Positions 1 to 64,000 of a stretch of DNA of 64,000 bases are shown one piece after another. The stretch spans positions 1 to 64,000 of the forward strand of contig JAITNJ010000037.1 in the NCBI GenBank assembly GCA_031290545.1, in the 5' to 3' direction. The position numbers were made by a program, and so were the translations under genes. The notes beneath the pieces are model-generated. The model did not search any database. It was not told where the DNA came from and saw nothing but the letters and a program-made list of their open reading frames with translations. Source of the stretch: Rhodospirillaceae bacterium. Its GTDB lineage: Bacteria > Pseudomonadota > Alphaproteobacteria > Rhodospirillales > Magnetospirillaceae. Numbering within the stretch: the first letter of the stretch is position 1; every line of letters begins with the position of its first letter.

Positions 1-2
1 TC

Positions 3-113
3 GAAGGTGTTGTCTTTATTATTAATAGAGACACCACCTTCAAGACCAACATATAAGCCTTCAGCTTGAGCAACACTTGCCATACCTGCTAGTAGACTAA
101 TAGATAGTATGAC
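3..113 (-). pseudogene. 5' part of an outer-membrane beta-barrel-like protein (signal peptide), runs off window edge; possibly start-disrupted
   Basis: Minus-strand frame reads VILSISLLAGMASVAQAEGLYVGLEGGVSINNKDNTF: signal peptide with AxA cleavage site followed by a beta-barrel-like YVGLEGG start. The frame has no ATG/GTG/TTG between the upstream TAG and GTC at 113; first in-frame ATG is at 83, inside the signal peptide. Confidence 0.4.
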
Positions 114-335
114 ATGAGGTTGATTTAAATTCTAATAACAATAGAAAGTTCTTTTTATTAAAAGAAAAAGGTATTAATTTATAAAAGTATTGCGATTAAA
201 AAAAATATCTGAGATTAGCTGCTGATTTTTTCAAAACACATAATTAATTACTGAAGACGTATAATTAATATTGTTTGTAAGTCTACTGCTGTATGGCATT
301 ATTTATATAGTAATTGAATTAAATTGTATAGATAA

Positions 336-1400
<1,065 letters not shown>

Positions 1401-1596
1401 AATAATACCAATATAGAATCAACTAGAAAAAACAACTTAAATATTGATTTGTTAAAATTATTAGTATGGATTTGTTAATTAAGAATATTAATATTTTATA
1501 TTTGTTATTTTGATATACAAAATCAAAATAATTATGGTGCGTAATATCATAAAATGTTTTTTTGTTAAGAATTTTGTGTTTTCGAGGATTTGATCT

Positions 1597-2757
1597 ATGA
1601 GTGAAAATATTGATAAAGATCGTGTTTTTATTTTTGATACAACACTACGCGATGGCGAACAATCACCAGGTGCTTCAATGAATATCGAAGAAAAATTATC
1701 TATAGCTACTCTACTCGAAGAAATGGGCGTTGACGTAATTGAGGCTGGATTTCCAATCGCTTCAAATGGAGATTTTGATGCAGTTTCAAAGATTGCACAA
1801 ATTATCACCAGATCAACTGTCTGTGGTCTAGCACGAACAATTAAGAACGATATTGAACAATGTGCATTAGCCATTAAGTCAGCACCTTTAAAACGAATTC
1901 ACATAGTCATTTCTACATCATCATTGCATATGAAGTATAAACTACAAATGACCCCTGAATCAGTACTTGAAGCAATCCGCGATAGTGTTATATTAGCACG
2001 TAATTTGGTTGATGATGTAGAATTGTCAGCCGAAGATGGATCACGTACTGATCATGATTTTTTATGTCGTTGTGTTGAAACAGCAATAACAGCTGGAGCG
2101 TGCACTATCAATATTCCAGATACAGTTGGATGGTCAATGCCAAATGAATACGCAGATCTAATTTCTATGTTGCTTGCACGCGTACCAAATATTGATAAAG
2201 CTATTTTATCAGTGCATTGTCACAACGATTTAGGGCTCGCCGTTGCCAACTCACTAGCAGCTGTATGTGCTGGAGCTCGCCAAATTGAATGCACAATCAA
2301 TGGTTTGGGTGAACGTGCTGGCAACGCTGCTCTTGAAGAAATTATAATGTGTATAAAAACACGATCTGATCGATTACCCTACAGTAATAATATAAGAACA
2401 GAACTAATTACTAGAGCTTCTCGTTTAGTTTCTAGTATTACCGGAATTTCCGTTCAGCCAAATAAAGCGATCGTTGGTAAAAATGCATTTGCTCATGAAT
2501 CCGGCATTCATCAGGATGGTATATTGAAGAATTCCAAAACCTATGAAATAATGACTCCAGAATCAGTTGGACTAGACAAATCAATTTTAGTACTTGGTAA
2601 ACATTCTGGCCGAGCTGCCTTTAAATCCAAATTAAAAGATCTTGGCTATAACTTAGAAAACGTTGATATTGAAGTTGCTTTTTGTCGTTTTAAGGATCTA
2701 GCAGATTGTAAAAAAGATATTTCTGATGATGATGTTAAGAGCATTATTGAACAATAA
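1597..2757 (+). CDS. leuA: 2-isopropylmalate synthase, catalytic part only (C-terminal regulatory domain absent)
   Basis: [55 protein letters not shown] motifs; 386 aa, ends just after [22 protein letters not shown]. Confidence 0.93.
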
Positions 2758-2947
2758 TAAAGACAAAACTTTATGAAAATGTTTTTTTATAGAATAAAAA
2801 GAATATCCTAATATTATTAATATATATATTAAATCAATTTAATTAAAATTAAACTTACTTGACTATTTTTGCAATCTTCAACTAATTCATTTATAATATA
2901 TCAAAGTTGTTATTAAGCTTAGTATTATATTTAAAACTCTAAATAAT

Positions 2948-2967
2948 AACTTTGATATATCAAAGTT
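2948..2967. promoter_or_regulatory. Perfect 20-bp palindrome AACTTTGATATATCAAAGTT upstream of mreB, with an extra half-site at 2896-2908
   Basis: Directly seen; half-site ATATATCAAAGTT recurs at 2896-2908. Confidence 0.45.
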
Positions 2968-3121
2968 CTCAATTATTGAATGAAAATTCATTTCAATTAA
3001 AGTTCTTCAATCGAGAAACGATACTACTAAGTCAACTAGAAAAATACTTTGATGCCGCATAATGTTTTGCTATCAATAACATTAGTACAATGCTGAGAAC
3101 AATAAGAAATTTAGTATTTGA

Positions 3122-4174
<1,053 letters not shown>

Positions 4175-4207
4175 TACAGATCTACTTAGTGTCGTAAAGG
4201 TTTAGAT

Positions 4208-5086
4208 ATGAAACGACGTTGGAGAGATTTAGAATTTTTAGTTATACCAATTCCATTTATTAGGCGTTTTATTTTTTTATTACTGATTATCGTGTCAATT
4301 TGGCTACTGCTACCAGGCAAAATCGACAATTTAGAAAATCAACTACGAGCGGCAGTAAATGATACAATAGCGCCAATTCTTGATATCATGTCACGACCAA
4401 TAATTATCATTGCGGATAAGATCAATGATTTACGAGATCTAATAATAGTTAGATCAGAAAATGTTCGTTTAAAAAGAGAGATTATTAACTCTATGCACTG
4501 GCAAACTTTAGCCAGAAAACTTGATAACGAGAATCGAATCTTACGTAATCAATTAAATTTTATTCCAAATTCAGACTCTTCGTTTGTAACAGCACGAGTT
4601 GTTGGTGACACTGGCGGTGCTTTTGTTCATTCGATGCTAATTAATTCTGGTAGTAAAGATGGAATTTGCAAAAATCAAGCAGTGATTTCCGGTGAATTTT
4701 TAGTTGGACATATAACAGATGTTAGTAAGAATTCAGCTCGAATTCTGTTACTTACCGATATCAACAGTCATATTCCAGTGATTTTAAGTAATTCTCGAGC
4801 TCTAGCGATTATGACAGGAGATAATTCTGATCAACCACGACTTAATTATTTATCACCAAATATGAATACTATAAGTACTATAAGCGGCGATTTGGTATTA
4901 ACTTCAGGTAATGGAAACATTTTTCCACCTGGATTGCCTATTGGCGTAGTCTCATCAATTAAGAACGATATTGTTAGAGTTGAACCTTTTGTTCATCGTC
5001 ATAAACTTGAATATGTAATTGTAACCGATTTTGGTTTAAATAAAACTATTAAGCCAACAATATCTTTATCAAAAGGACACGATTAG
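4208..5086 (+). CDS. mreC: Rod shape-determining protein MreC
   Basis: Position after mreB; N-terminal TM, coiled coil, ARVVGDTGGAFVHSMLINSGSKDGI MreC core. Confidence 0.93.
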   Translation: MKRRWRDLEFLVIPIPFIRRFIFLLLIIVSIWLLLPGKIDNLENQLRAAVNDTIAPILDIMSRPIIIIADKINDLRDLIIVRSENVRLKREIINSMHWQTLARKLDNENRILRNQLNFIPNSDSSFVTARVVGDTGGAFVHSMLINSGSKDGICKNQAVISGEFLVGHITDVSKNSARILLLTDINSHIPVILSNSRALAIMTGDNSDQPRLNYLSPNMNTISTISGDLVLTSGNGNIFPPGLPIGVVSSIKNDIVRVEPFVHRHKLEYVIVTDFGLNKTIKPTISLSKGHD

Positions 5087-5607
5087 TGAAGCAATTATTA
5101 TTACAACAGATTAACCAAACTGTATGTTACTTATCATTAATCTTTGTAATTTTATTATTAATTGTTATTAATACTTTACCATTACATATACCAGGTTTTG
5201 TCATAATGGCACCATTACTACCTTTGATCGGAATCCATTATTTGTCAATATATCAACCAGGATTAATGTCACTAATAACAGCCTTTGTAATAGGTTTAAT
5301 AAACGATGCGGTCTCTGGATTTCCTCTCGGAATTTCATCACTAATTTATCTTTTTGTATATATAATAACTGTCTCACAAAGATATTTTTTCTATGGTAAA
5401 TCATTCTACATTATATGGTACTATTTCTGTTTGATTAGTGCGTGTTCTTTTGTTCTTCAATGTTTGTTAATATCGTTGTTGCTAAAATGTTCCCTAGAAA
5501 TACATTCATTAATTCTCGAATTTCTAATGACTTTATTTCTTTATCCAATAATTAGTTGGATTCTTGCTAATATTCAATTGATTTTTTATTTGAAATCCGA
5601 TCAATGA
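5086..5607 (+). CDS. mreD: Rod shape-determining protein MreD
   Basis: Hydrophobic 173 aa, between mreC and mrdA; GLINDAVSGFPLGISSLIYL motif. Confidence 0.88.
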   Translation: MKQLLLQQINQTVCYLSLIFVILLLIVINTLPLHIPGFVIMAPLLPLIGIHYLSIYQPGLMSLITAFVIGLINDAVSGFPLGISSLIYLFVYIITVSQRYFFYGKSFYIIWYYFCLISACSFVLQCLLISLLLKCSLEIHSLILEFLMTLFLYPIISWILANIQLIFYLKSDQ

Positions 5608-7568
5608 TTCGCGATAACAATCGCATTAAGATAATTGGACGTCGAGCTCTGATACTCGGATCAGGAAAATTAGTCATACTTTCTGTTCTTATTGGGCGAA
5701 TATACTATTTACAAATTTTAGAAACTGACAAATACACCATGTTAGCTGAAGCTAATAGAATTAATTTACATTTATTACAACCAATACGTGGTAAAATTTT
5801 AGATCGCAACGGTACGCCAATGGCAATTAATCAACAAAATTATCGTTTGATGATTCTATCAAAACAAGTTAGCAATCTCAGCAATATACTAGATAATTTG
5901 GCTAATATTATTTCAATAAGTGATCATGACAGAATCAGAATCATTCATGAAAATAAACGACAACGTGGTAACACTCCAATAATTGTACATGAAAATCTAT
6001 CTTGGGAAGATATTGCTCGTATAGAAATCAACACTCCGAATATTCCAGGTGTTATTATAGATGTTTCTCAGACTCGCAATTATCCAATCGAAAGATTTGG
6101 TGTTCATCCACTTGGTTATATTTCAGCTGCGTCTGTTACTGATTTATTAGATTCATCAGATCCTCTTCTTAAATTACCAGGATTTCGAATTGGCAAAACA
6201 GGAATAGAACGAGTCTATGATCTAGCGTTAAGAGGTAAAGCTGGAATCAAACAAGTAGAAATCAACGCAAATGGGCGAATTATTCGCGAACTAAGACATG
6301 ATGAGAGTAAGCCTGGTATTGATCTTAATCTCACAATAGATATTAATTTGCAACAATTCGTAGGTCAGAGATTAGGTAATGAAAGTGCTGCAGTAGTAGT
6401 AATTGATGTTAATTCTGGTGAAATTTTAGTGATGGTATCAACTCCATCATTTGATCCTAATATAATTATACGAGGGATAAATTACGAAGAATGGAATGAT
6501 CTAATCTCTAATCCAAGAGCACCACTTACTAATAAGGCAATCGCAGGTCAATATCCGCCAGGATCAACATTCAAATTGATAACAGCATTAGCAGCATTAG
6601 AAAGCGGAATAATCGATAAAGATAAAATGATATTTTGTTCAGGTCAAATGAGCCTTAATAATAATATTTATCACTGTTGGAAGAAAAATGGACACGGTTC
6701 GCTTAATCTTATTGACGGAATCAAAAATTCTTGCGATGTATATTTTTACGAAATTTCTAGATGTATTGGATTTGAAAAGATCGCCAAAATGGCAAAATGT
6801 TTCGGATTAGGAACACAAACTGGAATAGACTTATTAGAAGAACGTGCAGGTATAATCCCTAATCGAGAATGGAAATTATCAAATTTGGGTAAATCTTGGA
6901 ACCAAGGTGAAACGCTGATCAGTGCTATCGGTCAGAGCTATGTACTAACAACACCATTACAATTAGCTGTAATGACAGCAAGAATTGCTAATGATGGATA
7001 TGCAGTACGACCACATTTAACGCGCGATATAGTAGATGGCGTAAATACAATTCCAAGACCAGTACCAAATTGGTCAAATCTTGGAATTTCAAAACAATCG
7101 TTAGCTATAGTACGACGCGGAATGTTTGCAGTGGTTAATGATCCAGGCGGTACTGCTTATAAATCAAGAATTAAAGATAATGAAATGATCATGTCTGGTA
7201 AATCTGGATCTTCTCAGGTTAGACGCATCACATTGCACGAACGTAGTATCGGAATAAAAAAAAATAAAGATCTTCCATGGAAAGATCGAGATCATGCATT
7301 ATTTGTCGCATATGCACCTGAAATCCAACCTCGCTTTGCATGTTGTATAACGATCGAACACGGTGGTAGTGGTTCAACCAATGCAGCGCCAATAGCACGA
7401 GATATTTTAATTGAAGTACAAAAACGCTACTTACATCAAAATATTAATTCAACGAAAACTATACAAAGAAATCCAAATTCTCATGATTCAGTAATGGAAG
7501 ATTTTATAAAGAAGAGTTCTAATGATCAAAATGAAATAGAAAATTTTGATATTAGAGAACGCGAATGA
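5604..7568 (+). CDS. mrdA: Penicillin-binding protein 2 (peptidoglycan transpeptidase)
   Basis: GQYPPGSTFKLI (SxxK), NSCDVYFYE, SGKSGSSQVRR motifs; ATGA overlap with mreD. Confidence 0.96.
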   Translation: MIRDNNRIKIIGRRALILGSGKLVILSVLIGRIYYLQILETDKYTMLAEANRINLHLLQPIRGKILDRNGTPMAINQQNYRLMILSKQVSNLSNILDNLANIISISDHDRIRIIHENKRQRGNTPIIVHENLSWEDIARIEINTPNIPGVIIDVSQTRNYPIERFGVHPLGYISAASVTDLLDSSDPLLKLPGFRIGKTGIERVYDLALRGKAGIKQVEINANGRIIRELRHDESKPGIDLNLTIDINLQQFVGQRLGNESAAVVVIDVNSGEILVMVSTPSFDPNIIIRGINYEEWNDLISNPRAPLTNKAIAGQYPPGSTFKLITALAALESGIIDKDKMIFCSGQMSLNNNIYHCWKKNGHGSLNLIDGIKNSCDVYFYEISRCIGFEKIAKMAKCFGLGTQTGIDLLEERAGIIPNREWKLSNLGKSWNQGETLISAIGQSYVLTTPLQLAVMTARIANDGYAVRPHLTRDIVDGVNTIPRPVPNWSNLGISKQSLAIVRRGMFAVVNDPGGTAYKSRIKDNEMIMSGKSGSSQVRRITLHERSIGIKKNKDLPWKDRDHALFVAYAPEIQPRFACCITIEHGGSGSTNAAPIARDILIEVQKRYLHQNINSTKTIQRNPNSHDSVMEDFIKKSSNDQNEIENFDIRERE

Positions 7569-8710
7569 AAGAACGTCATATGTCATTTCGTTTTTATCAA
7601 AATAAAATAAGTATAAATAAAAAACTAAGACATATTAATTATGTATTCATTTTTTTAATCATGACAGTTTGTTCTGTTGGCTTTATGACTCTTTATTCAG
7701 TTGAAAACGGCAATATTGATCCTTTGGTTTCAAATCAAATATTACGTTTTTTTGTTGGTTTTATTATGATGTTAATAATCGCCACAATAGATATTAATTT
7801 CTGGATACGATGGGCTTACGTAATCTACGGCATCACAATACTTCTTCTGATCACTGTAGAAATTACCGGATCCGTAAATATGGGAGCACAACGTTGGATC
7901 AATTTAAAATTCATTCAATTACAACCATCAGAAATTATGAAAATCGCATTAGTTCTTGCTCTAGCTCGCTATTTTCATTGGTTAAACTGTTACAATGTTA
8001 AACGTTCTTTGTATTTAATACCTCCATTAACAATGATTATTGCACCAGTTATATTAGTATTTAATCAACCAGATTTTGGTACTGCAATAGTATTGACTAT
8101 GACAGGTGGTGTAATATTTTTTCTTGTTGGAGTGCAAATATGGAAATTTATAACAATCATAGCTTTCGGATTGGCAGCAATTCCAATAATTTGGAACTTG
8201 ATGCACAAATACCAGCGTCAACGTATTATCACTTTTTTAGACTCAGAAAGCGATATCACAGGTTCAGGATACCACATAATGCAATCAAAAATTGCATTTG
8301 GATCTGGTCATATTTTTGGTAAGGGATTTCTATTAGGCACACAGAATCATTTAAATTTCCTACCAGAAAAACAAACTGATTTTATCTTCACTACCTTTGC
8401 TGAAGAATGGGGTATAATTGGTAGTACCGTGCTATTATTACTTTATACAATGATCATATTTTATAGTTATAAAATGAGTCTACAGGCATGTAGTCAATTC
8501 GCGCGTCTTATAGGTCTAGGATTAATAACAAGCTTTTTTCTTTATGTGTTCATCAATATTGCAATGGTAACAGGATTAATACCAGTAGTTGGTATACCGC
8601 TGCCATTAATTTCTTATGGCGGCACTTCAATGATAACCACATTATTTGCTTTCGGCTTAATTTTAAGTGTTTATATTCATCGCAACGTATATATATCTAA
8701 TAATATTTAA
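7565..8710 (+). CDS. rodA: Rod shape-determining protein RodA (SEDS family)
   Basis: GAQRWINLKFIQLQPSEIMKIALVLALARYFH; LPEKQTDFIFTTFAEEWG; PLPLISYGGTSMIT. Confidence 0.96.
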   Translation: MKERHMSFRFYQNKISINKKLRHINYVFIFLIMTVCSVGFMTLYSVENGNIDPLVSNQILRFFVGFIMMLIIATIDINFWIRWAYVIYGITILLLITVEITGSVNMGAQRWINLKFIQLQPSEIMKIALVLALARYFHWLNCYNVKRSLYLIPPLTMIIAPVILVFNQPDFGTAIVLTMTGGVIFFLVGVQIWKFITIIAFGLAAIPIIWNLMHKYQRQRIITFLDSESDITGSGYHIMQSKIAFGSGHIFGKGFLLGTQNHLNFLPEKQTDFIFTTFAEEWGIIGSTVLLLLYTMIIFYSYKMSLQACSQFARLIGLGLITSFFLYVFINIAMVTGLIPVVGIPLPLISYGGTSMITTLFAFGLILSVYIHRNVYISNNI

Positions 8711-8806
8711 AGTTTAAATATACTAAATCATAGCTTTACATACAAAAATAAGACTAAGAATCATTAGACAAATTAATTATTTATTGTTAATAATCAATAT
8801 CGGTTT

Positions 8807-8882
<76 letters not shown>

Positions 8883-9079
8883 AATTAGTTATATAATAAC
8901 AATAAATTCAAAGTAAATTATTGAATTTAAATCAAGCTTTGTTGAAAACAAGTTAACATCTATCTTATAAAGACTCCATCATTATTACATAATTCGTATC
9001 GATTATTAAATTAATCATATATTCTTGTAAAAGAAAATATATATTTAAATTTCAATAATAAGCTAGAGAAGAATTAAAA

Positions 9080-10354
9080 ATGAGGATTTTAGTGATCGGA
9101 TCAGGAGGACGTGAACATTCGTTATGTTGGGCTATTAATCGCTCTCCGCTGTGTCAGAAATTATTTTGTGCTCCTGGCAATGCCGGAATCGCTGAATTGG
9201 CAATTATAGTTCCAATTAACATTGAAGAAGTTGACGCTTTAGTCATTTTTGCGCAAATAAATGTTATAGATTTTGTAGTAATTGGCCCAGAAAAACCATT
9301 AGTTTTGGGTTTAGTCGATAAACTTGAGGCCGTTGGCATAAAAGCTTTTGGCCCTAACATTTCTGCTGCTCTTTTGGAAAAATCAAAGGGATTCATGAAG
9401 AATATTTTAAATAAATATAAAATACCAACTGCTGCTTATAGAATATTCAACAATGCTGAAGTTGCAAAAGAATTTATTCGCACTAAGGGAGTTCCAATAG
9501 TAATAAAGGCAGATGGCTTAACTGGCGGAAAGGGAGTTGTAGTAGCAACTAATCTTGATGAAGCAATAACATCAGTAGATAACATGATGTATGAAAAAAA
9601 ATTCGGAATTGCTGGTAATAAATTAGTAATTGAAGAGTTTCTTACTGGTGAAGAAGTTAGCTTTTTTGCCATCGTTGATGGAATAACAGCACTTCCTCTA
9701 ATTGCTGTACAAGACCACAAACGCGTTGGTGATGGTGATACAGGGTCTAATACAGGAGGTATGGGGGCTTATTCTCCAGTACCTTTAATTACACCAGAAA
9801 TTATTAATAAAATCATGAAAAGATGTATATTACCTACTATAAATGGTATGGCAATTTCAGGAAGACCTTATCGAGGCGTTCTGTTCGCAGGTTTGATGAT
9901 CGATAAGGGAAATCCTAAAATACTTGAATATAACGTTCGTTTTGGTGATCCTGAATGTCAAGTGATAATATCACGCTTAACATCAGACATAGTTCCGTTG
10001 ATGTTATCTAGTATCAATGGAAAACTAACAGAACAAAAAATTGAATGGTCACAAAATTCAGCTTTAGTTGTAGTAATGGCATCAAAAGGATATCCTGGTA
10101 ATTACAGTAAAAACACTGTTATAGATGGTATTAACGATGCAAATCAAGTATCAGGTGTAAAAATATTCCACGCCGGTACTGATCGTAATTCTATTGGTCA
10201 ATTTATTGCTACTGGCGGTCGCGTCTTAAATGTAACAGCAATTGGCTTCAATGTCGAAGACGCACGAGAACGTGCGTATCGTGCTATTGATATGATTCAC
10301 TGGTCTGATGGATTTTACAGGAATGATATCGGATGGCAAGCAATAGGTAAATAA
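9080..10354 (+). CDS. purD: Phosphoribosylamine-glycine ligase
   Basis: MRILVIGSGGREHSLCWAI; VIKADGLTGGKGVVVA; NVRFGDPECQ. Confidence 0.97.
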   Translation: MRILVIGSGGREHSLCWAINRSPLCQKLFCAPGNAGIAELAIIVPINIEEVDALVIFAQINVIDFVVIGPEKPLVLGLVDKLEAVGIKAFGPNISAALLEKSKGFMKNILNKYKIPTAAYRIFNNAEVAKEFIRTKGVPIVIKADGLTGGKGVVVATNLDEAITSVDNMMYEKKFGIAGNKLVIEEFLTGEEVSFFAIVDGITALPLIAVQDHKRVGDGDTGSNTGGMGAYSPVPLITPEIINKIMKRCILPTINGMAISGRPYRGVLFAGLMIDKGNPKILEYNVRFGDPECQVIISRLTSDIVPLMLSSINGKLTEQKIEWSQNSALVVVMASKGYPGNYSKNTVIDGINDANQVSGVKIFHAGTDRNSIGQFIATGGRVLNVTAIGFNVEDARERAYRAIDMIHWSDGFYRNDIGWQAIGK

Positions 10355-10492
10355 ATACAGTCTTATTTTCATTCTCAAAATACTACTAAGAATTTTGAGC
10401 TCTTCTTATCGTATAGCGGATTAATCTTAATACAAAAAAGACATTATATTACATTAATTTTTCTCATTTTAATTTCTCATTAACAACATTAA

Positions 10493-10930
10493 TCAACGTC
10501 TTTCGCGAAAAAATGATACTAGTAATTCAGCAGTATACCGTTCTTCAAGACCACCAATGACTTCTGGATGATAACAGGTATCACGATCGAATACACGAGA
10601 ACCATGATCTACACCGCCATTCTTTATATTGTAAGCACCAAAATACAAACGACGAATTCGCGATAGTTTCATAGCCATAGCGCACATTGAACAAGGTTCT
10701 AATGTAACCCACAAATCACATTCATCAAGTCGTGGACTTTCTTGAAATTTCGTAGCCATACGTATTGCTACTATTTCCGCATGTGCCGTAGGATCGTTCC
10801 ATGCACAAACCATATTTCCAGTACGAGCCAAGACAATACCTTCTTTAACAACAACAGCACCTACTGGAATTTCACCACGATTACCAGATGCTTCAGCTTC
10901 AGCGATAGCAATAGCCATAAACGGATTCAT
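10493..10930 (-). CDS. tadA: tRNA(adenine34) deaminase / nucleoside deaminase
   Basis: HAEIVAIR and TLEPCSMCAMAM zinc deaminase motifs; GEIPVGAVVV. Confidence 0.93.
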   Translation of the reverse strand: MNPFMAIAIAEAEASGNRGEIPVGAVVVKEGIVLARTGNMVCAWNDPTAHAEIVAIRMATKFQESPRLDECDLWVTLEPCSMCAMAMKLSRIRRLYFGAYNIKNGGVDHGSRVFDRDTCYHPEVIGGLEERYTAELLVSFFRERR

Positions 10931-11342
10931 AATAACTCCATTATGAAGAAGTCATTTTTTTATTTAAAAACCACATTTTATTAAAATTAATTAAAACAGG
11001 TTATTATAATAATGAGATATTAATATTTCATTATTATTCAATAATATATTTTCACATATATAAATAGCACTACTATCATGATCAAATTATACTGACCTGA
11101 AAGATCATTCCATCAAATATCGTAAAATACAACATTAAATAACTAATTGTTTGTAATAAGATTAAAATGTAGACTATTTTATACAAACAAAGTTAATATA
11201 AAAGTACGTTATCCATAGTGCTACTATTTGTGTGTTTTACCTTATAAATAAGAAATGACACATCGTTTAAATAATACAACAATTCTAATTATTATTAGAT
11301 AATTGACCGTAATATAATTAATTTCACTGAAGATTCATATTA

Positions 11343-12095
11343 ATGATTAACACTCCAAAAATAAATGGTGAACGTATTTCCAAACGCTTAGCTCAAGCAG
11401 GATTATGTTCGCGTCGTGATGCTGAGCGATGGATTAGTAAAGGAAGGGTCAAAATAGATGGTCAATTATTAATTTCTCCAGCAACAATTGTAACTAAATC
11501 AAATTTAATAACTGTTGATGGAAAAGCATTACCAACCACGACAAACTGTACACGATTGTGGCGCTATTACAAACCATCAGGATTAATAACAAGCCATAAA
11601 GATCCTTATGGCAGACCGACAGTTTTTAATTATTTGCCAAAAAACATACCTCGTGTAATTTCAGTCGGTCGTCTTGATCTAAATTCAGAAGGGTTACTTT
11701 TATTAAGTAATGATGGAAGTCTAACAAGACAATTAGAATTACCTTCAACTGGTTTAATTCGTCGATATCATGTCCGAGTATATGGAAAACTAAATATGTC
11801 TAAGCTTGTTGCTATAGAAAGAGGAATTGCTATAGAAGGCGTTACTTATAGTTCGATTAAGATTTCATTAAATAGACAAAATGGATCTAATGCATGGTTA
11901 ACTGTCAGTTTGAATGAAGGTAAGAATCGTGAAATTAAGAAAGTAATGGAATATTTCGATTTAATAGTTAATCGTTTGATACGTATTTCCTATGGTTCAT
12001 TCTATTTAAATTCTCTTAAATCCAATGAGATCGACGAAGTTTCACCAAAAATTGTCAAAAATCTCAAAGAACAATTTGGTATTAGCAATTTATAA
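11343..12095 (+). CDS. rluB: 23S rRNA pseudouridine synthase (RluB-like)
   Basis: S4 domain RLAQAGLCSRRDAERWISKGRVKIDG; VGRLDLNSEGLLLLSNDG; EGKNREIKKV. Confidence 0.92.
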   Translation: MINTPKINGERISKRLAQAGLCSRRDAERWISKGRVKIDGQLLISPATIVTKSNLITVDGKALPTTTNCTRLWRYYKPSGLITSHKDPYGRPTVFNYLPKNIPRVISVGRLDLNSEGLLLLSNDGSLTRQLELPSTGLIRRYHVRVYGKLNMSKLVAIERGIAIEGVTYSSIKISLNRQNGSNAWLTVSLNEGKNREIKKVMEYFDLIVNRLIRISYGSFYLNSLKSNEIDEVSPKIVKNLKEQFGISNL

Positions 12096-12198
12096 AATCA
12101 CGTTTCAAGATAATTATATTCGCTTAAATTAATTTAATGAATAAATAACAAATCAAAAAACAGAAAATTATTACATGTAATATAACATAACTGGTATC

Positions 12199-12756
12199 AT
12201 GCGGATTATCTCAGGACGTTACAAAGGACAAATATTACTTACACCAAAAGGATTCATTACTCGTCCAACTTCCAATCTTGTACGCGAAGCATTATTCAAT
12301 ATTTTAGAGCATACTATTCTAAAGTGTAATGAATCAACATTTAGAGGTATTTATGTGTTAGATGCTTTTGCTGGATCTGGTGCATTAGGCTTTGAATCAT
12401 TATCTCGTGGTGCTAATCATGTAACCTTCTTGGAAACAAACAGTAATGCATTAAACATTATTCATTACAATGCAAAAAAACTTGATGTTAAACATCAAGT
12501 TTCAATTAAACGTCGAGATGCTACACGACCACCAACAACATTATGTTCATGTCAAATAGTATTAATTGATCCTCCATATAAAAGTGGTTTAATCGAATCA
12601 ACATTAAAAACACTTCAATTTAGAGGCTGGATAACGTACAGTACTATTATTGTTGTTGAATTATCTATAAGTGAAAATTTTATAGCTACTGGTTTTATTA
12701 TTATAGAAGAGCGTAAATATGGCACAACGCGATTAATATTTTTACGCTCAAATTGA
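12199..12756 (+). CDS. rsmD: 16S rRNA (guanine966-N2)-methyltransferase
   Basis: MRIISGRYKGQ; RPTSNLVREALFNIL; VLDAFAGSGALGFESLSRGA; IDPPY. Confidence 0.94.
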   Translation: MRIISGRYKGQILLTPKGFITRPTSNLVREALFNILEHTILKCNESTFRGIYVLDAFAGSGALGFESLSRGANHVTFLETNSNALNIIHYNAKKLDVKHQVSIKRRDATRPPTTLCSCQIVLIDPPYKSGLIESTLKTLQFRGWITYSTIIVVELSISENFIATGFIIIEERKYGTTRLIFLRSN

Positions 12757-12874
12757 GTGTTTTTAATAAACCATCCGTTATTAAAAACATTTGAAATACA
12801 TAATGAAGATAATTAAGCTACAGTTGTTTATTCTAATAAAACATCAAACACAAATATAGATGTACTAATATTAA

Positions 12875-14509
12875 TCAACATAGCTCATTATAGTGATTAA
12901 TTAATCCATTAGTTGAGCTGTCATGAGCATCGGTTTGTTTTGATCCATTTAATTCAGGCAAAATAATATTAGCTAATTTCTTACCTAATTCTACTCCCCA
13001 TTGATCAAAACTGTTAATTTGCCAGATCACTCCCTGTACAAATATTTTATGTTCATAAAGAGCAATTAACCTTCCTAAGGTTCTCGGTGTTAATTTACAG
13101 TAAAGCAGAGAATTAGTTGGTCGATTTCCCAAAACTACGCGATGAGAAATTGCGATTTCTAATGAATCACCTGAAAAACCTTGCTGGATAAGTTCATCAC
13201 GCACCGTTTCTCTTGATTTACCAATCATTAAAGCTTTAGATTGGGCAAAATAATTAGACATTAATAATCTATGATGATTACCAACCGGATTGTGACTACA
13301 TACAGTAGCTATAAAATCAGCTGGTATTAGTTGTGTACCTTGATAGATTAATTGATAGAAAGCGTGTTGCCCATTAGTTCCGACATCACCAAACAAAATC
13401 GGACCTGTATGATAATCAACCATTCTTCCATCACGAGTTATGCTTTTACCGTTACTTTCCATGTCTGTTTGTTGAAGATAGGATGGAAAGCGATATAAAT
13501 ATTGGTCATACGGCAATATAGCATGTGTTGTAGCTCCGAAGAAATCAATATACCAAATTCCTAACATAGCCATAATTACAGGTATATTTTTAGCTAATGG
13601 TTCCATTCTAAAATGCTCATCTATATCGAAAGCACCAAATAGTAATTCTTCAAAACGCTCAAAACCAACAGCAATAGCAATCGATAAACCAATAGTTGAC
13701 CAGAGAGAATAGCGCCCACCAACCCAATCCCAAAAAGAAAATATATTGTTTATATCAATTCCGAAAGATATAGCAGCATTCTTATTAGCAGAAATAGCAA
13801 CAAAATGTCGCGTTATAGCTTTCTCTCCTAGATTTTTCACAATCCAGGCTCGTGCTGTTTGTGAATTAATTATAGTTTCTTGAGTAGTAAATGTTTTTGA
13901 AGCAATAATAAACAGGGTCGTTTCTGGCCTACATCGTTTTAACACTTGATAAATATTACTATCATCAACATTAGAAATGAAGTGACAGGTAATCCCATTC
14001 TGAACAAACGGTTTCAACGCCTCAATTACCATCATTGGACCCATATTAGAGCCACCAATTCCAATATTTACTATATCAACAATACCGTCATTAATATTAA
14101 ACCAAGAACCATTTCTCACTACTGTTGAAAAATTGCACATCTTTGTTAAAGCGCAATTCACTTCTGGCATTACGTTAACACCATCAACGCAAATTGGTCT
14201 GTCAGAACGATTGCGTAAAGCGACATGCAACACTGCACGATTCTCAGTAATATTAATCCTCTCTCCGTTAAACATTGCCATACGATATTTTTCAACACCA
14301 GCTTCTTTTGCTAGTCGTATAAGCAAAGCAAATGTCTCTTTAGTTATACGATTCTTAGAAAAATCAAATAACATATCATCAAAGCGTATTGAGAATCTAG
14401 AAAACCGTTTCGCATCTGTAGCAAACAAATCTCTCATATGAAGCGAACTAACAATTTTAAAATGTCGTGCAAGGTCTTTCCAAGACTGCAGAAATGTCAA
14501 TGGTGTCAT
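12875..14509 (-). CDS. pgi: Glucose-6-phosphate isomerase
   Basis: IGIGGSNMGPMMV; SKTFTTQETI; DWVGGRYSLWS; GTNGQHAFYQLIYQGT. Confidence 0.97.
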   Translation of the reverse strand: MTPLTFLQSWKDLARHFKIVSSLHMRDLFATDAKRFSRFSIRFDDMLFDFSKNRITKETFALLIRLAKEAGVEKYRMAMFNGERINITENRAVLHVALRNRSDRPICVDGVNVMPEVNCALTKMCNFSTVVRNGSWFNINDGIVDIVNIGIGGSNMGPMMVIEALKPFVQNGITCHFISNVDDSNIYQVLKRCRPETTLFIIASKTFTTQETIINSQTARAWIVKNLGEKAITRHFVAISANKNAAISFGIDINNIFSFWDWVGGRYSLWSTIGLSIAIAVGFERFEELLFGAFDIDEHFRMEPLAKNIPVIMAMLGIWYIDFFGATTHAILPYDQYLYRFPSYLQQTDMESNGKSITRDGRMVDYHTGPILFGDVGTNGQHAFYQLIYQGTQLIPADFIATVCSHNPVGNHHRLLMSNYFAQSKALMIGKSRETVRDELIQQGFSGDSLEIAISHRVVLGNRPTNSLLYCKLTPRTLGRLIALYEHKIFVQGVIWQINSFDQWGVELGKKLANIILPELNGSKQTDAHDSSTNGLINHYNELC

Positions 14510-14648
14510 ATGTTATTCATTATTATTTAGATTCTGAATCAATTTTAATAACATCAAGCATTAAGATCATTTTCATATTTGAAAACAATATTTTTAAAAA
14601 TAAGAAATATAATTAAAAAAGACCAGTTAGTAGTATTGAAATATTCAC

Positions 14649-15992
14649 TTAAATTCCAGCAACTGTCATGCCATCAATTAACACAGTTGGTGCATCAAAA
14701 CCATAATAATGAAATAAATCATTAGCTGGTGTTAAATGCAAAAACATCTCTTTGAGATTACCAGCAATTGTAACCTCGCTAACTGGATAAGTAATTTCTC
14801 CTTTAGAAATCCAAAAACCAGTAGCGCCTCGAGAATAATCACCAGTAACGTTGTTTACTCCAATTCCAAATAATTCAGTTACGTAAAAACCATCAACAAT
14901 ATTAGAGATAATCTCTGTTGGAGTAACAATCCCTGGTTTCATATAAAAATTAGTTGCTGATGGCGATAGAAACGAGCTAATTCCACGAGAAGCATGGCCT
15001 GTAGTTTCCATACCTAGCTGTCGAGATGAACACAAATCAAGAATCCACGTTGTTAATACACCATTTTCTACAATATTGCGACAACTATTAATTACACCTT
15101 CATCATCACATGGTTTAGAATGAAGTCCTCTTTGACGATGTGGATCATCTATAATTGTTACATCAGATGGAAAAATTTGTTTATTAAGACTGTTTTTTAA
15201 AAAACTAGCACCTCTAGCAATTGCATATCCATTGATAGAATTAGACAAATGACCTAACAATTCATTAGAAACACGAGAATCAAAAACTATTGGAACTTGT
15301 GTAGTACAAACTTTGTGTGATCTCAAGCGATTAACCGCACGATGACCAGCACTATATCCAATATCTTCTGGCAATTTTAAATCACTAAAATAAACAGCTG
15401 ATGAAAAATCATAATCACGTTCCATTCCATCAAAAATATTACCGGCTAAAACAGAAACAGAACCAGATATTTTGCTAACGTTATAGGTACATTTCATTCC
15501 GTTAGAACCAATAAGAACAATCATCTTACGAGCATACCCTGCTTCAGCACCATCAGAATTAGTAACACCTAAAACAGAACGTGCTGAATCTTCAGCACGT
15601 CTAGTCCAATCAATCAATACGTCTGATGTAGGGTCAATTGGATCACAAATGTCAAGAGAAATAGTATTGATCACCAATTGAGAAGGATCTGCAAGTCCGC
15701 AGAAAGGATCTTTAGGAACTATACGTGCCATCCTAACAACTCGATCGATTAATTCATCTAACGCTTTACAACTCCAATCTGACGATGACACAATAGCCTG
15801 TCTATTTCCGATAAAAACTCGAAGACTGATATCCATAGATTCTGATCGTTTAATTTCTTCTAATCTACCAAGTCGAAACATTACTGACAGGGACATTTTA
15901 TTGATCAGAAATGCATCAGCCGCATCAGCTCCAGCTATTTTAGCTTTTGTAACAAGATCTGTTAAAACATTAAAAGCTTCCTTACAAATCAT
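14649..15992 (-). CDS. pmbA: TldD/PmbA family metalloprotease-like protein (PmbA/TldE)
   Basis: KRSESMDISLRVFIGNRQAIVSSSDWS; GVNNVTGDYSRGATGFWISKGEITYPVSEVTIAGNLKEM. Confidence 0.93.
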   Translation of the reverse strand: MICKEAFNVLTDLVTKAKIAGADAADAFLINKMSLSVMFRLGRLEEIKRSESMDISLRVFIGNRQAIVSSSDWSCKALDELIDRVVRMARIVPKDPFCGLADPSQLVINTISLDICDPIDPTSDVLIDWTRRAEDSARSVLGVTNSDGAEAGYARKMIVLIGSNGMKCTYNVSKISGSVSVLAGNIFDGMERDYDFSSAVYFSDLKLPEDIGYSAGHRAVNRLRSHKVCTTQVPIVFDSRVSNELLGHLSNSINGYAIARGASFLKNSLNKQIFPSDVTIIDDPHRQRGLHSKPCDDEGVINSCRNIVENGVLTTWILDLCSSRQLGMETTGHASRGISSFLSPSATNFYMKPGIVTPTEIISNIVDGFYVTELFGIGVNNVTGDYSRGATGFWISKGEITYPVSEVTIAGNLKEMFLHLTPANDLFHYYGFDAPTVLIDGMTVAGI

Positions 15993-16179
15993 TTTAAGAA
16001 GTTCTTTCTTTTTTAAAATTCAATAAAAGATGTTATATTATGGCACGAAACATTCATTTCATTGATATAATTCCCATACGAAATTGTATCAATTTATATG
16101 GAAAATAATTCAAAATAATGATTTGCCTAACATTCAAATATCTAAACTCTCTACATTTTCATATTATGAAGATATGAAA

Positions 16180-18819
16180 TCATATTATTTTCATTAAGTA
16201 GTATTTGATAGCATCAATAACATCTTCGGACTTACCATTATCCAAACCACCGGACTGAGCCATATTTAAATGTCCACCTCCACACTTATTGCCTAAAACT
16301 TCCGAACCAACACGCACAAGATCGATTGCTGAAAAACGATCAATTAAGTCGTTTGTTATCGCTACTACCAACGAAATTTTACCGTCAATAGTACTAACTA
16401 AGACAATAATCCCAGAACTAATTTGCTTCTTAATTTCATCTGCTAACTCTTTAAGAGCTTTTGCAGACATACCATTGAGTTTTTTCCCAACAAATACAAC
16501 ATCAGATATCATTTGATTTGATGTCGTTTGTATCTCTTTAATAATAATTTTTCTACGAAGATCGGAGACTTCATATTCTAATAATCGACGTTCTTTAACA
16601 ATAGTATCAATACGCTTTGGTAATTCTGTTATATTTGATTTAAGTGTATTGGAAATGTGTATTAAAAGATCACTTTGCTCAGCAATTAAATTTTCAGCTA
16701 TACTACCAACTACAGCTTCTAAACGACGTACACCAGCAGCAATAGCACTCTCAGTAACTAATTTAAAAAACCCAATATCTCCAGTACGGCATACATGAAT
16801 TCCACAACACAATTCAGTAGAATAATTTGAAATTCCTTCTCCAATAAATACTACACGAACTTCATCACCATACTTTTCACCAAACAATGCCATTGCTCCA
16901 GTATCAATTGCATCTTTTGATGTCATTATTCGAGTCTCAATTAACAAATTATTTCTAATTTGAAAGTTAACTTCATTTTCAATCTGACGAATTTCTTCTA
17001 TTGAAAACCCTCTACAATAGCTAACATCAAAACGCAAGCGATTAGGAGTTACTAAAGATCCTTTTTGAGTCACATGATCACCAAATTTTCTACGAAGAGC
17101 AGCGTGTAAAAGATGTGTTGCCGAATGATGAGCTTGCAATCCTCTACGTCGTACATTATTAACACAAAAATCAGCAAAATCTCCAACAGCGATTTTTCCT
17201 TTAGTAACTACTCCCATATGCACAATTAGATCACCTAATTTTTTATAAGTATCAATTATATTGATGCACAACTTATCAGCCATGGTTATAATTCCAGTAT
17301 CTCCAATTTGCCCACCAGATTCTCCATAAAACGTCGTCTGATTTGCAATAATAGCAACTGAGATACCAGTGCCGACACGGTCTACTAGCTTGCCATCAAC
17401 TAATAAAGCAATAATTTTTCCCCTTGTCTGCTCATTGTTATAGCCAATAAATTCACTAGTCCCAAATTTTTCGCGAATTTCAAACCAAACAGCTTCGTTA
17501 GCAACATCTCCAGAACCTGACCAAGCTCTACGCGCTTCATCGCGTTGACGAGACATAGCCATGTTAAAACCATCAACATCAACGCTAATACTACGAGTTC
17601 TCAGAGCATCTTGAGTCAAATCAAGTGGAAAACCGTAAGTATCATAAAGACGAAACGCGACTTCTCCGTCCAATCTACCAAAGGCTGTAAGCTTATCGGA
17701 TTCTTCGTTTAACAATTTAAGACCGTGCTCTAACGTTTGTTTAAAACGATATTCTTCAAATTTTAATGTTTCAGTAATCAAAGTTTGAGCGCGAACTAAT
17801 TCTGGAAAGATTTGTCCACTCTGAGCGATCAAAGTTGGAACTAATTTCCATAATAATGGATCAACACATCCCATCAAATGAGCATGACGCATAGCTCTAC
17901 GCATAATACGACGCAAAACATAACCACGACCATCATTTGATGGTAATATACCATCAGCAATCAAAAAACTCATAGATCGTAAATGATCAGCGATCACTCT
18001 GTGTGATACACGAAATGGACCATCAAAAGCAGTGTTTGAAGCATCAGCAGAAGCAACAATCAAATTATGAAATAAATCTATATCATAATTATCATGTTTT
18101 CCCTGCATTATTGTAGCTAATCGCTCAAGACCCATTCCAGTGTCAATAGATGGTTTTGGCAAAACAATTCGTTTCTCAGGAGTCACCTGTTCATATTGCA
18201 TAAAAACTAAATTCCAGATCTCAACAAACCGATCTAAATCAATATTAGTACTTTCAGAAAAACAATTAACAATCGACGAACCATAATCATAGAAAATTTC
18301 AGAACATGGACCACATGGTCCTGTATCACCCATAGCCCAAAAATTATCTTTAGTTGAAACACGAATAATTTTATATTCCGGTAAGTTGGAAATCTTACGC
18401 CATAAATCAAAAGCCTCGTCATCACTATGATAAACAGTAATTAATAGTCGATCGCTTGACAAAGCATATTCCTTAGTGATCAGACGCCAAGCTAATTCAA
18501 TAGCACCTTCCTTAAAATAATCACCGAAAGAAAAATTTCCAAGCATTTCAAAAAAAGTATGATGACGTTCTGTATAGCCAACAATATCTAAGTCATTATG
18601 TTTACCACCAGCTCTAACACATTTTTGTGATGTAACTGCACGTGAATAATCACGCTTTTCTATGCCAGTAAAAACATCTTTAAATTGTACCATTCCTGCA
18701 TTAGTAAACATTAGCGTAGGATCATTACTTGGAACTAAGGAACTTGATGGTACAAATGTATGTTCATTTTTAACAAAGAAATCGAGAAACATTTGACGAA
18801 TGTCATTTACCGTTTGCAT
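16180..18819 (-). CDS. alaS: Alanine-tRNA ligase
   Basis: IRQMFLDFFVKNEHTFVPSSSLVPSNDPTLMFTNAGMVQFKDVF; HSATHLLHAALR; CCGIHV. Likely start is the internal Met at 18819; ORF extends to 18861. Confidence 0.96.
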   Translation of the reverse strand: MQTVNDIRQMFLDFFVKNEHTFVPSSSLVPSNDPTLMFTNAGMVQFKDVFTGIEKRDYSRAVTSQKCVRAGGKHNDLDIVGYTERHHTFFEMLGNFSFGDYFKEGAIELAWRLITKEYALSSDRLLITVYHSDDEAFDLWRKISNLPEYKIIRVSTKDNFWAMGDTGPCGPCSEIFYDYGSSIVNCFSESTNIDLDRFVEIWNLVFMQYEQVTPEKRIVLPKPSIDTGMGLERLATIMQGKHDNYDIDLFHNLIVASADASNTAFDGPFRVSHRVIADHLRSMSFLIADGILPSNDGRGYVLRRIMRRAMRHAHLMGCVDPLLWKLVPTLIAQSGQIFPELVRAQTLITETLKFEEYRFKQTLEHGLKLLNEESDKLTAFGRLDGEVAFRLYDTYGFPLDLTQDALRTRSISVDVDGFNMAMSRQRDEARRAWSGSGDVANEAVWFEIREKFGTSEFIGYNNEQTRGKIIALLVDGKLVDRVGTGISVAIIANQTTFYGESGGQIGDTGIITMADKLCINIIDTYKKLGDLIVHMGVVTKGKIAVGDFADFCVNNVRRRGLQAHHSATHLLHAALRRKFGDHVTQKGSLVTPNRLRFDVSYCRGFSIEEIRQIENEVNFQIRNNLLIETRIMTSKDAIDTGAMALFGEKYGDEVRVVFIGEGISNYSTELCCGIHVCRTGDIGFFKLVTESAIAAGVRRLEAVVGSIAENLIAEQSDLLIHISNTLKSNITELPKRIDTIVKERRLLEYEVSDLRRKIIIKEIQTTSNQMISDVVFVGKKLNGMSAKALKELADEIKKQISSGIIVLVSTIDGKISLVVAITNDLIDRFSAIDLVRVGSEVLGNKCGGGHLNMAQSGGLDNGKSEDVIDAIKYYLMKII

Positions 18820-19095
18820 GATATATTTGTTACCAACACAGGCTAAATTAACGTAATGCAAATTATAGATTTTATTATTAATTAATTCTAATGATTAGCC
18901 ACAGTAATGTGCAATCTTATTGTTCTTAACAAAGATTAGATAAAATATAGTCAGATACATTACAGAGCATATTTTAAATTTACTAACTATTTACAGATTG
19001 CAGAATAATCGACTGTTAGAATTGATATAATAATCTTTTAGTTTATAGAATAAAGATGGATCATTATAAATTTACAATCAAGAAATTATAAATTA

Positions 19096-20139
19096 TTAAT
19101 CTTCTGTGACTGTCTTATCTGAATCTACTGTTAAAACACTGTTCATAACATCAGAAATCATTCCGGAATTTTTCCGAATAGAAGTTTCGATCTCAATAGC
19201 TATTATTGGATTATCACGCAAGAATGTTTTTGCATTTTCACGACCTTGACCAATTCTCTGAGAATTATAAGAAAACCAAGAGCCTGATTTTTCCACTACA
19301 CATGACTTTACGCCAAGATCAATCAATTCACCGGTTTTAGAAATACCTTCTCCGTACATGATATCAAATTCAACCATTTTAAACGGGGCTGCTAACTTAT
19401 TTTTAACCACCTTAACACGAGTCTGATTACCAATTACCTCATCTCGATCTTTAATGCTACCGGTTTTTCTAATATCTAAACGAACAGAAGAATAGAATTT
19501 TAACGCATTACCACCAGTGGTGGTTTCAGGATTTCCAAACATTACTCCTATCTTCATACGAATCTGATTTATAAAAATAACCATACATTTTGAACGCGAC
19601 ACTGTAGCAGTTAATTTACGAAGTGCTTGGCTCATTAAACGCGCCTGTAAACCAACATGAGAATCACCCATTTCACCTTCTAATTCTGCCCTAGGAACTA
19701 AAGCTGCGACAGAATCAATAGCCAGAACATCAATACCGCCAGATCGAACTAATGTATCAGCAATTTCTAATGCTTGTTCTCCGGAATCTGGTTGTGAAAT
19801 TAATAGTTCATCTAAATTAACACCAAGTCTAAGAGCATAGGCAGGATCTAATGCATGCTCAGCATCAATAAAAGCACAAATACCATCTTTCTTTTGAGAC
19901 TCAGCAATAACATGTAAGGCCAATGTTGTCTTGCCAGAACTTTCTTGTCCATAAATCTCAATAATACGTCCGCGCGGTAAACCACCAATACCCAAAGCAA
20001 TATCAAGTCCCAATGAGCCAGTAGAAATAACATCTACATCAACTACATAACGACTACCCATTCGCATTATTGATCCCTTACCGAAAGCACGATCAATTTG
20101 TGTAAGCGCAGCATCTAAAGCTTTTTGTTTATCAATCAT
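19096..20139 (-). CDS. recA: Recombinase RecA
   Basis: [31 protein letters not shown]-like [52 protein letters not shown]. Confidence 0.98.
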
Positions 20140-20395
20140 AATATAACCACCGCATTACTTTCATAATTTTCACGTATACTGAAATATATCGACAATAAAT
20201 TGTATAGCTAATTAATAGATTAGTATACGATTTTCTTTTTTTTAAAAAATGCACCAAACAAGTATCAAAAAGTAATTCCTCATTTATTAGTTGTATTAAG
20301 AAAAACTTAATGTGATATTAGATGTTTATTCTATGATGTGTTTAAAAATATATTTATATTACTCAATACACATTATATTTAAGTGGAGTTTTTGT

Positions 20396-21094
20396 ATGCA
20401 GCAAGTTGTTTGCCGTTCTACGATCATCAACATTTTGATCTCTTGTTTTGTTTGTGCCATTATGGTAGGCTTTTCTATTACATTTCTCGATCGAGAAATC
20501 GCCACTTGGTCACATAATTATTTAAACGGTATTCAAATGTTTGTTTGGTTTACTTGGATAATTGAACCAATACCTTATTTAGCAGTCGGTGGACTAGCTG
20601 CATTCATTATACTTTTATTATTTGGTTGGAGACCTGGGCCACTTGGGAGTAAAATACTATCATTTTGCTTGGCTGTTTTGGTAGCTATAGCAATTAAAGA
20701 GCAATTAAAATTCTACTTTGGGAGAACTTGGCCAGAAACTTGGACAAATGACAATCCGTCTTGGATCGATAATGGTATTTTTACATTTCAATTGTTTCAT
20801 GGTAAAGATGGGTGGGCTTCTTTTCCATCTGGACACACGACCACTATAGCAGCATCAATGAGCGTACTTTGGCGGATTATTCCTAAATTTCGGTTATTGT
20901 GGGGTTGTCTTTTTGTTCTAGTGGCAATCGGTCTGTTAGGAGCCAATTATCACTGGCTCAGTGATATAATTACTGGTGGTTTTTTAGGTACAGCCTGTGG
21001 TTTTGGCATGACAACACTTCTATGTCAAGATAAGTCAATAATTCATCTCAATAGTACAAAAATATTAGGAAAATCTAGTAATAACGACACATGA
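20396..21094 (+). CDS. PAP2-superfamily membrane phosphatase
   Basis: KEQLKFYFGRTWPETW, SFPSGHTTT, GANYHWLSDIITGG; multi-TM. ATG at 20396 preferred over 20312. Confidence 0.82.
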   Translation: MQQVVCRSTIINILISCFVCAIMVGFSITFLDREIATWSHNYLNGIQMFVWFTWIIEPIPYLAVGGLAAFIILLLFGWRPGPLGSKILSFCLAVLVAIAIKEQLKFYFGRTWPETWTNDNPSWIDNGIFTFQLFHGKDGWASFPSGHTTTIAASMSVLWRIIPKFRLLWGCLFVLVAIGLLGANYHWLSDIITGGFLGTACGFGMTTLLCQDKSIIHLNSTKILGKSSNNDT

Positions 21095-21274
21095 TAGTTA
21101 TCTCTCAAATATATTATATTATTTTTATATATTTTTTGTTTTTTTTGAAGAAATCTAAATGTTCTATAATATTAAAAAGAATATATGATTTATGATTATT
21201 AGTATAAAATGATGATTTGAATTATTGTATTAGTTTATTAATGATACCATAAGTTCGCACGTAGAAATCTTTTT

Positions 21275-21709
21275 TTATTTAATGTTACTTTTATAAAAGA
21301 CTTCAGCGGAAATAATAACGATAGCTACAGCCATAGGATATTCGTCAGTCATCGTTAAGTCGATACGTGCTTTCATTCCATTTGGCAAAAGATTAGTAAG
21401 CAAAACCTTCGCAACACCAGTCAAACTTAGCATCGGCGCTCCAGTTGATAAGTTGATTATACTTAAATCATGCCAAAAAATTCCATTACAAAATCCTGTT
21501 CCAAGTGCTTTAGCACAAGCTTCTTTAGCTGCATACCGCTTTGCATAAATTGAAGCACGATCTCGTGATGTCTTGGAGTATTGTTCAGCTCTAGTTCGTT
21601 CTTCATAAGTAAAAACTCGCTTGATAAATCTATTTCCGAAATTTGCTAGTATTTTTTCTATACGCCTAATATCAATAATATCAGTGCCTAAACCAAGAAT
21701 CATTTGCAC
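21275..21709 (-). CDS. acpS: Holo-[acyl-carrier-protein] synthase
   Basis: MILGLGTDIIDIRRIEKIL; YAKRYAAKEACAKALGTG. Confidence 0.95.
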   Translation of the reverse strand: MQMILGLGTDIIDIRRIEKILANFGNRFIKRVFTYEERTRAEQYSKTSRDRASIYAKRYAAKEACAKALGTGFCNGIFWHDLSIINLSTGAPMLSLTGVAKVLLTNLLPNGMKARIDLTMTDEYPMAVAIVIISAEVFYKSNIK

Positions 21710-21720
21710 CTCTTAAAATC

Positions 21721-22458
21721 TCAATTACGAACTTGATTTATTAGTTGATTCATTCGACGAATTGCATTTCCAAGACCTATAAAAATACCCTCGCTAATCA
21801 AAAAATGCCCAATGTTCAATTCAACTATTGTAGAAATTTTAGCAATAGACTGAACATTATCGAAACTCAAACCGTGTCCAGCGTGACATTCAAGCCCAAT
21901 CTTATCTGCATATCTTGCGGCTATATCGATCCTATTTAATTCATATTCACGATTAAAACCAGCTGTAGCATTACAATAAGTACCTGTATATAATTCAATT
22001 ATTGAAGCGCCAACAGCCTTAACCGCATCGATCTGATTAAGATCCGGAGCTACAAACAAAGATACACGAATACCAGAAATAGTAAGTATGCTAATCAATT
22101 GTTTTAAATAATTTTGATTACTAATAACGTCAAGACCACCTTCTGTAGTTCGTTCTTCTAGACGCTCTGGAACTATACAAACAGCATTTGGTTTATAATG
22201 AAGTGCGATTCCAACCATTTCTTGAGTAGCAGCCATTTCCAGATTGAGTGGTATACTAATGACATTCATCAAGCGATGAATATCATTCTCTGATATATGT
22301 CGACGATCTTCGCGTAAATGAACTGTAATACCACTTGCACCAGAATCAGCAGCAATAATGGCAGCGCATATAGGATCTGGATATCCATTATTATCGCGAG
22401 AATTTCGAATAGTCGCAACGTGATCAATATTAACACCTAAGCGTATCAAATGATTCAT
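21721..22458 (-). CDS. pdxJ: Pyridoxine 5'-phosphate synthase
   Basis: RLGVNIDHVATIRNSR; GITVHLREDRRHI; ECHAGHGL; LNIGHFLISEGIF. Confidence 0.97.
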   Translation of the reverse strand: MNHLIRLGVNIDHVATIRNSRDNNGYPDPICAAIIAADSGASGITVHLREDRRHISENDIHRLMNVISIPLNLEMAATQEMVGIALHYKPNAVCIVPERLEERTTEGGLDVISNQNYLKQLISILTISGIRVSLFVAPDLNQIDAVKAVGASIIELYTGTYCNATAGFNREYELNRIDIAARYADKIGLECHAGHGLSFDNVQSIAKISTIVELNIGHFLISEGIFIGLGNAIRRMNQLINQVRN

Positions 22459-22481
22459 TTATTATAGATCTTTTATTAGTT

Positions 22482-24629
22482 TCACGCACGTTCAACTGAA
22501 TTTATTAGCGAAGTGGCTCGTAAAGCAACAATTATATTACTTAAATGCCTTACATCTTGAACTTCAATATCTATAAACATTCTATAATATTCAGAATTAC
22601 GATTAGTTATCTTCAGATCAATAATCTTACCTAGATTTTTTGTAATCACAACTGATAGATTTCCAAGATTTTCTAATTCATCGGAAACTATCAAATTAAT
22701 TCTTCCTATATGTAAATCACTATCATCAATAGTTTGATTCCAACCAAGACTAAGACAGCGTTCTGGGGTTTTAGCAAATTGTTTAATATTATCACAATCA
22801 GTAGTATGAATTGTTACACATTTTCCTGTAGTAACAATTCCAACAATGCAATCACCAGGTAATGGATGACAACAACCAGCAAAATGTGTTACCATATCTG
22901 TTATTAATCCACGAATCGATGTTTTGGAATTTTGTATTTTAATTTTTACTTGTTTAGGAGTTAAATCATTATTCGATGCCTTCTTGTGCTGAAAAATTTT
23001 TGGATAAACTGCCAAAATCACATCATGACCAGTTATACTTCCCTCACCAACTGCGATTATCAAGTCTTCAACACTAGTAATGTTGAATACTTTTAAAGCA
23101 CTATCTAGAATTTTATCATTAAAATCATATCCTACATTTTTAAATACGCGATTGAGAATATCGCGCCCCAAATCATTATATCGACTACGCTGTTGAGTGC
23201 GAATGAATCGTCTAATTCGAGCTTTGGCCCTACCAGTCATAACAAAACGTTCCCAAGTAGGGTTTGGTGTCTGTGTTCTAGAGGTGATTATTTCAATTTG
23301 ATCGCCGTTATCTAGAGTCGTGCGCAATGGCATAATTCGACAATTTACTTTGGCGCCAATACATGTATCGCCAATAATCGAATGTACTGCATAAGCAAAA
23401 TCGACAGCACAAGAACCACGTGGAAGAGCAATTAGATCTCCTTTTGGAGTAAAACAGAAAACCTGATCTTGAAACATTTCAAGTTTAGTATGTTCAAAAA
23501 ATTCTTCTGGATTAGAAGTATGTTCAATAATATCTAACAATTCTCGTAACCATCGATATTGCTTATTATTGTCTATTGGGCGAATATTTTGTTTGTAGGC
23601 CCAATGTGCTGCAACACCAAGTTCAGATACTTCATGCATATCTTTAGTACGAATCTGTATCTCGATTCGATGTCGTTTTGGACCAAAAACTCCAGTGTGT
23701 AATGACTGATAACCATTAGGTTTTGGTGTAGAAATATAATCTCTAAAACGATTAGATACCATTGTATAATTACTGTGAATAATACCAAGAACTCGATAAC
23801 AATCTTCAACAGATCCAACTATTACACGAAATGCCATAATGTCTGACAATTGTTCAAAAGCGATATTATTAAGTTGCATTTTGCGCCATATTGAATAAGG
23901 AGTCTTTTCACGCCCAGAAACAGTAGCAACTATAATTCCATTCTCATTAAGCAAACTTCGCAATTCCTCAAGAATATAATTGATTAAATCATCACCTTTT
24001 TCACGCAAAAAATTCAAACGAGCAATCAATGATTCTCGAATATCTGGATGCAATTCAGCAAAAGCTAGATCTTCTTGCTCGTCCTTAATTTCTGAAATAC
24101 CAATACGTTCAGCTAGTGGTGCATAAACTTCCATTGTTTCAAGTGCGATCATTCTACGCTTTTCAGAATTTTGAATATAACTTAGTGTTCTCATGTTATG
24201 TAGTCGATCAGCTAGTTTTATTAGTAAAACTCTGATGTCTTCTGACATAGCCAAAACTAATTTTCGGAAATTCTCAGCTTGTTTGGATTTATCTGATTGT
24301 AATTCGATTCGCGATAGCTTAGTAACACCATCAACTAATCTTGATACTTCAGATCCAAATATTTTTGTAATATCAGCTACAGTAACTGGCGTATCTTCAA
24401 TAACATCATGTAGTAGCGCAGTAATGATAGAAGCAACGTCCATTTTGTATTTGGTCAAGATATTTGCTACTTCGATTGGATGTGATGAATATGGATCGCC
24501 AGAAGCACGAAGCTGTGAGCTATGTTGACTCATAGCAAATTCATAGGCACGATTAATAGCGGCCTCATCTGCAGTAGGATCGTATGATTTAACGCGTTCG
24601 ACTAATTCAAATTGTCGCATCATCGCCAA
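22482..24629 (-). CDS. spoT: Bifunctional (p)ppGpp synthetase/hydrolase, RelA/SpoT (Rsh) family
   Basis: HD domain ITALLHDVIEDTPVT; synthetase domain PKPNGYQSLHTGVFGP; TGS and ACT domains; 715 aa. Confidence 0.95.
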   Translation of the reverse strand: MAMMRQFELVERVKSYDPTADEAAINRAYEFAMSQHSSQLRASGDPYSSHPIEVANILTKYKMDVASIITALLHDVIEDTPVTVADITKIFGSEVSRLVDGVTKLSRIELQSDKSKQAENFRKLVLAMSEDIRVLLIKLADRLHNMRTLSYIQNSEKRRMIALETMEVYAPLAERIGISEIKDEQEDLAFAELHPDIRESLIARLNFLREKGDDLINYILEELRSLLNENGIIVATVSGREKTPYSIWRKMQLNNIAFEQLSDIMAFRVIVGSVEDCYRVLGIIHSNYTMVSNRFRDYISTPKPNGYQSLHTGVFGPKRHRIEIQIRTKDMHEVSELGVAAHWAYKQNIRPIDNNKQYRWLRELLDIIEHTSNPEEFFEHTKLEMFQDQVFCFTPKGDLIALPRGSCAVDFAYAVHSIIGDTCIGAKVNCRIMPLRTTLDNGDQIEIITSRTQTPNPTWERFVMTGRAKARIRRFIRTQQRSRYNDLGRDILNRVFKNVGYDFNDKILDSALKVFNITSVEDLIIAVGEGSITGHDVILAVYPKIFQHKKASNNDLTPKQVKIKIQNSKTSIRGLITDMVTHFAGCCHPLPGDCIVGIVTTGKCVTIHTTDCDNIKQFAKTPERCLSLGWNQTIDDSDLHIGRINLIVSDELENLGNLSVVITKNLGKIIDLKITNRNSEYYRMFIDIEVQDVRHLSNIIVALRATSLINSVERA

Positions 24630-24752
24630 TCAAAATAACCTCGAGATCAAAAAATAATAACCAGTACAATATTTTGTACCATCATAATATCTATCATCAC
24701 CAATAATAAATATTAATCTACAGAGTTAATTTTTGTCATAAGCCATTAAGAC

Positions 24753-25100
24753 CTATGAGTGTATTAATGATTTATCATCAATTATTTCTTCATCAGACAC
24801 TACATTACTAACATCAGGAGTAAATTCTCTAATAGCTACATCATCACTTTTATATTTTTTTAGTTCGTCGAATTCTACGTGTTTCCGTAATCCGTGAATT
24901 ATTTCGTTATATAAATGATCAAGACTTAAAGTATCTTCAGCAATTTCTCTCAGAGCAATCACAGTATTTTTATCATTATCACGATCAACAGTCAATTTTG
25001 CACCAGACGAAATATCTCGCGCGCGTTTACTTGCCAAAACAATCAATTCAAAGCGATTCTGAACTTTCAAAATACAATCTTCTACCGTAACGCGAGCCAT
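24753..25100 (-). CDS. rpoZ: DNA-directed RNA polymerase omega subunit
   Basis: [34 protein letters not shown]. Confidence 0.95.
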
Positions 25101-25171
25101 TTATCTTTACTCCTAGTAAAAATATAATCAGTTATTATATATTGTTATTAATAAATTTTGAATAGTATACC

Positions 25172-25681
25172 TCATTCGCAAGGAATACATTGCTGATCAG
25201 AACTAAGTGTTGCAATCATTAAATCCAATGTATCTCCAGTTCTTGGGTGGATCCACATTGGTGCAATATCCATAATTGGTAGCAAAACAAAAGCACGTTC
25301 ATGCATTCTTGGATGTGGTACTAAAGATCTTGGTGATGTATCTTGAATAATATTTTTATATGTCAACAAATCAAGATCTAGAACTCTTTCTGCATTAACA
25401 CCATATCGTTTTCTTCCAAAATATTTTTCAAAACTATGTAATAGGTTAAGCAAATCATCAACAGAAAGTTCTGTTTCAATTTCAGCAACAGAATTTACAA
25501 ACCACGGTTGATCAGATACAGGAACAGGTCTAGTTCGCCAAAATCTAGATCGTTGAACAATACGTACTTCAAAAGATAACAAACTAAGTGCAGCCTCAAT
25601 AGTCTGACGCGGAGCTCCAATAGAACTCTGTAAATTAGCCCCAAGCCCTATATAAATAGATCGTTGATCATTTATTGACAT
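25172..25681 (-). CDS. folK: 2-amino-4-hydroxy-6-hydroxymethyldihydropteridine pyrophosphokinase
   Basis: YIGLGANLQSS; QPWFVNSVAEIET; RVLDLDLLTY; PHPRMHERAFVLLPI. Confidence 0.95.
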   Translation of the reverse strand: MSINDQRSIYIGLGANLQSSIGAPRQTIEAALSLLSFEVRIVQRSRFWRTRPVPVSDQPWFVNSVAEIETELSVDDLLNLLHSFEKYFGRKRYGVNAERVLDLDLLTYKNIIQDTSPRSLVPHPRMHERAFVLLPIMDIAPMWIHPRTGDTLDLMIATLSSDQQCIPCE

Positions 25682-25871
25682 TAAAAACTCTTATAATAAA
25701 TTTAAATATTAAGCTAGAAAATATGTAATAATCTTCATAAAAATACCGAGAAATAATTTCATAATATTATTATAATGATGATAATAATTCTTATTGAATT
25801 ACTAATTAACAGTTTAAACAAAAAAATAGCTACATGGTATTAGACTTATAATAATATACGCGCAACACTAA

Positions 25872-26531
25872 ATGACAAATAAATTTTTACCTGAACACAA
25901 TTGTAATCTATGCCCTCGTCTTGTAACTTTCCGCGAAGAGTGGAAAATAAGAAATCCTTGTTGGCATAATGCACCAGTTTCATCTTTTGGCTCATTGAAT
26001 GCTATGTTGTTAATTGTCGGCCTTGCACCTGGTCTTAGAGGTGCTAATGCAACAGGACGACCTTTTACTGGAGACTATGCTGGAAACCTACTTTATACTA
26101 CACTAATCAATAAAGGATATGCCAAGGGAATTTACAATAAACGTTCAGACGACGATCTAAAACTGATCAACTGCCGAATTACTAATGCTGTACGGTGCGT
26201 TCCTCCGATCAATCGTCCTACCAGTATAGAGGGAAGAACATGTGGACAATTTCTTACAGGGGAAATAGCTATTATGCCAAAATTACATGGTATTCTAGCT
26301 ATTGGTAACTTTGCGCATAATGCAGTACTTGCAGCACTCAACTGTAAAAAAAGTATATTTCCTTTTACTCATAATGCTACACATCACATTTCCGATCAAT
26401 TATTACTGATTGACAGCTATCATTGTTCGCGACTAAACATTAATACTGGACGTCTTACTGAATCAATGTTTCATCAAGTTTTCAATACAGTTGATACAAT
26501 CATAAAAGAAATCACAACTACATCATATTAG
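25872..26531 (+). CDS. Uracil-DNA glycosylase superfamily protein (type 4/5-like)
   Basis: LIVGLAPGLRGANATGRPFTGDYAGNLLY; CNLCPRL Cys motif; IDSYHCSRLNINTGRLT. Confidence 0.85.
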   Translation: MTNKFLPEHNCNLCPRLVTFREEWKIRNPCWHNAPVSSFGSLNAMLLIVGLAPGLRGANATGRPFTGDYAGNLLYTTLINKGYAKGIYNKRSDDDLKLINCRITNAVRCVPPINRPTSIEGRTCGQFLTGEIAIMPKLHGILAIGNFAHNAVLAALNCKKSIFPFTHNATHHISDQLLLIDSYHCSRLNINTGRLTESMFHQVFNTVDTIIKEITTTSY

Positions 26532-26810
26532 TACACATTTTCATTATTATGAATTAATGCATATTTAATAATAAGTTAATGTTAAGATAAGAATTATAGA
26601 ACTTTTTAAAATCTTATTAATTAAATTAAATAACTTTATTAATTAATCTCTTAATAAGATTAACAAGAAATCATCAGGTTAAACAACGCACATTGTAACA
26701 ATAATGTGCGCTTACGTATAAAACCATATCTCTAACAATTAAGTGCAATAAATATTTAGTAGTATGAAATACTGTCAACGCATAATTATTGATTGATAAC
26801 AAAAAAACAA

Positions 26811-26846
26811 CAGTCTAATTTCAAATGTACATTTGAAATTAGACTG
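26811..26846. terminator. Perfect 36-bp palindrome; candidate minus-strand intrinsic terminator downstream of smpB
   Basis: CAGTCTAATTTCAAATGT/ACATTTGAAATTAGACTG; on the minus strand followed by TTGTTTTTTTG. Confidence 0.5.
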
Positions 26847-27095
26847 ATTAATAAATTTAAAAACACGCCTTTGTTAAAAACAAATTGGAAATTAACAAAT
26901 TTCTTTAACAATTAAATAAAAATAAATATATTGAAAATATTAAACACATGAAAACTTTTTTATTTCTTAAAAAGAAGAAAAGTAAAAATGAGAATTAAAA
27001 AATAAATGACAGTTTAAAAAGCAATCAATTCGAATTAATAAAATTAATAATCATAATGAAATTTTAATTACATCTAATTATTCTTACCATTAGCC

Positions 27096-27578
27096 TCAAG
27101 AGCGCAACGCTCTAGATTTATCACGTTGCCAATCACGTTCTTTTTCGGTAGCGCGTTTATCATAAAGTTTCTTTCCTTTAGCTAATCCTAATTGAACTTT
27201 AGCAATACCATTAGAATTAAAAAAAATTGATAGCGGAACTAGAGTCATCCCTTTGCGCGTAATACTAGAAAGTAATTTGCGTAATTCATTTCTATGAACT
27301 AGAAGTTTTCTTGGTCTTCGTGTTTCATGAAGAAAAACAGTTTTTACTTGATATTCTGGAATATATGAATTAAATAGATAGAGTTCTCCTTCGTGCTTTC
27401 CTGCAAAAGCATCTGTTAAGTTTGACTGTCCTGTTCGTAACGATTTAATCTCAGTACCCTTTAGCATTATTCCTGCTTCCAGAGTCTCAAGAATGCGATA
27501 TTCATACCGCGCTCGACGATTTTCCGAGGCAATTTTATTACTGCCTACAACTGTTAAAGATCGTGATATCACAATCAA
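27096..27578 (-). CDS. smpB: SsrA-binding protein SmpB
   Basis: ENRRARYEYRILETLEAGIMLKGTEIKSLRTGQSNLTDAFA; C-terminal KLYDKRATEKERDWQRDKSRALRS. Confidence 0.96.
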   Translation of the reverse strand: MIVISRSLTVVGSNKIASENRRARYEYRILETLEAGIMLKGTEIKSLRTGQSNLTDAFAGKHEGELYLFNSYIPEYQVKTVFLHETRRPRKLLVHRNELRKLLSSITRKGMTLVPLSIFFNSNGIAKVQLGLAKGKKLYDKRATEKERDWQRDKSRALRS

Positions 27579-28447
27579 ATCAACCCTATTGATTGCATTG
27601 CATTTTTAACTTTCTGCTTGTTTGTCTTCCCAATTTCTACAAGAGGTAATCGTAATGATCCATCACATTTATTTAACAGACTTGTTGCGTATTTCACAGG
27701 AGCAGGATTAGTTTCGCAAAACATAGAATCATGAAGAATTGAAAGCTTATCACGTAACTCGTAAACCATTGTCATATTTCCAGATTCCCAAGCATCGTAC
27801 AAACACGCACACAGTTTTGGTGCGATGTTTGCTGTAACAGAAATGCATCCAGAACCTCCATGAGCTAAAAAAGCAACAAAATTTGCATCTTCTCCGCTTA
27901 ATTGACAAAATTTCTCTCCTAGTGCTATTCTAGTTCGAATAGGACGAACTATATCATTTGTAGCATCTTTAATACCTACAATATTAACTAATTTAGCTAA
28001 TCGCACCATGGTATTAATATTTATGTCAACTACACTACGTCCTGGGATATTGTAAATAAAAATCGGAATCTCAACAGCATCATTAATTGCCTTAAAATGC
28101 TGATAGAGCCCTTCCTGTGTTGGTTTATTATAATATGGAGTTGTTACTAAAACCGCATCAGCACCAACTATCTTTGCGCTACGAACCAAATCGATTGCTT
28201 CAGCAGTGGAGTTAGAACCAGCGCCAGCTATAACTGGCACTTTACCATTAACCGCTTCAACGCAGAGCCTGACAACTAGATGATGTTCTTCGTGACTAAG
28301 AGTTGGCGCTTCTCCAGTTGTTCCGCAAGGAACAAAACCATTGGCTCCCTCTGAAATCTGCCATTCTACGAAAGACTGAAAACCAATCTCATCGAGCCGT
28401 CCATTGAGAAACGGTGTAATTAGGGCAGTGATTGAACCCTTAATCAT
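27575..28447 (-). CDS. dapA: 4-hydroxy-tetrahydrodipicolinate synthase
   Basis: GSITALITPF; VPCGTTGEAPTLSHEEH; VTTPYYNKPTQEGLYQHF; YNIPGRS. Confidence 0.97.
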   Translation of the reverse strand: MIKGSITALITPFLNGRLDEIGFQSFVEWQISEGANGFVPCGTTGEAPTLSHEEHHLVVRLCVEAVNGKVPVIAGAGSNSTAEAIDLVRSAKIVGADAVLVTTPYYNKPTQEGLYQHFKAINDAVEIPIFIYNIPGRSVVDININTMVRLAKLVNIVGIKDATNDIVRPIRTRIALGEKFCQLSGEDANFVAFLAHGGSGCISVTANIAPKLCACLYDAWESGNMTMVYELRDKLSILHDSMFCETNPAPVKYATSLLNKCDGSLRLPLVEIGKTNKQKVKNAMQSIGLI

Positions 28448-28801
28448 GTCATTTCCTTAATTAAATTAACTTTGTTTTTTTGTTCACTTACAATACAAAC
28501 TTAAAGTAAAGATATTGTGAAATATTTTCATAAATCATATCGTTTTATGAAATAGCATCTGTAAATATTGATCAACATTCATCATAGATAGTCTTTAAGA
28601 TATGTTAAATATTTATTCAAACTAAGAATATTAAAATACTATTAAAATATTATTTTTGAATTGAATTTAATATATAAAATATTATTGATTCGATGAATTA
28701 ACTAAGTATTATTAAAATCTTTCAAGATTTTTGCATTTTAGTTAACTGCCTTTATACAAACTTCCTCTATTTTCTGATTTATTACATCTAATCTTTTGAC
28801 T

Positions 28802-29308
28802 CTATCGATGTATTACACTAGGAGGTGTTGTTACGTTGGAGATTGATGGGGTTGTTGTAACTGAATTTTCATTACTTATATTATTACTAGCAGTAGACAT
28901 TATTATAGAAATCTCAGAGCCAAAACCTAAAGCACCACCTTTAATTTGTATAATAGCAACTCTATCTCCGCGTTGCCAAGTTTGTATACTAATAGCAGAA
29001 CGTACCGAAGAAAATTCCTGCCAACCAAGATTTGACATGTTTGATTTATAAAGATCGTAAAGCTCGTTTGTATTACCACTTGTTGAATAAATCAAACGAC
29101 CAAGCCAATCTTCACCATAACTCAACAACAAAGTTCTGTCTGTATCCATATTAGCTTTTTCAGGAAGCGGTATATCAGAAAATTGATTAAAACTAAATTT
29201 TGTTTGTGATCCATCATTATTTCCTGAATTAGAAGAAAATAAACTGTTAGTACATGCAGTAACACTGATTAAAGCAATTAATACAACAGATTTAATATAT
29301 GATTTCAT
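28802..29308 (-). CDS. Putative lipoprotein of unknown function
   Basis: Signal peptide with lipobox-like LISVTAC; conserved-looking IPLPEKANMDTDRTLLLSYGEDWLGRLIYSTSG block; start Met chosen at 29308. Confidence 0.7.
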   Translation of the reverse strand: MKSYIKSVVLIALISVTACTNSLFSSNSGNNDGSQTKFSFNQFSDIPLPEKANMDTDRTLLLSYGEDWLGRLIYSTSGNTNELYDLYKSNMSNLGWQEFSSVRSAISIQTWQRGDRVAIIQIKGGALGFGSEISIIMSTASNNISNENSVTTTPSISNVTTPPSVIHR

Positions 29309-29887
29309 CTCTTCATTCCTCAAATTAATAAGTTATAATAATATTAGGAATAATCACCATTATTATTAATAAACCGTGAATAACTTTACTATTATTGAAT
29401 AATCGAAATATTTATTTAATAAACAAATTAGTATTTTCTCAAAATATAACTGTTTATTAAATCTAATATCGTTTTTTATATTTAATAAATTTAAACATCT
29501 TGTTTTAAATAAGTACTACAAATATATTGTTACTAATATAGAGAATTTAACTCTAAAAAGACTTTTCTAATTGATCAACAGTTATGAAATGAACTTTTTT
29601 AAAGATCTTCCATATAACAAGATCACATATTATTCAGAATATCTTGTTAATGATTTATATTAAACTAAATTACCAATGAATTTATATTAAATAGTTCGAA
29701 AAATATCAGATCTTGTATTTTAAAATATAGATCATTAAATTTTATTACAAATCTATGTAAATTAATATTAACCGATTAAAACACAAGAATGTATTAATTA
29801 ACATTAATAAACAAAACTCATTGTTGACATAATGCTATTTCAATTATTGTAAATTTCGTTGATCTATAGAAAAATGATTCGAAACTT

Positions 29888-32800
29888 TTATAGTTCTTGC
29901 ACTTTGACTACATTCGGAAGCATCTTAATGTCCGACATTATCGTTTTTGACAGAACAAAGCCCCCATTCAACCGTATATCAACTTCATGCTTTTCAGTTT
30001 GAATTACTAGAATAATATAATCTCTACCTTGTTTTTTCTTAGTTAATAACAACTTCACTGAATCAAGCGATATTGCATTTCTTATAAAAATCTTAATACC
30101 AGTTACTGCTTTCGTTATTTTTAGATCGAAATTTTCGATCTTTTTGCCGATTAATTGCAGTCTCTTGTTTTCAATACTAGCATCAACAGTTATCAATAGC
30201 GGTTTATCAAATGTTAATGGATCTTGTGTTGACATTAGTAAATTATTAAATATTATTACTTTGAACATACCTGTAGAGTCAGACATGTTCAAAAAAGCGT
30301 ATTTACTACCACGATTAGAAATTCTTTCTTGTTTATCGTTTACTATTCCAGCCAATTTAACTCGATTTTTACCACCGGACAATAGATGATACATCAATTC
30401 ATTAGAATTGAGCACACCAATTCGTGATAAACTATCTTTATAGGCATCCATTGGATGTGCTAAAAGATAAAATCCAATAGCTTCAAATTCATTTTGTAGC
30501 TTCTCTAGTGTCGTCCATTCAGATTTATTTGGTAATTTTAATTTAATCGATGTAAAAGTGTCGTTAAATAGCCAGGGTTGACCTGATTCACGATCTCCAG
30601 CTATAATTTGAGATTCATGTAAAATCATTTCAATGCCCTCAAACACCTGAGCTCGATTACTATTAAGGCTATCAAAAACTCCTGCACGTACTAGATTTTC
30701 CATTTGTCTTTTATTTATATTTTTGAGATCAACTCGCCGAATAAAATCTTCTATATCAAGAAATATTCCATGAACATCTCGTTCAATTACTATAGACTTC
30801 ATCGCAGTAGTTCCAATGTTTTTTAGTGCTGCTAAAGCATAACGCACAGCCCAATCTTCGATGCCAATAGATTCCATCAAAAAATCTTGACCAGATTTAT
30901 TGATGTCTGGTGGTAATAATTTAATTTTTAATCGATCAAGTTCTTGTCGAAAACCACTAAGTTTGTCTGTATTATCTATATCACATGTCATAGAAGCGGC
31001 CATGAAAGCTACTGGATAATTTGCCTTAAGCCATGCAGTTTGATAAGCTATTAATGCATAGGCGGCGGCGTGCGATTTATTAAAACCGTAACCTGCAAAC
31101 TTACTAATTTGATCAAAAATTTCAGATGCAATATTTTTATCAACACATCTAGATATCGCCCCATCAACAAAAATCTTGCGCTGAAAATCCATTTCTATTT
31201 GTATTTTCTTACCAATAGCACGACGTAACAAATCAGCATCTCCCAACGTATATCCAGAAAGTTCTTGGGCAATTTGCATTACTTGTTCTTGATAAATCAT
31301 AATTCCATGTGTTTCCTTCAGAATCTTTTCTAAACATGGATGTAAATAATCTGGCGACTCCTTCTTGTGTTTGACAGAAATGTAATAAGAAATGTTATCC
31401 ATTGGACCTGGGCGATAAAGCGCAACTACTGCAATAATATCTTCAAATCTATCAGCATGCATTTTACATAACACATCACTCATTCCTAAACTTTCCAATT
31501 GAAACACCCCAACCGTCTCTCCATTTGACAGCATTTCATAGGTACGTTTATCATCTAGAGGAATTGTCGACATATCAATTTCGATTCCAGTATTTTTCTT
31601 GATAATTTCAACACATCTATAAATAACAGTTAGTGTTTTTAGGCTAAGAAAATCGAATTTTATTAAACTGGTAAATTCTATCCATTTCATATTGAATTGA
31701 GTTACCGGCATATCTGATTTATTATCTAGATAAAGCGGGACTAACTCATTAAGTGGACGATCGCCAATAACAATACCAGCAGCATGAGTCGATGCATGAC
31801 GATAAAGACCTTCAAGTTTCATACAAATATCGAACAAATGAGCAATTTGTTCATCTTTTTGTTGCATTTTCTTAAGTAATGGTTCTCCTTCAATTGCATC
31901 ACTCAATATCATTTGATCTGCAGGATTATTTGGGACTAGCTTGCATATATGATCTATTTGATCATATGGCATTTGTAACACTCGTCCAACATCACGCAAA
32001 ACTGCACGAGCTTGTAATTTTCCAAACGTAATAATTTGTGCAACATTGTTATAACCGTATTTATGCTGCACGTAGCGAATAGTTTTTTCTCTATTCTCAT
32101 GACAGAAATCTATATCAAAGTCAGGCATTGAAATACGCTCTGGATTTAGAAAACGTTCGAATAACAACCCCCAACGTAAAGGATTTAGATCAGTAATAGT
32201 CAATGCCCAAGCTACAATCGATCCAGCGCCTGAACCACGTCCTGGACCAACTGGCACACCATTAGCCTTCGACCATTGAATAAAATCAGCAACTATTAAA
32301 AAATATCCAGGAAACCCCATTTGAATAATAATGTTCAACTCATTATTCATGCGTTCGTAATAAGGTTTTTTAATTTGTTCGCGTTCATTACTACTCATTT
32401 CTGGGAGATAAATATGAGTTTCAAGACGTCGTTCCAATCCTTCAATGCTCATTTTGCGTAACATTTCAACTTCTGTCATTCCTTTTGTAGGAAATGATGG
32501 AAATAATGGCTTCTTCTTTTCAAGAAGAAAAACACACCGTTTTGCTATCATCAAAGTATTATTAATGGCTTCTGGTAAATCATAGAATAGTTTCTGCATC
32601 TCTTCAGCTGATTTAAAATAATGATTAGGAGTTACACGTCGACGATCGTTCTGACTAACAAAATTTCCGCCAGCAATACAAAGTAAAGCATCATGTGCTT
32701 CATACATTCCTGAATCAATAAAAAATGGTTCATTAGTAGCTACCAACGGAATATCATAATGATCAGCAAAATTGATCAAATATGGCTCTATCATCTCTTC

Positions 32801-33367
32801 GATTGGCAACCCATGGCGTTGTAATTCAATGTAGAATCTATTTGAAAAAGCTACATTCAGTCGGTTTAAAATGATTTTTGCTCTATCAATTCGCCCTTCT
32901 CCTAATAACCTTCCGATTATGCCTAACGGACCACCTGATAGTGCAATCAATCCGTCGTTATGTAATTCCAAATCAATTAAACTGACTTGTGGTATTTCGT
33001 TTTTATCAATATTTAAAAAAGCCTTAGATATCAATTTTAGTAAATTGCTGTAACCAACTTCATTTTGCACAAGCAATACAAGCTGATCCGACGAAACTAA
33101 CTGTTGTTCGTGACTATAACCAATCCATTTTACATCCTTGTCTTCATGTCGAATTTGCAGTTGTATTCCTATGATCGGTTGAATTCCAGCTTCTGCACAA
33201 TATATTGAAAATTCTAATCCGCCAAATAAATTTCCAGTATCAGTCATCGCCACTGCTGGCATATTCATGTCTTGACAGAGTTTAATCAGTTCATTGATTT
33301 TAACAGCGCCTTCAGCTAACGAATAAGCAGTATGAACGCGCAAATGAATAAAATTAGCATGTGACAT
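29888..33367 (-). CDS. dnaE: DNA polymerase III alpha subunit
   Basis: PHP domain FIHLRVHTAYSLAEGAVKI; GPGRGSGAGSIVAWALTITDLNPLRWGLLFERFLNPERISMPDFDIDFC; GYGFNKSHAAAYALIAYQTAWLK. Confidence 0.98.
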   Translation of the reverse strand: MSHANFIHLRVHTAYSLAEGAVKINELIKLCQDMNMPAVAMTDTGNLFGGLEFSIYCAEAGIQPIIGIQLQIRHEDKDVKWIGYSHEQQLVSSDQLVLLVQNEVGYSNLLKLISKAFLNIDKNEIPQVSLIDLELHNDGLIALSGGPLGIIGRLLGEGRIDRAKIILNRLNVAFSNRFYIELQRHGLPIEEMIEPYLINFADHYDIPLVATNEPFFIDSGMYEAHDALLCIAGGNFVSQNDRRRVTPNHYFKSAEEMQKLFYDLPEAINNTLMIAKRCVFLLEKKKPLFPSFPTKGMTEVEMLRKMSIEGLERRLETHIYLPEMSSNEREQIKKPYYERMNNELNIIIQMGFPGYFLIVADFIQWSKANGVPVGPGRGSGAGSIVAWALTITDLNPLRWGLLFERFLNPERISMPDFDIDFCHENREKTIRYVQHKYGYNNVAQIITFGKLQARAVLRDVGRVLQMPYDQIDHICKLVPNNPADQMILSDAIEGEPLLKKMQQKDEQIAHLFDICMKLEGLYRHASTHAAGIVIGDRPLNELVPLYLDNKSDMPVTQFNMKWIEFTSLIKFDFLSLKTLTVIYRCVEIIKKNTGIEIDMSTIPLDDKRTYEMLSNGETVGVFQLESLGMSDVLCKMHADRFEDIIAVVALYRPGPMDNISYYISVKHKKESPDYLHPCLEKILKETHGIMIYQEQVMQIAQELSGYTLGDADLLRRAIGKKIQIEMDFQRKIFVDGAISRCVDKNIASEIFDQISKFAGYGFNKSHAAAYALIAYQTAWLKANYPVAFMAASMTCDIDNTDKLSGFRQELDRLKIKLLPPDINKSGQDFLMESIGIEDWAVRYALAALKNIGTTAMKSIVIERDVHGIFLDIEDFIRRVDLKNINKRQMENLVRAGVFDSLNSNRAQVFEGIEMILHESQIIAGDRESGQPWLFNDTFTSIKLKLPNKSEWTTLEKLQNEFEAIGFYLLAHPMDAYKDSLSRIGVLNSNELMYHLLSGGKNRVKLAGIVNDKQERISNRGSKYAFLNMSDSTGMFKVIIFNNLLMSTQDPLTFDKPLLITVDASIENKRLQLIGKKIENFDLKITKAVTGIKIFIRNAISLDSVKLLLTKKKQGRDYIILVIQTEKHEVDIRLNGGFVLSKTIMSDIKMLPNVVKVQEL

Positions 33368-35193
33368 ATAGTGTTATTCAAAAAATATCTATTAAAAAAA
33401 TATATAACTTATACAATAAAATCTTATGGATCAATTTTGGATTTATTTTTTTGATAAAATTCTTTCCGTGGCGAAAATTTTGGAAATTGACAGCGATCTA
33501 TTATTGGTCGTCAGAAGAACGCTGGTCTGCACGTGGTTTATTAGCTATAATCGTAACTCTTGAGCTAACTATAGTTTACGCTAATGTCGTTCTTAACGAA
33601 TGGAATAATCTATTTTATAATGCATTACAAAATCTCGACGGAGAAGCAATTATACACCAATTATTTCGTTTTAGTTATATAGCTACAATTTTCATAATTA
33701 TCTCTGTATACAATACTTATTTAAATCAAATGCTAACCCTTCGTTGGCGACGATGGCTTACAGAATTTTTTATTACTAATTGGTTAAACAACAATGCTTA
33801 TTTTCACATGCAATTTGCATGTGATGCAATAGATAATCCAGATCAACGAATCGCAGAAGACTTAGAACTTTTTGTAATAAACACTGTAAATCTTACGCTA
33901 GGTTTACTTAACTCAATAGTAACATTGGCTTCTTTTTTTACAATTCTATGGACCCTTTCTGGATCACTAAATTTTGTTTTATTTGAACAACAAATTAACA
34001 TTCCAGGATACTTATTATGGGTAGCTTTTATCTATGCTACAATTGGAACTTTTTTTATCAACAAACTAGGATTACCATTAATTAATCTAAATTTTAATCA
34101 TCAACGTTTTGAAGCGGATTTTCGTTTCAGTCTTGTAAGATTTCGTGAAAACGCCGAAATGATATCACTATATGGAGGTGAGAAGCGAGAGAGCGAAAAT
34201 TTTCAAAAAATATTTAATTTTATAATACAAAACTGCTTAGCGCTAATGCGACGCCAAAAGACTCTAAATATATTCACAATCAGTTACGGTCAAATTGCCA
34301 TTATATTTCCGTTTATCGTAGCATTACCACGCTATTTAAGCAAAGCTATTACGTTGGGCGGGCTTATGCAAATAGCATCAGCATTTGGGCACATACAATC
34401 TGCTTTATCTTTTATTATTACATCTTATTCAGGTATAGCAGGGTGGCGTTCTGTAATTGATCGTTTAATTTCATTTCAAAGCACTATAGACAAGCCAATT
34501 TCAAATAATAAAGTTACATGCAAAATTACCATACATAAAAAATTTACTAAAACACTAGAAATAAAGGATCTGGATCTGTATTTACCAACTGGCAAACCGT
34601 TTATTAAAAATACCAACCTAACAATAAAAACTGGTGAAACTGTGCTAATTACAGGCCCATCAGGAAGTGGTAAGTCTACTTTGTTTAGAGCTTTAGCTGG
34701 ACTTTGGCCTTTTGGTTCTGGGCAGATTATTATTCCAGTAAATTCAAAAATAATGTTTCTTCCGCAAAAACCTTATATACCTCAGGGAAACTTCATCGAA
34801 GTTTTGAGTTATCCTGATTTGAGTTATCCTGAATTGATCAGTGATATTAACAACGAAATTAAATACCAAATATTAATTGACTGCGGTCTAAGTCAATTTA
34901 TCAAAAGATTAAATGAATATCAAAATTGGGCAACGACACTTTCTCCAGGTGAACAGCAATGCGTTGCCTTTGCTCGTGTTTTATTAAAACGGCCTGATTG
35001 GATTTTTCTTGATGAATCCACCTCTTCAATCAACATTAAATTGGAGCAAACACTTTACACCAAATTAAGACAAAGAATATCAGATCTAACAATAGTAAGT
35101 ATAGGACATCGAACAAGTCTCTCTGACTATCACAAACGAAAAATAGAATTGCAAATACATAAAGATGGTCTCTCTTATCTAAAAGATAAATAA
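33361..35193 (+). CDS. ABC transporter with fused permease/ATPase (SbmA/BacA-like membrane domain, YddA-type)
   Basis: WRRWLTEFFITNWLNNNAYFHMQF and NPDQRIAEDLELF SbmA-like motifs; Walker [24 protein letters not shown]; signature LSPGEQQ; Walker B WIFLDES. GTG start, exact N-terminus uncertain. Confidence 0.88.
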   Translation: MTYSVIQKISIKKIYNLYNKILWINFGFIFLIKFFPWRKFWKLTAIYYWSSEERWSARGLLAIIVTLELTIVYANVVLNEWNNLFYNALQNLDGEAIIHQLFRFSYIATIFIIISVYNTYLNQMLTLRWRRWLTEFFITNWLNNNAYFHMQFACDAIDNPDQRIAEDLELFVINTVNLTLGLLNSIVTLASFFTILWTLSGSLNFVLFEQQINIPGYLLWVAFIYATIGTFFINKLGLPLINLNFNHQRFEADFRFSLVRFRENAEMISLYGGEKRESENFQKIFNFIIQNCLALMRRQKTLNIFTISYGQIAIIFPFIVALPRYLSKAITLGGLMQIASAFGHIQSALSFIITSYSGIAGWRSVIDRLISFQSTIDKPISNNKVTCKITIHKKFTKTLEIKDLDLYLPTGKPFIKNTNLTIKTGETVLITGPSGSGKSTLFRALAGLWPFGSGQIIIPVNSKIMFLPQKPYIPQGNFIEVLSYPDLSYPELISDINNEIKYQILIDCGLSQFIKRLNEYQNWATTLSPGEQQCVAFARVLLKRPDWIFLDESTSSINIKLEQTLYTKLRQRISDLTIVSIGHRTSLSDYHKRKIELQIHKDGLSYLKDK

Positions 35194-35431
35194 AAACGTA
35201 ATGGTTATTTCAAGATGTTATAACGTTTATATAATAACTATATAAAGCAGACGGTATAACATAATCATAGAACAAATAAATTATCGGCATCATCATAATA
35301 ATAAGTGAAATAAAAAATTTTAATGTTTGAGCTGTTAATATGTTATTAATATCGTACTTATAATAATAGGCGCACAATACTCAAACAGTATTTAAAATAA
35401 CAGACATTTTTTATTTTTATCTGCAAAGTAA

Positions 35432-36118
35432 TTAATTACTAAAATCTTGCAAACGACCATTATGTAAGACTAATACTCGATCCATTCTATGTGTTAATTC
35501 AGAATTATGAGTAGCAATAATAGCCGTTAATCCAACATCCTTAGCCATATTTAGCAATTCTTTGAATATAATATTAGATGTCTTATGATCAAGATTTCCT
35601 GTTGGCTCATCAGCTAATAGCAAACATGGTTTGTTAGCTAAAGCACGAGCTATAGCGACGCGTTGTTGTTCTCCGCCAGATAGTTGACCTGGATGATGAT
35701 CTGCGCGTGACAACAAATCCATTTTATTCAAAAGATCTAGCCCATAGTCTGTTGCCTTTTGTCGTGATACCCCAGCAATCATCTGTGGCAACACAATGTT
35801 TTCAATCGCTGAAAATTCCGGTAGCAAACGATGGTGCTGATAAACAAATCCCAATTGATCACGTCGAATAATTGTTCGACGATAATCAGATAATTTACCG
35901 CACGATTCTTTACAGAAATACACTTCCCCTTCATTAGGATGTTCTAAAAGACCAGCAATCTGTAAAAGAGTTGATTTTCCTGATCCTGAATTACCAACCA
36001 AAGCTACTATCTCACCAGTATGAAGTTCAAAACTGATGTCGTTAAGTACGTTTAATATACCCCCACCCTGATGAAAACTTCTCGTTACATTTTTAAAAAA
36101 AAGAATTGGCTCACTCAT
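35432..36118 (-). CDS. lolD: Lipoprotein-releasing system ATP-binding protein
   Basis: [40 protein letters not shown]; overlaps lolC end. Confidence 0.94.
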
Positions 36119-37367
36119 ACCGCAAAGCTTCAGCAGGATCAACCTTAGACGCTCTCCAAGATGGATAGATAGTGGCGATAAAAGATAAAATTAGAGCTAT
36201 TATAACTATGATTAAAACTTCTGTTTGATCAACCTTAGATGGCAATTGACTGAGAAAATAGATCTCTGCAGAAAATAATTCATGTTTCGTTAAAACCTGT
36301 AAAAATTGACGTATTTTTTCGATGTTAAGTGCAAATGCCAAACCAATAGAAACTCCACACAAAGTTCCTATTATACCAATACTAGATCCCAAAATAAAAA
36401 AAATCCGCATTATCATACCTCGTGTCGCACCAATAGTTCTCAGAATAGCAATATTACTACCATTATCATTAACCATCATGATTAGACTAGAAATAATATT
36501 GAAAGTAGCAACCAAAATTATCAACATCAGAATCAAAAACATAACATTACGTTCAACTTGAATTGCATTGAAAAATGCAATATTCACATGTTTCCAATCA
36601 TAAATACGAAAACTATTTGCAGTAACATTTTTTATATTATCAATAACATTTTTAATATTGTCTGGATTTGACAGCATTACCTGCAAATCATTAACACAAT
36701 CATGTTTCATGAAATAAATTTGAGCAATTTCAAGTGGCATAAATATAAAATTTGAATCATATTCATACATACCTACATTGAAAGTAGCAACAATCCTATA
36801 ACTTTGCATACGAGGAACAGTTCCAAATGCAGTCACGTTACCTTTAGGAGAAATAATTGTAATTGCATCGCCTATATTAAGACCTAGTTTTTCTGCAAGC
36901 CTATAACCAACGATGACTGCGTTATTATTTAAAAAACCTTTTGAATCACCAGATCTAATGTTATCTATGATAGATCCTTTTATCAACAAATCACTAGGTC
37001 TAACACCTCTCACCATTGCACCAGATACATTACCTGTTGAAGACGTCGCCATCACCTGACCTTCAATCATCGGAGTAACTTTGATTACGTTTGGTATTTG
37101 ACAAATTCTAACAATCAGATCATCAAATTCAGTTATTCCATCAATAGAAGACTTAGCATAAACCCCAATATGACCATTGAGACCGAGAATACGTGTCATC
37201 AATTCTGTACGAAAACCATTCATCACTGACATCACAATGATCAGCGTGGATACGCCTAACGTAATTCCAAGTAAAGAAAACCAAGCAATAATTGAAATGA
37301 AACAATCACGACGACGTGAACGCAAATAACGCGCCGCAACCATCCATTCAAATGCACTAAAAATCAT
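36111..37367 (-). CDS. lolC: Lipoprotein-releasing ABC transporter permease (LolC/E)
   Basis: EWMVAARYLRSRRRDCFISIIAWFSLLGITLGVSTLIIVMSVMNGFRTEL; C-terminal [21 protein letters not shown]. Confidence 0.94.
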   Translation of the reverse strand: MIFSAFEWMVAARYLRSRRRDCFISIIAWFSLLGITLGVSTLIIVMSVMNGFRTELMTRILGLNGHIGVYAKSSIDGITEFDDLIVRICQIPNVIKVTPMIEGQVMATSSTGNVSGAMVRGVRPSDLLIKGSIIDNIRSGDSKGFLNNNAVIVGYRLAEKLGLNIGDAITIISPKGNVTAFGTVPRMQSYRIVATFNVGMYEYDSNFIFMPLEIAQIYFMKHDCVNDLQVMLSNPDNIKNVIDNIKNVTANSFRIYDWKHVNIAFFNAIQVERNVMFLILMLIILVATFNIISSLIMMVNDNGSNIAILRTIGATRGMIMRIFFILGSSIGIIGTLCGVSIGLAFALNIEKIRQFLQVLTKHELFSAEIYFLSQLPSKVDQTEVLIIVIIALILSFIATIYPSWRASKVDPAEALRYE

Positions 37368-37392
37368 AATATTACCAAAAATATTTTGCTAT

Positions 37393-38688
37393 TTAAGTAG
37401 CAAATCTTTTCATAATTGCTTCTATGGACAATTCTTGATACTCTCCAGTCTTACGATTTTTTAATTCAACCCGATCATTAACAATACTCCTAGGTCCAAC
37501 TATAATGCTCCAGGGCAAGCCAATAAGATCCATGTCAGTAAGTTTCACACCTACACGCTCGTCACGATCATCATAAAGAACATCATCCCCAAGATCATTG
37601 TAAAGCTTCTCGCATACAGCAGAACAACATGAATCGTTCTTTTTGAGATTAATAATCCCCAATCTGAACGGTGCAACAGATTCCGGCCATACAATGCCAG
37701 CATCATCATGAAAAGCTTCGATCAAAGCACCAACCAAACGTGAAACTCCTATGCCATAAGAACCCATTTCCAACTCTACTAGTTTTCCATTTGATCCAGT
37801 TACTTTGGCATTCATTGCTTTTGAATATTTAGTTCCAAAATTAAAAATATGACCAACTTCGATACCATGTACTTTGATTATATCATTAGTCATTTTGGTT
37901 AGATCATATTTTTCTTCTGTTACAGCACATTTATTAACAAACTCATCGATTATAAATTGTAGATCACTATCATAATCAACATCACGATTTTTCCAGTTAC
38001 TTTCAATAAGATCCCTGTGAACAAACAAAGTATCATCACCATTCTCAGCTAAAATGTGAAATTCATAAGACAGATCGCCACCGATTGGCCCGCTATCAGC
38101 CCGTGTCGGAATTGCTTTTAATCCCATACGAGTGAATGTTTTCATATAAGCTACAAACATTCTATTATAAGAACGTTTAGAGGAGAGCGAGTCAATATCG
38201 AAAGAATAACCATCTTTCATTAAAAATTCGCGACCGCGCATTACACCGAAACGTGGTCGCAATTCATCACGAAATTTCCACTGAATATGATAAAGAATCT
38301 TTGGTAGTTCACGAAAACTTTTCACGCTATCACGAAAGATTGCTGTAATCATTTCTTCATTTGTTGGACCAAACAACATCTCACGATTATGACGATCTGA
38401 AATTCGCAATAATTCTTTGCCATAATCATTATATCGTCCAGATTCTTTCCAAAGATCAGCAAGCTGAATAGTCGGCATTAACAATTCCTGAGCACCTGCT
38501 CTATTCTGCTCTTCTCGCACAATTTTTATGATCTTCTTCAGAACGCGAAGTCCTAATGGTAACCAAGCATAAATACCTGATGCAGTCTGATAGATAAGAC
38601 CTGCGCGCAACATTAAACGATGCGAAACGATCTGTGCTTCAATAGGATTTTCTTTGAGCGTAGGCATAAAATATGAAGATAACCGCAT
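37393..38688 (-). CDS. proS: Proline-tRNA ligase (short form without the long insertion domain)
   Basis: [66 protein letters not shown]; 431 aa. Confidence 0.96.
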
Positions 38689-39588
38689 TCTAACCTCTAT
38701 AATTTATTATAATGATGTGTCTGCCGTATATTTCTTCTATGAAACCAGAAATTGATCCCCTATATATGTAATTAATTCAACTGATTAAATAGAATTAAAT
38801 ACACATCTGTAAACTGTAGATTTAATCAAAGAATGAATCGTCAGTATGTTTTGAAAAAAACAATGACATAGATCATGCGAAAAATGCATATGATAACAAA
38901 TATGATACCCAGAGAAATATGAAAGTCTATTTTTTAATAGCTTCAACACACAAAGAAACTTATTTATTTGTTAATGATATTCGGTAAAATTTTAAATTTT
39001 ATGAGATTAAAATTTATTTTCCTTTCAATGACATATTAACAATTACCTATTGTCGATTATTATTAATATGAATCAGTTTAAATTCTTCAATCATTTACAT
39101 GACGTTAATGTTCATTATTTTTTTTAAACATCGCCAGTAATATATCAGTATAACATTTATTATATTGATATTTACCAAACCATTAAGATCTTTCTAACTT
39201 CAGTTTTAATTGAACAGATAACTATGTCCATTCAATAAAGAAGTACATTTAATTACTATTCATGAATTCTTAGCAAAATAAAATATTGACACCTGAATAA
39301 TTACACTTACGAATATGTTCATTCTATCTTTATGAACAATCATTTTCCATGCAAAAATAATAACAATCTCTTCATCAGAAAAATACCAAATTGTTACATT
39401 CATTCGTTGATAATTTAGATAAATCTATACTAAATTCTTCACGCCTTTTTATGTAAATTTAATATCAGTAAAATCTTTCAGATTTATATATAAAATTCTT
39501 TCAAAAATAGACTTTGGAAAGTTTATGTGCTGATAATCTATTTAAAAAACTAACTTGATATTGCGTTTTCAAATACACAGCAAAAAAC

Positions 39589-39620
39589 AATCTATATTTA
39601 ATTATAATTAAATATAGATT
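39589..39620. terminator. Perfect 32-bp A/T-rich palindrome downstream of rnj; candidate minus-strand terminator
   Basis: AATCTATATTTAATTA/TAATTAAATATAGATT; minus-strand 3' flank GTTTTTTG. Confidence 0.5.
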
Positions 39621-39699
39621 CTAATTGATAATATTATCTTATAATGGTCATTATAATTTCAGATATTTCAAACAGTTTTACTATTTTTGTTAGTTATTT

Positions 39700-41358
39700 T
39701 CAAATACGAACTAAATGTAAATCGATCAATGGTTTTTTGTGATAATTTTTCTTTAAATGTCGGCGTAATGCTATAAGTATCGCTTCTTGTATAAGATTAT
39801 CATCTGACCATTCTAAATTTAACATTTCATCAATAACTTTGTGAATAACACTAACTATCGACTCATACGCTTCTATTTCACATTTATCATCAAACAAGCC
39901 ATGATTAGAAATTTGAGGATCTTTTAATAATTTTCCAAATTTGTTAAGTACAATAGTTGCTACTACGTTACCGTTTTGCATCATTTCATGTCGATCATGC
40001 ATTATAACAGAATCTATATTTATCAGTCTTGTTCCGTCAACAATGAGTCTTCCCGTAGAAACAGTATTAACAATCTTCACATCACCAGGTGCCAACTTCA
40101 ATATTTCACCATTTTGCAAAATTACAGTCTTTGGAACACCACAATTCTTTGCAAGATTAGCATGTTCTTTAAGATGGCGTACTTCACCATGAACTGGCAC
40201 GCTAATTAATGGGCGTATCAAATTATAAAGATGAATCACCTCATCACGCCCAGGATGACCTGATACATGAACTAAATGATCATTTTCAGTTATTACTCTT
40301 ACGCCATTACTTATTAATTTATTTTGCAATTTAAAAATCGACAGCTCATTTCCAGGAATAATACGTGAAGAAAAAATTACCACATCCCCATCGGTGAGTG
40401 ATATATTACGATTAATATTATTAGCAATACGCATAAGAGCGGTACGAGGTTCTCCCTGACTACCTGTGCAAATATAGCTAATTTTGTCAACAGGAAGATC
40501 GACAGCGTCATTTTCAGTCAAAAAAAGTGGAACTTTGGATAAATATCCATTTTCGCGAGCTATCTTGTTTATTCGCCATAAGGAGCGTCCAACCAAAGCA
40601 ACATGTCTATCATTAACTTGAGCGGCTATAGCGATAGACTCAACCCGCGCAACATTACTTGCAAAACAAGTCACTGCGATGCGACTACGAAAATGACTAA
40701 ATAATTCTATAAGACTTTCTCGAACATCATATTCCGAACCTGATGTTTTTTGTTTAAAAACATTTGTTGAGTCACCGACTACAGCCAAGATACCTGAGTC
40801 TCCTAAAAATTGAAGACGTTCTATATCAGCTGGAGAACTAATTATTGGTTTTGGATCAAATTTCCAATCACCAGTATGTAATATACGCCCAAATGGTGTG
40901 TCGATAAGTAGTGAGCTTGATTCTGGAATAGAGTGTGTCTGTGCAATAAATTCAATTATAAATGATCCTAGTTGAACCCTCTCTCCTAATGATACAGTAT
41001 GAATCACAACTTCATTTTCTAATCCAGCTTCTGTCAATTTCATTCGCAATAATGACGTGGCGAAAGGAGACGCATAAACCGGACATTTCAAACGTGACCA
41101 CAAATAAACAACAGCTCCTAAATGATCTTCGTGAGCGTGAGTTAGTATTATACCTAATAAATCACTAGATCGATCAGTAATAAATGATGGATCTGGCATA
41201 AAAATCTCAACACCATGCATACTATCGTCACCGAATGACACTCCCAAATCAACAATTATCCATTTATCTCTACATCCATAGAGATTAAGATTCATTCCAA
41301 TCTCACCTGCTCCACCAAGAGGAAGAAAAACAAGTTCATTGCTATTTCTTATCTTCAT
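39700..41358 (-). CDS. rnj: Ribonuclease J (metallo-beta-lactamase/beta-CASP)
   Basis: LPLGGAGEIGMNLNLYG; LTHAHEDHLGAV; VSGHPGRDE; PVHGEVRHLKEHANLAK. Confidence 0.96.
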   Translation of the reverse strand: MKIRNSNELVFLPLGGAGEIGMNLNLYGCRDKWIIVDLGVSFGDDSMHGVEIFMPDPSFITDRSSDLLGIILTHAHEDHLGAVVYLWSRLKCPVYASPFATSLLRMKLTEAGLENEVVIHTVSLGERVQLGSFIIEFIAQTHSIPESSSLLIDTPFGRILHTGDWKFDPKPIISSPADIERLQFLGDSGILAVVGDSTNVFKQKTSGSEYDVRESLIELFSHFRSRIAVTCFASNVARVESIAIAAQVNDRHVALVGRSLWRINKIARENGYLSKVPLFLTENDAVDLPVDKISYICTGSQGEPRTALMRIANNINRNISLTDGDVVIFSSRIIPGNELSIFKLQNKLISNGVRVITENDHLVHVSGHPGRDEVIHLYNLIRPLISVPVHGEVRHLKEHANLAKNCGVPKTVILQNGEILKLAPGDVKIVNTVSTGRLIVDGTRLINIDSVIMHDRHEMMQNGNVVATIVLNKFGKLLKDPQISNHGLFDDKCEIEAYESIVSVIHKVIDEMLNLEWSDDNLIQEAILIALRRHLKKNYHKKPLIDLHLVRI

Positions 41359-42140
41359 ATGCTACTATTTAATCGATAGATCTTTGAAAGACCGCGAAGA
41401 GTCAAATTTAAGTCAATATGGTCAATAGTACTACTGGCCTTAGTAAACAATGAGGCTAATCCTCCAGTAGCAACCACCGACATTGATGAACCGAATTCAT
41501 ATTTTATTCTCTTTATTATATTTTCGATCAATCCAACGTATCCCCAATAAATACCAGATTGCATTGCTGATTCCGTTGTTTTCCCAATCACAGTTTCTGG
41601 ACGACAAATTGCCACACATGGAAGTTTAGCAGCTGTCGTATGCAGAGTTTGTAGCGACAGATTTATACCAGGAGCAATAACACCACCACAATAATTCCCT
41701 TCAATATCGACAACATCAAATGTTGTAGCTGTACCAAAATCAATCACGATTAATGGGCCAGTATAATCGCTATATGCAGCTACTGAATTTACCAATCGAT
41801 CAGCACCAACCTCATGCGGATAATCAACCAACACTTTGATGCCAAGATCAACATCTTTATCACCAACAACTAACGCTTCACACCCGAAATAGTAAAAACA
41901 CAATTGTTTTAAAGAAAACAACACTGTTGGCACTACTGAAGCGATAATACAAGCTTTAACTTGTTGTCTACTAATATTTTTCATAGATAATAATTGATCT
42001 AGCCAAATACCTAACTCGTCTGCAGTCCGATTTATATCTGTAGAAAAACGCCACACGCCTTTTATTAATTCATTATCAAACAACGCAAAGACTATATTGG
42101 TATTACCAGAGTCAACAGCCAATAACATCTTAATTTCCAT
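41355..42140 (-). CDS. coaX: Type III pantothenate kinase
   Basis: LLAVDSGNTNIVFALFDN; GADRLVNSVAAY; VIDFGTATTFDVVDIEGNYCGGVIAPG. Confidence 0.96.
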   Translation of the reverse strand: MEIKMLLAVDSGNTNIVFALFDNELIKGVWRFSTDINRTADELGIWLDQLLSMKNISRQQVKACIIASVVPTVLFSLKQLCFYYFGCEALVVGDKDVDLGIKVLVDYPHEVGADRLVNSVAAYSDYTGPLIVIDFGTATTFDVVDIEGNYCGGVIAPGINLSLQTLHTTAAKLPCVAICRPETVIGKTTESAMQSGIYWGYVGLIENIIKRIKYEFGSSMSVVATGGLASLFTKASSTIDHIDLNLTLRGLSKIYRLNSSI

Positions 42141-42318
42141 ACGTAAGAAGTATATTAAGTATACACTTGATCAAAATCTTTCTTCTATAATAAATAATAT
42201 TATAAAAATGTTTTATACATACGGTTAATAAAAACACAACCGGTACCAATTTTATTTCCCAATTCTCTCTGTTTTTAAAAAATAAAGTTAAATTCGTTGT
42301 TAAATAGAAATTTAATAA

Positions 42319-43044
42319 TTAAATAAATACATCTCCTGTTGAAATTTTCTTACGACTACCATTGATGCTATCAATCAATAAAGCACCATCATCATCAATC
42401 CCACTAAATATACCATCAAAAATCATCTTATCAGTAATTTTTACAATCATCGAACCACCTATAATATGACGCATATAATATTGATGAATAGAACTAAATC
42501 CATCTTTGCACCAACGTTCATACCATATATCCACATACTTACATAATGTAAATAGAACATCGATTATTGAAACATTACTACCGATATCACGCAAGCAGGT
42601 TGTTGGATAAAATCTCTGTTTTGGCGCATGAATGATATTTATACCAATACCAACAATGACAAAATCAAATTCTTGCTCCAGTAGTATTCCAGAAATCTTA
42701 CATTTATTGCATAGAATGTCATTAGGCCATTTGATCTGAAATTCCGCAGTCGGCACTAACTCGGCTAGTGCATCACGAACGGTGAGTGCCATTACAATGG
42801 CTAATTGTGATATTAGTCCAAACTTTAAACTTTGATACAATAAAAAAGAACAGTGAAGATTGCCAATAGTAGACACCCAAGAACATCCACGACGTCCACG
42901 TCCTGTAACTTGTTCTTCTGCTAATACTATCAACGCGTGACAAGCATCACGTGTAATAATCGCATGTTTTATTTCATCGTTAGTACTGTTCACTCTTTTC
43001 AAAGCAATCAGTCGAAATGGAGCCTGAAGATTAGACAATATCAT
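42319..43044 (-). CDS. birA: Biotin-[acetyl-CoA-carboxylase] ligase
   Basis: ITGRGRRGCSWVS-type VTGRGRRGCSW; IKWPNDILCNKCKISGILLE; start moved to MILSNLQAPFRL because the longer ORF reads through tRNA-Asp. Confidence 0.92.
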   Translation of the reverse strand: MILSNLQAPFRLIALKRVNSTNDEIKHAIITRDACHALIVLAEEQVTGRGRRGCSWVSTIGNLHCSFLLYQSLKFGLISQLAIVMALTVRDALAELVPTAEFQIKWPNDILCNKCKISGILLEQEFDFVIVGIGINIIHAPKQRFYPTTCLRDIGSNVSIIDVLFTLCKYVDIWYERWCKDGFSSIHQYYMRHIIGGSMIVKITDKMIFDGIFSGIDDDGALLIDSINGSRKKISTGDVFI

Positions 43045-43112
43045 TCCGCTAACATGATCATCATCACAACACAAAAATCTATCATAAAAATATTCATAAA
43101 CATGTGATCTAA

Positions 43113-43190
43113 TGGCGGGAGTGACGGGTCTCGAACCCGCGACCTCATGCGTGACAAGCATGTACTCTAAACCAACTGAGCTACACCCCC
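43113..43190 (-). tRNA. tRNA-Asp (anticodon GTC), CCA encoded
   Basis: GGGGGTG-TAGCTCAGTTGGTTTAGAGT-A-CATGC-TTGTCAC-GCATG-AGGTC-GCGGG-TTCGAGA-CCCGT-CACTCCC-G-CCA. Confidence 0.95.
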
Positions 43191-43311
43191 AATAAAACAA
43201 TAACAAACATCAAATCAATACATTCCTCACAATTTATTTTTCATATTTTTATCCCAAATTCCAATAAAATAGAAAAGCACAAAACTTTCACTACGTAAAT
43301 TCATAGCAAAC

Positions 43312-43388
43312 TGGTTGGCGGTGTGGGTCTCGAACCCGCGACCTCATGCGTGTAAAGCATGCACTCTAACCAACTGAGCTAACCGCCA
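43312..43388 (-). tRNA. tRNA-Val (anticodon TAC), CCA encoded
   Basis: TGGCGGT-TAGCTCAGTTGGTTAGAGT-G-CATGC-TTTACAC-GCATG-AGGTC-GCGGG-TTCGAGA-CCCAC-ACCGCCA-A-CCA. Confidence 0.93.
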
Positions 43389-43604
43389 TTAAAGAATTAA
43401 TCGACTAGTAAATTTAAGCTGTAATTCTTGAAAAATCGCAATCACTCACATTGAATGCAAGTAACAAACTAATATTATTCTGCAATGCATACACGATACA
43501 GCTTCTCTTGAATCTTTATAGTTTTTTTTAAACAACAGCTACCGTTGTACTAAAATCTTAAATAATATTAATTATCCTACCTTTTATCAATATTCTATAT
43601 TTCA

Positions 43605-43889
43605 TTAAAAAATTAAATTTACAGCATCTTTCATAGCCTTACCAGCCTTAAATTTTGGTTGTTTAGATGCAGGAATTAAAATCTTTGCGCCTGTCCTAGG
43701 ATTACGTCCCTCAGACTCAGCACGTTTAAAAACAGAAAAAGTGCCGAATCCTACCAGACGAACTTCTTTTCCATTTTTCAAAGAGTCTGTAATAGAATCT
43801 AAAACAGCACTAACAGCTTTTCCAGCATTGATCTTAGAAAGACCAGCAACACTAGACACCTTAACAACAAGATCATTTTTATTAGTCAT
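43605..43889 (-). CDS. hup: HU-family DNA-binding protein
   Basis: MTNKNDLVVKVSSVAGLSKINAGKAVSAVLDSITDSLKNGKEVRLVGFGTFSVFKRAESEGRNPRTGAKI; start moved to internal Met. Confidence 0.96.
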   Translation of the reverse strand: MTNKNDLVVKVSSVAGLSKINAGKAVSAVLDSITDSLKNGKEVRLVGFGTFSVFKRAESEGRNPRTGAKILIPASKQPKFKAGKAMKDAVNLIF

Positions 43890-44053
43890 TCGATACACCA
43901 TCTTAGTTAAAACACTATTGAGCACAAAATAAACAATTTTAAAAGAGTAAACAAGCGATATTAGATGATACCTAGATCAACTGTCCACAAAAAATGAACA
44001 TATTTTTATACATATGTATGACTTTATATATATTTTATAATATATAATATATA

Positions 44054-46465
44054 TTAGTGAGTTATTATGCTCAATTCATCTACAGCTATTTTTGATTCAT
44101 CAACAACAAGTAATTGCTCATCGTCCCATTCAACAGGAGAAAAAGAGGACGTCAAAGCATTACATAACACCTCATCAACTGTTGCAACTGGCAATATTGT
44201 AAGTCCACGTTTTACGTTATTAGGAATATCAATAAGATCTTTTTCATTATCCTTAGGAATAATAACTATTTTGATTCCACCTCGTAAAGCAGCCAATAAT
44301 TTTTCCTTCAGACCACCTATAGGTAAAACTCTTCCACGTAATGTAATTTCTCCTGTCATAGCAACATCTCTTCGTACAGGAATGCCTGTTAAAATTGAGA
44401 CAATCGCAGTACACATTGTCACACCAGCTGAAGGTCCGTCCTTTGAAATTGCACCTTCTGGCACATGCACGTGAATATCACGCTTTTCAAAAATAGATGG
44501 TTTAATTCCAAAATTAACAGATCGTGATCGTACATATGATCTAGCAGCTGAAATTGATTCCTGCATTACATCACCTAATTTACCAGTATTAGTAAATACA
44601 CCCTTACCTGGCATTGATACAGCTTCGATCGACAATAACTCACCGCCCATTTCAGTCCAAGCTAATCCAGTAACTACACCAGTAAGATTTTCGCATTCCA
44701 TTTCTCCATAATGAAACTGCCGAACACCAGCATATTTTTCCAAATTACGTTTTGTTATTGCTACCTTATTGTTCAAAATTCCACTAATCAAAATCTCTTT
44801 AGTTGACTTACGTGTTAGATTGGCAATTTCACGTTCTAAATTACGCACTCCTGCCTCACGCGTATAATAACGAATTATATCACGAAGAGCTTCATCTGAA
44901 ATCGACCATTCTCCATTTTTAAGTCCAGCCGCCTTAACCTGCTTATCGATCAAATGTCCCTTAGCAATCGCAATTTTTTCATATTCAGTATACCCGGAAA
45001 GACGTACAATCTCCATACGATCTAAAAGAGGTAATGGCATTTTAAGTGTATTAGCCGTAGTAACAAACATCACATCAGAAAGATCATAATCAACCTCGAG
45101 ATAATGATCATTAAAAGAATTATTCTGTTCAGCGTCAAGAACTTCCAGCAGAGCAGATGCAGGATCTCCGTGCCAATCAGAGCCTAATTTATCAATTTCA
45201 TCGAGTAAAAATAGCGGATTTGATGATTTAGCCTTTTTCATCCCTTGAATAATCTTACCAGGCATTGAACCAATATAAGTTCTACGATGACCACGAATTT
45301 CAGATTCATCATGAATACCACCCAAAGAAACACGCACAAAATTACGCCCGATTGCTCTAGCTATCGAACGTCCTAGTGATGTCTTACCAACACCAGGTGG
45401 TCCTACTAGACACATAATAGGCCCCTTAACTTTCACTGTACGTTGTTGCACTGCAATATATTCCAATATACGATCTTTAACCTTTTCTAAACCATAATGA
45501 TCTACATTTAGTATTTTCTCAGCAGATTTGATGTCATGCTGAATCTTAACGCGTTTTCCCCATGGAATTGATAAAATCCAATCCAAATAGTTTCGTACCA
45601 CAGTTGCTTCCGCTGACATCGGACTCATGTTACGAAGCTTTTTAAGCTCACTGGTAACCTTTTCTAAAGCTTCTTTCGATAGATGTGTCTTACTGATACG
45701 TTTTTCAATTTCAGATAACTCATCTTTACCATCTTCACCTTCGCCTAATTCTTTCTGAATGGCTTTTAATTGCTCATTAAGATAATATTCGCGTTGAGTC
45801 TTTTCCATTTGCCATTTAACACGACTACGTATTTTTTTTTCAATCTGAAGAATGCCGATTTCAGATTCCATATAAGAATAAACTTTTTCCAACCGTTCGG
45901 AAGTTTTTTCAAGCTCTAAAAGTTCCTGCTTTTCTGAAAGTTTTAATTGAAGATGCGATGCGACAGTATCGGCTAATTTACTAGGATCTTTAATTTGATT
46001 AATAGAAACAAGTACCTCTGGTGGAATCTTTTTATTAAGCCTAATATATTGCTCACATTGCTTCACTACAGAACGAGACAATGCTTCTAATTCTTGAAGA
46101 TCTCCAAAATTATCATCAATAAAATCAATGTGAACTTGAAAGAATAATTCATTATCTATAAAATCGGTAATACGAGCCCTTTGACCACCCTCTATTAAAA
46201 TCTTTACAGTACCATCTGGTAATTTCAATAATTGCAATACTGTACTTACTGTACCAATTTTGTAAATATCTTCAGCAGTAGGATCATCCTGCGTAGCATC
46301 CTTCTGAGAAACAAGAAGAACTTTCTTATTTTTACTCATTCCACTATCAAGAGCACAAACAGACTTTTCACGACCAACGAATAATGGAACGATCATATGT
46401 GGGAAAACGACGATATCTCGAAGAGGAAGAACAGGAAAAATGTCTTCAAGTAATTGCTCAACCAT
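44054..46465 (-). CDS. lon: ATP-dependent protease Lon
   Basis: [64 protein letters not shown]. Confidence 0.98.
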
Positions 46466-46586
46466 ATTACCTCTTTAATTAAAAATTATCACAATCAAAT
46501 CTATCACTACAAAAAACTTACAATTCTTTTTTTGTTTAAAACAATTTATAAAGCATCTAAATATATATGTATGATCAGCATTGAAA

Positions 46587-47849
46587 TCATACACTAGATC
46601 CAATATCTTTATTATAATCGGTATAGATATACTGTGGTTGTGCTCGTTTTTCAACTACTGCATCATTGACTACTACTTCTTCAACATTATTAAGATTTGG
46701 AAGATCAAACATAGTATCCAATAAAATATTCTCTACAATCGAACGTAATCCACGAGCTCCTGTTTTATGTAACATAGCTTTTTTAGCAATTGACTTCAGT
46801 GATGACTCACTGAAGGACAAACGTACCCCACTCATATCAAATAACGATTGATATTGTTTAATTAACGCGTTCTTCGGTTTCGATAAAATATCAATAAGAG
46901 CTATCTCATCAAGATCTGTCAAAGTAGCAATTACAGGTAATCGACCAATAAATTCAGGAATTAAACCAAACTTTAAAAGATCTTCAGTTTCAACTTCGCT
47001 AAAAAGATCACCGATTGTTTGTTCATCATGAAAACACAAATCAGAACCAAAACCAATTGAAGTTTTCTTGTTACGAGTAGATATAATTCTTTCCAATCCT
47101 GAAAAAGCGCCACCTACAATAAACAAAATATTAGTAGTATCGACATGAAGAAATTCTTGATTTGGATGTTTACGCCCTCCTTTTGTAGGAACCGATGCAA
47201 TAGTTCCTTCCATAATTTTTAGTAAGGACTGTTGCACACCTTCACCAGAAACATCACGAGTAATCGAAGGATTTTCAGACTTACGACTAATTTTATCGAT
47301 CTCGTCAATATAAATAATACCTCGCTGCGCACGGTTAATATCGTAATTTGCTGATTGTACCAATTTAAGAACTATATTCTCAACATCTTCTCCTACATAT
47401 CCCGCTTCTGTTAATGTTGTAGCATCAGTTATAGCAAATGGAACATCTAATATACGTGCCAAAGTCTGAGCTAATAATGTCTTACCACAGCCAGTAGGCC
47501 CTAGTAATAATATATTAGACTTAGATATCTCAATATCTGATTTTTTAAAATTAGATTCTAAACGCTTGTAATGATTATGTACAGCTACTGATAGTACGCG
47601 CTTTGCATGTTGTTGACCAATTACATAATCATCCAGTGTTGTATAAATATCACTCGGATTTGGAACACCATTACTAGAATTAACAATATGTATATTACTA
47701 TCTTCTTGAATAATCTTCACGCACAGCTCAACGCATTCATTACAAATAAAAATAGCAGAGCCAGAAATTAACTTATTCACCTCATACTGACTTTTCCCAC
47801 AAAAAGAACAATTATTTTTGGAAATATTACTAATAGATTTTTTAGTCAT
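46587..47849 (-). CDS. clpX: ATP-dependent protease ATP-binding subunit ClpX
   Basis: [17 protein letters not shown] zinc finger; [27 protein letters not shown]. Confidence 0.97.
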
Positions 47850-47981
47850 CAGTTTTCTCATCATATTTATAACTGACACAATGCCAGTTATCTTTTTTTA
47901 AGATCACTATAACAATAACTAAATTCAGTTATAATAATTCATATAGTTCATAATATCCAAAAAGAACAAAAACCATTCAAA

Positions 47982-48026
47982 TTATCAAATAATGCTACTA
48001 GATCATTAAGTAGCATTATTTGATAA
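47982..48026. terminator. Perfect 18-bp inverted repeat (9-nt loop) between clpP and clpX; candidate terminator/attenuator or processing hairpin
   Basis: TTATCAAATAATGCTACT - agatcatta - AGTAGCATTATTTGATAA, about 45 bp past the clpP stop; no immediate U-tract. Confidence 0.45.
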
Positions 48027-48069
48027 AAATTAAATGATTATCTGAATTAGCTAATGACATAGATATTAG

Positions 48070-48690
48070 TTAGACGGGACGAGATTTGACAACTTCATCA
48101 ATAAGACCAAAATTTTTAGCTTCAATTGGTGTCATATATTTATCTCGCTCCATCGCATTTTCAATTACATCTAAGTTTTGACCGGTATGCTCAACATATA
48201 TATTGTTTAATCTAGCTCGTACTGAAAGAATTTCACGCGTATGGATTTCAATATCAGTAGCCTTTCCTTGTGTACCTCCTGACGGTTGATGAATCAAAAT
48301 TCGTGCGTTTGGTAAAGAAAACCGCTTGCCAGTAGTACCAGCCATCAACAAAAGAGATCCTATAGATGCAGCTTGACCAATACAAAATGTAGATACTGAT
48401 GGTCGAATATATTGCATAGTATCATATATAGCCAAACCTGAAGACACTACGCCACCAGGGGAATTAATATATAAAAATATATCCTTTTTAGAATTTTCAG
48501 ACTCAAGAAACAGTAATTGTGCACAAATCAATGATGAAACTTGATCACATACCTCGCCTATCAAAAAAATGATTCTTTCTTTTAGTAGACGAGAATATAT
48601 ATCATAAGAACGATCACCGCGATTTGTTTGTTCAACAACCATCGGAATAAGATTATTCATATAAAAATCTAATGAGTTTAAGCTTTTCAT
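48070..48690 (-). CDS. clpP: ATP-dependent Clp protease proteolytic subunit
   Basis: [62 protein letters not shown]. Confidence 0.98.
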
Positions 48691-48825
48691 TACTCAACCT
48701 TATCTTCGATATTTTCTAATATCGTTAACCTAATTCCATCAACATAATAAATGAATTTTATTCATAACCAATCGAAAGAAGTAACTCTTCTAAAACATAA
48801 ATAGAAGATTGCAATGATAATAATA

Positions 48826-50229
48826 TCATTCTTTATCAATAACATCATTTTGATTCTTTTTTTGTTTTTGATTCTTTTTTTGTTTTTGATCTGTAACTAC
48901 AGTTTCGATTTCATTATCATCAATATTATTAATAATATTACGTAGATCATTAACCGAAACAGTTTTTACTGTAACCTTAATTGTTTCAAGAATAAAATCA
49001 ATAACTCTTTCTTCGAAAATTGATGCACGCAAACTATTCAAAGCGTTTTCATTCTTTTGGAAATACTGAAATATTGCATCTTCTTGACCTGAATAACGAT
49101 TAGCTTCTTTAGTTATTGCACTATTCAGATCGTTTTGAGTAACGATAATATTTTTCTCTCGTCCAATCTCAGATAACAGTAAACCGAGACGCACACGATT
49201 AGTTGCAATTGATAAACATTTTTCTTTAAAAGATTCATTATTATTTTTATTAGTAATATTTGCATTATTTTTCAGTCGTTCTTGAATAATATCAAGCTCA
49301 ATATCTATTAAACTATTTGGTACTTCAAAATCATATTTATTGGCCAGTTGATCTAATAAATATGATTTTAACTGAATCCTCGATAATCTAGCACAATCAC
49401 GCTCTATTTCTTTAAAGATTGCATTTTTCAATTCATCCAAACTCTTGAAATCAGCATTCTTAGCTAATTCTTCATCAATTAATGCTGGTACAAACTTTTG
49501 CACTTCTCTAACTTTAACATTAAATTTTGCATCTTTACCAGCAAGTGTTCTGTTACTATAATCAATTGGAAAATTTACATTTATAATCAATTCATCATTA
49601 GCTTTAGTATTAATTAACTGATCTTCGAAACCAGGAATAAAATTACCAGATCCCAATATCAAAGAATAGCCTTCAACATTTCCACCATCAAAAATGACAT
49701 CATTAATTTTTCCTAGATAATCAATAAGTACAATCTCTCCTAATTTCGCCCTGTGTTTTTTTGACGTAATAACAGTTTTTTTCTGATGATTAGCTATATT
49801 ATTGAGAGCATCGTCAATATCAGCGTCGCTTAGTTCAGCAACAAATTTTTCTAATGATACATCTATTATTGGCCAAACGATCTTTATTTCAGGCAAAGCT
49901 TCAATTATAAGAACAAATTCGAGATCAATACCTTCATCAAAGATAGTAATTTTTACCTTAGGTTGAATTGCCGGTCGTAATTTATATTCATCGATAACAT
50001 GTTTAATTTTATCGCTAATAATGGATTCGAGCACTTCGTTAAGTATTAAAGATTTATATTTCTTTTTCAAAATAAACATCGGCGTTTTGCCAAGACGAAA
50101 TCCAGATATGTGAACAGTCTTTCCAATTTCAGAAAGACGAATTAATATTTTACTATCCAGATAATCATATGGAACAACGATCTTAAATTCGTGTTTCAGG
50201 CCATCAATATTAGTTTGATTTATTTTCAT
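48826..50229 (-). CDS. tig: Trigger factor
   Basis: N-terminal ribosome-binding FRLGKTPMFILKKKY; PPIase GEIVLIDYLGKIND; LILGSGNFIPGFEDQLI. Confidence 0.93.
   Translation of the reverse strand: MKINQTNIDGLKHEFKIVVPYDYLDSKILIRLSEIGKTVHISGFRLGKTPMFILKKKYKSLILNEVLESIISDKIKHVIDEYKLRPAIQPKVKITIFDEGIDLEFVLIIEALPEIKIVWPIIDVSLEKFVAELSDADIDDALNNIANHQKKTVITSKKHRAKLGEIVLIDYLGKINDVIFDGGNVEGYSLILGSGNFIPGFEDQLINTKANDELIINVNFPIDYSNRTLAGKDAKFNVKVREVQKFVPALIDEELAKNADFKSLDELKNAIFKEIERDCARLSRIQLKSYLLDQLANKYDFEVPNSLIDIELDIIQERLKNNANITNKNNNESFKEKCLSIATNRVRLGLLLSEIGREKNIIVTQNDLNSAITKEANRYSGQEDAIFQYFQKNENALNSLRASIFEERVIDFILETIKVTVKTVSVNDLRNIINNIDDNEIETVVTDQKQKKNQKQKKNQNDVIDKE
48848..48890. repeat. 18-bp tandem direct repeat (2.4 copies) at 3' end of tig
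   Basis: TTTTGATTCTTTTTTTGT x2 plus partial; encodes QKQKKNQKQKKNQ. Confidence 0.9.
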
Positions 50230-50300
50230 TGAATTTTTACCAACTGAAAGACTGTATCATTCTCTCTTAATATGAGATAACTGAAATTATGAGTTATTTG

Positions 50301-50388
50301 TGGTGCGGACAGGGGGATTCGAACCCCCAAGGTTTATAAAGCCGCTGGAACCTAAATCCAGTGTGTCTACCAATTCCACCATGTCCGC
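50301..50388 (-). tRNA. tRNA-Leu (anticodon TAG), CCA encoded
   Basis: GCGGACA...TGTCCGC-A-CCA, long variable arm, anticodon loop TTTAGGT. Confidence 0.96.
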
Positions 50389-50664
50389 AGACACGATAAT
50401 ATTAATCGATATTAGTCAATTGAATAGTTACTTTCTCTATATCACGTTTATAGTTTAATAAACAATCCAAAACAATCACGTCAGCAAGATCGATTTAGTT
50501 AATAAATATTGCGCTTCAATGGTTATTTTTTATATTCATCTGTAATTATAAATTATCATTCAGCATCACATCATTAATAAATAACGTATTTCCATAACAC
50601 TTTATTATATATAAGAATGAACTCAGTAAGCAAGGCAATGCTAATTGCATATTTTAAAAATGTA

Positions 50665-50738
50665 ATCAGATTTATTATTAAATAATAATAAATCTGATAG
50701 TTAAATTATAATTAAATATATATATTTAATTATAATTT
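50665..50738. repeat. Two tandem near-perfect/perfect AT-rich palindromes (50665-50698 and 50703-50738) downstream of nnrD
   Basis: ATCAGATTTATTATTA-AA-TAATAATAAATCTGAT then AAATTATAATTAAATATA/TATATTTAATTATAATTT. Confidence 0.85.
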
Positions 50739-50787
50739 CTTTACTCGATAGCGTCTATTTTTTAAATATAACTAGTAGTTAATTTAT

Positions 50788-52251
50788 TTATTGACTAAAC
50801 AATGAAATATTTTCATCAGTCAAATTTTGCAAAATTGTTGGAATTACATTTATAAGATCTTCAGCGATCAATCCTAAACCAACAATTTGAGATGCTCGTG
50901 CGTGCAACCACGAACCAAAACAAGATGCATCAAAAGGGCTCATACCCTGTGCTAATAGTCCTCCTATCAATCCTGATAAAACATCACCAGTTCCTCCACT
51001 AGCTAGTACTGGTAGCGCTTCAACTAAGATCGCTGCCCGACCATCAGGAGATGCAACAACAGTATCTGATCCTTTAAGTAAAATTACAGCACCACTAGAT
51101 GCTGCAGCTGAACTAGCTCGTGTCAATCGATCCCCTTGATAACTAAACAATCTAACAAATTCTCCATCATGCGGTGTTAGAACTGGAATCTTACCAAGAT
51201 TCCATAATACTTGTGGATCATCAGAGAAACTTGTCAAAGCATCAGCATCTATAACACACTGCTTATCTGCAGACAAAGCATCAATAACAAGATTTTTTGT
51301 TACGCAACCAACTCCAAGACCAGGACCAATAACTGTAGCTTTTACACGACGATCAAGGATCAATTGCCTCCAAGAAGATATTGACTGCACCATAATCCCA
51401 GAATGATTACTGCGATAAACATCAGTTTTTTCTTCCGGAACAACCAATGTCACCAATCCAGCTCCAACACGGCGTGCTGCCATCGCTACCAACCATGCCG
51501 CTCCAGTTAATATAGCACCACCAGATACCAAAAGATGCCCTCGATTATATTTATGATCTTCTGGTTTAGGCCATTTAATCTTATTATACCATAAAAATGG
51601 CGTATTCATAAAGATCTTAGGTGCGATTGTATCAAGTACAATTTCAGGTATTCCAATATTAGCAATAACTAATTCTCCACAAAATAAGCGTCCTGGCAAC
51701 AAAAAATGTCCTGGCTTAGGTCGAAAGAAAGTAACAGTTAAACACGCACGAGCAGATACACCTAGCACTTGACCATCATTACCATTAACACCACTTGGAA
51801 TATCGATAGATACAACATCAAGATGACGAACATTTATCTCCTCGATAATACCACGAACAAGCCCATCCAATGGACGAGTCAATCCTGAACCAAACAAAGC
51901 ATCTACTATTAACGGATTTCCATTAAGACTTTCAATTGTTAAAGGTAAAATTGATCCACACCACCGTTCAGCCATTATTATAACGTCATTTCGTAACTGA
52001 TCAACTTGCACTAAAAGAAAAAGACGCACAGCCCATCCCCAAGATGTTAATAAACGAGCTACAACGAAACCATCTCCTCCGTTATTTCCAGGTCCACACA
52101 ATACATGTACTAGACGTGGCTTAAATCGCTTACGAATAGCAACTGCAACTTGCCATCCAGCAGCTTCCATCATAACTTCATTGGAAATTCCCATATTCAC
52201 CGCCAATTTTTCTGCAATTGACATTTCTGTATTACATAATAAATAACTCAA
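50788..52251 (-). CDS. nnrD: Bifunctional NAD(P)H-hydrate epimerase / ADP-dependent NAD(P)H-hydrate dehydratase
   Basis: VLCGPGNNGGDGFVVARLL; SIDIPSGVNGNDG; VLTPHDGEFVRLF; LASGGTGDVLSGLIGGLLAQG. Confidence 0.95.
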   Translation of the reverse strand: MSYLLCNTEMSIAEKLAVNMGISNEVMMEAAGWQVAVAIRKRFKPRLVHVLCGPGNNGGDGFVVARLLTSWGWAVRLFLLVQVDQLRNDVIIMAERWCGSILPLTIESLNGNPLIVDALFGSGLTRPLDGLVRGIIEEINVRHLDVVSIDIPSGVNGNDGQVLGVSARACLTVTFFRPKPGHFLLPGRLFCGELVIANIGIPEIVLDTIAPKIFMNTPFLWYNKIKWPKPEDHKYNRGHLLVSGGAILTGAAWLVAMAARRVGAGLVTLVVPEEKTDVYRSNHSGIMVQSISSWRQLILDRRVKATVIGPGLGVGCVTKNLVIDALSADKQCVIDADALTSFSDDPQVLWNLGKIPVLTPHDGEFVRLFSYQGDRLTRASSAAASSGAVILLKGSDTVVASPDGRAAILVEALPVLASGGTGDVLSGLIGGLLAQGMSPFDASCFGSWLHARASQIVGLGLIAEDLINVIPTILQNLTDENISLFSQ

Positions 52252-52504
52252 TGTATTATTAACTCCTTTGCATTATCATTTTAAAAATTTACAAATCTTG
52301 TTTGTTAGTAAATTAAATAAACAATGAATCAATATTAATATTCATTGTTCTTACTATCTCTAATTTAAGCAGTATAAATACTTTTATTTTTTGGTGTCTT
52401 TATTAAAGTCCACACGATAATGATAAATTTATTATTATAATGACATATATCAAATAACATTACTTTTTAAAGAAAATTGCGTTACATAAACTTAGGAGAG
52501 AGTC

Positions 52505-53767
52505 GTGAAAATACTTATACTAGGAGCTGGAGTAATTGGAGTAACTTCAGCTTGGTATCTTGCTAAAGCTGGACATGATGTAGTAGTAATCGATCGTCAG
52601 CCATCAGCCGGACTAGAAACTAGTTTTGCTAATGGTGGACAGATTTCTCCATGTCACGCAGAACCTTGGGCTAATTCTTCAACACTGAAAACTGCTTTAA
52701 AGTGGATAGGTCGTAAAGATGCACCTTTATTTTTTCATTTTGATCACCTAGATCCATCTATATTGATTTGGAGCATTCGCTTTTTATTAAACTGCACGTC
52801 ATTTCGTTCTCGCATCAATACAGAACGGATTTTACGCATTGCCCTATATTCACTATCTTCCCTGCAAAGCTTACGTACTGAAACAGGAATCAATTATGAT
52901 CAAAAAACCACCGGTATACTGCATATTTATCGAAATAAAAAAAGCTTTAACCACGCAATAACTGTAGCTGAAATGATGAATAAAATTGGTCTTCTTAGAG
53001 AAATTAAAAACGCTGACGAAGTCTTATCTATAGAACCAGCATTAGTTTCCATTCATAAAGAACTTGCAGGAGGTATCTTTACAGCTAGCGATGAATCTGG
53101 AGATGCGTATAAATTCACAAAAAACCTAGCAAATTTATGTGTTAAAAGAGGAGTAATATTTCATTATAATACAACAATTATAGGATTAGAAATGACTGCT
53201 GGTCAATTAGTCTCAGTAGCAACTAATAATGGTAGAATGAAGTCTGATGCATTCGTTATTGCCTTAGGTAGTTGTAGCCCTAGTATAGCAAGACAGATTG
53301 GTATTAATCTACCGATCTGTCCTGCAAAAGGCTATTCTACTACAATTGTTATTACAGATCCAAATAAAGCACCATCAGTCGCTATTACAGATGATGAGAA
53401 TAAATTGGTTTATAGCCGTTTGGGAAATCGTCTTCGTTGTGCAGGAACAGCTGAACTGGCTACCTGGAATCTTGAAATAAACCCAACCCGCGTTAATATT
53501 GTAACAGCAAAATCTCGAACGCTATTTCCAGACATCGGAGATTTCGACAATCCACAGATCTGGTGTGGTTTACGACCAGTCACACCAGACTCAATACCAA
53601 TTATCGGAAGAACTCAAATTTCCAATCTATTTCTTAATACCGGACATGGCACTCTTGGTTGGACAATGAGCTGTGGATCAGGACGTTTACTTACAGATTT
53701 AATCTCTAATCGTCTACCAGATATCGATATGAGCGGACTCAGTTTGAATCGTTTTAGAATAATCTGA
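52505..53767 (+). CDS. dadA: D-amino-acid dehydrogenase (FAD-dependent)
   Basis: MKILILGAGVIGVTSAWYLAKAGHDVVVIDRQ; ETSFANGGQISPCHAEPWA; GHGTLGWTMSCGSGRLL. Confidence 0.94.
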   Translation: MKILILGAGVIGVTSAWYLAKAGHDVVVIDRQPSAGLETSFANGGQISPCHAEPWANSSTLKTALKWIGRKDAPLFFHFDHLDPSILIWSIRFLLNCTSFRSRINTERILRIALYSLSSLQSLRTETGINYDQKTTGILHIYRNKKSFNHAITVAEMMNKIGLLREIKNADEVLSIEPALVSIHKELAGGIFTASDESGDAYKFTKNLANLCVKRGVIFHYNTTIIGLEMTAGQLVSVATNNGRMKSDAFVIALGSCSPSIARQIGINLPICPAKGYSTTIVITDPNKAPSVAITDDENKLVYSRLGNRLRCAGTAELATWNLEINPTRVNIVTAKSRTLFPDIGDFDNPQIWCGLRPVTPDSIPIIGRTQISNLFLNTGHGTLGWTMSCGSGRLLTDLISNRLPDIDMSGLSLNRFRII

Positions 53768-54035
53768 TTAAAAAATTCATCAATACAGTGACTTCTCAAA
53801 ACCAGTTTTTATTAAAAATAGAATAAAAACATTTGGTCATAAAAAAATCTTAATAGATCAAATCTATTACTATGAACTTCTTAAATACATAAACACATGT
53901 TAATTCTATATAAAAGAGAATAACAATAAACTTAATTTACAACTTATTACAAAACACAGAGTTAATTATTTCATTTAATCAAATAATCATTGACCTATCC
54001 GAACAATTTTATATGCTATATATTTCCATATTCTA

Positions 54036-54506
54036 CTAACGTTTCGAGAATTGAAAACTGCGACGAGCTTTGGCTTTACCATATTTCTTGCGCTCAACTA
54101 CACGCGAATCACGGGTCAAAAAACCAACAATTTTTAAAGATTTGCGTAGCACTGGCTCATAATAAGTAAGTGCGCGAGAAATACCATGACGCACAGCACC
54201 GGCTTGTCCTGATAATCCACCACCTATAACAGTCGCAGACACATCAAATTGATTAATTCTATCAACCACTTGCAGTGGTTGATTTACTATCATTCGCAAG
54301 ACTGACCTAGCAAAATAAGCTTCAATATCACGATCATTAATGATAATTCGTCCGAAACCAGGCCTTATCCACACTCTAGCAACAGCATTTTTACGCTTTC
54401 CAGTAGCATAAGAACGACCCTTAGTATCAATCTTTGATTCATAAATATGAGACCCTTGGGAAGCAACAGCCTTTAGATCATCTAAATCATTAAAATCTTC
54501 GGTCAT
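54036..54506 (-). CDS. rpsI: 30S ribosomal protein S9
   Basis: [38 protein letters not shown]-terminal [16 protein letters not shown]. Confidence 0.98.
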
Positions 54507-54514
54507 ATAACAAA

Positions 54515-54979
54515 CTATATGCTCCTTTTGTTCTTCAGATTCATTGCACCGACATCAATCATTTCCGGCTGTTGTCCGTTATGAGGATGGTTCAAACCAG
54601 AATAGACATGCAGATTCTTCATTCGTACACGACCCAAAGGATTATGAGAAATCATTCTTTCGACAGCCTTAATAATCACACGCTCCGGATGATTACTGTT
54701 TAGTAGCTGACCAATTGTGCGTTTTTTAATCCCACCTGGATAACCTGTATGCCAATAAAACGTCTTATCACTCAACTTATGACCTGTCAATTTCACTTTT
54801 TCAGCATTAATAACAATCACATTGTCACCACAGTCTTGATGTGGTGCATAAATTGGTAAGTGTTTGCCGTTCAAACGAATTGATATTATACTAGCGAGTC
54901 TACCAAGGACAACACCATCAGCATCAATCACTATAAACTTTTTTTTAATATCTAACAATTTTGCGAAATAAGTTTTCAT
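54515..54979 (-). CDS. rplM: 50S ribosomal protein L13
   Basis: [55 protein letters not shown]. Confidence 0.98.
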
Positions 54980-55394
54980 TAAAAACTCGAGATAAATTAA
55001 AAATCCAATGCTAGAGTTAATTTATTTTCTATTTCAAGTCAATGAAAATAATTTTTTCATGCTGTTTCACACCAAATAAACATTTTAAATTTATATAATA
55101 ATTGTACAATAAAAATCAAAATTGATGATTTTTTCATCAAAGAATTTCATAAAAATTAATTAATCTATCTTATAAACATATTTTGTTTCGCCTATAAATC
55201 CATATTTTAACACATTTTTAGTCATAATTTTTATGAATTCAAAATATTGATACAATAAATATCAATTGATAATATCAAAATTCAATAATAAACATATTTA
55301 AGTTGTGGACAGATTTATGTTAATTTTTTACAATTATTAGAAATTACCAGATCATAAAGCATAATTTAATTAGTCAATTACAGGATATGAAATA

Positions 55395-56711
55395 GTGATC
55401 GTTAATAGATTTTTATTCTTACTTACAATTCTAGTTTTATCAGTATGTTTTCTTTTTACATCATTAATTGTAGCAGCCGAAGCAAAATATGCGTCTATAG
55501 TTATAGACGCAAAAACCGGAGAAATATTACAAGAAATAAATGCCAATGATCATAATTATCCAGCATCATTAACTAAAATGATGACTCTATATATGGTATT
55601 TGATGCATTAGATCATGGAAAAATAAAGCTAACTGATAGAATGCCTGTATCTGTTTATGCATCGACACAAGTACCATCTAAACTAGGATTGCGCCCTAAA
55701 CAAACTATTACAGTAGAAGATGCGATTCTCAGCATATGCACTAAATCGGCTAATGATTCTGCCGTAGTTGTAGGCGAATTTCTTGGTGGTAATGAATCTG
55801 AATTCGCCAAAATGATAACTCATAAAGCACATGATCTTGGTATGCATCATACAGTATTTCGCAATGCATCTGGTCTTCATAATGTCTCGCAAATCAGTTC
55901 AGCACACGATATGGCAATATTAGCACGAGCTCTACTTTACAATCATCCACATCAATATCATTATTTCTCGACTATGAAATTCAATTATAATGGGAAAATC
56001 ATGCATACACATAACCACCTAATGGAATGGTATGATGGTGTAGATGGGATCAAAACTGGTTATGTTAGTGCCTCAGGATTTAATTTGGTTGCTTCAGTTA
56101 AACGTAACGGTAAACGTCTTATTGGTGTTATTTTCGGTTGTCAAAGTGCTACAGCCCGCGATCGACACATGGCACGATTACTTGACGATGCATTTAACAG
56201 TCATTTCGGTTTATATACTATAGAGAATCATGTCGCGTCTAAGCAAAAAGACAAAAATGAAGTAATTTACCAAAACTTTAAAATTAAAAAACCTAAAAAG
56301 CAAATTTTTAAAAAGGCAATGATGAAGAATAATGATATTACTGCAGAAAAAACAGCAATATCATTACGAGTTAAACATAATTATAATTCTACAATCTATA
56401 AATCAAAAAAAATCAAAAATACTAGGATAATTACTAATAGTGATCACACCAATAATATCAATAAAGATCATTGGGAAATTCAAGTTGGATCCTATTTTCA
56501 GAAAAATAATGCAGAAAAATCCGTCATTATTGCTAAACAAAAATTAAAAAAGATATTTACCAATGGTAAAATTAAAATAGTTAAAGATGATGATGGGCGT
56601 TCGTCTCTTTATCGTGCTAGAATTATTGGGCTTTCAGAACAAATAGCCAGAAAATCTTGTCGTAATCTTGATAAAAATGGTATTTCCTGTATTGTATTCA
56701 ATTCTGGATAA
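55395..56711 (+). CDS. D-alanyl-D-alanine carboxypeptidase (class A PBP5/6-like) with C-terminal SPOR domain
   Basis: YPASLTKMMTLYMVF (SxxK), SANDSAVVVGEFLGG (SxN), KTGYVSASGFNLVAS (KTG); C-terminal HWEIQVGSYFQKNNAEKSV SPOR-like. Confidence 0.93.
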   Translation: MIVNRFLFLLTILVLSVCFLFTSLIVAAEAKYASIVIDAKTGEILQEINANDHNYPASLTKMMTLYMVFDALDHGKIKLTDRMPVSVYASTQVPSKLGLRPKQTITVEDAILSICTKSANDSAVVVGEFLGGNESEFAKMITHKAHDLGMHHTVFRNASGLHNVSQISSAHDMAILARALLYNHPHQYHYFSTMKFNYNGKIMHTHNHLMEWYDGVDGIKTGYVSASGFNLVASVKRNGKRLIGVIFGCQSATARDRHMARLLDDAFNSHFGLYTIENHVASKQKDKNEVIYQNFKIKKPKKQIFKKAMMKNNDITAEKTAISLRVKHNYNSTIYKSKKIKNTRIITNSDHTNNINKDHWEIQVGSYFQKNNAEKSVIIAKQKLKKIFTNGKIKIVKDDDGRSSLYRARIIGLSEQIARKSCRNLDKNGISCIVFNSG

Positions 56712-56795
56712 ATACTTAATAAGTGGCACTTTGTTGTTATTCATATTGAATAAACTAGTTATCAGATTAGATCCGTGTTAACAATATGTTATTTT

Positions 56796-58595
56796 TTATA
56801 TTGGTTGTGTTGCTAAAATTAACCACTGAGCCGTTATTGTATCCAATAACGGCATTAATTCTTCTCTTATTCTTGCATGATAGGAATTGATCCAATCGAT
56901 TTTTGTGGCAGAGAGCAAGCTTTTATCAATTAACGTTAGATCGATCGGTACTAAGGTTAGTATCTCGAATTTAAAATATTCACGATCATCTTGATTGATC
57001 CAAGAACACACTATCTGTAAGTTTTCAATCCGAATTCCGTATGAACCTGACTTGTAATATCCAGGTTCATTAGAAACGACCATGCCAGGTGACAGAGCTT
57101 GTATATTAGAATTCTTAGAAATACAATGCGGACCCTCATGAACTCCTAAATAACTACCAACACCATGACCAGTGCCATGATCATAGTCAAGCCCATCTGC
57201 CCACAAAAATTGTCTAGCCAAGCTATCCAATTGATTACCAGTGGTTCCTTTCGGAAATCGAGCCATAGCCAAAGATATATGTCCGTTAAGAATTTGAGTA
57301 AACCTGCGACATTCTTCCGCTCCGATTGCGCCGCCTAAAGCTATAGTTCTTGTAACATCAGTAGTACCATCTAGATATTGCCCACCTGAATCAAAAAGAT
57401 ATAACTGTCCCTTAACTAGAGGACGATTACTAAGCTCAGTAACATGATAATGCGGTAAAGCAGAATTTGATCCAGTTGCAGAAATTGTTTGAAAACTTGG
57501 ATATTGATAATACAAACCACCAACGCGATATTTATCTAGCATTTCAGCTGCAGATAATTCAGTCACCTCACTGTTTTCAATCGTCTCAGATAACCATGCT
57601 AAAAATCTTACCAAAACAGCGCCATCTCGTCTATGCGCATGTCGCATTCCATCTAATTCTATAGAATTTTTACAAGCACGTGGTAGTGCACATAGATCGA
57701 GACCATATTCAATATGAACACGCGCCTTAATAAGACGATTAATAATCCAAAACGGAGTCGTATTTGGATCCAAATATACGCATTTATCATTCAGACGATC
57801 GATAGATTTACCAAAATTATCAGGATCTATAATATGAACCGTTTTCCCCAAATAACTTATAGTTTCTGGCGTTAATTTCTTTGAATCAATGAACAGATCT
57901 ACCGAACCATCTTTATACATAAAAGCAAAAGATAATAACACTGGTGTAAATGGAACATCACCTCCACGCAAATTTAATAACCAAGCTACAGATTCTGGTG
58001 CTGATAAAATAGTTACATCAAATTTATTTAATATCATGATATTTGATAGATCAGCACGCTTTTTTATAGAACTTCTACCTGAAAAATTTATAGGATGAAA
58101 AATTACTGGAGCTTCTTTAAATGATGGACGATCTTTCCAAACTGTGTCAATTGGATTTATATCACAAGAAATCAATTGAGCCCCTACAATATTACAAGCT
58201 TGTCTTAATTGTTTTATGTTATTAAGAGTATGCAACCAAGGGTCATAACCAAAATTAACACCATATGGCAATACAGCAGCCAACCATTGATGTGGTGATT
58301 GTTCTGTTATATTAATCTGTTCAAACAATTCAGGATCTACTTCAATTGATGCCTGTTGTATATATCGTCCATCAACAAATAAAGCACTTCGCTTTAACAG
58401 AACGATTGCAATACCATCAGATCCGCTGAATCCACTAATCCATTTTAGGCGAAACGCTGATGATGGAACATAATTTTTCTGATATTTATCACTATATGGA
58501 ATACAGAAACCATATAATCCACGTCGAACCAATTCTTTACGTAAAAAAATAATATTAGCAGCAATACCGCTCTTATTTATAATAGTCATTGTCAT
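56796..58595 (-). CDS. pepP: Xaa-Pro aminopeptidase (M24 family, three-domain)
   Basis: FDSGGQYLDGTTDVTRTI; YDHGTGHGVGSYLGVHEGP; VVSNEPGYYKSGSYGIRIEN. Confidence 0.94.
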   Translation of the reverse strand: MTMTIINKSGIAANIIFLRKELVRRGLYGFCIPYSDKYQKNYVPSSAFRLKWISGFSGSDGIAIVLLKRSALFVDGRYIQQASIEVDPELFEQINITEQSPHQWLAAVLPYGVNFGYDPWLHTLNNIKQLRQACNIVGAQLISCDINPIDTVWKDRPSFKEAPVIFHPINFSGRSSIKKRADLSNIMILNKFDVTILSAPESVAWLLNLRGGDVPFTPVLLSFAFMYKDGSVDLFIDSKKLTPETISYLGKTVHIIDPDNFGKSIDRLNDKCVYLDPNTTPFWIINRLIKARVHIEYGLDLCALPRACKNSIELDGMRHAHRRDGAVLVRFLAWLSETIENSEVTELSAAEMLDKYRVGGLYYQYPSFQTISATGSNSALPHYHVTELSNRPLVKGQLYLFDSGGQYLDGTTDVTRTIALGGAIGAEECRRFTQILNGHISLAMARFPKGTTGNQLDSLARQFLWADGLDYDHGTGHGVGSYLGVHEGPHCISKNSNIQALSPGMVVSNEPGYYKSGSYGIRIENLQIVCSWINQDDREYFKFEILTLVPIDLTLIDKSLLSATKIDWINSYHARIREELMPLLDTITAQWLILATQPI

Positions 58596-59706
58596 ACATT
58601 TAATACTTATTGTAATAATTTGTATTGAATAATATTTTTAGAAAAAATTAAACCGATTGAATTATTAATAAATAATTATTTACATAAACGAGTTTGTATT
58701 GACAGTGTAAAAATAAGAAATTCAAAATATTGAATACGAAATCGTCCAAATAATGGCAAAAAATGTAACTGATGAGTAGTTAAAATGAAACGTCTTGTTG
58801 AATTAACAAATCAAATAACATTGCAATAATGTAATCAAAAAAGATGAGTGATGTTTAAGATCAGTAAATATAGTAACAAAATCAACTTGCGATAAAATTG
58901 ATACATTAAATCATGTTGACTATGCTTAGCTAATATTTTGCTCGACGACACATTACTATGAAATACTTAAATAAATAACGATACTACAATTATTTCTAGC
59001 ATTTTTATTCACCAATACTGAACTATATCAACATCAGAAGTTTAACGTGAGAAACTGCATATTTAGAAATACCTATATAGCAACATCCTAAATCTAACGA
59101 TCTGAAAATGACGTAATCAAAATCAATCAAATACGATAGGACAAAAAGAGTAATGTAGCATGTTTTCATGAATAAATGCGTTACCATCATAGATTAACAA
59201 TGAAATTTTGTTATTAATCAAAATCCTTTCAAATGTGAACTATGAGCAAAAACGTCAGCCTATAACTTAGTTGAAAATTGAGTAAATTATCAAAAAACAT
59301 TACTTATCTTGGATCAAATCCATACTGAGAGTTGGAATTTCAAATCCATACGTATAGATACAATGCTAAGTGTATTCTCAATTGAATTACATTCAATTGA
59401 AGTCTTAAAAACCACAGAGAAATCAAACAAATACGTTCGTCACTTTCATTTGATTTTTGATAATTAATAAAACGAGAGATGCATCATCATAAAATCGAAC
59501 ACGAACTCAAATTATCTTAATAGCAAATCAACTGTGCAGTAATAAAAATTAAAAACCAAATTGGTTTCATTTTAATTCTTTCAAAATTTATGATGATAAT
59601 TGGATAGTCCTCGAAAAATTTTAGAAAATAAGTTTCATAACATTAAAATTTAACTTATTCTTTGAATAATAATTTCTTATCAATATCAATTGAATTTTTA
59701 TTGTTA

Positions 59707-61347
59707 TTATCTGCAAAAATATTGATTTAGCAATATTTTTGAATAAAAATCATTGCCCTTATCATCAATAACTATAAAAACATGAAAATCCTTAACTTCA
59801 ATACGCCATATAGCCTCCATACCAAGCTCAGGATATTCTAAAATATCAACTTTATTTATATGATATTTAGATAGACTAGCAGCAGCACCACCAACTGATC
59901 CTAGGTAAAATCCGCCGTATATCTTACAAGCTTCAATAACTGCTCTGGAGCGATTTCCCTTAGCAATCATTACCATACTACATCCATATGATTGAAACAA
60001 ACTAACATAACTATCCATTCTCCCAGCAGTCGTTGGCCCGAAAGATCCAGACTTATAACCGTCAGGAGTTTTTGCTGGACCTGCATAATAGATTGGATGA
60101 TCTTTAAAATATTGTGGCAAATTTTCACCACGATCTATGCGTTCTTTAAGTTTTGCATGCGCTATGTCGCGGGCAACTATCATTGGACCGTTAAGCATTA
60201 CACGTGTTCCAACTGGATATTTGCTCAAGATCTCGCGAATCTGATTCATTGATTGATTCAAATCAATACATACACCATTATCAAATAGTTTTTTTTGATC
60301 AATATCCGGTAAATACCGTGCTGGGTCTTTTTCTAAGTTCTCAAGATAAATACCATCACTAATAATCTTTCCTTTAATCTGACGATCAGCTGAACAAGAA
60401 ACGCCAATACCGACAGGACAAGATGCTCCATGGCGTGGCAATCTAATAACGCGAACATCATGACAGAAATATTTACCACCAAATTGTGCACCAATTCCTA
60501 TATTTTGCACAATTTGGTGAATTGTCATTTCAACATTCAAATCACGAAAAGCATGACCATATCTACCACCACTGGTCGGCAAATTATCAAGATATTTAGC
60601 TGAGGCCAATTTCACAGTTTTTAAATTCATTTCAACTGAAATACCGCCTATAACAATAGCTAGATGATACGGAGGACAAGCAGATGTGCCTAATGTCCTA
60701 ATTTGTGTCTCACAAAATTTTATAAGAGATTCTGGATTTAGTAACTCTTTAGTTTGTTGATAAAGAAATGTTTTGTTAGCAGAACCACCACCTTTGGCCA
60801 TGAATAAAAATTCATACATACCTCCATCAACTGCATAAAGATCAATCTGTGCTGGAAGATTGTTTTCTGTATTTACTTCTTCATACATATCTACAGGGGA
60901 AACCTGGCTATATCGCAAATTAAGTTCAGTATAGGCTTTAGCCACGCCACTTGTCAGAGCTATTTCATCGTCACACCCTGTCCAAATTTGTTGTCCTTTC
61001 TTACCCATGATAATCGCACTTCCAGTATCTTGACACATCGGAAGTACCATACCAGCAGCAATATTAGCATTCATTAATAAATCGAGAGCGACAAATTTAT
61101 CGTTCTCTGATGCCTCAGAATCATCAAGAATAGAACGCAATTGCTGAAGATGTTTTGATCTCAAAAGATGAGAAATTTGACGAAATGCTTCATAACTAAG
61201 TTTAGTTAATACAATAGGAGCAACAGTAATTAATTTTTTATCACCAATCGAAATAACATCAATGTTTTCTGCTGAAATTTTCGTGTAAGAGGTATCATCT
61301 TCTGAAAGCGAAAATATGTTAGTGAAATTCACAAAATCTTCCATCAA
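59707..61347 (-). CDS. fumA: Fumarate hydratase, class I
   Basis: [44 protein letters not shown]; 546 aa. Confidence 0.94.
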
Positions 61348-61394
61348 TGTAACAATCCTATAGACATGTAAAGTCTAGTTATCAATTAATATAC

Positions 61395-61430
61395 AATTTA
61401 CTTATTATTTTTAATTTACTTATTATTTTT
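61395..61430. repeat. Perfect 18-bp tandem duplication spanning the sspB stop codon
   Basis: AATTTACTTATTATTTTT x2. Confidence 0.95.
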
Positions 61431-61892
61431 ACGAAAATCGCTAATAGAAATAATTTTACCTTTAGTTTTATCTATTGATATCATTTTAACTTGTTCAACA
61501 TCAACAGTTTCTAATAATTTGTTTTTTTCAAAAAGACATTCTTTCATTTCTACATTAGTATCGATCTGAAACCGCTGAGTAAATTTAAACGAAGGACCAG
61601 CAAAAGCAACAACAGCAGAAAAAGGAATGTGTAAACGCTCTTCAATTTTGTTAAAAGACAAAGATACTTCAAACCATTTTGATGTAATTTTTAACCCCCA
61701 ATATTGATGTTGTATGACGATAGTCATCTCATCTAAATATTGCTTTTGAAGAGACTCACTAATATCGACACCTGGATATCTAGTTAGAAATGTAATATAC
61801 AGATAATGATTGTCATTCACACCATCTTTGCTAGAAACTAAAAAATCTCGCAAAATTTCCCTAATGGCATTTGCAATTATTTCATCGTACAT
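61416..61892 (-). CDS. sspB: ClpXP adaptor SspB-like (alphaproteobacterial SspB, DUF3005-type stringent starvation protein B homolog)
   Basis: NHYLYITFLTRYPGVDISESLQKQY; YWGLKITSKWFEVSLSFNKIEERLHIPFSAVVAFAGPSFKFTQRF; adjacent to thyA/folA and fum as in Alphaproteobacteria. Confidence 0.85.
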   Translation of the reverse strand: MYDEIIANAIREILRDFLVSSKDGVNDNHYLYITFLTRYPGVDISESLQKQYLDEMTIVIQHQYWGLKITSKWFEVSLSFNKIEERLHIPFSAVVAFAGPSFKFTQRFQIDTNVEMKECLFEKNKLLETVDVEQVKMISIDKTKGKIISISDFRKNNK

Positions 61893-61911
61893 TTGCAATT
61901 ATTTCATCGTA
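61868..61911. repeat. Perfect 22-bp tandem duplication at the sspB start codon
   Basis: CATTTGCAATTATTTCATCGTA x2. Confidence 0.95.
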
Positions 61912-62189
61912 TCTTATTTTTAATTTTGACACTTTATCGAATCAAACAATTTAAATAGATCAAATTTAAATAAATTATTACATAGTTTACTTAATTAAAT
62001 ATAATTCTTAGAAATATGAATATGATTAATTAATCGTTTATTTATAAAAATTTCTACGTGAAAATATAATCAACATAAAAATGTAAAACTTCGCAACAAC
62101 AAATTATAATATTTTTTATTAAAAGTATCTTCTTTAAAATCAAAATATAACAAGTTATATAGATTAATAAAAATGATAAAGATTTTATA

Positions 62190-62984
62190 ATGAAGCAATA
62201 TCTAGATCTAATGTATTACGTTCGAAATAACGGTATTTTCAAACAAGATCGAACTGGAACTGGTACTTTAAGCGTATTTGGTTGGCAGATGTTCATCGAT
62301 CTTTCTGTTGGCTTTCCAATGATAACTACAAAGAAATTACATTTGCGTTCAATCATTCATGAATTATTATGGTTTTTAAGCGGTGATACAAATATAGCTT
62401 ATTTGCATGATAATAATGTGTTTATTTGGGACAAATGGGCCAATGCTAACGGTGATCTTGGGCCAATCTATGGATACCAATGGAGATCCTGGCCTACACC
62501 AAACGGGGGTACTATCGATCAAATTAGCAACATTATTTCTCAAATTCGTGAAACTCCAGATTCACGACGTTTGATCGTATCTGCGTGGAATCCAGCAGAT
62601 ATTGATCTCATGGCATTGCCACCATGTCACTGTTTATTTCAATTCTACGTGGCTGACAATAGACTATCATGTCAACTTTATCAACGTTCAGCTGATATTT
62701 TTTTAGGAGTACCATTCAACATAGCATCTTACGCTCTTCTAACATTAATGTTATCTCAAGTAACTGGATTATATCCAGGAAAATTTATCCACACTTTTGG
62801 TGATGCACATCTTTATTTGAATCATCTAAAAAAAGCTGATTTACAATTATTACGTACACCTAAAAAATTGCCAATAATGCATCTTAATCCGAAAATCAAC
62901 GATCTATTTGCTTTTCGTTTCGAGGATTTTACACTCGATGGATATAATCCTGATCCTCATATTGTAGCGTCGGTGTCTATCTAA
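62190..62984 (+). CDS. thyA: Thymidylate synthase
   Basis: [66 protein letters not shown]. Confidence 0.98.
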
Positions 62985-63475
62985 TGATATCTTTGATTGT
63001 ATCAGTAGCGACTAATGGTGTGATCGGCCGATCTAATTTACTGCCTTGGCACAATCCAGAAGATATGTCATATTTTAAAAAAATGACAATTGGTAAATCT
63101 GTAATTATGGGTCGAAAAACTTATCAATCAATTGGCAAACCTTTACAGGGAAGGATAAATATTGTACTAACGAACAATATAAACTGGACAAGCACAGGTA
63201 TTCATATAGCTCATTCTTTACAACAGGCACTTATTTTATCTGAAAACTTAAATTGTAACAACACAGAGATCATGATCATAGGTGGTTCTGAATTGTTCTT
63301 AAAAACACTACCAGACGCTGATAGACTATACATCACCGAAATACATCGTGATTACGTTGGCGATTCATTTTTTCCACATCCAAATCCAGCATTATGGTAT
63401 GAGATTAGTCGTGAAGATCATATCGGCGATCCATCGTTTAGCTTTGTAACAATGGAACGAAGATTCGGAATTTAA
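62984..63475 (+). CDS. folA: Dihydrofolate reductase
   Basis: [62 protein letters not shown] overlap with thyA. Confidence 0.97.
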   Translation: MISLIVSVATNGVIGRSNLLPWHNPEDMSYFKKMTIGKSVIMGRKTYQSIGKPLQGRINIVLTNNINWTSTGIHIAHSLQQALILSENLNCNNTEIMIIGGSELFLKTLPDADRLYITEIHRDYVGDSFFPHPNPALWYEISREDHIGDPSFSFVTMERRFGI

Positions 63476-63913
63476 TCTTGATTAAATATATTAATCTAAT
63501 CAACGAGTTTAAACTTTTTTTCAGATCATTAAATTCTTTTAGATCAACAGTAGTGCAATGGGAGAAAATTATATTTTTAAATAGCTTTCTAAAAATAAAA
63601 TTTAGATTTTTCAAAATGAAAATTATCATTTGATAATAACAATTATTAGAATTCAACATTCTTACTTACAATCAAAATTTAATATTAATCACATCTACTA
63701 ATTACGAATTCTATTATTTATATATGCTATATACGCGCATTATTCATCTTTATAATTTATAGATATTAGTCCAAAGATGCGCTATCAATCTAAAATTAAC
63801 ATCCTGTCTATATAGTAATCATCATTGAGCAAATTATTTAAAGTAACTTAACGTTGCTTATTTATATTAATTAAAATTACAAATATTACACATCAAAATA
63901 ATCAATCTTTTTC

Positions 63914-63941
63914 TTGACACAATTAATTTAAACATTATCCT
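63914..63941 (+). promoter_or_regulatory. Putative sigma70-type promoter (TTGACA, 16-bp spacer, TATCCT) upstream of the gene starting at 63981
   Basis: Consensus -35 and near-consensus -10 hexamers with acceptable spacing. Confidence 0.45.
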
Positions 63942-63980
63942 CTGAGTCAGGAATCTCTTATTAATAATTCGGATTTTGTT

Positions 63981-64000
63981 ATGGCTAAACAAACAACCAT
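63981..64000 (+). CDS. rpmG: Start of a CDS truncated by window end (MAKQTT...), possibly 50S ribosomal protein L33
   Basis: ATGGCTAAACAAACAACCAT resembles MAKxTTI start of L33; only about 6 codons visible. Confidence 0.3.

Follow-up and report, generated by a model that had tools for sequence, protein, structure and literature searches.

On the minus strand of the window, by which we mean the whole stretch of DNA analysed (64,000 nucleotides, positions 1–64000 of contig C16), the genes lon, hup, tRNA-Val, tRNA-Asp, birA, coaX and rnj follow one another in this order (Table 1). The tRNA-Asp gene and the start of birA are exactly 68 bp apart, which agrees with the spacing of about 68 bp given in the initial annotation and with its coordinates. 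The product of birA scored 132 bits against TIGR00121 (cut-off 83), and its start was placed at the ATG at 43044, where BLAST homology with the BirA proteins of relatives begins as well. No similarity to nuo genes was found in the 68-bp gap, and no nuo remnant was detected in the window, where a search with 42 frames of one relative as queries returned chance matches alone (E ≥ 0.26). The flanks thus keep their order without a nuo fragment between them, as had been proposed. Elsewhere in the window, the intervals between rnj and proS (38704–39702) and between the fumarase gene and the gene at 56796–58595 (58638–59709) are each about 1 kb long and non-coding, and are possible sites of decayed genes.

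Table 1. Coordinates of the junction, its flanking genes and two metabolic genes in the window.
Feature	Position	Strand	Evidence or remark
Junction where relatives hold a 14-kb nuo operon	43045–43112	-	68 bp
tRNA-Asp (GTC), upstream flank of the lost operon	43113–43190	-	ARAGORN
tRNA-Val (TAC)	43312–43388	-	ARAGORN
hup (HU-type DNA-binding protein), conserved upstream flank	43605–43925	-	66–80% identical matches in relatives
lon protease, conserved upstream flank	44054–46465	-	72–78% identical matches in relatives
birA (biotin-protein ligase), downstream flank	42319–43044	-	TIGR00121, PF03099, tblastn start point
coaX (type III pantothenate kinase), downstream flank	41355–42140	-	60–72% identical matches adjoining birA of relatives
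rnj (ribonuclease J), downstream flank	39700–41358	-	50–69% identical matches in relatives
dadA, D-amino acid dehydrogenase	52505–53767	+	NF001933, 499 bits (cut-off 383)
Class I (Fe-S) fumarate hydratase	59707–61347	-	NF011920, 791 bits (below cut-off 1094); TIGR00723, 184 bits (above cut-off 145)

For comparison, the loci around the NuoD gene were fetched from 20 relatives, in which similarity to HyfF, HyfI and HyfG served to identify the NuoL/M/N-, NuoB- and NuoD-like genes. Directly before nuoA lies tRNA-Asp in 16 of the 20 relatives and tRNA-Val in the other four. After nuoN, birA is found in all loci that reach far enough (17 of 17; the remaining three stop before birA), with coaX and rnj mostly next in line, and lon and hup are located upstream wherever the fetched stretch includes them. 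The order lon-hup-tRNA-nuo-birA-coaX-rnj that had been ascribed to many Alphaproteobacteria is thus seen in these relatives, and nuo is kept there. The distance from tRNA-Asp to birA amounts to 14,264–14,502 bp in the 13 relatives that show both ends, compared with 68 bp here. From the conserved order and this interval of 14.3–14.5 kb, we conclude that the whole operon was deleted between flanks that were retained. A genome of the same family (G007, listed as 97% complete) yielded no PF00346 match, which may reflect either a gap in the assembly or a further case of nuo loss.

The genome comprises 946,554 bp in 49 contigs, with a listed completeness of 100% and a listed contamination of 0%. Neither part of the NADH-oxidising module of complex I was detected in it: no PF01512 (Complex1_51K) match indicative of NuoF was obtained in the genome at E ≤ 1, and no PF00384 match indicative of NuoG was found in a genome search that took in all molybdopterin enzymes. 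The PF00361 (NuoL/M/N family) matches consisted of HyfB and HyfF only, and the single PF00346 (NuoD family) match, with 118 bits compared with 375–437 bits for the canonical NuoD of relatives, was HyfG on contig C21. Since relatives keep nuo at the locus and no canonical NuoD, NuoF, NuoG or NuoL/M/N is present elsewhere in the genome, the clean loss that had been suggested is real: nuo has almost certainly disappeared from both its ancestral locus and the genome. Absences of single genes could be gaps because the assembly is in 49 contigs, and such an assembly could be incomplete; that complex I persists in the cell, with nuo relocated or on an unassembled contig, is nevertheless highly improbable, as the junction sits within a 126.5-kb contig, which would require nuo to have been both relocated and overlooked, canonical matches are lacking for six of the 14 subunits (D, F, G, L, M and N), the listed completeness is full, and COX1 and the bd oxidase are missing too.

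We attribute the deletion to genome reduction in a symbiont-like, anaerobic bacterium that belongs to the lineage of the soil bacterium Telmatospirillum; such a loss is ordinary for a reduced genome. Four genomes of the same genus are listed with sizes of 5.7–7.1 Mb, compared with 0.95 Mb here, and the GC content is 33–35%, compared with 60–64% in Telmatospirillum loci. The small size and low GC content, on which the term symbiont rests, suggest a long-term host-associated life. A similarly reduced genome (827 kb) has been reported for the alphaproteobacterial symbiont of an anaerobic ciliate, Ca. Hydrogenosomobacter endosymbioticus (PMC8852324), but this organism is a relative of Holospora and does not belong to the Telmatospirillum lineage.

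The search for respiratory enzymes covered NDH-2, Nqr, Rnf, haem-copper and bd oxidases, PFOR and molybdopterin enzymes. The PF07992 (Pyr_redox_2) proteins of the genome are TrxB, an NfnAB-like fusion, MnmG, FixC, DadA, GlpB and FrdA, with no NDH-2 among them. Family searches of the genome revealed neither Rnf nor Nqr, and no haem-copper oxidase (COX1), bd oxidase, PFOR or molybdopterin enzyme was found in the genome. The dependence on ndh or Nqr envisaged in the initial annotation is therefore not supported, and the genome points to a chain that uses fumarate.

Contig C2 encodes EtfBA followed by FrdC, FrdA and FrdB, as well as an F-type ATP synthase operon. FrdB scored 407 bits against NF010071 (cut-off 264). 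The three components of a menaquinol:fumarate reductase, namely FrdA, FrdB and the cytochrome b FrdC, are encoded together, although FrdC, with 166 bits against NF010072, stays below the cut-off of 187. FrdC, FrdA and FrdB also make up the menaquinol:fumarate reductase of the Wolinella/Desulfovibrio type, from which nothing tested sets the present enzyme apart. The quinone is probably menaquinone and not ubiquinone, since MenA (TIGR00751, 164 bits) is the only UbiA-family match in the genome. We infer the direction, towards fumarate reduction, from the use of menaquinone and the lack of haem-copper and bd oxidases, and an anaerobic chain ending at fumarate is likely. In such a chain, menaquinol would be reoxidised by fumarate reductase, and the class I fumarase would supply the fumarate. 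GlpA, GlpB and GlpC are also encoded, GlpA and GlpC scoring above their cut-offs, and DadA is a probable donor of electrons to quinone; GlpABC and DadA would both feed electrons into the fumarate chain.

FixA, FixB, FixC and the ferredoxin-like FixX are encoded adjacently and intact on contig C27 (L164:10300–13921). They correspond in this to the electron-bifurcating NADH:quinone/ferredoxin complex FixABCX of Azotobacter and Rhodospirillum (PMC5861303), and the Azotobacter complex is described there as NADH-dependent and as reducing ubiquinone and ferredoxin together. If the bifurcation indicated by the Azotobacter work cited in PMC5861303 applies here, FixABCX would oxidise NADH and divide the electrons equally between menaquinone and ferredoxin. 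We consider FixABCX to be probably the main entry point of NADH electrons. As an acceptor for FixABCX, menaquinone provides a smaller driving force than ubiquinone. FixABCX normally serves nitrogenase, which was considered because FixABCX is present and was then rejected, as the sole NifH-family match in the genome is ParA, followed by a ParB-like frame. The retention of FixABCX in a genome in which nitrogenase was not found is a notable case.

The only complex-I-superfamily enzyme of the genome is encoded by a hydrogenase-4-like cluster, hyfBCEFGI. One end of contig C5 holds hyfB and an initial portion of hyfC, and the end of C21 holds the rest of hyfC together with hyfE, hyfF, hyfG and hyfI; because hyfC is split between these ends, the operon is considered to be continuous across the contig break. 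It is preceded by tyrA and followed by rmuC, as in relative G017, and in relatives G013 and G023 rmuC also comes after the operon, with tyrA beyond it. The hyf proteins are 68–87% identical to those of T. siberiense, with HyfG at 68% and HyfE at 87%, and HyfG falls within a clade that includes T. siberiense and two further sequences of the Telmatospirillum group (support 99/94). The membrane subunits HyfB and HyfF passed the hydrogenase-4 cut-offs with 753 bits each (cut-offs 667 and 533, respectively).

Among solved structures, HyfG matched best with HycE of the E. coli formate hydrogenlyase (PDB 7z0s, 2.2e-75), and we regard its predicted fold as settled by the matches to 7z0s and 6cfw. At the Ni-ligand positions of HycE (7z0s), HyfG carries S206 and S209 in the N-terminal pair and S494 and G497 in the C-terminal pair, so that all four NiFe-site cysteines of a group 4 [NiFe] hydrogenase are replaced. 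These cysteines are also gone in 80 aligned HyfG homologues; S206, G207, D208, the residues C487, N488, K489 and S490 near the C-terminus, and G497 are invariant in 81 of 81 aligned HyfG sequences. HyfG has no equivalent of the quinone tyrosine of complex I (RISGDS, compared with RLDYVS in NuoD). The NuoB-like HyfI (PF01058) keeps the proximal 4Fe-4S cysteines in CxGC, GDC and GCPP, as read from its translation. The cluster thus combines a hydrogenase-like large subunit without Ni/Fe-coordinating residues with antiporter-like subunits. Energy-converting hydrogenase-related (Ehr) complexes, which consist of group-4-hydrogenase-like and Mrp-antiporter-like subunits and have no Ni-coordinating residues (PMC6349859), have the same make-up. 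Since the large subunit is devoid of all four Ni-ligating cysteines, the product of hyfBCEFGI is, as judged from sequence, neither a hydrogenase nor complex I, and is classified as an Ehr-type complex inherited within Telmatospirillum.

The complex differs from the E. coli formate hydrogenlyase and hydrogenase 4 in its replaced Ni ligands, in an operon without HyfA, HyfD and HyfH, and in the lack of a formate dehydrogenase. In the Ehr examples of PMC6349859, the complex is associated with formate dehydrogenase and with NuoE/F-like genes, whereas no partner gene accompanies the operon here and molybdopterin enzymes are absent from the genome. No gene for a NuoI-like or HyfA/HyfH ferredoxin-docking subunit was found in the hyf operon, either here or in T. 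siberiense. In 80 loci compared by all-against-all BLAST with coarse ORF calling, no recurring redox-partner family was detected beside the operon. The commonest non-hyf neighbour families occur in at most 24 of the 80 loci, overlapping frames aside, in a survey that is coarse because GC-rich genomes yield many false frames; the most frequent one, as judged by eye, resembles a short regulator of the XRE type encoded directly upstream of hyfB. At least 567 Ehr relatives were confirmed, and these are widespread in proteobacteria. The HyfG of one metagenome-assembled genome contig labelled 'Phycisphaerales' (JACSSB010000215.1) groups with that of Ca. Competibacter phosphatis (100/98), and this contig is probably mis-binned or mislabelled.

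We estimate a probability of roughly 55% for the picture as a whole, in which the nuo deletion is accompanied by an anaerobic chain comprising FixABCX, menaquinone, fumarate reductase and Ehr; the genes are present, and the electron routes are deduced from gene content. In this chain, Ehr would pass electrons from ferredoxin to menaquinone and thereby pump protons for the ATP synthase, and the NfnAB-like enzyme would use reduced ferredoxin to make NADPH. The step assigned to Ehr is the weakest, because no docking subunit or redox partner gene is encoded with hyf here or in T. siberiense, and a forward-running ferredoxin:menaquinone pump is put forward tentatively, at less than even odds. More speculatively still, the function of complex I might have been split in an oxygen-free chain ending at fumarate, with FixABCX taking over the oxidation of NADH and an orphan Ehr acting as ferredoxin:menaquinone proton pump.

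Alternatively, Ehr may not be an enzyme of ferredoxin and quinone at all, and could catalyse another redox reaction or redox-free transport while energy is conserved mostly by fermentation. An active site devoid of both Ni ligands and the complex I quinone tyrosine would fit this explanation, as would the lack of a NuoI-like subunit and of a conserved redox partner gene nearby. However, the NuoB-like subunit retains its cluster cysteines, and all six subunits are intact and well conserved although complex I and the oxidases were discarded, and we regard this explanation as doubtful. It is unlikely that Ehr runs in reverse, with a proton gradient from ATP hydrolysis or another pump driving menaquinol electrons derived from GlpABC and DadA towards ferredoxin for NfnAB and biosynthesis. 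Such a direction would agree with the presence of several dehydrogenases that reduce quinone, with the small number of ferredoxin sources, PFOR being absent, and with the NfnAB-like enzyme as a would-be user of ferredoxin; FixABCX, however, would already provide reduced ferredoxin, and neither a proton-pumping oxidase nor complex I remains to power transport in reverse.

The set of enzymes that replaces complex I in the proposed anaerobic chain with FixABCX and Ehr is unusual, as Ehr is the sole surviving relative of complex I and is combined with FixABCX, menaquinone and fumarate reductase. A literature search for a known Telmatospirillum-like endosymbiont or for such a respiratory chain found none, and the announcement of Ca. 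Hydrogenosomobacter endosymbioticus (PMC8852324) describes no chain of this kind. The retention of all six Ehr subunits in a genome that has shed complex I and the oxidases restricts the role of Ehr to anaerobic energy conservation, and the reduced genome offers a minimal setting in which the function of Ehr can be tested.

Genes for the synthesis of tryptophan, tyrosine, arginine, branched-chain amino acids and pantothenate appear to be kept on contigs C5, C14, C16 and C27, as seen by eye in the translations. Beside the hyf cluster on C21 (L003:307–8651), genes for uronic acid catabolism are retained, including those for glucuronate isomerase, KDPG aldolase and sugar kinases, which hints at a diet supplied by a host.
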